Below are positions 1-40,078 of a stretch of 40,078 bases of DNA, one piece after another. Origin of the DNA: a virus; the IMG/VR virus record IMGVR_UViG_3300037808_000234, positions 1 to 40,078 of that record. One strand, written 5' to 3'. The notes beneath the pieces were generated by a model that saw only the letters and a list, made by a program, of their open reading frames with translations, was not told the origin of the DNA and ran no database searches. A program made the position numbers and the translations under genes. Positions within the stretch are counted from its first letter, which is position 1. Each line of letters starts with the position of its first letter.

Positions 1-149
1 GCATGACTTGGTTTAAAGTTGACTGGGTGCAAAAGGATCGTCTAACTACCATCGTGTATGCCGAAGACGAGAAAGCTGCTGAGGATGCAGCAAGGATGCA
101 ACAGCCTGACCTCATTACAACGGTTGGTAGTCATGCGTATGACTTCGCC
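1..149. repeat. Left copy of terminal overlap (genome closure)
   Basis: This segment is repeated at 39930-40078. Bases 24-149 are identical; position 2 (C versus A at 39931) and position 23 (C versus T at 39952) differ. The simplest reading is that the contig closes on itself, giving a unit genome of 39,929 bp. The two mismatches suggest population variants rather than a purely exact assembly overlap. A true short terminal redundancy cannot be excluded. Confidence 0.9.
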
Positions 150-413
150 TTTGAGGTGAGCAAGGGGGCCGTCTCCTATAAGTTAGACGCCGATGAAGCG
201 GCTTACCTAAGGACTACGCTACGCACACTCCCCCGCGTAACTCTGCACAAGGAGATGCTTGAGGTGTTTAAGGCTGGCGAGACAGCCTTCAACCTAGAGC
301 TTCTGGAGATGCCCGCAAGGGAGTCACATTCGTACTATCAGGACAAGCTGCGTATCTATAGAGAAGAGCTAACCATGCGAACAAATACGTTCGGGATCAA
401 CTCCGATGTTTAG
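3..413 (+). CDS. Hypothetical early phage protein, 136 aa
   Basis: The product is a soluble, charged 136-residue protein with no signal peptide or membrane segment. I do not recognise a family. The true upstream context is at the other end of the window, where the same ATG (39932) overlaps the stop of a small zinc-ribbon gene as ATGA, implying translational coupling. The gene ends inside the start of the next one (8-nt overlap at 406-413), so it belongs to the tightly packed early operon. The start is supported by the coupling rather than by a strong ribosome-binding site. The N-terminal 49 codons are present twice because of the terminal overlap; the variant at base 23 is synonymous (Asp codon). 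Confidence 0.8.
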   Translation: MTWFKVDWVQKDRLTTIVYAEDEKAAEDAARMQQPDLITTVGSHAYDFAFEVSKGAVSYKLDADEAAYLRTTLRTLPRVTLHKEMLEVFKAGETAFNLELLEMPARESHSYYQDKLRIYREELTMRTNTFGINSDV

Positions 414-855
414 CTGCAATAAGTGCGTGGGGAGTTTAAAGCTCTCCGCCCTCGGCCTGAGGGTCCATACTGCGTGTCGATGGGAAGGCCCCTGCGAAGT
501 ATGTAGTGCAAGGGGAGACTGTGGGGAGGTGTCCTGCCAGATAAACGCTTACTGGACGGACGATGTAGACGATAGGGTGCAAGGTATCATGGCAACTAAA
601 CCTAGACCTAGCATAGAGCAGATGCGTCTGGAGCTAACGCGCTATGAGATTGAGGAGGTCTTCTACACTAAAGATTACCAAGCTATGCTGATGGACAACC
701 GCCCAACCCAGCAGCCACTAGATAGTACAGATGGCTGGCGTTCGGAGGCTGATATAGAGGCTTACTTTAAGGCGTCATCCCCAGAGGAGATTGAAGAGAC
801 ATGGGAAGACACTTGCAATGCGTTCGGGGAGTACAAGGGGGCGGGCGATGTATAA
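406..855 (+). CDS. Cysteine-rich zinc-ribbon-like protein, 149 aa
   Basis: The first 45 residues carry seven cysteines (C4, C7, C24, C30, C33, C39, C44), including two CxxC pairs, which suggests a zinc-binding N-terminal module. The remaining 100 residues are acidic and have no motif I recognise. The start ATG at 406 overlaps the end of the preceding gene, and the stop overlaps the ATG of the next gene at 848. No strong Shine-Dalgarno sequence precedes 406, so translation is probably coupled. Zinc binding is inferred from cysteine spacing; the function is unknown. Confidence 0.75.
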   Translation: MFSCNKCVGSLKLSALGLRVHTACRWEGPCEVCSARGDCGEVSCQINAYWTDDVDDRVQGIMATKPRPSIEQMRLELTRYEIEEVFYTKDYQAMLMDNRPTQQPLDSTDGWRSEADIEAYFKASSPEEIEETWEDTCNAFGEYKGAGDV

Positions 856-1123
856 GTACGTCAATGTCTACCTCGAAGATAGAGCATACGGCGGTCCCGA
901 AGAGGGCGGCTGGTATTACGACTGCGGACAACCCGTTAGTTCAATAGCCTGCGACAACGATGCGGAAGTGTCTATGTATAGGGGGCTGATGGGCGAGTGG
1001 TGCGATAAACAGAACAAGGACCGCTCCCCGGTGTATTCGGTAGCATCGGAGGGTGTGTTTGTCTCCGTTGTTGAAGACAATCCCGCAAGGGGTTATCCGT
1101 CTGAGCGTCCTTACTACGAGTGA
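848..1123 (+). CDS. Small conserved-type phage protein with YGGPEEGGW motif, 91 aa
   Basis: The start is taken at ATG 848, which overlaps the stop of the previous gene, rather than an upstream ATG at 791 lying deep inside that gene. Residues 13-21 contain YGGPEEGGW followed by YYDCGQPV. I associate this motif with small uncharacterised proteins in other phages, but I cannot name a family or function. The protein is soluble with no membrane segment. It is the last gene before a 546-nt gap full of RNA-like secondary structure, and its stop codon lies at the base of the first hairpin (1122-1148). Confidence 0.75.
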   Translation: MYKYVNVYLEDRAYGGPEEGGWYYDCGQPVSSIACDNDAEVSMYRGLMGEWCDKQNKDRSPVYSVASEGVFVSVVEDNPARGYPSERPYYE

Positions 1124-1653
1124 CTGAGTCGTTACGCACGACTAAGTCCAATTAGTAAGGGCGGCCTGTCTGGGCAGGTGCGGAAAAGAAATTAAGCCTA
1201 GAGCGTCCCGGCAATGGCCGAATGTTAGAAGGGGACGGTGCGAACGCCTAGTGCGATAGCGTGCCGTAGCAGCCTGAACACATTGCCGGGGGTTTGCGTT
1301 TTAACTACTAGGTCAGGGGAGGAATACCCTGGCCGCTGTTATTACTAACCTCGATATTCCTCTCCAACCATGCCCTGCTGCGTGTTCGGTTTGATGGCTC
1401 GGTCCCGCCCATACTAGTTAGGGCGTGTCCCCCTATGACCTTACACCAGTACTCCTGTGTTGCGACTGTTTCCCTCAGCCTTAGCTAATTACTACAAGTA
1501 GAGTCCAACCTTGCATTGGTAGGGCAAAGTAAAAACGAAGTGGGGCCGTCCACTACCCCCCAAGTTTGCTCCTTGGGTTCTGGGGTAGGGTGGCGGCTCT
1601 GCTACCCAATCAGTAGTCGGGCCTTCGTCTGGCTACTTGGCAATGGTGCCTAC
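1122..1653 (+). ncRNA. Candidate large structured non-coding RNA (about 530 nt)
   Basis: No credible gene occupies 1124-1669. Helices visible by direct complementarity, in order: 1122-1125/1145-1148 with 1127-1131/1139-1143 (one G-A mismatch); 1207-1216/1281-1290 (10 bp perfect, CCCGGCAATG with CATTGCCGGG) enclosing 1235-1242/1260-1267 (8 bp); 1311-1318/1327-1334 with a loop that pairs to 1355-1362; 1401-1404/1437-1440 around 1406-1410/1421-1425; 1443-1449/1455-1460; and a three-way junction closed by 1519-1526/1647-1653 holding a long hairpin at 1545-1597 and an 11-bp hairpin at 1612-1637. The gap lies inside an otherwise gapless, overlapping gene cluster, so it is conserved space rather than slack. 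It could be a free RNA, a long leader of the gene at 1670, or an antitermination element. I see no group I/II intron core, tmRNA, RNase P or tRNA motif. The boundaries are approximate. Confidence 0.6.
1311..1362 (+). other. H-type pseudoknot or bistable switch within the structured RNA
   Basis: Stem 1 pairs GGTCAGGG (1311-1318) with CCCTGGCC (1327-1334), 8 bp including one G-U. Its entire 8-nt loop, GAGGAATA (1319-1326), is perfectly complementary to TATTCCTC (1355-1362). The second helix could extend to 11 bp (1316-1326 with 1355-1365) if it invades stem 1, so the two helices may be mutually exclusive or form a pseudoknot. Confidence 0.55.
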
Positions 1654-1669
1654 GACAACGGAGATAACT

Positions 1670-1888
1670 ATGGGTGTTTACACCGACGCGCTGCTGGAGG
1701 CTGAAGGCTTAGAAAGCGTAGATGAGATGCTAGAAAAATTCGCCTTTGAGTCTGTCGTTCCCGGCGTGTGCAGGGACGAGGAATGCTTAGGCACAATGGA
1801 GGTGGAGCCAGACCAGGACGAGGGCTGGTGCTGCGTCTGTAACAAGACTACGGTCGTGTCCTGCCTCCGACTATGGGGGATGGTTTGA
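1670..1888 (+). CDS. Zinc-ribbon-like small protein, 72 aa
   Basis: The start is set at ATG 1670 because GGAG lies six bases upstream; an in-frame ATG at 1637 falls inside the preceding RNA hairpin and lacks a ribosome-binding site. The N-terminal 30 residues look helical. Cysteines at 34, 39, 54, 55, 57 and 65 suggest a zinc ribbon. The stop overlaps the next start (TGATG). It is the first gene after the structured RNA gap and the most likely target if that RNA acts in cis. The function is unknown. Confidence 0.75.
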   Translation: MGVYTDALLEAEGLESVDEMLEKFAFESVVPGVCRDEECLGTMEVEPDQDEGWCCVCNKTTVVSCLRLWGMV

Positions 1889-2010
1889 TGGCGTGGCTAT
1901 GCCAATGCGGGACCGGGCTACTAGTGGGTGACCCGCCCGAACACTGCCCGCTGTGCAATTTCCCACTACACGAACACTTCAACTATATGGAGGATGAAGA
2001 CGATGAATAG
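1888..2010 (+). CDS. Rubredoxin-like zinc knuckle microprotein, 40 aa
   Basis: This short gene encodes a 40-residue protein with C5-x-C7 and C20-x-x-C23 and an acidic tail. The two cysteine pairs sit where a minimal zinc ribbon would have them. The ATG overlaps the stop of the previous gene, and the 3' end overlaps the SprT-like gene start at 2003, which supports it as a real coupled gene. It may act with the neighbouring zinc-ribbon proteins, but its function cannot be inferred. Confidence 0.65.
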   Translation: MAWLCQCGTGLLVGDPPEHCPLCNFPLHEHFNYMEDEDDE

Positions 2011-2596
2011 AGAGCAATGGTTGGACGATGCCGCAGCCAAGATGAAAGGTTGGGTAATGGATGCGCCGGGAGGGGAGGACTACCCGGATCCGCTTATCTC
2101 TGTTGGGTTCCCCAAGGGTAGTCGTGGGGGAGGTGCAAACAATGCCATTGGGCAATGCTGGGATAAGAGTGTGAGCGGCGACAAGGAGCGCGCCCATATC
2201 TTTATTATCCCGACGATGATAGACCCGAAGGAGATCCTTGCTGTCCTGTTGCATGAGTTGGTTCATGCTAGTGTCGGTACCAAGTGCGGGCACAAGGGCG
2301 CGTTTAAAACCTGCGCCGTTGGCGTGGGACTGGAGGGCAAGATGACTGCTACTGTGGCGGGGGAGTTCCTCGGCTTGAAGCTGGAGTTGCTTTCTAGGGA
2401 GTTGGGGGGGTACCCGCACCCTGGATTGTCCGTGCCCAAGCGAGGGAGCAAGGGGAGTCGGCTGCTTAAAGTTAGCTGCGACGTCTGCGGCTACATTGCG
2501 AGGGTCACAAGTAAGTGGGCTCTTTATCCGGGGCCGGGGCCACCTTACTGTCCGTGCAGTGACAGGCAGATGCGTTTAGACGAGGGGGGAAACTAA
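2003..2596 (+). CDS. SprT-like zinc metalloprotease, 197 aa
   Basis: The product carries the zinc-protease signature HELVH (H84, E85, H88), with a third likely ligand at H97 in a GHKGAF context. This is the SprT/Spartan arrangement. A C-terminal zinc ribbon follows (C159, C162, C183, C185), as in SprT proteins. Cellular relatives such as Spartan cut proteins crosslinked to DNA; whether the phage enzyme does so is inference. The start at 2003 is chosen because GGAGG (1989-1993) lies nine bases upstream; ATG 1994 would be too close to that site. The gene overlaps its neighbours on both sides. A second, shorter SprT-like protein is encoded at 5513-5878. Confidence 0.85.
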   Translation: MNREQWLDDAAAKMKGWVMDAPGGEDYPDPLISVGFPKGSRGGGANNAIGQCWDKSVSGDKERAHIFIIPTMIDPKEILAVLLHELVHASVGTKCGHKGAFKTCAVGVGLEGKMTATVAGEFLGLKLELLSRELGGYPHPGLSVPKRGSKGSRLLKVSCDVCGYIARVTSKWALYPGPGPPYCPCSDRQMRLDEGGN

Positions 2597-2895
2597 TGAG
2601 CGATGTAGGCAAGCTGAAGTTCTATGGGCTGTGCGATCAGAAGCACGTTTCGCTACTGCGTAGGGGGATAAAGTCCGCTAAGTACAATGTCGTAGGTGTT
2701 GTGCGGGATGGCTTTATTCAGGCGTACCTGCCTTGGTCTTGGGTTAAGGCTCCGGGGGTTTGGGATCCACCTGAGGAGAAGAATAACTTAGGGGAATTAG
2801 TGTTCTCGGCCATCCGTTTAAATAGAAATACCTGGGCGGTGCGAGCCGAGCAGGGTTTAATTGTAGAAACAGACAACAAGGAGGAGAACAAATGA
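2596..2895 (+). CDS. Hypothetical protein, 99 aa
   Basis: The ATG overlaps the stop of the SprT-like gene (TAATG), and the 3' end overlaps the next start, so the gene sits in a coupled series. The protein is basic at its N terminus, tryptophan-rich in the middle (PWSWVKAPGVW) and acidic at the C terminus. I recognise no domain, signal peptide or membrane helix. Its reality rests on the packing and the clean overlaps. Confidence 0.7.
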   Translation: MSDVGKLKFYGLCDQKHVSLLRRGIKSAKYNVVGVVRDGFIQAYLPWSWVKAPGVWDPPEEKNNLGELVFSAIRLNRNTWAVRAEQGLIVETDNKEENK

Positions 2896-3119
2896 GGAGC
2901 ATGATACCTGAAACACTTATGAATGCGTCCGCCGGACGCTACACCAGACTGCGTACCGAGATGGTAGAGGAGCTAGTGGCGGATAATATGGATCAGCCTA
3001 ACGGCGAACTATTGACGGCATTGGAGACTTACCTTCTGGCCGATATACATGGCTTGGATGACGCGCAACTCCAGGGGCAGTATGAAAAACTACAACTGAC
3101 GAAGGAGGACATGGGATGA
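2892..3119 (+). CDS. Hypothetical acidic helical protein, 75 aa
   Basis: The start codon overlaps the preceding stop (ATGA), and a strong AAGGAGG ribosome-binding site lies a few bases upstream. The 75-residue product is predicted by eye to be mostly helical and acidic, with no cysteines and no recognised family. The stop overlaps the next ATG at 3116. Confidence 0.7.
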   Translation: MRSMIPETLMNASAGRYTRLRTEMVEELVADNMDQPNGELLTALETYLLADIHGLDDAQLQGQYEKLQLTKEDMG

Positions 3120-3466
3120 TAACGACAAGACAGAAGGGCCTGATCCTAGATGATATGGGCGATGCTGTGACGCTCCGCATTAGTGCGGGCAACACAAACG
3201 ACTGGGCAACGGGGCTGCTAGGTACCAAGGGGACGGTCTTCAGTAGGCGTTGGCTTGGGTCCGAGCTGTCGGGGCGTAGGCTTAAAGTCGAGTTCGATAC
3301 CAGTGGGTTACTTGCCTACTGGGTCAATGGGAAGCACGCTACTGCTAAGGCGGTGCTACATATTTCGAGCGATGAGTTTAACGCTTGCGTTGCTTACTTC
3401 GCTGACGTCATGCTACCTAAGGTGCATCCGTGCCGCTTCATTATGGTGGAGCAGTTCAATGGATGA
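3116..3466 (+). CDS. Hypothetical protein, 116 aa
   Basis: GGAGG lies at a good distance upstream and the ATG overlaps the previous stop. The sequence alternates short hydrophobic strands and charged residues, as in a small beta-rich domain, with no motif I recognise. It overlaps the next gene start at 3459. The function is unknown. Confidence 0.7.
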   Translation: MITTRQKGLILDDMGDAVTLRISAGNTNDWATGLLGTKGTVFSRRWLGSELSGRRLKVEFDTSGLLAYWVNGKHATAKAVLHISSDEFNACVAYFADVMLPKVHPCRFIMVEQFNG

Positions 3467-3737
3467 GGAGGAGGTCGAGTGCGAACAATGTGGAGTCTTC
3501 TACTCTGCAAGGGGCAGTTGGGACGGCGACGGGTGGGATGATCCCCGTGTGTTTGAGCCCAACGATGATGAGGCAATGTGCGAGCGTTGCATGAATGGAT
3601 ATAACTTCGTCATAACGTTAAACGTTGTGGGCGATGAGGATTTTTCTAAGCTAGTCGCGTCGCCTGATTGGGCCGACTTCCTTGAGTCGTATGAGAACGT
3701 TCACCTTAAATCAGTAGAGATTAAACATGGAAAATGA
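3459..3737 (+). CDS. Zinc-finger-like protein, 92 aa
   Basis: ATG 3459 has GGAG seven bases upstream and overlaps the preceding gene; a longer open frame starting at 3255 is only a shadow of that gene. The N-terminal half holds two CxxC pairs, C8/C11 and C41/C44, typical of a single zinc site. The C-terminal half is an acidic alpha-beta stretch. The 3' end overlaps the next start at 3727. A zinc-bound fold is likely; the role is unknown. Confidence 0.75.
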   Translation: MDEEEVECEQCGVFYSARGSWDGDGWDDPRVFEPNDDEAMCERCMNGYNFVITLNVVGDEDFSKLVASPDWADFLESYENVHLKSVEIKHGK

Positions 3738-3912
3738 AATTGAACACCCGAACCTAGACTGGGCAAAGGATGTAGTGCGGGAGGCCAAGGGCGACCGTGT
3801 TACTGAGGAGGAGCTTGCCACAGTTGAATGGTTCGGGACTATGGGCTGCTACTTAATGATCTGGGGCGGCATGACGCTAGGGATCGAAACCGACAAACAC
3901 TTACACACTTAG
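3727..3912 (+). CDS. Hypothetical protein, 61 aa
   Basis: This short gene overlaps its upstream neighbour by 11 nt and is followed by an 11-nt gap containing the ribosome-binding site of the next gene. The product begins with an acidic helical segment and has a hydrophobic patch near residues 38-50 (MGCYLMIWGG), too short to be a confident membrane segment. I recognise no family. Confidence 0.6.
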   Translation: MENEIEHPNLDWAKDVVREAKGDRVTEEELATVEWFGTMGCYLMIWGGMTLGIETDKHLHT

Positions 3913-3923
3913 GAGAATTAAAC

Positions 3924-4472
3924 ATGGGACAATACTTTATTGCAGTTAACACGACGAAGAAGGAGTTCATTCACCCCCATAACTTTGGGGATGGGCAGAA
4001 GTTCTTGGAGTTTAGTGATGGGGGAGGCTTCCTTGGTGGCCTAGCGTTACTGCTTAGACAGAGTACGCAAGGCGGGGGAGGTGATTGGTTGGGCTATACC
4101 TCGCCAGTCAAGGCATTGGAGGAGTACCCTTGCGTTGGTTCGTGGGCAGGGGATGCTATCTGTATCGTGGGGGACTACGATAAGAGTCATCTCTACCATG
4201 ATGCGGAGAACCCCGACCTAGATTACAACGATGTCTCCTTCCCTATCATGCGGGCAATGGCTGCGGATCACTACACTAGGACCAAGTTGCAGGGCGCGTT
4301 GGATTGGCGCATGAACCCGGCTTATACTGGGCTGGGCTGCAACGATAAGGAGTTGGCTAAGTATAAACGTATCTTTGAGGAGCCGACCTTCCAAGAGAGG
4401 GCAGTGGGTTTACCTGAGCCGGAGCAGATGGCTTCGCGGCTGTTTAATCGGGAGGAGAAGGATGAGAAGTGA
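3924..4472 (+). CDS. Conserved-type phage protein with MGQYF N terminus, 182 aa
   Basis: AGGAGA lies seven bases before ATG 3924, giving a clear start; an upstream in-frame extension to 3828 is inside the preceding gene. The N terminus (MGQYFIAVN followed by KKEFIHPHNFGDGQKF) matches, from memory, a widespread uncharacterised phage family with the pattern MGQYY..NL..KEYI.PH.FG.G.KL.E. A glycine-rich loop follows at about residues 33-55. No enzymatic motif is evident. The 3' end overlaps the next gene at 4462. Confidence 0.8.
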   Translation: MGQYFIAVNTTKKEFIHPHNFGDGQKFLEFSDGGGFLGGLALLLRQSTQGGGGDWLGYTSPVKALEEYPCVGSWAGDAICIVGDYDKSHLYHDAENPDLDYNDVSFPIMRAMAADHYTRTKLQGALDWRMNPAYTGLGCNDKELAKYKRIFEEPTFQERAVGLPEPEQMASRLFNREEKDEK

Positions 4473-4749
4473 TGGCTGGGTAGCTACTCCGGACCCGGAT
4501 CAATGGGTTACTGTCGAGGGTTCTTATCAGGAGGCACCGTGTTCGTTGCTTTTTACGCAGAACCTAGACACGGACAGGAAGGATATGTATTGGGTACCTA
4601 ATGGCATCATCGAGTTTACGTTGGACGACGCGAGCTTTTGGCTTATACTGCCCGGAAGTGGGGGTAGGCTGCTGTACCCCTTTAAGTCGCGTGGTGACGC
4701 GGAAACCTATTACGATGAGATGGAACTAGATGAGGGACAAGATGGCTGA
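4462..4749 (+). CDS. Hypothetical protein, 95 aa
   Basis: ATG 4462 follows a GGAGGAGAAGG stretch and overlaps the preceding stop. The product is acidic and beta-rich by eye, with a conserved-looking aromatic core, and ends in a short acidic helix. There are no cysteine pairs or membrane segments, and I cannot assign a function. Confidence 0.7.
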   Translation: MRSDGWVATPDPDQWVTVEGSYQEAPCSLLFTQNLDTDRKDMYWVPNGIIEFTLDDASFWLILPGSGGRLLYPFKSRGDAETYYDEMELDEGQDG

Positions 4750-4960
4750 TGCGTTTAACTTTAGGTATGTCAATCCGAACGAGCTGTCCCGTGATGCCAA
4801 GGCCGATAAGTGCCTAGTTATCGCCTTCGCTTCTGACACTTATGCCCAAGCGTGTAGGTCCGCGATAGTGCGGGGGTATGCTGACAGTCCAGCGGATTAT
4901 GACGAGATGGTAAGGGAGGCAGAGGGGCGGGGGGGCCGTAAGACAACGCAAGGGTTCTAA
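4742..4960 (+). CDS. Hypothetical protein, 72 aa, stop codon inside an RNA hairpin
   Basis: The start is set at ATG 4742, with GAGG upstream and an overlap with the previous gene. The product is a small alpha-beta protein with no known motif. Its last codons form the 5' arm of the first hairpin of the repeated structured element, and the TAA stop (4958-4960) occupies the loop and first closing pair. Translation of this gene would therefore disrupt that hairpin. Confidence 0.7.
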   Translation: MADAFNFRYVNPNELSRDAKADKCLVIAFASDTYAQACRSAIVRGYADSPADYDEMVREAEGRGGRKTTQGF

Positions 4961-5018
4961 ACTCTTGCGGGGGAGAGGAAGTGTCCCGAATGCGTTACGC
5001 TAGAGTGCGCCTCTCCCC
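4944..5018 (+). ncRNA. Structured tandem element, unit 1
   Basis: A 10-bp hairpin pairs CGCAAGGGTT (4947-4956) with AACTCTTGCG (4960-4969) around loop CTA. It is followed directly by a second helix, GGGGAGAGG (4970-4978) with CCTCTCCCC (5010-5018), 9 bp perfect. A 30 of 31 identical repeat of the first hairpin starts 79 nt downstream in unit 2. No U-tract follows, so it is not an ordinary intrinsic terminator. Confidence 0.6.
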
Positions 5019-5022
5019 ACAT

Positions 5023-5110
5023 CAACGCAAGGGTTCTAGACTCTTGCGGGGGAAGGGAATAAGTGGTGGGTGCGAAAGCATCAGGTGGAATAATCTGCCA
5101 CCCCTTCCCC
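5023..5110 (+). ncRNA. Structured tandem element, unit 2
   Basis: The hairpin CGCAAGGGTT (5026-5035) with GACTCTTGCG (5039-5048) repeats unit 1, with one A-to-G change that leaves a G-U pair. The following helix, GGGGAAGGG (5049-5057) with CCCTTCCCC (5102-5110), is also perfect but differs from unit 1 at two base pairs by compensatory changes on both strands. Its interior holds a GTGC-GAAA-GCAT tetraloop hairpin. Maintained pairing despite sequence change argues that the structure itself is selected. Confidence 0.6.
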
Positions 5111-5155
5111 ACCTCTTCGGGGGGCGTGACCTATAGCAGCCTTTCGACCTATCGG

Positions 5156-5313
5156 AATCGACGCAAGTCGGGGCGGGGGCTGGGGTTACGGCGTTTCCCG
5201 GTGAGTTTCCGTTTTCCTGCGGGGATTCTGGCTAGGGTGTGGTATGATCTCGGCTTCCAGAAACCCGTTTTTCCCCCCAATCGACGCAAGTCCGTCCCCA
5301 GTCCGGGGTTACG
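5156..5313. repeat. Pair of direct repeats upstream of the RHH gene
   Basis: AATCGACGCAAGTC occurs at 5156-5169 and 5279-5292, and GGGGTTACG follows each copy at 5182-5190 and 5305-5313, a shared offset of 123 nt. Each first block can fold as GAC-GCAA-GTC, a GNRA-type loop. They could be operator repeats for the RHH protein encoded just downstream or a further RNA fold. The rest of 5111-5346 is GC-rich and non-coding. Confidence 0.5.
5240..5248 (+). promoter_or_regulatory. Candidate extended -10 promoter
   Basis: TGG-TATGAT fits an extended -10 hexamer (TGnTATAAT consensus) about 100 nt before the RHH gene. No good -35 hexamer lies 16-18 bp upstream, which extended -10 promoters can tolerate. 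It would drive the regulator and the replication operon. This is prediction from sequence only. Confidence 0.35.
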
Positions 5314-5346
5314 CCCGTCGAATACGTCGAAAGGTCGCTATTAATC

Positions 5347-5574
5347 ATGCCCTATAATCACCGAGGAAGAGAGCCCAGAACCAACCGTCTTGAAGTCCGA
5401 TTGTCCGATTCCGAACTGGCTAGTTTGGATCAGACTTGCGTTCGTTTAGACAGGACCGCGTCTGTTATTGTACGTCTGGCCTTAGCCGCATTTGTGGAAG
5501 GCCCAAGGAGCCATGCCCAGACAGCCGACATCAATAACCCGCCGGAGCCTACGGGACACCGCCCGAGTTCTTAA
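5347..5574 (+). CDS. Ribbon-helix-helix DNA-binding regulator, 75 aa
   Basis: Residues 12-50 match the ribbon-helix-helix pattern: a short strand (NRLEVRLS), helix A (DSELASLDQTCVRL), a turn, and helix B (TASVIVRLALAAFV). These proteins dimerise and read DNA with the strand, usually as repressors binding repeated operators. The ~390-nt non-coding region just upstream contains direct repeats and hairpins that could be its targets; autoregulation is inference. The ribosome-binding site is weak (AAAGG about 12 bases upstream). The last 62 nt overlap the start of the next gene. Confidence 0.75.
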   Translation: MPYNHRGREPRTNRLEVRLSDSELASLDQTCVRLDRTASVIVRLALAAFVEGPRSHAQTADINNPPEPTGHRPSS

Positions 5575-5878
5575 CATACTGGCCGCACCCTCAGATGGGA
5601 GGAAGGTCAAGGTTAGGGTGGTGCGTAGTCTGCCAGCCGATAGGTTAGGTGACTGCACCCAAAATAAAGATCACTACTTGGTGCGTTTAAGCGCCGAGAT
5701 AGTAGACACTCAGCCCGATGCCGTGTGGATGTTGCTTGCTCATGAGTGGGCTCATGCACTGGCATGGGAGAACTGTACTCACAGCCACGGTGAAGCATGG
5801 GGCATGGCCCTAGCTAAAGCGTGGCGCATCATTAGTGGCGAACTGTCAATAGGAGATTTAAACGATGGACTGGAATGA
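5513..5878 (+). CDS. Second SprT-like / HExxH metalloprotease-like protein, 121 aa
   Basis: The zinc signature HEWAH (H77, E78, H81) is followed by H92 in SHGEAWG, matching the SprT-type HExxH...H layout. Unlike the protein at 2003-2596, it has no C-terminal zinc ribbon. The start is taken at ATG 5513 with AAGGAG upstream, although the spacing of two bases is short; an upstream TTG at 5492 would add seven residues. It overlaps the RHH gene and the primase start (5865). The location directly before primase suggests a role in DNA transactions; the substrate is unknown. Confidence 0.75.
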   Translation: MPRQPTSITRRSLRDTARVLNILAAPSDGRKVKVRVVRSLPADRLGDCTQNKDHYLVRLSAEIVDTQPDAVWMLLAHEWAHALAWENCTHSHGEAWGMALAKAWRIISGELSIGDLNDGLE

Positions 5879-7430
5879 ACTGTCCGAGATGGGGTACTGG
5901 GTGTTCCCTACAAAGAACAGACAGAAGTTCCCTACCCAATTTAACGGACGCAAGTGGGATACATTCATCAAGCAGGGGGATCACGAACTGTCCCATGCCT
6001 ACTTGCTTAGGGATGAGGGCACAGGTGCGGCCCTATGTCCACAGGAAACCGACCCCGTGCCCTTACTTATACTCGACCTCGATACCTATGGTATGGCGTT
6101 TGAGAATGTCTGGCCACAGGTAGCACCCGATCACGAACTACCTAAGGGTACCTTCGTTGTGGCCTCCCCGTCTGGTGGCTTTCACCTATGGTTTAGACTG
6201 CCTCCAGATGTCATAGCTTCTAGGTTGCCCGCGACACTAGACTTTGGTGGTGGTGTAACTGGTGAGGTGAGGGTGTCGTCTAAAGCGTGCCGTCTTATCA
6301 TGCTGCCTGGGTCACTAGTAACCAACAAGAATGGTAAGGCCGCTAAGTACAGTGTGATCTCTGGTAGCATGGATCCCAACACGCTACCCTATCCGCCTGA
6401 AACACTAGCCGTGAGGATGGTAGCAAGACCTAACCAGGGCAAGCAGACTGAGACAGGGGGCAAGCCGACTGAGGCGCTACACTTCATCGAGCTGCTGGAG
6501 CTGCTTGATAACATACCCGAGGGCAACCGCAATAACATTGTGGCACGCATCGGTCAGGTGCTAGGGCGTTTACACCCAGGTAAGGGTGTGGATCCCGAGA
6601 TCGTTAAGTCTATATGGGATCGCCTAAGTGGGAAGCTCGGCAACTTTAAACAGGCTGAGTTCCGCGTCGCCATCAACAGCGGTTGGTCTACTGGCAGTAA
6701 GAACGGGGAGAAGTTCCAGGCTAGAGAGAAGAACCCCACCGTTACGGATGTTAAGGCTGAGTGTGAGAGTATCTTTGGGCATACGCCTTGGCTAGTTGAG
6801 GTGTTCGACTCCTCGGGCAAGCTGAAGGAGACTCTTGTAGGGTTCGGCGGCTCAGCTAAACGTAGGCATGAGGCAGCTAAGGTTGCAGCGTTGACTGATG
6901 TACGCCAAGCACTACCCACATTAACACGATTGGCTAGTGCGCCAATGGATACGGTGTCCCGAAGCCCGCTGTTTATACAGCCCGGATGGGGCAAGGTGCT
7001 AGACTTTATGATGCAGGTGGAGAAGGGGGTAGACCATCTAGGTGTGCCTGCCGAAGACCGCTTCTGGGAGTTGCTAGATGAGTGGGCGCGCATCGCTGCT
7101 CAAGACCTACTGTTCTTGGAGGCGTGGACAGAGAAGCGTCCGCCCGGAGCGGTAACACCCTTCTTAGTGTGGCCACTAGGGGCGGAATCACCGCCTGCTT
7201 TAGTGTTGCCACCAATCATTCAGGAGTCTTTGCTTACCCGCTTAGGTGATATACCCAAGGCCCGCAACCTGAAGAAGAAGTACCTACTAGAAAAGACCCT
7301 TGTGGGTATGCGTAGTGGGAGCAAGGTGTGGGTATGTCCCATTAGCCAGCTACCGTCCGTTTCTCAAGAATACATTGGAGCGCAATATGAGCTTTACGTC
7401 AGGCTTAGGGCCGAGCGAACGGAGGGTTAA
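5865..7430 (+). CDS. Prim-pol family DNA primase, 521 aa
   Basis: The N-terminal ~190 residues resemble the bifunctional primase/polymerase (AEP, prim-pol) domain. A hydrophobic strand ends in the metal-binding DLD (71-73). SPSGGFHLWF (101-110) supplies the nucleotide-binding SGG-x-H motif. GEVRV near 133-137 sits where the third catalytic acidic residue is expected, apparently Glu rather than the usual Asp. The C-terminal half (about 205-520) has a helical primase-C-terminal-like part and no helicase motifs; helicase is supplied by the next gene. AGGAG lies eight bases before the ATG. The enzyme would make primers for the phage DNA polymerase at 9041. Family assignment is good; the acidic-residue assignment is tentative. 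Confidence 0.8.
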   Translation: MDWNELSEMGYWVFPTKNRQKFPTQFNGRKWDTFIKQGDHELSHAYLLRDEGTGAALCPQETDPVPLLILDLDTYGMAFENVWPQVAPDHELPKGTFVVASPSGGFHLWFRLPPDVIASRLPATLDFGGGVTGEVRVSSKACRLIMLPGSLVTNKNGKAAKYSVISGSMDPNTLPYPPETLAVRMVARPNQGKQTETGGKPTEALHFIELLELLDNIPEGNRNNIVARIGQVLGRLHPGKGVDPEIVKSIWDRLSGKLGNFKQAEFRVAINSGWSTGSKNGEKFQAREKNPTVTDVKAECESIFGHTPWLVEVFDSSGKLKETLVGFGGSAKRRHEAAKVAALTDVRQALPTLTRLASAPMDTVSRSPLFIQPGWGKVLDFMMQVEKGVDHLGVPAEDRFWELLDEWARIAAQDLLFLEAWTEKRPPGAVTPFLVWPLGAESPPALVLPPIIQESLLTRLGDIPKARNLKKKYLLEKTLVGMRSGSKVWVCPISQLPSVSQEYIGAQYELYVRLRAERTEG

Positions 7431-8535
7431 CCTTGTGGCCTTCGATGGGCCACCCGGAACAGGTAAGACTAGGCGCATTGTTCAGGCTGCTGCTGAGTGG
7501 GAAGGGGTAAGGGCAGGTGTGGTTACATACACCAAGGACGCGGCTGCTGTAGTTAAACGCCGTGCGCCTGATGTTGTTGCGGGTACTGTGTACTCGCTGA
7601 CTTGGCCGTATGTTAAGGCGTATGTTAAGGGCAAGATCAATGGTGCCCAGTACGCTGCCAGCTACACCAAGCGTAAGATTCACCATCACTTTGACCCGGC
7701 ACTAGAGCAGTATAAACAGGACGCGCCTAGCTCCAAGCCACCACATAGGCTAGATGAAATAGCGCGTAGCCTACATGGTTGGGCAGAGGGACCGCCTCCG
7801 TTTAACCTTGCAGCCGAGAAGGCAGAGGGCCAGTTGAAGTTCATCTTGCCCTTGGCTCGTTGGTTGGAGGCGGGTGCGCCTATACCTGTGGAAGAGCAGT
7901 TCGATAAGCTGATGATTGACGAGTCTCAGGATATGTCTTGGGTTGAGTTCCGCGCTACTATGGCACTAGTCCGTGATGGTGGTGAGGTACACGCTTTCGG
8001 GGATCCAGGCCAAGCTGTCTTTGGTACGGCTAAAGGCATGGTTGGGTCCGCCTTACCGCCTGTATGGTTAGCGGCTGACGAGTACAACGTGCTAGATAAG
8101 GGCTACCGTGTGGGCGATCCAGTCGCTTCCGTAGCCGCTAACGTACTGCGCTCTTGGTATGACAGGCCAGCGCGTATGTTTAAAGCCGACCACATAACGG
8201 AGTTGGCTACATGGGATTCGGAGACGGCCCCTATAGTCGGGCTTGTTATGGGTTACTCCCGCAACAACGTAGCTAAGGCGTTTACACAGTGGGGTTTACG
8301 CAGTACCGGGGTCATCCCTAAGGTGGCCGAAGCCGATAAGGAGTTGGTACTGTCTACTGGTCACGCCGCTAAGGGAGCAGAGGCTAACGATGTCTACCTC
8401 TTGCCTTGGTCAAGGGAGGCTTTGTCTCGACTTGAGGCGCGGGATCCTGCTACCCTACGGTTACTCTATGTCATGCTTACACGGGGACGCAAGCGCGTCT
8501 TCTTACCCAGACAACTGAAGGCTAGATTACTATGA
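7387..8535 (+). CDS. Superfamily 1 DNA helicase, 382 aa
   Basis: The Walker A motif GPPGTGKT (21-28), Walker B LMIDESQD (175-182), motif III GDPGQA (205-210), motif V STGHAAKGAE (323-332) and motif VI LLYVMLTRGRK (359-369) appear in SF1 (UvrD/Rep-like) order. At 382 residues it is much shorter than UvrD and lacks large 1B/2B insertions, closer to compact phage helicases. The start at ATG 7387 has GGAG upstream and overlaps the primase gene in another frame by 44 nt. It probably unwinds DNA at the phage fork for the primase and polymerase encoded on either side. Confidence 0.88.
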   Translation: MSFTSGLGPSERRVNLVAFDGPPGTGKTRRIVQAAAEWEGVRAGVVTYTKDAAAVVKRRAPDVVAGTVYSLTWPYVKAYVKGKINGAQYAASYTKRKIHHHFDPALEQYKQDAPSSKPPHRLDEIARSLHGWAEGPPPFNLAAEKAEGQLKFILPLARWLEAGAPIPVEEQFDKLMIDESQDMSWVEFRATMALVRDGGEVHAFGDPGQAVFGTAKGMVGSALPPVWLAADEYNVLDKGYRVGDPVASVAANVLRSWYDRPARMFKADHITELATWDSETAPIVGLVMGYSRNNVAKAFTQWGLRSTGVIPKVAEADKELVLSTGHAAKGAEANDVYLLPWSREALSRLEARDPATLRLLYVMLTRGRKRVFLPRQLKARLL

Positions 8536-9041
8536 AGCGAGATGCAGAAGAATGGTGTCGAGCTGCCTATGAGCGGGCGTTTAAGCGTGCCGCGTATGTA
8601 GGGCAGAATAAGTACGAGGGTATCCCCGAAGCAGCTAGGGTTTTAAATCAACTGAGTGGCCGCGCTAAGTTTGCGTCGTGTGTTATGCGTCGCAAGGGTT
8701 ACATGGTGGAGGTCGCAGCTAGTAGCCTACTGGCATTGGACACTACCTTTAAGTTGACGGATACGCAGCGGTCAAACCTAGAGGGTGCTTGGTTAAAGGG
8801 CATACTCTGGAGGCCGTTGCTTGTGACAGCCGAAGCCAGCGCCGATAGATGGACCCTGGTTTCAGTTAAGGGTATTGAGTTGGCTGCTTTCCTTGCGACC
8901 AAGGGGTGTAACTTAGCCGTGCAAGTGATCGAGCCTGAAGATAAGCCTGCGACTCAGTTGGGCTTGGAGATACTGCGGGCCGGGTTGTTTAACTCGGACG
9001 GAGTCCATTGCCCAGTACACTTTGCCAAGGCTACGCTCTAA
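8532..9041 (+). CDS. Hypothetical replication-operon protein, 169 aa
   Basis: The gene overlaps the helicase stop (ATGA) and the polymerase start (TAATG), locking it into the replication operon. The N-terminal third is basic and helical (MKRDAEEWCRAAYERAFKR), the remainder mixed alpha-beta. No nuclease, primase or zinc motif is evident. A role as an accessory replication or recombination factor is suggested only by location. Confidence 0.75.
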   Translation: MKRDAEEWCRAAYERAFKRAAYVGQNKYEGIPEAARVLNQLSGRAKFASCVMRRKGYMVEVAASSLLALDTTFKLTDTQRSNLEGAWLKGILWRPLLVTAEASADRWTLVSVKGIELAAFLATKGCNLAVQVIEPEDKPATQLGLEILRAGLFNSDGVHCPVHFAKATL

Positions 9042-10708
9042 TGATACACCGCCTACCTAAACACAAACTAATCGAAGTGCTGGAAGCAGCAACACCAGAG
9101 CAGGAGTGGGTGCTTGATACCGAGACGAATGGGCTAGAGGTCATAGGCCACAGCCCTGCTCACTATGCTTGGTGGGTAGGTTTAAGTCCGCTCGGTTCGC
9201 ACAACGTTTTCATTGTAAGCATGGATGAGTATTGGGAGTGGGGGCTAGAGGCGTGGTTTAAAAAGCTGCGTCTAGTTGGTCATAACCTACGCTTCGACCT
9301 ACACGCTATGGACCTTGTACCTGAGGTGCCGTGGCGTGACACGATTGTCGCTGCCTACTATGGACATACATCAGGCAAGAGATCAATGGATCACTTTGCG
9401 AAGGTCAACGGCTGGCACAATATCGAAACCCCAGACGAGCTTAAACAGGGGCGAATCGCTGACCTGCCTGAAGAGCGTCTGTTTGAGTACCTAGCTAATG
9501 ACTGCATCGTTACATCCAAGATGGCTATGCGCTTCCGTATGGATGAGTGCCTACTAGATTACAAGGTAGAGCAGGCTGTCTATGCGATGGAGCGCAAGGG
9601 TATTCGTCTGCTGCTTGATCGCTTCCATGTTGTAGAGCATGAGCTGGGGGAAATAATCGAAGAGCGTTTACACACGTTGCAGCGTGAGGGCCTGACAGGT
9701 AACCCAGACTCACCCTCCCAGGTTGCTGAGTGGTTGCTCTCTCGTAACCGCAAACTACCGCACACAGCTACGGGCAAGCCTAGTACGGCCAAGCTGGTGT
9801 TGCAGCAGTTGGCTGATGATGGGGACGACTTGGCTGAGGCTGTCATTCAGTACCGTAAGGCTACCAAGTTGAAGTCTGGGTTTATCTCACCACTACCTAA
9901 GCTGGCGCAGGACGGGATGCTCTACCCTAGGACGAACACGACAAGAACAAGGACGGGGAGGTTCTCTTGCGACTCCCCCAACCTACAGCAGATACCTAAG
10001 CGCGGCCCGTTGGGTAAGGCGTTGCGGGGTTGCATGACATCGCCCGAAGACAACGGTGTTATCGCTTGCGACTTTGCTCAGGTGGAGTTGCGTGTGGCGG
10101 CAGCATTCGCTGAGGAGCCTGTACTGCTGGAGGCGTTTGCACAAGGTCGCTGTCCGCACACCGAGGTAGCGGCAAAGATGGTCGGTAAGACTATTGATGC
10201 TGTCACCCCGGAGGATCGGTTTAAAGCGAAGGCTGTCAACTTTGGTATCCTCAATGGGATGGGGGCTAATCGGTTGGCGTTAGAGCTGAAGACTGATAAG
10301 CGAGCAGCGGCCCGTTTCCTCAATGACTACAAGCGGAACCTACCTCGTTTAAACAGTTGGATGGAGGGCGTGTGGCGGGAGGCGGAGGCTTATCGCATAG
10401 CCCGTACTGTTGAGGGCCGCACCCGTATCTTTACATCGAACGAAGATACCCGGCCCGCCGTGTCAGTTAGAGTGCAAGGGTCGGCGGCTGAGCTTATCCG
10501 GCATTCGCTGGTTGCTGTACATGAGGCGGGGCTAGAGCCCTTGCTCACTATCCATGACGAGATCCTGGTAGGTAACGCCGATGAAAGAAAGGCGGAAAAG
10601 TTACGGGAAGTCATGGAAGACGCTGCGAACAAAGCGTATACTGGCACCTTCGGCAGCGTGAAGTTCCTTGCCGAAGCTAGTCTTGGAGGAACCTGGGGAG
10701 ATGCCTGA
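9041..10708 (+). CDS. polA-like: Family A DNA polymerase with 3'-5' exonuclease, 555 aa
   Basis: The proofreading exonuclease motifs are present: ExoI DTET (D26, E28), ExoII NLRFD (82-86) and ExoIII Y150-x3-D154. Polymerase motif A is CDFAQVELR (D344), motif B is R393-x3-K397-x2-NFG, and motif C is HDE (505-507). The residue equivalent to E. coli Pol I F762 is Phe (F401), but the position equivalent to Y766 is Asn (N405), an unusual substitution in the O-helix. No 5'-nuclease domain is present, as in T7-like enzymes. The start is ATG 9041, overlapping the previous stop; an upstream ATG at 9008 lies inside the preceding gene. This is the replicative polymerase of the phage. Confidence 0.95.
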   Translation: MIHRLPKHKLIEVLEAATPEQEWVLDTETNGLEVIGHSPAHYAWWVGLSPLGSHNVFIVSMDEYWEWGLEAWFKKLRLVGHNLRFDLHAMDLVPEVPWRDTIVAAYYGHTSGKRSMDHFAKVNGWHNIETPDELKQGRIADLPEERLFEYLANDCIVTSKMAMRFRMDECLLDYKVEQAVYAMERKGIRLLLDRFHVVEHELGEIIEERLHTLQREGLTGNPDSPSQVAEWLLSRNRKLPHTATGKPSTAKLVLQQLADDGDDLAEAVIQYRKATKLKSGFISPLPKLAQDGMLYPRTNTTRTRTGRFSCDSPNLQQIPKRGPLGKALRGCMTSPEDNGVIACDFAQVELRVAAAFAEEPVLLEAFAQGRCPHTEVAAKMVGKTIDAVTPEDRFKAKAVNFGILNGMGANRLALELKTDKRAAARFLNDYKRNLPRLNSWMEGVWREAEAYRIARTVEGRTRIFTSNEDTRPAVSVRVQGSAAELIRHSLVAVHEAGLEPLLTIHDEILVGNADERKAEKLREVMEDAANKAYTGTFGSVKFLAEASLGGTWGDA

Positions 10709-10925
10709 AAATAGAGAATCCATTGTAAACCTCATCGACCGTCGCATTAGAGAAGTGCTTGACGAGATGGGAGATAGACCACCGAGGGATAAGGAAGCCC
10801 TTGCTGGGACCGTAGAGAAGTTGTTGAAGGCTAAGCCTTTGGCAGCGGATCACGGTCTTAACTTACTCGAAGTCCTTAGAAACCTAGAACGTGGCCCAAA
10901 GCCACTAGAGGAGAATGACACATGA
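10701..10925 (+). CDS. Hypothetical helical protein, 74 aa
   Basis: The start is placed at ATG 10701, overlapping the last 8 nt of the polymerase gene; GGAGG lies upstream. The product is charged and probably helical throughout (SIVNLIDRRIREVLDEM and a second amphipathic helix at about 35-60). It has no recognised domain. It is coupled to the next gene by an ATGA-type overlap at 10922. Confidence 0.65.
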   Translation: MPENRESIVNLIDRRIREVLDEMGDRPPRDKEALAGTVEKLLKAKPLAADHGLNLLEVLRNLERGPKPLEENDT

Positions 10926-11338
10926 GTTCCGACTCTTTTGACCCTGACAGTTTGCTTAATGCAACTATTACTGAAGCTGAGTACGAGGGCAAACGGTCCC
11001 TTACCCCTGAGGGGTCGTACCCGGCTTGCAACATTATTGATGTGCGTGCTTTCGAGCCGCATGAGAAGGCCAAGGACAAGGGTGTTGAAGCCCGGTTCCT
11101 TATCACCTTCGACTGCGCCACCTTTGATGGTGACCTCAGTACCTTTATCAACTACAAGCGTCCGCTCAATGCGAAGGCGACTTACACCAAGTTGATGAAG
11201 GCTGTGTGGCCCGAGAAGACTGAAGCGTTGACGAAGACTCCCCGAGATCTTATCGGTGAGGTTGTCAACGTTACTGTCTTCCATGAAGACGGCGACTTTG
11301 GTGAGTGGGCGGAGTTCCGCTTCACTCCCAGTCGATAG
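10922..11338 (+). CDS. Possible ssDNA-binding or recombination accessory protein, 138 aa
   Basis: The product has an acidic N terminus followed by a beta-rich core (about residues 25-135). It lies between the DNA polymerase and the Cas4/RecB-type nuclease, where phages often encode a single-strand-binding or annealing partner. Clear OB-fold motifs cannot be proven by eye, and the C terminus (RFTPSR) lacks the acidic tip of bacterial SSB. GGAG precedes the ATG by eight bases. A strong stem-loop follows the gene at 11354-11385. The function is inferred from context only. Confidence 0.65.
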   Translation: MSSDSFDPDSLLNATITEAEYEGKRSLTPEGSYPACNIIDVRAFEPHEKAKDKGVEARFLITFDCATFDGDLSTFINYKRPLNAKATYTKLMKAVWPEKTEALTKTPRDLIGEVVNVTVFHEDGDFGEWAEFRFTPSR

Positions 11339-11353
11339 ACAAGTTGCTACGTT

Positions 11354-11385
11354 GGGGGTCGAATCGACATACTGATTCGGCCCCC
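11354..11385 (+). terminator. Strong stem-loop, possible attenuator or weak terminator
   Basis: GGGGGTCGAATC (11354-11365) pairs with GATTCGGCCCCC (11374-11385), 12 bp with one G-U and an 8-nt loop. The following TCATTTAAAC is only partly U-rich, so termination may be inefficient. The remaining bases up to the next start at 11428 hold no other clear signal. Confidence 0.5.
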
Positions 11386-11427
11386 TCATTTAAACACGCC
11401 CCCACCCCCAACACCGAACTAGATCCA

Positions 11428-12324
11428 ATGGCCCCCACAAAATCCCCTAGGCTTCCGAAGCCCGCAAAACAATACCCTGACTGGTCCCGCTTTCTCAAAG
11501 CGTTGTGGCTGCACGGTATGAGCGTAAAGAACATCGACCCTGTGCTAGTAGACAAGCACGCAGACAATGCGCTCGGCAGCATCAAAGAGTCTATGACCCG
11601 GCGCAATGAAACCCAGGTTGTACGGCCCTCGGCCTTTATCGCCTGTGCAAGGCAGACATACTACTCGGCCCAGGGTGAGCCGGGGGGCAGTATGCCTGAC
11701 AACATCGGACCTACCTTTGCTGTCGGTCACCTGCTGCACGAACTGTCTTATGCTGCGGTTAAATCTGCCATCCCCCGTGGCTTCCTAGTGGAGACGGAGA
11801 AGGAGGTTGATCTACCTACATGGTGGCCAGACGATTACACACGGTTTAACCAGCACGGTCATGTTGATATGCTGATAACCGTAGAGGATCCTGAGGTCGC
11901 TGCCGCCTACTTACCTGAAGGCGCACCTGACCAGATGCTTGTTGACTTCAAGACAATGGGCGGGTTCAGCTACAAAAAGCACGGCAAGACTATCTGGGGC
12001 GACGACCCTGACGGTTTTGGCTACTTGGCACAGCTTGCTGTTTACGCCGATACCCTAGGGGTTATCGACAAGGGCGCAATCATTGCTGGGATTAACCGCG
12101 ATTCCCTGACGCAACCGCTACTACCTAGATTCATCACGCCACTAGCGTTGAAGGAAGAGGCGCAGCGGGTCAAGGTCGCACTCGATATGGCACTAGAGGG
12201 CAACGACCCTGGAGAGGAGTTCTTAATACGACATGACAACGAAGCCAATTTCTTCTGTGGACGAGGAGGAAAGCCAGGATACTGCGCCTTCCGAGAAGTC
12301 TGCAAAGCAAACCCCACCCGTTGA
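11428..12324 (+). CDS. Cas4/RecB-type Fe-S exonuclease, 298 aa
   Basis: PD-(D/E)XK nuclease features are visible: GHLLHE (100-105), D147 in GHVDMLI, D173-x-K175 in LVDFKT, and a downstream QLAVYAD motif (202-208). One early cysteine (C73, in ACARQTYY) and three late cysteines (C277, C286, C292) match the four-cysteine Fe-S cluster of Cas4/AddB-type nucleases. Phage members process DNA ends for replication or recombination. No CRISPR array or cas1/cas2 is present. The start is set at ATG 11428, after the stem-loop; no strong ribosome-binding site is seen, and upstream open frame to 11305 would overlap the previous gene. The 3' end overlaps the next gene by 92 nt if that gene starts at 12233. 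Confidence 0.85.
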   Translation: MAPTKSPRLPKPAKQYPDWSRFLKALWLHGMSVKNIDPVLVDKHADNALGSIKESMTRRNETQVVRPSAFIACARQTYYSAQGEPGGSMPDNIGPTFAVGHLLHELSYAAVKSAIPRGFLVETEKEVDLPTWWPDDYTRFNQHGHVDMLITVEDPEVAAAYLPEGAPDQMLVDFKTMGGFSYKKHGKTIWGDDPDGFGYLAQLAVYADTLGVIDKGAIIAGINRDSLTQPLLPRFITPLALKEEAQRVKVALDMALEGNDPGEEFLIRHDNEANFFCGRGGKPGYCAFREVCKANPTR

Positions 12325-12448
12325 GGGTGATATGGCCGCTACTATGGCCCGCATGACTGACTACGAGTTGGTTCAGGTCGGCCTAGTAGCCCTTGCCCTA
12401 CTACACCAGAGGGCCAAAGCTAACCTTGAAGGCGAGGAAGCGGAATGA
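12233..12448 (+). CDS. Small hypothetical protein, 71 aa
   Basis: The frame opens at ATG 12233 inside the nuclease gene, giving an acidic, disordered N-terminal 33 residues and then a helical C-terminal part (residues 34-71). An internal ATG at 12332 with GAGGGTG just upstream would begin right after the nuclease stop and encode only the helical 38 residues; that start is plausible. The stop overlaps the next ATG. No family is recognised. Confidence 0.5.
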   Translation: MTTKPISSVDEEESQDTAPSEKSAKQTPPVEGDMAATMARMTDYELVQVGLVALALLHQRAKANLEGEEAE

Positions 12449-12657
12449 GTGCAATCAACCCAACGCACTACACTTCCGGGGACGTCGAGTGCATTGACGC
12501 TATAAAGTCTATGCTCAGCGCAGAGGAGTATCAAGGCTTCCTGCGTGGCTCGGCGTTTAAATACCAGTGGCGGCTCGGGCTCAAGGGTGATGCCAGCGAG
12601 GACACGGCCAAGGCTCTATGGTATCTGGTCCGCCTCAAGGCGTACCTTGGGGGTTAA
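12445..12657 (+). CDS. DUF3310 family protein, 70 aa
   Basis: The sequence follows the DUF3310 pattern closely: N-P-THY near residues 5-9, then GDVECIDAI, a central FLRGSAFKYQWR, GLKGD, and a final DTAKALWYLVRL. The family is common in phages near nucleotide-metabolism and replication genes; its biochemical role is not established. It is about the size of the isolated domain. GAGGAAGCGGA precedes the ATG, and the start overlaps the previous stop. Confidence 0.88.
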   Translation: MSAINPTHYTSGDVECIDAIKSMLSAEEYQGFLRGSAFKYQWRLGLKGDASEDTAKALWYLVRLKAYLGG

Positions 12658-12658
12658 C

Positions 12659-12835
12659 ATGAAGTTCCAACGCAACCTCTTCGTCACCGTGCTAATTGCA
12701 ATCGTGACTCTAGCCGCCTGCGCGGTTCACCTAGGTAGCCGACTAGCCCCTGCCCCTGTGCCAGTATTTAAACCCGGCCCAGGAGTGGACGCTGTAATCG
12801 TGAGGACACCCGATGGGTTTGAAGTACACTACTAG
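12659..12835 (+). CDS. Small predicted lipoprotein, 58 aa
   Basis: A basic N terminus (MKFQRN), a hydrophobic stretch (residues 7-20) and a lipobox LAAC with C21 predict a lipidated, membrane-anchored 38-residue mature protein rich in proline. An uncleaved membrane anchor is the alternative. Placement at the end of the rightward unit, beside a coiled-coil protein, would fit an outer-spanin-like or superinfection-exclusion role, but neither is proven. The start at ATG 12659 has GGGGG upstream; the gene overlaps the next one by 23 nt. Confidence 0.65.
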   Translation: MKFQRNLFVTVLIAIVTLAACAVHLGSRLAPAPVPVFKPGPGVDAVIVRTPDGFEVHY

Positions 12836-13031
12836 TTTGCAAGACCGCCTGTACGCCTTGGATCCGCTCCTCGGCGCGCAGGTGCGCTCACGCATAGAGC
12901 AACTGTGCGCTCGCATTGAAGACTTAGAGGCGCGCTCAGACGAGCCTAGGATTGAAGAGCTAATGGGCAAGCTGGCGGAGTCTCAATCGCTAGTGCGCTC
13001 CTTAGAGAGTGCCCTTAGCTCCTTCAAGTAG
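12813..13031 (+). CDS. Coiled-coil protein, 72 aa, last rightward gene
   Basis: GAGG lies seven bases before the ATG. Residues 20-70 form a likely coiled coil (RSRIEQLCARIEDLEAR and a second heptad series). There is no signal or membrane segment. The final 49 nt overlap the 3' end of the leftward gene at 12983-13417 on the opposite strand, marking the convergence point of the two transcription units. No bidirectional terminator is visible here. Confidence 0.65.
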   Translation: MGLKYTTSLQDRLYALDPLLGAQVRSRIEQLCARIEDLEARSDEPRIEELMGKLAESQSLVRSLESALSSFK

Positions 13032-13417
13032 CTTGCACCCCTGCCGTGTAGGCGATCAATCTCTCGGTAGACATCCCGGTACGCCCCTGTCCGCGTAACG
13101 TTAAACAGGATTTGCCCATAGCTCAGGCCATCGGGGCTGACGACTACGCGGTTAAACAAGTCACGCTCGACCTCGCGCAAGAGCGTAAACTCCTTGTGCC
13201 TAGCGAAAGCTAACGCCGTCGTGTTCAAGGTGACCTCGGGATCGGTTACGTCTAAACCATAACTGTCCGCGTAGAAGCGCGATAGCTCTAGCGTAGTCTT
13301 CTGGACAATGGCTAGACCTTCGACAGAGCCGAACCGTTGGGTAGCCATCTCTTCGACAGACTCAAGGCGATTAAACTCTGGGTCAGGCCGTTCCGACTGC
13401 GTCTGCTCTTGCTCCAT
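12983..13417 (-). CDS. Hypothetical protein, 144 aa, last leftward gene
   Basis: GAGGA lies six bases before the ATG at 13417, supporting the start. The protein is charged and mainly helical, with no metal-binding or nuclease motif I recognise. It overlaps the ParB-like gene by 35 nt upstream, and its 3' end is antisense to the last rightward gene. It belongs to a small group after the structural genes that also encodes a resolvase and a ParB-like protein. The function is unknown. Confidence 0.7.
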   Translation of the reverse strand: MEQEQTQSERPDPEFNRLESVEEMATQRFGSVEGLAIVQKTTLELSRFYADSYGLDVTDPEVTLNTTALAFARHKEFTLLREVERDLFNRVVVSPDGLSYGQILFNVTRTGAYRDVYREIDRLHGRGASYLKELRALSKERTSD

Positions 13418-13814
13418 AACTGTTCCTCTGTAGGTCTTGTAACTTCATGGCGAGCGCAAAGGTGGGCACTAGTACGCAATCAATGTGAGTGTAGCCTAAC
13501 TGCTCGGCTGCGGTTATACGGTTGGTCCCGCCGCATACACAGTTAACTACATGGGTATCAGGGAGGAAGTTACCGTTGCCTCCCCGTGAGCGTGACTCTG
13601 CTGCTAGGTCTTCCCTAGGTCCACGCACTACGATCACAGGGTTAGCTAAACCGTCAGCCGAGATTGACTCTGCAATCTTGTCTGCAAAGATAGGGACATC
13701 GCGCACAGGGCAATGGAGTTCGTTTAAAGCCATCGACCTTACCTCGAAAGAAGTGATGGCAATACCGGGAAAGCGTAGTGCTGAGACGTAGCTGCGTAGG
13801 CGTAGTTTAAGCAT
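13383..13814 (-). CDS. ParB/sulfiredoxin-fold nuclease-like protein, 143 aa
   Basis: The core resembles the ParB N-terminal domain: ALNELHCP near residue 29, ADKIAESI-x4-GLANPVIVV (44-63), and the GGTNRITAAEQLGY signature (95-108), where ParB proteins have G-x-R/H-R. Members include CTP-binding partition proteins and phage DNA nucleases or modification helpers. No helix-turn-helix follows, so a plasmid-style partition role is unlikely. The start at 13814 overlaps the resolvase stop; an alternative ATG at 13733 (residue 28) has a better GAGGTAAGG site and begins exactly at the domain boundary. It overlaps the next gene by 35 nt. Confidence 0.72.
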   Translation of the reverse strand: MLKLRLRSYVSALRFPGIAITSFEVRSMALNELHCPVRDVPIFADKIAESISADGLANPVIVVRGPREDLAAESRSRGGNGNFLPDTHVVNCVCGGTNRITAAEQLGYTHIDCVLVPTFALAMKLQDLQRNSYGARADAVGTA

Positions 13815-14316
13815 CGGGGATGATCTTACTGAACATTAGAATAGCTGCCAGGACAGCGTCGCTTTCGTGGGAGGAGTGACAAGAAGAAGCCGTGATTGAC
13901 TTGACGACCTCTTTCACTTCGCGCTTCTTGGGGATGAACTTCCGATCCCACTCCTTGCCCACCGCACGGCAGACAGCTTTCTTTAGGGACAAGGGCGCTG
14001 CGTGACGGAACGGTATCTTTCGGGAGTGGGACCAAGCCACAATGATAGAAGAAACTGCCCAGAGGAAGGCGGTAGTTTTGATCTGGCCCATAATAAATGG
14101 CGGCGTCTCGCTGGCCACGGCGTCAATGGGGCCGTACTCTTTGTTTAAACGCTCCAGCTCAGGCCAGAGGAACTTCGTGAAGGTCATCGGCGCGGTCGCC
14201 TTGCCCACCGACATGTTCTGGGAGTGGACAACCTTGGCTGCTTTGCCGTCTTCGGACATACGCACAATGGCTAAGCCCAGGTTGCGGTAACCGGGGTCTA
14301 CTCCAAGGACAATCAT
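13807..14316 (-). CDS. ruvC-like: RuvC-like Holliday junction resolvase, 169 aa
   Basis: The RNase H-fold resolvase pattern is clear: VLGVDPGYRNLGLA at the N terminus with catalytic D7, a second acidic residue E70 in ASETPP, and a C-terminal HESDAVLAA with H150 and D153. The length is close to bacterial RuvC (about 170 residues). It would cut branched replication or recombination intermediates before packaging. It overlaps the LAGLIDADG gene upstream (ATGA overlap) and the ParB-like gene downstream. Function is known for the family; the phage role is inferred. Confidence 0.85.
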   Translation of the reverse strand: MIVLGVDPGYRNLGLAIVRMSEDGKAAKVVHSQNMSVGKATAPMTFTKFLWPELERLNKEYGPIDAVASETPPFIMGQIKTTAFLWAVSSIIVAWSHSRKIPFRHAAPLSLKKAVCRAVGKEWDRKFIPKKREVKEVVKSITASSCHSSHESDAVLAAILMFSKIIPDA

Positions 14317-14768
14317 TCGTTACCTCTCTTGTTTAACTCGATCATATCTGTGTAGATGCGGGCACGCATTGCTTGGTGGGACTTAGGTAGGGCGGGCAAA
14401 CCTAAGTCTAGCGTACTGGCAAACTCCAGGGCAAGGATGGCTTGGGCGCGTTTAATTACAAGGTAGGGTAGGCAGCAGCTAATCACATCCCTAGCCCGTG
14501 TGCCCGTGCAGCTCCAAGTGAACTGCTCCTTGTGCTTGGGGTTCTTGGGCTTGTAGGAGTGGGGCTTGCCGCCGAACTGCTCAGAAAACCAGTACACCAG
14601 ATCAGGTCGGGTGTTGGAGACAGAGATGCGTAGGGCGTACTTGAGCGCACCCTTGTACTTACCCGACGCGATCCAGATTGCTCCGTCGCAGTCAAGCACA
14701 CCAGCGATGTAACCCCTGTAACCGGGCTCAAGCGTTTGGTTGTTTCTTTTTTCTTCGGGCTCCGGCAA
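14313..14768 (-). CDS. LAGLIDADG homing endonuclease-like protein, 151 aa
   Basis: Residues 20-29 (YIAGVLDCDG) form one LAGLIDADG motif, with D28 the likely metal ligand, followed by the IWI strand and a basic DNA-binding surface. A single motif in about 150 residues suggests a homodimer of the I-CreI type. The gene appears free-standing: neighbours are intact and no intron core was found. The start is a TTG at 14768 within the upstream lipoprotein gene, with no good ribosome-binding site, so the N terminus is uncertain. It sits just before the RuvC-like gene. It may be a mobile gene or have been adopted for phage DNA processing. Confidence 0.75.
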   Translation of the reverse strand: MPEPEEKRNNQTLEPGYRGYIAGVLDCDGAIWIASGKYKGALKYALRISVSNTRPDLVYWFSEQFGGKPHSYKPKNPKHKEQFTWSCTGTRARDVISCCLPYLVIKRAQAILALEFASTLDLGLPALPKSHQAMRARIYTDMIELNKRGNE

Positions 14769-15009
14769 GCAGGGTACCTAGTGCGCCTGCGGCCATGAGG
14801 CCAAGGACGGGGTTTAAAGCTCCGATGGCGGAGCCTACAGCATTCGCAACAGGTGCAGAGTTATCTGCGATAGCGTCACCTAGGGGAACTTCCACAAGCG
14901 CACCAGTCTCCGGGTCAACGACCTGGATGGGCGCATCGAACAGGGGATCCAGTAGTGCGCAGGAGCTGAGTGTGGTGGCGACCAGCAGGGCAAGGAGGGG
15001 TTTACACAT
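14728..15009 (-). CDS. Predicted lipoprotein with C-terminal membrane segment, 93 aa
   Basis: A signal peptide (MCKPLLALLVATTL) ends in lipobox LSSC, with C17 as the lipidation site. An acidic middle region is followed by a glycine/alanine-rich hydrophobic segment (about 58-84) and a basic tail RRKKKQP. A lipidated protein next to holin-like genes could be a spanin component or a membrane protein of host takeover. The start ATG overlaps the stop of the upstream holin-like gene. No peptidoglycan-cleaving motif is present. Confidence 0.65.
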   Translation of the reverse strand: MCKPLLALLVATTLSSCALLDPLFDAPIQVVDPETGALVEVPLGDAIADNSAPVANAVGSAIGALNPVLGLMAAGALGTLLAGARRKKKQPNA

Positions 15010-15220
15010 CGCGTTTCACCATAGCGCGGGCGGCAATGTAGACGGCGACGGCGAAGGCTAGGCCCCCGATGGCTACCATCTTGAGGTTCTCGCTGTAACC
15101 TTCGGTGGTTACAACTGTGGTGACGAGGCCAGTCAACGCTGCGCTGAGTAGCCCTTCGGAAGTATTGAATAGAGAGCCGGGTGCAAGCACGCCTTTCTCG
15201 TTGGTGTTGGGGTTAGTCAT
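15002..15220 (-). CDS. Holin-like small membrane protein, 72 aa
   Basis: Two hydrophobic segments are visible (about residues 22-38 and 48-66), the second being strongly hydrophobic (GGLAFAVAVYIAARAM), with a basic C terminus (VKRDV). Size, topology and placement between two other small membrane genes fit a holin or holin-like protein; this is inference. The ATG overlaps the previous stop (ATGA), and the stop overlaps the next start. Confidence 0.6.
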   Translation of the reverse strand: MTNPNTNEKGVLAPGSLFNTSEGLLSAALTGLVTTVVTTEGYSENLKMVAIGGLAFAVAVYIAARAMVKRDV

Positions 15221-15426
15221 TTATATAGTGTAACGACATAAGATGCCGCTGTTGCTAGTGCTGTACACATACCGACAAGTAGGGCTTTCGACCCCTCTAG
15301 ACGACATATGCGTGAGTCTAAAATATCCAGTTGCTTTTGGTGACGTGCTTGTTGGGAGATAAGCGCATCCACCTTACCCTCTAGTCTACCTAGTGCCAAA
15401 AGTATTTCGCCGGGGGAGTCGTTCAT
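15217..15426 (-). CDS. Coiled-coil plus membrane-anchor protein, 69 aa
   Basis: An N-terminal coiled coil (about 5-48, with GRLEGKVDALISQ) leads to a single C-terminal transmembrane helix (KALLVGMCTALATAASYVV). This layout resembles XhlA/hemolysin-type and gp23-type phage lysis accessories. The start is ATG 15426, overlapping the upstream stop as TGATG; a GTG one codon earlier is also possible. Together with the next two genes it forms the probable lysis cassette, although no endolysin is recognised in the window. Confidence 0.62.
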   Translation of the reverse strand: MNDSPGEILLALGRLEGKVDALISQQARHQKQLDILDSRICRLEGSKALLVGMCTALATAASYVVTLYK

Positions 15427-18400
15427 CACTTATTTGAAGGGAATACCCTATCTTTTTTAGTTTCAACGGCACGTCTGTAAGCCTCACCCAGTCGGATAAT
15501 GTGGCTTCTGTAACGCTCCTGGCGTATGGGGTCTTTTGTAGCCGCAAGTCTTAGTTTCAACTTCCGTAGCTCAGATTTAAACATCTGCCCAAGGATGTGC
15601 GTCTCATGTTCTGGTGCTACCTTGCGGACACCGAGCCCGTAAACCGGGTTAGTTATCATTGCCTCACCCTCCGTGTACTGTAGTCGGGGGTTCTGCTCAG
15701 TGCGGTTAGGTAGGGTACCCATCAGTTGCAGGGCAACCTTAACAGGCCAGATCATACCAGCGGCCTCTTCAAAGGTACCCTTACGGTTGCCGCTGCGGGA
15801 GCCATCGGAAAGTGCGTTACCCCCGATGAAGGGGGCCAGTGGCCCGCCGATGTTTAGTAGACCGCCATCGGACCAAGATTTAGTTAGCTTGCGGTCGTAG
15901 TTCGTATTGCCTGTCACCGCCTCAACAGCAGGTATAGCTAAGCGGTCAGCGAATGCTGCCACCATTGTAACAGCTTCAATCGGGGCAGCGGCACGGCCTA
16001 GGTCAAGGCGGTAATCGCCTACAGCTAAGTTAGCTCGTCCCTCCGTTGTATCCACCAACCTATGCTCCCTCATGGCGTGTCCGGCAGCGGCCATTCCCGA
16101 AGGGTTCTCCATGAACTTCGCCCATTGCCAGGGCATGTAGTGCCGAGGGAAGGCGTAGTAGGTACTGAAGCGTTTAACGACACTACGCTCGATGTGTGTC
16201 AACTGCTCGTAGGGGACATGGGCGGCTTTGGTTATGTCGATGGCCCTGTCAATGCTGTGACCTTCGCGGATAAGGCCGAACATCGTGGCTGTGCGGTTCA
16301 TAACTTCCGTCTGCTCAGCGAAGTTGCGCCCACGGGCCATAGCTCGCTTAGGTGTAGCTTTGAGTGCGGCCCCAACCTCGCCCCGGCGCAGTTTAGCCCT
16401 AACACCACCTTCGGTGGCCTCTAGCTTAGCCCTTAGTAGTGACTCCTGCCTTGTACGGGTACCACGGGAAAGTGAACCTGCGTGTGTGCCGTATAGCTGA
16501 CGCTCACCAGCCTTTGAGAAAGCCTCTAGCAGATTGATCTCTTCGCCGTTAGCCATGCTGTAGTACAAATCCTCTACGGAATCGAACTCCACACCATGCG
16601 CCTTATGCCAATCTTCCACAAAGCCTGGGTTAGAGTGCGCCTCCGCAAACTTAATTAACCTCGACTGGTCACCTTTAAATACATTCTTAAAGCCCCAACT
16701 CTTGACGTTGACTGAGCCACCGACAAGATCAGCTAACAGCGCCGAATCTCTTGCGAACTCCTGCCTACCGAACATCATGCGGGAGGCGTCAACGTAGGAC
16801 AAGAGTATGTTCTTCGGGCTTACGCCCGCAGCACTCATCTGGAAGACGCCTGAGGAGAGGTTGAACACATGGAAGGGCAGGCGGGCGATTGTCTGAAACG
16901 TCTTCAGGGTATAATTGACCGTGTCAAACGTCCGTGCAGCAGGCCCGGAAACTCTGTGTACGTCCGCAGCAGCCTTGACCGCACCGCGCAACATACTATC
17001 CGCGCCGTACACAACATGGTGCCCAATCAACGCCTCGGCTCCGTTTACACCCAGGCGTTCAAGGGGGGCCGAGTGGACGCTTTCCAGAATATCCGAGCGT
17101 AGCATGGCGTCAGAGAAAGACTGTCCAAGGCTTGGGCGGTGGCCTAACTTCTCGGCTTTCTCAATGTTGCGTAGCCTGAGGAGCCCGAAACCTGTGCCCA
17201 GAAGGCTATCGTTCTCGATAACTTTAAACTCACCGCTGGCTGTCTCGATAACAAAGGCCAGGGGCGAGCGTTCGGGTGCGTCACCCAGGCCCATACGCAC
17301 TATCCTGCCCTCTTCCTTGCTCCGAAGCAGCGTCTCCGAGGTGATTCGACTAGCGGCGGACAGCTTTTCTAGATTCGTAGTGTCGTCAATGACATGGACA
17401 ACCTTGCCGCCCATCATAAGTGACGTACCGTTCTTACCATCAGCCAGCTCAAAGAGCTTGTCGAAGTAGGACGTCAGGCTACCATCGTTCTGCGCGTTAC
17501 CTAGGCGTTGGATGATACCGAGGAAAGGATCGTCCTCGAAAACTTTGCCCGTCCAAGCCTTGTAGTTCTTGAACCCCTTGATGCCTACTCCAGCTTCCTC
17601 CATCAACTTGTCTAGCTCCTTGTTGAGCGCCTTCAATTCGGGGCTGGCTGTCCGTTTAGCTGCGTCCTGTAGCTGGAGGGATATAGCGTTCATATCGTCC
17701 AGCGTAAACTCGTCCATTGAACGGTGGAACTTCTGGGCTTGTTTAACACCTAGACGCATCAGGATACCTGGGTCTTCCCTATGTATCTTGCCGAGAATAG
17801 CAGTGCCTCGGAGCATGTGTTCGTCTGTAAAGAAGCGTGATATGTAACCGATAGGTGAACCGGGTAACCAAGTACCGCTCTCCTGGGCGGCTTTCCACGA
17901 CTGATTAGTTAAGAACTTGGCACGGTCGAAGACGCCTTTGTAGGACGGACCTAACGCCCCAAGGACCATATCCTGTGTTTTTCTACTCGCTGAGACTAAG
18001 TGCGCTTCAAGATCTGGGAGTAGGTGGGCTACGGCTGAGTCTAGCGGGGTACCATTCCTAACAGCCCGCGCATGGGCCTGGGCTAACTCCTCGGACAACA
18101 TTCTGCCACGGGCGTAATCGACGGCCACATCCGTAAGCAACTCTTCAGGGATATGTACACCCGCACCGTGGAACATCACCTTGAGTTCCTCCGGGGTGGA
18201 GGGTACAGCCGCAGCAGTTAGCCGCTTCTCCGTAGGTATGACCATAAGCTCTTCATGCTCAGGGTGCGATGGGTGTAGGCCGCGCCGCCTGCGTACCTCA
18301 GTTAGACGCGCATTACTACCCGCTAGATCGGTGGGCACATACAGCTCATCGTATACCGTAGGGTTCCTAAACAGTTGGGCACCTTCAGGTGTTTGCCCAA

Positions 18401-21011
18401 CCCAGGCACGAAGGCCCTTCATCTCATCATCCCCGACAGCAACCCTAACGGGCTGCGCACGGGGTTTAGGTCCGTGTAACTTGCGGTACTTAGCACTGCC
18501 GTCCAAGAACGTATGCGCATCCGACATGGCCTCGCGGAAGGTACCGTAAACTTTCTTCCCCGCACCGATAAGGCCATGCTTCCTAAGTGTCGCGTCAGTC
18601 AAGCCTCGGGTAGATTGGAATACCCACCCACCTGTGCCTAGCTCGGTGAGTCCTAGACCATAGGTGTCCAAGTGCTGCGCCGCCGTGCTGCCTGTCCAAC
18701 GTGTTCGCTTAGCGTCCCACAGAGGGTCTATAACATCCACAACCTTAGTGGTCGTTGTTCTACTGCTGCGCAGCATCTCCGCAACTTGGTCGGTACTAAT
18801 ACTGTGACGCTTAGCGAAGGCTTGTATTGCAGGCATCCCCGCAGCCTGCGCATAAACCTCGGTGGTTGTTAGCGGGCGTTGGGATAGCCTGTGGATAGTC
18901 TCAATCCCCTGATCCAACTCTGAGTTGGTTAGCGTTGCCGCCGTCCTACCCACTAAGTCGCCCATTACATTTGAGACAACGCCAGCCTCAGATGTACTCT
19001 CTAGACCCGTAACGATGTGCCCAGCGTTTACCTGCCGCAACCTTCGGAGTTGATCCGGCGTGGGTACAGGCACATCTGAATACTTGTCCTCTAGTACACG
19101 CTCCCAATGTGCAAAGAGGAACTTACCTTCGTCTGTCCCGTGGGTACTTAAATCTAGGATGGGAAACACATCGTCTTGGAACAACCGTAGCAGTGACTCC
19201 CTAGCGTGTGGGCTGCTGATACCCTCAGCCGCTCCCGTGCCCACCTTCAACTGCTCCTGTAGTACCATGAAGCCGCTGCGCAGGCGTTCGTTCGCGTCTA
19301 TAATACCAGTCAGGATGGACATATCATCCGGGTTAGCTTTAAACGCCTGGAACGTTGCAGCAACCTCATCGGGCATAAAGTCTAGTTGCATCAGGAAGCG
19401 CAGGATAGGGCCGCTATCCGCCACACTGAAGTCCGGGTCTTTCCTAGCCAGCTCATTTAGCCCGTGGTAGATGCCGTCGGCAAGCATCTCTCTGAAGTTG
19501 CCGTCGCGTGCAACGTCCTGCAACAACTCCTCGCGTATCTTCTTACCGAAACGCTGCTTGGCCCCTGTAACGAAGACCTGATTCTGGGCCACTTTAAGCT
19601 GTTGACCAACATTGAAGGCTGTCTCAGAGACTAATTGGCCCGCTTTGGTTAACTTGGCCCTGTCCCCCAGTAGTGCTTTATGGAACATCCCCAGCTCAGA
19701 CCTACCAGGAACATCCATAACACCGCCCGAGCGCAGGAGTTTAGACGCTTCCGCGTGTTTGACAACGGCCTCTTTAAGAGTTTTGCTGATGCCCTTAACA
19801 CCTTTAGACGCACCAGCACCCCAGGCGGGAAAGTATGTAGAGTCGGCACCTGCCCCTGTGAGCCTACCCCATACGGCTGCGGCTTCCTCGCCTTTGGTTG
19901 CGATGCCGTGCTTACTTAGGGCCTGGAGGAATGCCTCCTCATGCGTAAGCCCAGCCTCAACAGCAACCTTGTACTGATCCGTGACAAGCCTAACGAGGCC
20001 GTCACCAAAACTGTCGTGGGCCTTGTGTATACTAGCCACGATGTCCGTTGACTGCATTGTGTATAGGCGGCTCACCTTGTGCCGCTCGATAGCATCCAGC
20101 GTCCTGTTTGCAGACTTAACACTAGCCAGGGCTTCACCTCCAACCTTCCAACCACCAGCAAAGTTCTTGAAGGGTGCCACCGCCTCGTTCAATGTCGCCC
20201 GTACAACGGGTACATCAAGCAACTTCTGGTTGACGAACATACTGGCAGCTTTACCTATATCCGTATTGAGCGCAGTCTTCGTTATGCCCGCTCTACCTAC
20301 AGCCGTTGCGCCCGCGTACTTGAGCCAACTGTTGTAGCCGGGACCAACGGCATAGGTGGCACGCCCGATCCCGAAGTTGCCGAGGCCGATGGCGAGACGC
20401 CTACGGTCGGTTCCCTTACCTAGCCCACCTAGAGTGGTGGGCAGGAGTGTGCCGTTCTTAGCAGCGTCCTTGGTAGCGGTCTGCATACTCTTGACTACAC
20501 CATGCTTAGCCTTACTAAGCTCCTTCGCAATCTTCTTTGTTGGGGCTACTTGAATGGCCTCGTCAATATGTTTAAGTAACAGCTCAGGGCTGAGGTCGTC
20601 CGTATACTTAGAGAAAGTTTTTCCCGACGCCGCCGCAGCGGCACGAATAGTCGGGTTTAAACTTTTGAGGCGTGCTGCCCTAATAGCCTTTATACCGAGC
20701 TTAGCTGCGGGCAAGAGCCCACCAGACAGGTAGGTTAGTGGATCCGTTAGGATCGCAGCACCTATATGACCTCCCACTCCGTCACCAAACCCAATCTGTT
20801 CAGCCATGTAGTCTGGCATGACGTCATTCTTATGGTCATCAAACAGACCAAGACCAGGGACTAAGGACATGTCCAGCAAACCCTTCTCGCTGAACAGCTT
20901 GATGTCTGGATCCTCAAGGGCACGCCAGATACGCCAGAGAAACTGCTGAGGCACACCAATAGTGGAGTTAAAGGCTACGTCTAGCCAACCGGGCTCTTGA
21001 GGTTGTTGCAT
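15426..21011 (-). CDS. Giant internal virion / DNA-ejection protein, 1861 aa (T7 gp16 position)
   Basis: This is the largest gene. It follows two other internal-protein candidates, in the same order as T7 gp14-gp15-gp16, so it probably travels in the capsid and is ejected into the cell. The N-terminal 100 residues contain amphipathic and hydrophobic stretches (GGHIGAAILTDPLTYLSGGLLP). The middle is helical and charged, and the C-terminal 250 residues include an aromatic segment (YYAFPRHYMPWQWAKF). I could not find the SLT-type transglycosylase motif that T7 gp16 carries, so peptidoglycan cutting is not supported. The start ATG lies directly after the stop of the gene at 21012. Confidence 0.75.
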   Translation of the reverse strand: MQQPQEPGWLDVAFNSTIGVPQQFLWRIWRALEDPDIKLFSEKGLLDMSLVPGLGLFDDHKNDVMPDYMAEQIGFGDGVGGHIGAAILTDPLTYLSGGLLPAAKLGIKAIRAARLKSLNPTIRAAAAASGKTFSKYTDDLSPELLLKHIDEAIQVAPTKKIAKELSKAKHGVVKSMQTATKDAAKNGTLLPTTLGGLGKGTDRRRLAIGLGNFGIGRATYAVGPGYNSWLKYAGATAVGRAGITKTALNTDIGKAASMFVNQKLLDVPVVRATLNEAVAPFKNFAGGWKVGGEALASVKSANRTLDAIERHKVSRLYTMQSTDIVASIHKAHDSFGDGLVRLVTDQYKVAVEAGLTHEEAFLQALSKHGIATKGEEAAAVWGRLTGAGADSTYFPAWGAGASKGVKGISKTLKEAVVKHAEASKLLRSGGVMDVPGRSELGMFHKALLGDRAKLTKAGQLVSETAFNVGQQLKVAQNQVFVTGAKQRFGKKIREELLQDVARDGNFREMLADGIYHGLNELARKDPDFSVADSGPILRFLMQLDFMPDEVAATFQAFKANPDDMSILTGIIDANERLRSGFMVLQEQLKVGTGAAEGISSPHARESLLRLFQDDVFPILDLSTHGTDEGKFLFAHWERVLEDKYSDVPVPTPDQLRRLRQVNAGHIVTGLESTSEAGVVSNVMGDLVGRTAATLTNSELDQGIETIHRLSQRPLTTTEVYAQAAGMPAIQAFAKRHSISTDQVAEMLRSSRTTTTKVVDVIDPLWDAKRTRWTGSTAAQHLDTYGLGLTELGTGGWVFQSTRGLTDATLRKHGLIGAGKKVYGTFREAMSDAHTFLDGSAKYRKLHGPKPRAQPVRVAVGDDEMKGLRAWVGQTPEGAQLFRNPTVYDELYVPTDLAGSNARLTEVRRRRGLHPSHPEHEELMVIPTEKRLTAAAVPSTPEELKVMFHGAGVHIPEELLTDVAVDYARGRMLSEELAQAHARAVRNGTPLDSAVAHLLPDLEAHLVSASRKTQDMVLGALGPSYKGVFDRAKFLTNQSWKAAQESGTWLPGSPIGYISRFFTDEHMLRGTAILGKIHREDPGILMRLGVKQAQKFHRSMDEFTLDDMNAISLQLQDAAKRTASPELKALNKELDKLMEEAGVGIKGFKNYKAWTGKVFEDDPFLGIIQRLGNAQNDGSLTSYFDKLFELADGKNGTSLMMGGKVVHVIDDTTNLEKLSAASRITSETLLRSKEEGRIVRMGLGDAPERSPLAFVIETASGEFKVIENDSLLGTGFGLLRLRNIEKAEKLGHRPSLGQSFSDAMLRSDILESVHSAPLERLGVNGAEALIGHHVVYGADSMLRGAVKAAADVHRVSGPAARTFDTVNYTLKTFQTIARLPFHVFNLSSGVFQMSAAGVSPKNILLSYVDASRMMFGRQEFARDSALLADLVGGSVNVKSWGFKNVFKGDQSRLIKFAEAHSNPGFVEDWHKAHGVEFDSVEDLYYSMANGEEINLLEAFSKAGERQLYGTHAGSLSRGTRTRQESLLRAKLEATEGGVRAKLRRGEVGAALKATPKRAMARGRNFAEQTEVMNRTATMFGLIREGHSIDRAIDITKAAHVPYEQLTHIERSVVKRFSTYYAFPRHYMPWQWAKFMENPSGMAAAGHAMREHRLVDTTEGRANLAVGDYRLDLGRAAAPIEAVTMVAAFADRLAIPAVEAVTGNTNYDRKLTKSWSDGGLLNIGGPLAPFIGGNALSDGSRSGNRKGTFEEAAGMIWPVKVALQLMGTLPNRTEQNPRLQYTEGEAMITNPVYGLGVRKVAPEHETHILGQMFKSELRKLKLRLAATKDPIRQERYRSHIIRLGEAYRRAVETKKDRVFPSNK

Positions 21012-24000
21012 CTATTTAGCTAAAAGGAAGGCACCGAAAAGCATGTTCTTTCGCACGGTTTCATCTTGAACCATATCGAAAGTGTTACCGTGCAGGATCT
21101 CGGCTATGACAGGGTTGAAGGATGCCGCCGTCATACCTGGCTCAAGCATAGACGTAATCGAATCGTAGGTGTTTAGGTAATCGTCGATCCGTGCGGATAG
21201 CATACGATGACGCCTACTGACCTCATCTTTACCTACGGGCGACTGGTTGCCTGTAAGCGCTTTACTGCGTGCAATGGTTACATCCTTAAACATCATAAGG
21301 ACATGGCCTAAGGACTCACGCATAGACCTAGACTCCTGGGCATTTGTAACATGGGTACCCCAAGCGTATGTTTTAAACATGTCTTCGATATCGTCTGAGG
21401 GCATCCCGGTCAGGTTGGCCATGATTTCCTTACCAGAATCGCTGTTTACATCGAGGAGACTAGCCAAAGCACCCGGATGGGTCATGGTGGTATCACTAAA
21501 GAAACGCCCAAGGGTGCCGTCGAACAAGGTTGCCGTATCGTCCGCTCGCCAAGATATTTCGTAGGAGTTGATAGCCTCCTGCGTACCCTCAATATTCGTT
21601 ATAAGCCCATCGACAAGCGCCTTGTCCAAGGGTGAGTACATCTCTACGTCACCTGTTGGGCCAGGGTGTCGTGCGAAATAGGCTCCAGGCGAACCACCGG
21701 GGGCACCGTCTTCGGGGAAAAAACGCTTCAGCTTGGTTAGACTATGCTGGAGTGAGTAAGAGTCTGCGCCAAAGTTTACTAGAGACTCAGGGGTGACGAG
21801 TTGGGGTTGGATATCCCCAGGACCGCTAAGAAGTCCATCGATGTCACCGAAGGGCATACCCGTACTCGTACTGCTACCAAATGCGACCACAGCCTCGTCT
21901 AAGTCCATGCCACGGAGAGCCTTCACCAGCATCCGAGATACGGCCATCTGATCGGCGCTCTTCGCTGAGTGCTGTTCATTCTGCGCACGCATAGCATCTA
22001 GGAACGACAACCTACCAATTAAGGCAGCGTCCTGATCCCCGTGTAGTCTAATATGCTCAGCAACTAGGCTCTTAGATCCAGTTAGGTAATCGGAATCGAA
22101 ACCCCCACCCCGACGATCTGCGGCTCGATCACCCATAAGGCGCGTACTGTTCATGGCCCCACCATTGCGGAACAGTGGGTGCCCATTCTCAGCGAAAGCC
22201 GCTGCAAAATCGGCCAGAGTAAACACCTCATAACCTTCCAGTTCGAATCCGAGTTCAAGCGCAGTGGGCGGTCCCGATCCAAACATACCAGTTTTCTGAC
22301 TCTGGGCGGCGCGTGGGGCCAAGGCCGAGGCTCTTAACGCATCCAACGCACCGCTCCTAGCCTTATCGCTAGAGAATCGGTTGCCGCTAAACACGAAGTC
22401 GCGCCTAGAAGCCTCGACCTGAGCGTGCTGCTCGTCCGATAAAACGAATGTAAGACCACCGCCAACGCCGCCTGATTGAGTCGCAGCCTCAAAGCCGTCC
22501 ATTACCGGGGTCACAGGCGTAGGCATCAGACGCGCTAGTGGGTTCTGAATTATTTTTAGACTCGATGTGTCCAGGCTCTCCGTGGACTCCAGCAACCTAT
22601 CCGTCTGCGCGACATTAAGATTTTGTGCAGCGGCTACTTGGAAGACACGCTGCTTTAATGCCTCGTCGGGATAGTAGTCCTGAGGGACGCCGTCAACGTA
22701 CATTGGTGGTGTTGTCTTCGCTACCCCAATAGCCAGCGCGTCAATAGCGGTCGGGTCGTCGGTGATCCATTTGGAAAGTGTGCCCCCCGGCCCAGTTACA
22801 AAGCGTTTTACCGTTGTAGTGCCGCCCTCCCCCGTGGGTACTTCGACAGAATCACCGTGCGCTGCGATCAACCCATCCAGGGTATTCGCGTTTGGGTTGA
22901 GGACATTAGCGCCTAAGCTGTCATTGAATACACGAATATCCGTTACAGCATCCTCTCGGTTAGTTTTTGCAGTACGGAGTTCGGTCACCTGCGCCTTGGT
23001 ACCGGGCACACTCAGCTTGAAGATATCCTGAATAAGCTGAGCGGAGGCGTGCTTTGTTTTTGGGTACAGCCCCATATCAGCAAAGGTCCGAAGCGTAAGC
23101 TCCGAACCATCCTTGACGAGATTGTCGAGGAGCTGACGCAGACCTGTATTCCCGGTAGCCGTCAACTCCTCGTTGGTCATATTCATTACGACATCTACTA
23201 CTACGGCTGACTCATCACTTAGCTCTTCCCCCGTCGGGCTCTCAAACCACTGGTTACGGACATGCTGCTCGGTAGGTTGCCCGTTCGCATCCACAGCACC
23301 ACCAAACCCAGGTTGGTTAATAAGTATGGTGCCGTCCTCCTCACCAAAGTTCCTAGGCTGCTCTAGCTGGAGTGAGGCAATCTTACGGTTAGCGTCGAAC
23401 AGGTTTGTCAGCCCGTCGAGCTTAGTTTCAGCAGACTCAAGGGCTACTGAAATCGGTGATCCGGGGTGAAGTAAGTTTGCATTTGCCTCATCGCTGCCTA
23501 TCGTAGCTAACAGCGTCTCCAATTCGATTATCTCATCAGCTATACCCCTGTGTTCGGCGGCTATACTGACGGGATCGGGGGTGTCACCTACTTGGGGTAC
23601 ACGCTCCACACGTTCGGTTAACCCGCCCACCTTGCCACCCATATTTTGGAGCTGACCTGTGATTCGCTGGAAGTTCTGCGTATTCTGTATAAACGTTTCG
23701 CTGGTAGTACCCGTCGGGGCGGGGTAGCCCGTTTGGGTTGCCCACAAATCTTTACGCTGCTTACCCGCAGTACCCGTGGCGGAGAAGAAGGTGCGTACAC
23801 CCGTGGCACCCATCTCCCCTACCATGTCTACTAGAGCTGACTCGACATTCGCCACCTCCTCAGGGGTTTTCATCGAGAAGCTCCCGTGTAAAGGTACATA
23901 CCCGGCACCCATCGCACCATCAACAAAGTCCACCCACCCTGTAAGCGGACCAGAGTTTGAACCCTTACTCTGGGCTAAAGCCATCAAACTACTGACTAAG

Positions 24001-24266
24001 TGCTTTTGCGGCTTGAGCTTTTCGGTGGCCTCGCCCTTCTGCTTCGCTGCAAGCATACTCTTGTCATGCGCACGCGATGCCCTGTCCCGAGCCAACTGGT
24101 GCATCTGGTTGGAAAGCTGCTGCTGCCGCTGAGCCTCAATAATAGCCTCACCTTCCTGACGCTTGTACAAGCCAGCGATGTAGTTCTGCACACCAGCAGG
24201 CCCGCTGGTCGCATTGGCGCTTAGTGCGCTACCCACTTGGCCTAGGAACTTAGCTATCTCACTCAT
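21012..24266 (-). CDS. Large internal virion protein, 1084 aa (T7 gp15 position)
   Basis: The N-terminal 90 residues are glutamine- and lysine-rich and coiled-coil-like (EAIIEAQRQQQLSNQM). The rest is a long, mostly helical, soluble protein with no enzyme motif. By order and size it fills the place of T7 gp15, part of the periplasmic ejection tube. It starts six bases after the gp14-like stop and ends immediately before the 1861-residue gene. The function is inferred from synteny. Confidence 0.75.
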   Translation of the reverse strand: MSEIAKFLGQVGSALSANATSGPAGVQNYIAGLYKRQEGEAIIEAQRQQQLSNQMHQLARDRASRAHDKSMLAAKQKGEATEKLKPQKHLVSSLMALAQSKGSNSGPLTGWVDFVDGAMGAGYVPLHGSFSMKTPEEVANVESALVDMVGEMGATGVRTFFSATGTAGKQRKDLWATQTGYPAPTGTTSETFIQNTQNFQRITGQLQNMGGKVGGLTERVERVPQVGDTPDPVSIAAEHRGIADEIIELETLLATIGSDEANANLLHPGSPISVALESAETKLDGLTNLFDANRKIASLQLEQPRNFGEEDGTILINQPGFGGAVDANGQPTEQHVRNQWFESPTGEELSDESAVVVDVVMNMTNEELTATGNTGLRQLLDNLVKDGSELTLRTFADMGLYPKTKHASAQLIQDIFKLSVPGTKAQVTELRTAKTNREDAVTDIRVFNDSLGANVLNPNANTLDGLIAAHGDSVEVPTGEGGTTTVKRFVTGPGGTLSKWITDDPTAIDALAIGVAKTTPPMYVDGVPQDYYPDEALKQRVFQVAAAQNLNVAQTDRLLESTESLDTSSLKIIQNPLARLMPTPVTPVMDGFEAATQSGGVGGGLTFVLSDEQHAQVEASRRDFVFSGNRFSSDKARSGALDALRASALAPRAAQSQKTGMFGSGPPTALELGFELEGYEVFTLADFAAAFAENGHPLFRNGGAMNSTRLMGDRAADRRGGGFDSDYLTGSKSLVAEHIRLHGDQDAALIGRLSFLDAMRAQNEQHSAKSADQMAVSRMLVKALRGMDLDEAVVAFGSSTSTGMPFGDIDGLLSGPGDIQPQLVTPESLVNFGADSYSLQHSLTKLKRFFPEDGAPGGSPGAYFARHPGPTGDVEMYSPLDKALVDGLITNIEGTQEAINSYEISWRADDTATLFDGTLGRFFSDTTMTHPGALASLLDVNSDSGKEIMANLTGMPSDDIEDMFKTYAWGTHVTNAQESRSMRESLGHVLMMFKDVTIARSKALTGNQSPVGKDEVSRRHRMLSARIDDYLNTYDSITSMLEPGMTAASFNPVIAEILHGNTFDMVQDETVRKNMLFGAFLLAK

Positions 24267-24272
24267 GTTTAT

Positions 24273-24998
24273 TTAGGTACCGGGGTTCTGAACACTTTTT
24301 AGCCAGCGGTTATAGGCTTCCGTATCGAAGGTGCCGTTCTTCATAAAGGTCGTAGGGTCTACTGTTTGGACGGCTGTTGCCTGCCGGAGATCCGTATCGG
24401 CCTTCGTTGCGGCGGCGGACTTCGCAGCCGATGCGGAGGCGTAGGCTCCCGCAGCTTGACCAACGGCACCCAGGATGTTAGCACCCAGGTCGCCTGCTGC
24501 TGCTTCGGTTTGGAGGGACTGCGACGCACCACCCATCTCCATGCTGCTTGCCTGAGACTCGACTTGCATCGCCATCTGTTGCTGCCGCTCGGTAGCACTT
24601 AGAAGTTCTTTAGTAATCGCGGTGTACTGTCCGAGTCGTTGAATCTCTCGCCCAACGTACTGTTGGAACTGACCGCCGAAGATTGCGTCGCGTACCTCGC
24701 CCGGTTGGTTGCCCATCATGCGTTGACGTTGCATTCGCTCCGAACCTTTCTGGGCCTGGATAACCGCCTGCTCGCTGGCCTGTTTAAAGGCAGGGATATC
24801 CATAGAGCGCAAGGTGCGTAACGTCTCAATCTCGCGTTTAGATCCCGCGCTTATTTCGACATACTTAGCGCGTAGCTTGGCTGCCGCAGCCCGCCCGAGC
24901 GCGGCTTGTTTTCGGGCAATCTTCTTAGATGCGTTGCTAGACATGATGCTACCACCAACACCTGCTACCAACGCGACGCTGGATGCAACCCAAGTCAT
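24273..24998 (-). CDS. Internal core protein, 241 aa (T7 gp14-like)
   Basis: A hydrophobic glycine-rich N terminus (SSVALVAGVGGSIM) is followed by a long alanine/glutamine-rich helical region (about 25-150) with many Arg, Gln and Met residues, then an alanine/glycine-rich segment (about 175-200). This composition and its position before the large internal proteins match T7 gp14-type proteins, which form the outer-membrane part of the ejection channel. The ATG overlaps the cupin stop. Confidence 0.78.
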   Translation of the reverse strand: MTWVASSVALVAGVGGSIMSSNASKKIARKQAALGRAAAAKLRAKYVEISAGSKREIETLRTLRSMDIPAFKQASEQAVIQAQKGSERMQRQRMMGNQPGEVRDAIFGGQFQQYVGREIQRLGQYTAITKELLSATERQQQMAMQVESQASSMEMGGASQSLQTEAAAGDLGANILGAVGQAAGAYASASAAKSAAATKADTDLRQATAVQTVDPTTFMKNGTFDTEAYNRWLKSVQNPGT

Positions 24999-25435
24999 AC
25001 GTTTCCCTCACTAAAGTCCAGCAGGCTAACTGGGTCGTCCGAGATAATCTCGGCCTCAATCTTTTCTAGGTCCGTCTCATCTGTAACATGCACGGTGACC
25101 CATTGGGTTTCGCTGTGGGTGTAGAGCATACGTTTGGTACCTGCGGGGGTGATGCCGTAGTGGGGGGCCTCGATAACCTCTACACCTTCATCAGTCATAA
25201 CCGAGATACGACCTTTGAGGACAAAGTAGGGGTGTTCAAACTTGTGGAGTTTAGACACGACAAACATCCCGGCTGGGCTATTCCACTCACGAATGTAGCA
25301 GCCCTTACCGAATGCGTGATTGACTGGGCAAACCTTCTCGGAGTCACTACCAGCAAGCGCGCCATGCTCTAGCAGGGCGGCTTCGACTTCAAACGCTTTA
25401 GCGAGGAAGTCCCACTTATTCGTTAGCTCAGTCAT
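24995..25435 (-). CDS. Cupin-fold protein in the tail gene block, 146 aa
   Basis: Residues about 60-120 form a cupin-like beta barrel: KFEHPYFVLKGRISV carries a probable metal-ligand histidine, followed by strands ISVMTDEGVEVIEAPHYG and TPAGTKRMLYTHSE. Only some of the classical ligands are visible. Similar small cupin-like proteins occur among phage structural genes; their role is unknown, possibly a virion decoration or sugar-binding module. It overlaps the upstream nozzle-like gene by 8 nt. Confidence 0.7.
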   Translation of the reverse strand: MTELTNKWDFLAKAFEVEAALLEHGALAGSDSEKVCPVNHAFGKGCYIREWNSPAGMFVVSKLHKFEHPYFVLKGRISVMTDEGVEVIEAPHYGITPAGTKRMLYTHSETQWVTVHVTDETDLEKIEAEIISDDPVSLLDFSEGNV

Positions 25436-28400
25436 TGGTGTAGTTCAGTTCGAGTTCGGAAAGTCCCACCGAGGTCGGTTCAAAGGACCAGAAAAGTAAT
25501 CGCTGGATTCGCTGTCGGGCGGTGAGTCCCCATCGGGCAGATCGTCCAGTTCCACTACCGTCGTCAAAACGAGTCGGGAAAGATTCAGCAGCATCGAAAC
25601 GACTTCGGTCATCTGGATCCCCGGCGTAGTCTGCACCGACAGACATTCCGTACCATCCGTCTCCCGCTGTAATTCCAAGGTCAGTATGGTGTAGGAGTCC
25701 TTCATTTATAAACTGGCCTGTGTCGAGCATCGTGCCCCAATAGCCGATGCCCACACGGGCGTTGTAGGTTAGGGTAATTGTAGTATCTCCGACACCCCCA
25801 GGACTAGTGACTGCAAGGGCCAGATCCTCGGTTACCGTGACTACAAGGCCCACAATGGTTGAAATGGTGACTGTCTGGCGGTAGCGGGGGTCTTGGTCAG
25901 CAACAACGGTGATGTGTTGGCCGACCTTCAGGCCCGTTACAGCGCCGAAAGTTAAGGTATTTGCAGCGTTGTCGTAGCTGGCGACGACCAGCGAAGTCGG
26001 GGTATCCAACTCAACGTCGTCAGCGTAGACCGTCGCGTTGACCTTGGAAGGGTATCCGCTGACATGAATCCAATTGGACTCGCCATCAATATCCGTAGTG
26101 CTGAGCGCGTAGCGATCCTCGACAAACCATTCGCGCCGAGCGAAGTGCCAGCGCAAGGCTAGGCCAGTTGCCTCGTTGATTAGGAAGAGCGAGCTGAGGG
26201 AGGACGAGACGGATAGACGGGCGTCGGTTGCTGGGGGGAGCAAGTCTAGGACGGGGAGGCCGATGTCTTCAACCTGACCGTCACCTGTAATGGCCCACAG
26301 CGTACCGTTGTATGCGTAGGCGATACCCTTCTCGACGACGAGACAGCGGGAGGATGATGCACCAACACCACCACCCAGCGTATTAATTTGGGGGGAGATT
26401 GGTGAGCCATCTAAGAAGACCCCCCAGGCTTGACCCAGTACAAGGACGCGAGATTGACGGGCGTCACGGGAAGCCAACTCAGTTGCGGCCTCGATGGTGC
26501 CGTACTCGCGCAAGGGCAAGTCTACCGCCATGTCCGTAGGGAAACTCTCCCAGGAATCGGGCGAGGCGGCGAAGTGGATGCGGGGGATGTCAGTAACCCA
26601 GACGCCGATGTAGCCGCCCCACTCAAACACACCGCCGGGGTTGCCGGGGATCAAGCCTTCGCTTAGGTCCAGCTTTGCGCCGAGCGTAGCGTCGGTGGCG
26701 CTGTCGAAGAAGAAGTTAGTTCCGTCTGGAATCTCGCTCAGGTAGTAGAGCGGTGCGGCACGGCAGGCTTTAAACGCATCCGTCTTGGCGTTGGGGTTGG
26801 GTTCGCCGTTCGGGTAGTCTGGGCTAATCGGGGTGATCTGGGAGCGGAAGAGTTGGATGCCCCGGATGGCGGGCATGGGCGGGGTCGGGAACGGGATGAA
26901 GTACGAGGATCCCCCGCTACTACCGTCCCCAGTACCAACGACAACTGCGGCTGTTTGGTAGATATCGACAGCGTCGATGGTGGCCTGCGGTGTGCCTCCC
27001 GTCTCCTTAAACTGACCCTTCTGATCCATCGTGGTCTGCAAGTCCATATCGTCAACGTCGATAGGTGCAAAGCGTAGATAGTGCCAGAGCTTGCTCCACA
27101 GGTTCGGAGGTACCCGTGTGGACATATAGGGTCCAAAGGTTTCGTCGCCCTCACCCCCGCCTTCTGAGGTGTACCTGTTGCCATCCCATAGGCGGACCTC
27201 GGCAATGTTTATCTTGAACGCGCTGTCGATACCCGGCACACCGCCAACTGTGAATAACGTGTACTGCCCAGGGCCAGCGGCGAGGTTCGCGGATTTACCT
27301 GGGGGGCCTTGGCCATCGTTCTGTGCGTCGGAGTCGAATAGGTCGCCCCAGTCGCCTGTGTTGCCGTCGATGAAGACACGCTCCAACCAGATATCGTGCG
27401 TGGTTGTAGTGGCTGCGCGGGTTATCTGGTGGAAGTAGAGGGTCAGCCAAGTCCACTGCTTGAGATCAATGGTGTTAGCGAACTCATCGAAAGTTTGTAC
27501 TGCTGAGGAGTCGTGCCATTTCTTCTTAGCGATGGAGACTGAGCTGAAACGCCCAGTACCTACGATTAGTGAGCCCTCGTCGCGGCTACTGTACTTCGCC
27601 CACAAAGGGATAGTAGCGGTACTTGTGACTGCGTGCGTGTCTGGTGTGCCCGCAGTAATAGTATTGTCGAAACCGTAGCCCAGGAATACGGACTCAGTTG
27701 TAGCGTCGGTCATCACCGTAAACGCCTCGATGGCACTGGGAGCATAGTATTTAACCCGCACATCTGCTGTAGCATCCCAACCACCGTTTATCCTGTCCCT
27801 AGATGAATCAGGGCAGAAGGCCACGTCTACTTCCAACATATCTTGGAGCGGGCCTTGTCGGGCACCGTAACGGTCGAGGCCCTTGACCTGTAGCAGCGTT
27901 AGGGGGATATCCTTGCGCCACATACGCCCATGATACATACGCTGCCCGCCTGTGCCGTCTACCGCAGTGCCGTTATAGAAGGCGTTGAGCCAATTGAAAG
28001 TGAAGGTAGCCGAACCAGCCGCCGAACGCACACGGGTCGCTCCAACCGCGTTCGTCCCCTGTTTGCGGCAACACCCCCACATGATCTTATTCCGCGCACT
28101 GCCCGTATAGCTGACGCCGTAGTAGTTAGTCCAGATGACTTGTGTTCCAGCACCAACGTGCGGCCAGAGCGCCCAACCATTTGTACTCGCACTATCTTGC
28201 GTATGGTTAAATATAGCTAGTGAAAGAGCCGAGCCCGGTTGATAACCGTAGAGGGAGCCGCATCGGCTAATAAAGATGGTGTAGTCGTTACCATCCACAA
28301 AGTTATAGTCCGCTGCACGGTGGTGCAGGTCGTCATCCCGGTGCTTACTGCCAGCAGGCTCATCGCGTGTTACAACGATAGAGGTTGTGTTGGCGACGTT

Positions 28401-30788
28401 GTCCAGCGGTGTCTGGATGCTGACTACAATGTGGTGCAGCCTGTAGTGGGTGTTATGTCCCGAAGCCCAGCTACCCGTCTCGTAGGACTGCGATGTAGCC
28501 CCAATACAAAACAGCGTTTGGTTACCACCACCAGCCTGATAGCGGAAGGTGAATTGGAAGGTACACTCTTGGAACGTGTTGCCGATCCAAGGGAACTCTT
28601 TAGGCGAGTTGAGGGCGAGCCAGCGACCTGGACCATTCGGGGCATATACCCCCTGAGATATAACCGACTCCTTAACTTCGGAGTTTAGCTCGGGCAACCT
28701 GAAGGCTACCTCTAGCGTCAGCCCTGGTTGGCGTATCTCTCTATGTAGCAACTGGACGGAGGAGCCCGAATTGTCCGCATCGTGCGCGATGAATGTTTCG
28801 ACAGCGTCCGAGGAAACTACCCCAGCCTCAGTCTCACCGTAGGACAGGCTGAAGGCTGGGTCACCCGGCGTAGAGAAGGTCTGCGCGCCAAGGAATACGT
28901 TTACACCACCCTCGGCGTCGCAGGGGTCTAGCTGGAATACAGGTCCAACGGTGCCGTCGTTGGTGACGTAGCGGTAGGCGTAGCGGACGAAGCCATCAAT
29001 CGGGCCGACGCCCTGGGGAGAGCAAGATACCTTGGTGCTGGGGCGCGGGATACCGAGGGGGCGGATGCTCTTGGTGCGGTCGTCTACGATGTAGCTGACG
29101 CCGCCAGATGTTAGGAAGGCACGCTCGCCGCGCCGCTGCACTACGGCGTCCTTAGTTAGTGGCTTGCTGAGCTGCCCGCTGTAGCCGATGTCGGGGGCGG
29201 CGTTGGAGATTAGGTAGCCGCCTGTCGCAGCAACGTAGGCACCCCCGATCATTGGGCCTTCAGCGAAGTAGGGGGCCTGCGCTGACGTCCGTGTTCCCAG
29301 GTAAGCGTTGAGCGCACGGTTGCCTTGGTCGATTACCTCGTCGCCCTGGAGGGAGTCAACGTTGTAGTACATGACTGCGGTAGCCTTAGTCTGGAAACTT
29401 CGGTCGGCTACGTTGTGTAGGGCGAAGCGACTGATGCGACCGTGGAAGGGTTCAGCGTTTTCAAAGTCTACGCGGTCCCCGATTATGAACCCGATAGTCT
29501 TATCGTACTCGTAGATGATGGGGTCCGATGGTCCACCCGATACCTCGGTTGTACCTACCTTAACGTAGGTTGCAGTCTCACTCCGCGCAATGAAGCAGTC
29601 GTAGTCGGTCGCGCCAGCTAGGACAACCGAGTTAAGTACCACCGTGCCCCCATCGTTGAATGTGGCCTGGAGTTTAAACCCGGCCACGATGGTGACGCGG
29701 ACGAGGTCTTGCAACTCAAACACCGTCCCGACAGTAAGGATCGCTGGCGTTGTTAGTTGTAGTTGGAAGCACCAGTCCAGGCGGGCTGCTGCGTTGGTCG
29801 TTGTCCAGAAGTATTCGTCGAAGTCGAGGTAGAAGGGGACTTCGATAACACCTTCGCCGCCGAAGCGAATGTCTGTCGCATCGACGGCAGCATCCGAGCT
29901 GAAGGCTTCGGGCGGCGTGGGTCTAAGGTAACTGCTAACTTCGGCAGAGGCAGTATTAGTGTGCGATAGGACGCTGCCCCCCTCCGATAAGGTGTCGTGC
30001 CAGAGCAGGGTAGCCGTACCACCAGCGGGTGAGGCGGTCCCAGGTGGCGTTAGGTCTGACGCATAGGTGTGGTAGTCAGTAGTAGCAAAGACGCCATTGT
30101 TATAGACCATGACATTGCCCATCACTACCTCAGTATTGGCGGGAGAGAGCGCAGCGATGTTGGCACCGAAGAGAGACAGCTCACCCTCGGCAACAAACGT
30201 ATGTCTACTAGCTATATCTGAGGGCCAAGCGTCTAGCGATTGAGAGTAGTGTGCGTTTACAACGGCATTACCGCTGTCGCGTTTAACAACCACATGGAAG
30301 TCTCCACCGTAGACGCCGTCGATGGTTAGTTCAGCCGTCTGGACAAGTAGCGCGTCAGCCGCGCTGTAGACGCGGAACTGGACTACATGCCCAGCAACGC
30401 CGTCATAAAGCCTACGCATGTAGGTGCGTGTGCCGCCGAATGAAACTAACCTAGTCCAGCGTTCAGTCGTCTCGCTTATCGTATTGACGCGGACGGAGAA
30501 GAAGATCGTCCACTCGCTGTTTACAGCTATCTCGGTTGTGAAGTCTCGGTCCACAACGATAGAGCCCTTGTTGTCGCCCGTGCGGGCACCGAGCAGGTTG
30601 GGCTGGATGTTACTTACGCGGACAGATCCGTTACGGCGCTTGAAGTGCGAGGCTATAGGGTCGATGTCCCTACGCTCGTAGATCGCACTCATCTTGGTCG
30701 CCCTAGTTACACTACTCTTAGTCCACTTGCCCGCGATACGGCGGTCAAGGGGGAGTTCGTCTAAGCGTTGTGTTTCAGGTTTAGCCAT
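25428..30788 (-). CDS. Very large tail nozzle-like protein with lectin-like domains, 1786 aa
   Basis: In gene order this follows the gp11-like adaptor gene and a small virion gene, the place of T7 gp12. The C-terminal 500 residues contain repeated strand motifs consistent with a propeller-like nozzle (YGTIEAATELASRDARQSR, then GGVGASSSRCLVVEKG and SSLFLINEATGLALRWHF). The N-terminal ~1200 residues contain several LamG/concanavalin-like segments (for example SEWTIFFSVRVNTIS, PFHGRISRFALHNV and WTWLTLYFHQI), suggesting receptor or glycan contact. At 1786 residues it is more than twice T7 gp12 (794). The start ATG lies three bases after the upstream stop; the ribosome-binding site is weak. Confidence 0.75.
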   Translation of the reverse strand: MAKPETQRLDELPLDRRIAGKWTKSSVTRATKMSAIYERRDIDPIASHFKRRNGSVRVSNIQPNLLGARTGDNKGSIVVDRDFTTEIAVNSEWTIFFSVRVNTISETTERWTRLVSFGGTRTYMRRLYDGVAGHVVQFRVYSAADALLVQTAELTIDGVYGGDFHVVVKRDSGNAVVNAHYSQSLDAWPSDIASRHTFVAEGELSLFGANIAALSPANTEVVMGNVMVYNNGVFATTDYHTYASDLTPPGTASPAGGTATLLWHDTLSEGGSVLSHTNTASAEVSSYLRPTPPEAFSSDAAVDATDIRFGGEGVIEVPFYLDFDEYFWTTTNAAARLDWCFQLQLTTPAILTVGTVFELQDLVRVTIVAGFKLQATFNDGGTVVLNSVVLAGATDYDCFIARSETATYVKVGTTEVSGGPSDPIIYEYDKTIGFIIGDRVDFENAEPFHGRISRFALHNVADRSFQTKATAVMYYNVDSLQGDEVIDQGNRALNAYLGTRTSAQAPYFAEGPMIGGAYVAATGGYLISNAAPDIGYSGQLSKPLTKDAVVQRRGERAFLTSGGVSYIVDDRTKSIRPLGIPRPSTKVSCSPQGVGPIDGFVRYAYRYVTNDGTVGPVFQLDPCDAEGGVNVFLGAQTFSTPGDPAFSLSYGETEAGVVSSDAVETFIAHDADNSGSSVQLLHREIRQPGLTLEVAFRLPELNSEVKESVISQGVYAPNGPGRWLALNSPKEFPWIGNTFQECTFQFTFRYQAGGGNQTLFCIGATSQSYETGSWASGHNTHYRLHHIVVSIQTPLDNVANTTSIVVTRDEPAGSKHRDDDLHHRAADYNFVDGNDYTIFISRCGSLYGYQPGSALSLAIFNHTQDSASTNGWALWPHVGAGTQVIWTNYYGVSYTGSARNKIMWGCCRKQGTNAVGATRVRSAAGSATFTFNWLNAFYNGTAVDGTGGQRMYHGRMWRKDIPLTLLQVKGLDRYGARQGPLQDMLEVDVAFCPDSSRDRINGGWDATADVRVKYYAPSAIEAFTVMTDATTESVFLGYGFDNTITAGTPDTHAVTSTATIPLWAKYSSRDEGSLIVGTGRFSSVSIAKKKWHDSSAVQTFDEFANTIDLKQWTWLTLYFHQITRAATTTTHDIWLERVFIDGNTGDWGDLFDSDAQNDGQGPPGKSANLAAGPGQYTLFTVGGVPGIDSAFKINIAEVRLWDGNRYTSEGGGEGDETFGPYMSTRVPPNLWSKLWHYLRFAPIDVDDMDLQTTMDQKGQFKETGGTPQATIDAVDIYQTAAVVVGTGDGSSGGSSYFIPFPTPPMPAIRGIQLFRSQITPISPDYPNGEPNPNAKTDAFKACRAAPLYYLSEIPDGTNFFFDSATDATLGAKLDLSEGLIPGNPGGVFEWGGYIGVWVTDIPRIHFAASPDSWESFPTDMAVDLPLREYGTIEAATELASRDARQSRVLVLGQAWGVFLDGSPISPQINTLGGGVGASSSRCLVVEKGIAYAYNGTLWAITGDGQVEDIGLPVLDLLPPATDARLSVSSSLSSLFLINEATGLALRWHFARREWFVEDRYALSTTDIDGESNWIHVSGYPSKVNATVYADDVELDTPTSLVVASYDNAANTLTFGAVTGLKVGQHITVVADQDPRYRQTVTISTIVGLVVTVTEDLALAVTSPGGVGDTTITLTYNARVGIGYWGTMLDTGQFINEGLLHHTDLGITAGDGWYGMSVGADYAGDPDDRSRFDAAESFPTRFDDGSGTGRSARWGLTARQRIQRLLFWSFEPTSVGLSELELNYTND

Positions 30789-30791
30789 AGA

Positions 30792-31580
30792 TCAGAAGAT
30801 CCAAGAGGGGGGTGATGGGGCCGGGGGTTCGGTGTCTATGTTGGAACCGAACGCACTGCCGTCCTCGCTGCCTTCGACTGCCGTCGTGTCGGTCTGCGCT
30901 GAAGTGCGGAAGTCGCCTGAGGTGCCGCCGTAGAAACCTTCAAGGAACTCCGTCTCCCCCCGGCTACACTTCCAGTAGTGCTGCATGACGGCCAAGGGGT
31001 CGTGGTAGGCTGGGGTGAACTGGAGGCGGGGGACATAGCGCACAATTAAACGCACGCCGTAGTCATTCGTTGGGCTGTTAAGCTCTACGAATATGCCCCC
31101 ATCGGCAAAGAAACCAAAGAGGTCTGGGCTGGCTGTCCAGGTAGGTAAACCTGACGTCAGACTAGCGGTGGTAAAGTATCTGCGCTCTTGGACTGTGGCC
31201 ACGGCTGGAGCGAAGCCGCCGAGTTCTAGGTCACCTACAGCGTAGCCCGCAACCGTATAGAGGGATACGGTTACTGGGGTTGCCGCAGCAATGTTGGCCT
31301 GGGCGTTAGAGGTTGGCTCTAGGAGCTGCTTAGCCGCGTTGGCTTCCACATCATCGCGCCTAACGGCTACTAAGCTGGCTTCGATGCCGACGATATGCGC
31401 GGGCTCTTGTATCAGGAAGTCGCTGGCATGTGTTCGGGCAATCAGTGCGGGCTGGTCAAGGAACAAGTCACGCGACACAGAGAGAATTGAATCCGGGTGG
31501 ATCCCCCCTTTGATGTTGGTTACTGAGCCGCAACAACAGCTACCGCTAAAGGCACCACTTCCACATGTGCATTCACTCAT
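30792..31580 (-). CDS. Virion-associated protein with Cys-rich N terminus, 262 aa
   Basis: The first 20 residues contain six cysteines in a CTCGSG...SCCCG pattern, unlike anything else in the genome. The remainder is beta-rich with a proline-rich C terminus (TEPPAPSPPSWIF). It lies between the gp11-like adaptor and the nozzle-like gene, so it is probably a tail component. The ATG overlaps the adaptor stop (TAATG). The N terminus could bind metal or form disulfides outside the cell; this is speculative. Confidence 0.68.
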   Translation of the reverse strand: MSECTCGSGAFSGSCCCGSVTNIKGGIHPDSILSVSRDLFLDQPALIARTHASDFLIQEPAHIVGIEASLVAVRRDDVEANAAKQLLEPTSNAQANIAAATPVTVSLYTVAGYAVGDLELGGFAPAVATVQERRYFTTASLTSGLPTWTASPDLFGFFADGGIFVELNSPTNDYGVRLIVRYVPRLQFTPAYHDPLAVMQHYWKCSRGETEFLEGFYGGTSGDFRTSAQTDTTAVEGSEDGSAFGSNIDTEPPAPSPPSWIF

Positions 31581-32434
31581 TAGGTTTTGTAGTAGATCTG
31601 CTTAGGGTTGGAAGAGTTCTTCAACGCATCGCTGCTGTCGCGGATTGCGCGGTAGGATGCGGTGATGTCGTTCTGGTTGGCCGCACCGCCCCAGACCATG
31701 TAGCAGTCGCGGGCACGCTCAAGGATAGCGTCTAGTACCTCTTCGGGGAAGGGCAAGGGGTCGGCGTCGGCGGTGAGGCGCGTATTGAACTGGGACTGGC
31801 TGACCACGAACTGTGCCGTGTTATCGGTCGGGGCGGGCCAGAGCGACACGAACGATGTGGCGGACAACAGAATATCCGGCGTCTGGGAGTAGTGTTGCTC
31901 GAAAAAGCGTGCGGTGCCCGTGGCGAAGGGGTTACGTTTGGCTACGTCGGGCTCACGGGCTAGGCCCTCGCCCCGGTTTCCCGACTCAGGTTGGATTGAG
32001 ACTACTTGACCCGTGGATGGGAGGCTCAGGGAGCGACGTTCAATGGTGGAGGACGCTCCGCCGCTTAATGCTACGGAGGCGGGGATGCCGATGTTTACCT
32101 GACCACCAGCGGTTACAGCTTTGATAAGGAACTTAGTCTTAGCTCCCGCGACGTCTACGATAAGGATGTCTTGCGGCATCACATTAGTCGTCACCGCATT
32201 AGCTCCAGCGATTGCCACAAGGTTACTGCCAACCACAGTAGTTGCCGAGCTTAACGCCAACGTTCCAAGGACGCTGCCGACGTATGTATGGGCGAGGCCC
32301 GGAACCCCATCGGACAATGCTCGCGCAATGCCGGAGTTCAGGGCCTCGTCAATTCTGTCCGCTTCCACACCAGACACAACGCCCAGTCCCAGGCGTCGTT
32401 GAAGTCGCGTCCGTAGGGCTGAGAGTTGTGCCAT
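31580..32434 (-). CDS. Head-to-tail adaptor (T7 gp11-like tail tube protein), 284 aa
   Basis: The N terminus (RTRLQRRLGLGVVSGVEADRIDEALNSGI) resembles the helical ring of T7 gp11/P22 gp4-type adaptors. A beta-rich middle section (about 60-145) follows, then a helical C terminus (EVLDAILERARDCYMVWGG). It lies directly downstream of the capsid gene, as in T7-like phages. It would dock under the portal and receive the nozzle. The assignment rests on order, length and N-terminal pattern. Confidence 0.7.
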   Translation of the reverse strand: MAQLSALRTRLQRRLGLGVVSGVEADRIDEALNSGIARALSDGVPGLAHTYVGSVLGTLALSSATTVVGSNLVAIAGANAVTTNVMPQDILIVDVAGAKTKFLIKAVTAGGQVNIGIPASVALSGGASSTIERRSLSLPSTGQVVSIQPESGNRGEGLAREPDVAKRNPFATGTARFFEQHYSQTPDILLSATSFVSLWPAPTDNTAQFVVSQSQFNTRLTADADPLPFPEEVLDAILERARDCYMVWGGAANQNDITASYRAIRDSSDALKNSSNPKQIYYKT

Positions 32435-32449
32435 AGTGCTTAGAAGTTA

Positions 32450-33604
32450 TCAGACGCTCACGTTGCCGGAGATCGTGAAGAACGAACGGCGTCCGTTATC
32501 GACCGACCATTGGCGTTTCCACTCGATCCGCTTGAACACATTGCTGAGAAGCGGGTGGGCCTGCATGTCACCGATCTGGCGAATGAAACCGATACTATCA
32601 CCGCTAATACCACCCGCACGGACGGTGTTGAGGCGAAGTGAGTTCCAGTTGACCCCGAGGATGGGGTAACTAGATGTGATAAACTCGGCTTCGAGGTCAT
32701 CCCAGAAAACCTCTTTCTTGAGGTAGCGGGACCAGTCGATGGAGATACCAGCGAAAGGAATGGTACCCGTTGCACCCATGTTGGTGTTGACGGGATCGGG
32801 GAGAGCAGCGGAGGTCCGCAATAACCCGAGCATCTCCTCAAAGCTATCCAACGTGGTGTAGATGTGCGTGGGGCGCTCAATTTCCGAGTAGGAGCTATTG
32901 AGGATGGCCTTCTGCATGTCGGCAATCATAGTCGAGTGGTCCGTTGCACCTGCCGTAGCGTGGTGAGTGTCCCACTTGGCAACATCGTTAGTCTTAACGG
33001 CTGCAAACGATTCGTCCGACGTATCGCCAGTACCAACCGATCCAAGAACGTTCGATCTCTCGGAGGAAGAGTAGAGTAGACCGCCAAGGGAAACGGGGTA
33101 ACCGTGGCTGAAGTCAGTATCACCGACAGCAGCAGCGCGGCGGAGAGCCGTACTCGAAATGTCGGAGTCACCGTTGCCTGTAAGGAAGAGAATCTCCTCC
33201 TCATTCAGAATGCTCATCATGTTGGCTTTAACAACAGAGGAGACATAGTCGATGACGTTGCCAGGAGGTTGCGACTGGGGGAAGTTAATGTTCCTAGTGC
33301 CTGCCTGCAAGGTGAAGACTGCGTGCGTTAGCACTTCCTTCGCCGTAGCCGACAGGTTATTGAGGTTCGGGGTACCCGTAGTGATGTCCGGCTTATACAG
33401 CGAGGAGTCCTCGCCGTGGCCGTACATGATGGGATGCCGAACGTTCTCGGAATCGTTAACCATGAAGACGCGACCCGACTGGGCAGCTTGCTTCAGGAAC
33501 TTCTCACCTGAGTCGGTGAGTGCGTTAATAGGATCGCGGCTATAAGTGTCAATAGCCGTGGACACCATAGTGTCGAGTGATTGTGTGTAACTGGGAACAG
33601 CCAT
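32450..33604 (-). CDS. Major capsid protein, 384 aa
   Basis: This 384-residue protein lies directly downstream of the scaffold and has the length and composition of an HK97-fold capsid protein. It has a helical N terminus (SLDTMVSTAIDTYSR), a central spine-like helical part with SSVVKANMMSILNEEE, and a late segment of strands (AEFITSSYPILGVNWNSL, SIGFIRQIGDMQAHP). No protease gene is nearby, so maturation by cleavage is not indicated. Identification relies on order and general features. Confidence 0.82.
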   Translation of the reverse strand: MAVPSYTQSLDTMVSTAIDTYSRDPINALTDSGEKFLKQAAQSGRVFMVNDSENVRHPIMYGHGEDSSLYKPDITTGTPNLNNLSATAKEVLTHAVFTLQAGTRNINFPQSQPPGNVIDYVSSVVKANMMSILNEEEILFLTGNGDSDISSTALRRAAAVGDTDFSHGYPVSLGGLLYSSSERSNVLGSVGTGDTSDESFAAVKTNDVAKWDTHHATAGATDHSTMIADMQKAILNSSYSEIERPTHIYTTLDSFEEMLGLLRTSAALPDPVNTNMGATGTIPFAGISIDWSRYLKKEVFWDDLEAEFITSSYPILGVNWNSLRLNTVRAGGISGDSIGFIRQIGDMQAHPLLSNVFKRIEWKRQWSVDNGRRSFFTISGNVSV

Positions 33605-33623
33605 AGTAATGTCTTGTTAAGTG

Positions 33624-34310
33624 TCAGGAAGTCTTAGCGTTCTCGACTGCGCGACGCACGCGGTCTTCCAACGTTGAGCCATCTGTACGGGCAGCGTTTA
33701 ACTGCATGGTACCGTCAGCGTAAGCAATCGCCCCGTCAGGGGCCGACCGAGAGAGTCCGCTTTGTGGTGATGCTGATGCTGCGCCCGAAGTTGTCTTCGA
33801 TACTCCAGCCATTGCTACTAGGGTGCGGATCCCTGCCTCGCTTAACAAGATCTCTGGCGTTAGTTTGCCTTGCTGCACGGCTTCCGAGTAAGTCTTTTGG
33901 ACTAGCTGGTAACCTTCGGAGCCGGGGTGCAAGCCTTCGGTGCCAAGAACGTTAAGGAACGATTCTTTAGCGCCTTCACGGCGGTTGTACTCGGCGTCTT
34001 TTGTAGCAAGTAACTCTTCGATTTGGGTACGGTTCATGTACCCGTCATCGTTGAGCTGCTTCTTCTGCTTTTGATCGTGGTTGGCGACGGCGTCGTTAAT
34101 TGCTTTGCTGACGTAGGACTCAATTTTGGAACGGGCGGAGCCGTCTAGGTCGAGTTCGTCTAAAGAACGGAGTTTACTTTGCTCCTTTGGAGCGGCACTA
34201 GCCGCTGCTCTTCCTGCTTCTTCTGCGAGGTCTACCATAGGCTCCTCACTCGGACTTACAGGCTGTGTTTCCTCGGGGGCAGGATTGTTGGGTTGTGTTT
34301 GTTCTGGCAC
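33624..34310 (-). CDS. Scaffold protein, 228 aa
   Basis: The sequence is acidic and proline/glutamate-rich at the N terminus (PEQTQPNNPAPEETQPVSPSEEP), then charged and helical with coiled-coil character (about 50-135), ending in a basic-acidic mix. This is typical of podovirus assembly scaffolds, and the gene sits directly before the capsid gene. The start is GTG at 34310, with GAGG six bases upstream. It is expected to be lost during head maturation. Confidence 0.8.
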   Translation of the reverse strand: MPEQTQPNNPAPEETQPVSPSEEPMVDLAEEAGRAAASAAPKEQSKLRSLDELDLDGSARSKIESYVSKAINDAVANHDQKQKKQLNDDGYMNRTQIEELLATKDAEYNRREGAKESFLNVLGTEGLHPGSEGYQLVQKTYSEAVQQGKLTPEILLSEAGIRTLVAMAGVSKTTSGAASASPQSGLSRSAPDGAIAYADGTMQLNAARTDGSTLEDRVRRAVENAKTS

Positions 34311-34378
34311 GTTTACCTCTCGGCTCGATTAGAAAGTTACACTACTCCTAAATAGGGTAGCAAGGTGGCGTTTAAATG

Positions 34379-34753
34379 TCAACCGTCAACGCCGCCGACG
34401 GTATTTGGGATGTCCCCGGTACGGAAGCGTGCCGGGACTGTAGCTCTGATTTGATCTTCGTTGGTTTTAAACTTGGCCGTCTCCATACTGAGCCCATTGC
34501 GCTTGTAGACCCGCTCCATCTGGCGTTTAGACGTTACATGGTAGTCTGGGTGCGATGGGGGTAGCTGGGCGACGATCTTGCCATCGACCCAGTTGGCCTC
34601 GGTGGAGATGCCGCCGTTGATATTCTTGGCGGCGTAGTCCTGCCAGCCGCTGACCACGGCGCATTCTGGGCAAGGTTCGGGGCGGGATGCCTCGGACATG
34701 GGCTTGGAGACTTCAAATGGGCCGCAGGAGTCGCAAATGTAAGGGTAGAGCAT
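34379..34753 (-). CDS. FmdB-type zinc-ribbon protein, 124 aa
   Basis: The N terminus (YPYICDSCGPFEVSKPM...CPEC) follows the FmdB/CxxC zinc-ribbon pattern, with ligands C7, C10, C28 and C31. The rest is basic and hydrophilic. The ATG overlaps the portal stop (TAATG), so it is co-translated with the portal. Members are small regulators or assembly helpers; the role here is unknown. The 68-nt gap before the scaffold gene holds no clear terminator. Confidence 0.75.
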   Translation of the reverse strand: MLYPYICDSCGPFEVSKPMSEASRPEPCPECAVVSGWQDYAAKNINGGISTEANWVDGKIVAQLPPSHPDYHVTSKRQMERVYKRNGLSMETAKFKTNEDQIRATVPARFRTGDIPNTVGGVDG

Positions 34754-36762
34754 TAGTATCCGGGCTGTTCGATGCCGCCTTGGGGGGTGGTGGTCGGGGC
34801 GGAGTTGGTGGCTAGGGCGGAGATCATGTTGTTGTCGATCTCGCCTGGGCCTGCGCCGACGCCGGGGATGACGCCGCCCATTGCGGCGGGGTTGATGACC
34901 TCGGAGCGGCGGGCTGCGTACATGCGGTGCATGTCGAGGGCTTGACGGATGGCGATGAGTTGGAACTCGTCAGCGTTGCGGTTGACAGCAGCCTCCTGCA
35001 TCTTGGCGTAGTAGGCAACGTACATGTCGTGCTGATCGTCCTCGAAGACCATGATCGGCTCCTGCGTTTGCAGGTGACGGATGTAGCGTTCTTCGGGGCC
35101 AAGCTCAATGGTGGGTGCGTCGAGGAAGATGTCTGCATCCTCGATGCCCATTGCGTTGCCGAGTCGTCGGAGGGCTTCTCGCGTCATGCGCGGGATGCCT
35201 TGGGCGAAGGCTTGCTGTGCGTTGGTGGTGACGGTTATCCATTGCATGAGTGCTTGGATGTCGCCCTGGTTGGAGAGGTGCCCAAGCTCGACCGGGTCTA
35301 CGTCGAAGCTGAAGCAGGCGGTCACGGGGTCGGGGACCGGGATGGTTCGGATGATCCCGTTGTCGAGGGGGATGTCTACCTGCGTGCCGAAGATCTTGCG
35401 TTGGTACTTGAAGCCTACCTGCGCGATCTGGGTCCACATGGACGCCATAATCTCAAGGCGATCTTGGTTTCGCTTGGAGGAGGCGTCGGTAATTGCAGCG
35501 GCCTCGGTGGCAGACTTGCGGCCCCCGGCTGCTACGCCACGATCATTCGGTGATACGCCCGTGACGTCATCGAAGAGACGCATGTAAGTCTGGAGCGCGG
35601 CGAGGTACTCGTTGAGGACGGTGCTTTGCTCGACGGGACGCATGGTGGCGTTTACGCCGCGCGTGTTGTCGTCGGCATCGACGCCGATGAAGACGGTTCC
35701 TCCGGGGACTACGTTACGCGCTGCCTGGATAGCATCATCGCTGATGGCGTTCTTGTCGTAGAGGATCGTGTTGTTGCTCGTTCGTACCTCACGGTCGATC
35801 TGGACAAGGGTTTGGACGATCATCCGCATGAGCGGAATCCAAGAGAGGACTTCGGCGGCGGGGACGTCTTCGCTGGGGGCGGGATCGAGGAACTGGCCGA
35901 TGATGATTGGGCACTCGGGGATCGTCTCGGTGATGACGTAGTTGCCGATGGTGTTGGCCGTCTTGTCGGCAGCGTCTAAACGCATTTCTGCGCTAGGGTC
36001 TTCCACGCCTGTGCGCGAGACGAAGATCGACATGGGCGTACCCTTGGGATCTTTGGCCGCATGGCGGAAGCCGTCGTGGTAGACTTCGGTTACGCGGACA
36101 ATCTCCCAGGCTTTGGGTTCCTCTTCGCCTGTGATGTCGGGACGCCAGTGTTTGGGGAGGTCGCCCCATTGCATGTCGTAGGCGTGCCACTTGAAGCGGC
36201 GATGGAATGGTTCGTAGCCGCAGTCACGCGCCTCAAGGGCATCGTAGTGGACGCGCTTGTAGGGAACCTTCTCCTTCGCGTCATAGGTAACCTTGACGGC
36301 GAAGTAGGGGGAGAGCATCCCGATGAACGCAGCCTTACGCATCGCTTGGCGGAGGTCGCCGTGGTCAGTCATGATGCGCGTCAGTCGGTTCTGCGCGTCG
36401 GCTAGGTGGGCGGCTCCGGGGATGCGGGCCTTGGCGCGGAAGGTCGGGACGCCTGGGGTTAGGTTGGCGACGATCTGGCGCAGGCGGGAGAGGAAGAGGT
36501 TGGCCGTAGTCTCGGGCGGTCGCCATGAGACTGTCGAGAGCGCGTTGGCGAGTGTGTGGGCCGGGATGCCCTGCTCGCCAATGACCATGCTGGCTGCGCC
36601 GCCGAGCGGGTCGCGCCCGGTGTAGATGTCGTTGATTAAACGCTCGTTGCCCGCCAACGGTTCGTGTAGGGCGGTGGCCGAGCTTTCGATGAGGGCGGCA
36701 AGCGCGATGGCTACGTCTTCGGGTAGCGCGTAAGGTTTACCTGTTTGGCCAGTGGTTTCCAT
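34753..36762 (-). CDS. Portal protein, 669 aa
   Basis: This long, soluble helical protein lies between terminase and scaffold, the canonical place for the portal. It contains a portal-like segment with ASMWTQIAQVGFKYQRKIFG near the clip/stem and a helical C-terminal region ending in a Gly/Pro-rich tail. At 669 residues it is somewhat longer than T7 gp8 (536) and near P22 gp1 (725). It overlaps terminase by 26 nt. It forms the dodecameric packaging and ejection ring at the capsid vertex. Confidence 0.85.
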   Translation of the reverse strand: METTGQTGKPYALPEDVAIALAALIESSATALHEPLAGNERLINDIYTGRDPLGGAASMVIGEQGIPAHTLANALSTVSWRPPETTANLFLSRLRQIVANLTPGVPTFRAKARIPGAAHLADAQNRLTRIMTDHGDLRQAMRKAAFIGMLSPYFAVKVTYDAKEKVPYKRVHYDALEARDCGYEPFHRRFKWHAYDMQWGDLPKHWRPDITGEEEPKAWEIVRVTEVYHDGFRHAAKDPKGTPMSIFVSRTGVEDPSAEMRLDAADKTANTIGNYVITETIPECPIIIGQFLDPAPSEDVPAAEVLSWIPLMRMIVQTLVQIDREVRTSNNTILYDKNAISDDAIQAARNVVPGGTVFIGVDADDNTRGVNATMRPVEQSTVLNEYLAALQTYMRLFDDVTGVSPNDRGVAAGGRKSATEAAAITDASSKRNQDRLEIMASMWTQIAQVGFKYQRKIFGTQVDIPLDNGIIRTIPVPDPVTACFSFDVDPVELGHLSNQGDIQALMQWITVTTNAQQAFAQGIPRMTREALRRLGNAMGIEDADIFLDAPTIELGPEERYIRHLQTQEPIMVFEDDQHDMYVAYYAKMQEAAVNRNADEFQLIAIRQALDMHRMYAARRSEVINPAAMGGVIPGVGAGPGEIDNNMISALATNSAPTTTPQGGIEQPGY

Positions 36763-38335
36763 TTTGGTTTCCAGTCCAGACTTTTAGTGGGTCGGTTGAG
36801 TTCGATGTCGGAGTAGCTACACCCGGCAACTGGCCACGGCGCTCGACCATTGAGGAGAGCAGGCCGAGGGCTGAGATGAGGTCGTCGGAGTTAGAGAGGG
36901 GATATTCGATGAGGCGTTGGACGAGGAGTTCGCGTCCGGGGAAGTCGTTGGGCATGAGCAGGTAGCCCTTACGCATGGCGGTCTGGAGGGACATGAGGCG
37001 GAATGCGAGGGAGGCGTTTCCGATCTTCTGGCCACGGATTTTGATGCCCTTTATCTTACCACGTTCCTCTAGCCAAGGTGCAAAGAGAGATTGGGATGCT
37101 ACCTTCTCGATCCAGATGCTCTTGAGGAGCTTGTGGGCCGGGACGCCTACATCCTCGATCCAGCAGGCGGCGGCGTCTGCGCCCCCGGCGATCTCTAGGG
37201 CTCGGACTGGGATGAAGATGTTGCGGTCGGCTGGGAAGCCCTTGAGGTGCAGCGTGGCGGCTGTTAGGACGCGGACGACCACGATGCCGTTGAGGTCGCC
37301 CCGCGTGCCGTCGATGCGCGCTACGGGATCGTAGAGGAGAATCTCGGGGCCATCGGGGAGGTTCTTGAGGGTCAGGTCGGGGTCGGTGGCGGCTTCGACT
37401 AGGCCGGGTTCGAAGATGGCCTCCTCGGCGGGGACGGGTTCGCAGAGGTACTGGGCGCTGAAGAAGGTGCGGCTGAGGCCAGCGTGCTTCTCGATGATCT
37501 CGTCGGCGGTCAGGAAGGAGGGGCAGAGGGGCCAGCCTCCGTTGGGGCCGGGGCCTTTCTTGTCGGCGCGGTTGTTGACCGGGTTGATGCCGTCCCAGAC
37601 GCCGAAGCGGAACTGGGACCAGTCATCTCGGCGGGAGAGGAAGGAGGTTACGTCTTGGAAGGCCCAGGGGGTTCCGATGTGGTCGATGGGGGAGTCGGGC
37701 GAGTACATCAGGGGTTCAAGGGCTTCGATGAAGTCGATGACCTTCTGGCGGCGGACGTAGGTGCGGCTGTTCTGCTCGTTGGCGGGGTCGTCGATGACGG
37801 CGCGGGTGGGGTGGTTTCCGGCGAGGTTGGATTCGACGGAGGCGGCGAAGACGGAGGGCTCACGGCCTTTGCCCGCTCGGCCCTGGATGTTGAACTGGTC
37901 GCAGGGGCCGGACTTGCGGACGTCGCCTTGGAGCGCGATCCAGGGGAAGGCGTCGCGGACGGGGATGAAGAGTCCGGGCAGGAGTTCAAGGTCGCCGTTG
38001 AGGCGGTCGCGGATTTCGCCCACCAGCTTGCGGGCTAGGTCGAGGGTGGCGCAGGCGATCAGGTTGCGGGACTCGGGGTGGTGGAGGAGGTGGTGGCAGG
38101 TGTCGATGACCGTGATGAGCGTGGACTTGGCGTGACCACGGGGGACGATGGTGCTGGTCTTGGGCTGGGAGTGGACATGCGCCAGCATTTGGCGATGGAA
38201 GTCCCCGAAGCGTTTGCGGCTGGAGTTGGGGTCGCCTTTGTAGCCGAGGGCTACGCCGAGAGCAAGCGGATCGTGCCACACGTCTAGGAGCGCGTCCCGT
38301 ATTTCCTCCGGGGTGTAATTTTTTGCTAAAACCAA
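36737..38335 (-). CDS. terL-like: Large terminase subunit, 532 aa
   Basis: The ATPase has Walker A RGHAKST (66-72) and Walker B AVIDD (179-183). A C-terminal RNase H-like nuclease domain (about 320-480) begins at LLYDPVAR, with further acidic residues at CWIEDVG. It drives DNA packaging with the portal. No ATG is available: the frame opens at TTG 38335 after an in-frame stop, with no strong ribosome-binding site, so the start is uncertain by a few codons. No small terminase gene is recognisable. Codon third positions are notably GC-rich compared with the early genes. Confidence 0.92.
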   Translation of the reverse strand: MVLAKNYTPEEIRDALLDVWHDPLALGVALGYKGDPNSSRKRFGDFHRQMLAHVHSQPKTSTIVPRGHAKSTLITVIDTCHHLLHHPESRNLIACATLDLARKLVGEIRDRLNGDLELLPGLFIPVRDAFPWIALQGDVRKSGPCDQFNIQGRAGKGREPSVFAASVESNLAGNHPTRAVIDDPANEQNSRTYVRRQKVIDFIEALEPLMYSPDSPIDHIGTPWAFQDVTSFLSRRDDWSQFRFGVWDGINPVNNRADKKGPGPNGGWPLCPSFLTADEIIEKHAGLSRTFFSAQYLCEPVPAEEAIFEPGLVEAATDPDLTLKNLPDGPEILLYDPVARIDGTRGDLNGIVVVRVLTAATLHLKGFPADRNIFIPVRALEIAGGADAAACWIEDVGVPAHKLLKSIWIEKVASQSLFAPWLEERGKIKGIKIRGQKIGNASLAFRLMSLQTAMRKGYLLMPNDFPGRELLVQRLIEYPLSNSDDLISALGLLSSMVERRGQLPGVATPTSNSTDPLKVWTGNQNGNHWPNR

Positions 38336-38495
38336 TGTGTCGTTTAGTATCCCGAATGCCCCGGCCTAGTGCAAGGGGTAGGGGGGCGGGATTTAAAGCG
38401 GGCGGCTAGGGGGCGGGGGGGAACGCGCGCGGGGGGAGGCCCGCCGGGGTGCGCCACTCGCGCTGCCCCGGTTGCCCGCCCGCGTGCTAAGTTAA
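38336..38495. other. G-run-rich non-coding gap upstream of terminase
   Basis: This 160-bp gap contains no gene. Its + strand carries G runs at 38375-38378, 38381-38386, 38388-38390, 38409-38413, 38415-38421 and 38431-38436, enough for one or two G-quadruplexes. In transcripts of the leftward operon the runs would read as C. Candidate roles are a promoter region, a packaging site or a replication pause. No canonical promoter is visible. Confidence 0.5.
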
Positions 38496-39059
38496 TTAAC
38501 GCGCCAACATTATCTCTCTAAGTCCAGCGCGACAATCAGCAACACGCCGCCGCCATGTTGCACCGTTAATATTAACGGGGGCACTTTGTCCAGTCATTAA
38601 GCGCACGGCTGTATCCCGTTGGACTAGCGGCAACAATGCTAGGCAGGCTGCTACCTCTTGGGCAGCTTCGAGTTTAGCCAGTCCAGAATCCTCCACTTGT
38701 ACAAGCTCCAGTTGATCGACTCCTTCAGTCGTTCTACCTCGTCCATTGCGGAGGCCAGTAACGGCAAGACTCACTTGTCGTTGGCCGTCCTCTTGTCGAT
38801 AAGTAGCGGCACCAATCAGTTTAGCGCAAGTCGTTGGACTAGGCCCGCCGAACTGCAAGCCAAAGCACCGCTCTCGCTCTTGTATATACCGATCGTGGTA
38901 CCCATCCAAGGCCGTCTCTTCAGTCACCCATTGTCCCAACGGGCTAGGTGTCCCAGTCCTTGCTGCTGCTGTTCTACCGCCTGTGAAACGATGGGCAGCA
39001 GCGTTGCCTTTGATGATGCCGTCTAGTTCGGTCCATGTTGTTTGTGTCGTGCTTGTCAT
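38496..39059 (-). CDS. Possible sigma-like transcription regulator, 187 aa
   Basis: The start at ATG 39059 is fixed by AGGAG seven bases upstream; an upstream extension to 39128 would add an artificial asparagine run encoded by a GTT/AAC repeat. The C-terminal third (ACLALLPLVQRDTAVRLMTG, then WRRRVADCRAGLREIM) resembles sigma-70 region 4: a helix, a variable turn and a basic recognition helix. The remainder matches no family I know. As the first gene of the leftward unit it could control late transcription, which would suit a phage without its own RNA polymerase. It could alternatively be a small terminase-like DNA-binding protein. The assignment is tentative. Confidence 0.55.
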   Translation of the reverse strand: MTSTTQTTWTELDGIIKGNAAAHRFTGGRTAAARTGTPSPLGQWVTEETALDGYHDRYIQERERCFGLQFGGPSPTTCAKLIGAATYRQEDGQRQVSLAVTGLRNGRGRTTEGVDQLELVQVEDSGLAKLEAAQEVAACLALLPLVQRDTAVRLMTGQSAPVNINGATWRRRVADCRAGLREIMLAR

Positions 39060-39070
39060 GTTATGTCTCC

Positions 39071-39087
39071 TGTTGTTGTTGTTGTTG
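39071..39087. repeat. Trinucleotide repeat (AAC)5 in the leader of the leftward gene
   Basis: On the minus strand, five AAC repeats directly precede the AGGAG site of the gene starting at 39059. Such CA-rich runs are unstructured and may keep the ribosome-binding site open. Confidence 0.8.
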
Positions 39088-39133
39088 AAGTGCAAAGCGA
39101 ACTGCCTTGCATGGTCATAGTTTAGCACGACTC

Positions 39134-39282
39134 GACACCCAATGCCGTCTGGCAGCCGGATTCTGTGCGGATCACTTCGGATCTTTTCCGCAAGTCGTGA
39201 CGGGGCAACGACTTACGACCGAAAGAAAACCTTTTCGGAAGTCGTCCGCACGATCCGGCCCCCCCAGACGGCATTGGGTGTC
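39134..39282. repeat. 149-bp element with 19-bp perfect inverted ends
   Basis: GACACCCAATGCCGTCTGG (39134-39152) is the exact reverse complement of 39264-39282. Inside, 39155-39161 pairs with 39253-39259 and 39165-39171 with 39245-39251, extending the stem. The apex holds alternative arms: 39192-39198/39208-39214 (AAGTCGT with ACGACTT) or 39209-39214/39239-39244 with 39219-39224/39232-39237. It lies between the divergent operons. Cruciform DNA, a structured RNA, a replication origin or a small mobile element are all possible. Confidence 0.7.
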
Positions 39283-39286
39283 CACT

Positions 39287-39300
39287 CCACTCCGGAGTGG
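39287..39300. promoter_or_regulatory. 14-bp perfect palindrome before the PC4-like gene
   Basis: CCACTCCGGAGTGG is a perfect palindrome 22 bases before ATG 39323. It is well placed for an operator bound by a dimeric regulator, or for an RNA hairpin; the GGAG inside it could serve an alternative start at 39308. Confidence 0.5.
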
Positions 39301-39322
39301 CCCAACAATGGAAAGACATAAC

Positions 39323-39628
39323 ATGAAAACAGAAGACATGACGAAGGACGATCTAGAACAACTAGTTCGGACCATGCAAGCTGAAAAGGAAGCTGCTGCT
39401 GAAGCACTTAGAATCGAAAAGGAGCGCCTAACTAGAATGGACGGTGTTCGGATCGAGTATAAGGAGTGGACGAAGGACGGCGTAACCGGGCGCAACTTCG
39501 AAGTTGCAGGCGGTCCTTTCGGGTGGCGTGGGATTAAGCTTACTCCAGCTAAGTGGTCCAAACTGAAGTTGATCGCGGATGATATTGACTTAGAAGTTGC
39601 CACTTTTGAACACTTGTTTACCAAGTGA
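39323..39628 (+). CDS. PC4-like ssDNA-binding protein, 101 aa
   Basis: An N-terminal charged coiled coil (about 5-40) precedes a domain resembling the PC4/Sub1 fold: VRIEYKEWTKDG, then GWRGIKLTPAKWSKLKLIA and a final helix. The KGI-L-x-x-x-W-x-x-L pattern of PC4 is matched by RGIKL-x3-W-x2-L. PC4-type proteins bind ssDNA or melted duplex as dimers and appear in phages such as T5 in recombination. ATG 39323 shares its 13-nt leader with the divergent gene at 39059; ATG 39308 (five residues longer) is an alternative. The gene ends just before a strong terminator, so it forms its own transcript. Confidence 0.65.
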   Translation: MKTEDMTKDDLEQLVRTMQAEKEAAAEALRIEKERLTRMDGVRIEYKEWTKDGVTGRNFEVAGGPFGWRGIKLTPAKWSKLKLIADDIDLEVATFEHLFTK

Positions 39629-39633
39629 GTTAG

Positions 39634-39671
39634 AGCCCCACTTACCAGAAATGGTGAGTGGGGCTTTTTTT
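39634..39671 (+). terminator. Rho-independent terminator
   Basis: Arms 39634-39647 and 39652-39665 pair over 14 bp (AGCCCCACT core with AGTGGGGCT) around a GAAA tetraloop, followed by seven T (39665-39671). It ends the PC4-like gene transcript. The 58 nt after it, up to 39729, should contain a new promoter for the early cluster; no consensus is obvious. Confidence 0.92.
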
Positions 39672-39729
39672 GTAGCTACTGTTGATACTACACCACCATG
39701 CGTAGCCGTGAATCACTTGGAGGATCACA

Positions 39730-39801
39730 ATGGACAAGGATAGCGAACTCTCTAGTTACCTCTTCATGGGGGTACTACTTTTTCTGGCCCTCTTACTTTA
39801 A
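39730..39801 (+). CDS. 23-residue membrane microprotein
   Basis: GGAGG lies six bases before ATG 39730. The peptide has an acidic hydrophilic start (MDKDSELSS) followed by YLFMGVLLFLALLL, a single likely membrane helix reaching the C terminus. It is the first gene after the terminator and directly precedes a zinc-ribbon gene with its own AAGGAG site. It could act on the host membrane early in infection; this is inference. Confidence 0.65.
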   Translation: MDKDSELSSYLFMGVLLFLALLL

Positions 39802-39809
39802 GGAGCAAC

Positions 39810-39935
39810 ATGAGTATTAGATGTAAACACTGTGACTCTCGACTACCCGTATGGGAGGAAGTGCAAGGTTCTTGTCCTTCCTGTTATGAAGAGTACGAAC
39901 GCGATAGCGCGCATAGCCGTGAAGGTGCTGAATGA
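39810..39935 (+). CDS. Small zinc-ribbon protein, 41 aa
   Basis: AAGGAG lies six bases before the ATG. Cysteine pairs C5-x2-C8 and C22-x2-C25 form a minimal zinc ribbon; the C-terminal 16 residues are acidic and basic mixed. The stop overlaps the next start (ATGA at 39932). The mismatch seen at base 2 of the window changes its last residue from Glu to Ala. Confidence 0.75.
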   Translation: MSIRCKHCDSRLPVWEEVQGSCPSCYEEYERDSAHSREGAE

Positions 39936-40078
39936 CTTGGTTTAAAGTTGATTGGGTGCAAAAGGATCGTCTAACTACCATCGTGTATGCCGAAGACGAG
40001 AAAGCTGCTGAGGATGCAGCAAGGATGCAACAGCCTGACCTCATTACAACGGTTGGTAGTCATGCGTATGACTTCGCC
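39930..40078. repeat. Right copy of terminal overlap (genome closure)
   Basis: This repeats window bases 1-149 with two substitutions (39931 and 39952). It shows the real upstream context of the gene at window position 3. Confidence 0.9.
39932..40078 (+). CDS. Partial second copy of the 136-aa hypothetical gene
   Basis: The first 49 codons of the gene at 3-413 are cut by the window end. This is the same gene seen through genome closure, not a paralogue. The coupling to the upstream zinc-ribbon gene (ATGA overlap) is visible only here. Confidence 0.9.
   Translation, partial: MTWFKVDWVQKDRLTTIVYAEDEKAAEDAARMQQPDLITTVGSHAYDFA

Follow-up and report, generated by a model that had tools for sequence, protein, structure and literature searches.

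A variant pistol ribozyme motif and an adjoining probable conserved structured RNA in the early gene cluster of a phage

What occupies a stretch of several hundred nucleotides that separates two genes in the early cluster of a phage but appears to encode no protein? The stretch lies at positions 1124–1669 of a 40,078-nt viral DNA (IMG/VR record IMGVR_UViG_3300037808_000234), which was analyzed at full length and is called the window here. On its upstream side is a plus-strand gene (848–1123) for a 91-aa protein of unknown function with the motif YGGPEEGGW (the YGG gene; PHROG 30656, likewise of unknown function), and on its downstream side is a plus-strand gene (1670–1888) for a 72-aa zinc-ribbon-like protein, both taken from the open-reading-frame list. 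An earlier note, made from the letters alone, had called these 546 nt gene-free and proposed that they encode a large structured RNA that recalls GOLLD or ROOL but shows no motif by which to place it among the known classes. The open-reading-frame list and a frame-conservation test agree that neither strand contains a plausible gene: protein-level conservation was not found in the frames of the gap, and the few weak matches were spread over several frames of the same DNA. We rejected the gap as coding sequence because no frame is conserved. Short open reading frames occur in it by chance, but with no conserved frame and no match to a group I or group II intron in Rfam, an overlooked protein or intron is extremely improbable. 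BLAST searches of the gap against annotated phages gave no match, and likewise none for L114, L123, and L121 (L numbers designate the sequences used for comparison). Elsewhere in the window, one early region encodes two different SprT-like HExxH proteins (2003–2593 and 5492–5878; HELVH and HEWAH), the first of which belongs to PHROG 6361, and a minus-strand RuvC-family protein (13807–14313; PF02075, E 4e-5) adjoins the late genes.

Scans of the gap with Rfam covariance models, the check that the earlier note had suggested, returned a pistol ribozyme match and one spurious match to a human lncRNA, and nothing else at gathering or relaxed thresholds. The pistol match (RF02679; 1164–1227) appeared at the relaxed threshold and scored 19.7 bits, below the gathering cut-off of 34.5; its alignment uses a false short P3, and the real P3 is formed by 1206–1216 and 1281–1291. 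Read with this helix, the 5′ third of the gap (1164–1297, plus strand) has the parts of a whole pistol. The P1 hairpin, GCCUG(UCUGGG)CAGGU at 1164–1179, has 5 bp including one G-U and covaries among the 18 pistols described below. Its loop (1169–1174) pairs with a second pseudoknot strand (1197–1202), UCUGGG with CCUAGA, in 6/6 positions, and the pseudoknot also covaries. The P1–P2 linker GCGGAAAAG (1180–1188), unlike the UAAA-type linker of ordinary pistols, leads to the 5′ strand of P2 (1189–1191) and to the catalytic core UUAAGCCUAGAGCG (UUAAG..AGCG; 1192–1205). P3 comprises 11 bp and a 64-nt branched insert (1217–1280), together spanning 1206–1291, and is followed at 1292–1297 by the predicted cleavage site, G1292/U1293, and the 3′ strand of P2. 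This site is a two-nt GU junction as in described pistols (PMC4604425). The catalytic positions of the env25 pistol are purine 32, G33, G40, and G42 (PMC6154101); the equivalents of its A32, G33, G40, and G42 in the window are A1195, G1196, G1203, and G1205, all of which are kept. The helices named in the earlier note are all present, and two belong to this unit: the 10-bp stem (1207–1216/1281–1290) lies within P3, and the branched hairpin is the 1217–1280 insert. The 11-bp hairpin (~1606–1640) and the closing helix (1297–1306/1528–1537) lie further 3′.

Judged from sequence, we firmly assign 1164–1297 to the pistol class of self-cleaving ribozymes, contrary to the claim that no motif linked the region to a known class, and file it as a variant because its score is under the Rfam cut-off. 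This assignment has weak points. In addition to the score of 19.7 against 34.5 and the non-consensus linker, P2 is poor, with pairs A1191-U1294, A1190-U1295, and G1188-C1297, only two of them contiguous, and 2/3 of the innermost P2 pairs are formed compared to 3/3 in L068 and L003. A competing fold without the pseudoknot is ~5 kcal/mol lower under an energy model that cannot count pseudoknots. A decayed ribozyme surrounded by chance structure, with no present function in the window phage, would match the low score and weak P2, as well as the missing U tract after the window's 3′ hairpin; the pseudoknot, core, and P3 are nevertheless intact, and the pairing of the 3′ hairpin has been preserved through double changes, and we give decay very little credence. 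A pistol descriptor matched the window once and had 0 matches in 400 dinucleotide shuffles (both strands, 32 Mb). This descriptor was composed after the window had been seen, and the independent test is therefore provided by relatives.

Related phage contigs were gathered by way of the YGG protein, the polymerase, and the neighboring SprT-like protein; relatives of the YGG gene occur at 64 viral loci. Eight related phage lineages have a pistol in the same neighborhood, and six of the eight also have the YGG gene, which was not detected in L070 and L143. Scores were 34.2 bits for L068/L133, 38.7 for L003, 37.1 for L004, 67.3 for L070, 64.4 for L143, and 17.2 for L140/L141, in which the pseudoknot is perfect. 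In L144, two pistols flank the YGG gene, one before it (1040–1104, 70.2 bits) and one straight after it (1455–1520, 66.5 bits), and in L121 a 55.0-bit pistol lies directly 3′ of the YGG gene and upstream of the SprT gene. Most of these pistols lie immediately downstream of the YGG gene; in L068, L144, and L121, no more than ~3 nt separate its stop codon from the start of the ribozyme. Neither the YGG gene nor a pistol was found at this locus in the close relatives L136–L139 and L146. In the window, a 10-bp hairpin at 1122–1148 (GACUGAGUCGU..ACGACUAAGUC) overlaps the YGG stop codon; L068 is without this hairpin, and its pistol is directly 3′ of the stop codon.

Covariation, which the earlier note had also proposed as a check, is present both in the pistol part and in the 3′ hairpin discussed below, and this comparative evidence supports the structure most strongly. 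Across 18 distinct pistols, including that of the window, 96% of cells were paired and double changes occurred in 18/21 pairs; the alignment was trimmed to the core and arranged by the pistol structure, and the paired percentage is therefore biased towards a pistol. In a sliding control, paired cells fell to 36–52%, and the covariation score was 0.756 compared to 0.208 for shuffled alignments. A GYRNMRAAG-type linker, unlike the UAAA type, is common to the window, L068, L003/L004, and L141, and a search of 2.9 million viral contigs for this linker-type pattern matched only these lineages. L003 and L004 share this linker type with the window, yet exceed the Rfam cut-off. The variant pistol pattern had five matches in bacterial genomes, with a single true relative (L169) among them. 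The window element resembles known pistols (RF02679; PMC4604425) in P1, P3, the 6-bp pseudoknot, the GU junction, the equivalents of purine 32, G33, G40, and G42, and the phage setting, and departs from a typical pistol in its branched P3 insert, its linker, its weak P2, its sub-threshold score, and the conserved RNA body attached to it. Where P3 carries a large insertion and the linker is altered, pistols score under the Rfam cut-off and are missed.

The presence of strong canonical pistols at the same place in relatives also bears on the resemblance to GOLLD and ROOL. A large ornate RNA of that kind, with the pistol-like part as one non-catalytic domain, would share with the window RNA its length, helix density, and phage-like setting, as GOLLD and ROOL are long, heavily folded non-coding RNAs. 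The region 1000–1800 has no Rfam match to either family at E≤10 or other likeness in sequence or structure, no tRNA was found in the window, and the RNA instead carries a predicted self-cleaving ribozyme whose catalytic nucleotides and junction are kept. The likeness drawn in the earlier note did not hold up, and we regard such an RNA as very unlikely here.

Downstream of the ribozyme, positions 1293 to ~1607 (plus strand) are likely to form a second, conserved non-coding structured RNA. The folding energy of the whole 532 nt described in the earlier note is unremarkable (z −1.3; −0.5 for 1124–1655), whereas the region 3′ of the ribozyme had z −2.15 relative to shuffles in the window and −2.06 to −3.33 across six lineages including the window, compared to coding controls that averaged about −0.75. 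This RNA body shows local similarity to L068 beyond that of 100 shuffles. Among the downstream regions of the eight lineages, shared words were not clearly beyond chance and none was common to all. In the minimum-free-energy fold, the closing helix pairs CGUUUUaACU (1297–1306) with AGUaAAAACG (1528–1537); its counterpart in L068 is CGUUaGCUCUUGC/GCAAGGGCaAGCG, a correspondence judged by eye. A hairpin with loop GAGGAAUA (1311–1334) was also recognized by eye, as was the recurrence of this loop on a changed stem in L068 and L169. The conserved 3′ hairpin (1533–1607), with ACGAAGUG just upstream, scores 69 bits in the window with our model (R1/R2).

The evidence is stronger within the window's own group, in which L068 was compared with L169, a relative from a Gemmatimonadota MAG. 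Identity was 81% for the YGG gene, 98.7% for the pistol, and 87.6% from the pistol through the 3′ hairpin, and past this hairpin was 43% in a spacer of ~80 nt and 78% in the next gene. In this group the RNA body has thus changed less than the genes on either side of it. In L169 (3200–3340), a run of N adjoins the SprT gene on the MAG "chromosome" that contains the L068-like phage region, with bacterial genes beyond it, and scaffolding may have produced a false assignment to a Gemmatimonadota host.

From the window, L068, and L169 we built a covariance model of the 3′ hairpin, which recovered the same hairpin in the gap of L121, a lineage with an ordinary pistol that was absent from the training set (33.5 bits; E 1.2e-6 over 238 kb, a rough value as the model is our own). 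With L121 included, both-side changes occurred in 8/25 pairs, and 1/500 shuffles scored as high. The model had no significant match in L070, L143, L144, L141, or L003; the best L070 match (E 0.34) and one L143 match (E 1) fall within their gaps and are suggestive only. L003/L004 have only ~90 nt downstream of the ribozyme, indicating that the ribozyme does not require the body. The terminator scanner made no call at the L068 3′ hairpin, and there is no clear terminator in the window; that transcription stops at the L068 hairpin is offered as a suggestion only. The attached RNA matched no Rfam family, and a literature search, with most subscription papers outside its reach, found no report of it. 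The idea of a large structured RNA was supported by covariation and conservation in relatives, and its lack of a known class was not, given the pistol motif in the 5′ third, which represents a known class in variant form.

Comparison shows that the ribozyme motif is present, that it sits close to the YGG gene, and that the 3′ hairpin is conserved. Transcription, actual cleavage, RNA release, the 3′ end, and a cellular job are what we infer beyond this. In the reading that we favor, with a probability of roughly 60%, the variant pistol at 1164–1297 is joined to the conserved structured RNA at ~1293–1607 and cuts it free from the early mRNA. Ribozyme and RNA body would presumably be part of a rightward early mRNA, which would fold and cut itself between G1292 and U1293, 3′ of the YGG gene. 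The upstream product would be a YGG-gene mRNA whose 3′ end is the folded ribozyme, finishing in a 2′,3′-cyclic phosphate, and the downstream product would begin with a 5′-OH at U1293 and carry the structured RNA. Known pistols leave such cyclic-phosphate and 5′-OH ends and are estimated to make >10 cuts per minute under physiological conditions (PMC4604425). The freed RNA would probably act on its own, as the gene that follows differs between phages: the position of the 1670–1888 gene is taken by a different gene in L068, L003, and L121.

The ribozyme might instead serve only to process early mRNA by a cut separating the YGG gene from the genes downstream, giving the pieces their own ends and stability, with the downstream structure as a leader or stabilizer of the next genes. 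RNase III sites in T7 early mRNA are a precedent, as cuts there give the pieces their own ends and stability. As in T7, a polycistronic early phage mRNA would be severed at a structured intergenic site, but in the window the RNA itself would do the cutting, with no protein involved. The ribozyme lies between same-direction genes in all lineages, pistols stand on both sides of the L144 YGG gene, and L003/L004 have a ribozyme with almost no RNA body, all of which would fit processing. By contrast, conservation between L068 and L169 ends at the 3′ hairpin, leaving the ~80-nt spacer before the next gene unconserved, and the 3′ hairpin persists across lineages that have different next genes. Because conservation ends well before the start codon and the next gene varies, we favor a free RNA over a leader and consider processing alone possible but doubtful. 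Theta (HDV-like) ribozymes of gut phages (PMC10879173) would likewise release a structured RNA at one end from a longer transcript, the role proposed here, but are of another class and often adjoin tRNAs, whereas the window has none; no HDV-type Rfam match was found in the gap.

Our searches of the literature found no description of the natural role of pistol ribozymes. We tentatively suggest, at somewhat less than even odds, that phage pistols are commonly release devices behind stop codons and free conserved, folded non-coding RNAs, of a class not described before, from the operon mRNA; the window element would be one lineage of these. The recurring setting near the YGG gene provides a specific and cheap test of a phage ribozyme's purpose.

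Pistols were also seen in other settings. In L114 (1490–1920) and L122, from an unrelated group of 130-kb phages, a pistol lies ~10 nt after the stop codon of a gene. Behind it come roughly 400–500 nt without an obvious gene, with a conserved block (~1780–1919) that ends in CCCC..GGGGUUUUUU. A promoter after the L114 RNA was considered and dropped, as the spacing of its two boxes is too wide and the scanner made no call there. In L067 (263–599, minus strand), a 190-kb phage, a 59.7-bit pistol lies ~190 nt upstream of a same-strand tRNA gene. L109/L127 and L116/L131 have two pistols per record, ~870 and 560 nt apart, respectively. L125 (1500–1575) and L124 (1500–1590) contain candidate circularly permuted pistols, in which the Rfam model matched at positions 24–68 only: a core and P3 without an upstream P1 are followed ~50 nt downstream by a hairpin whose loop, UUUGGG, pairs with CCCAAA of the core.
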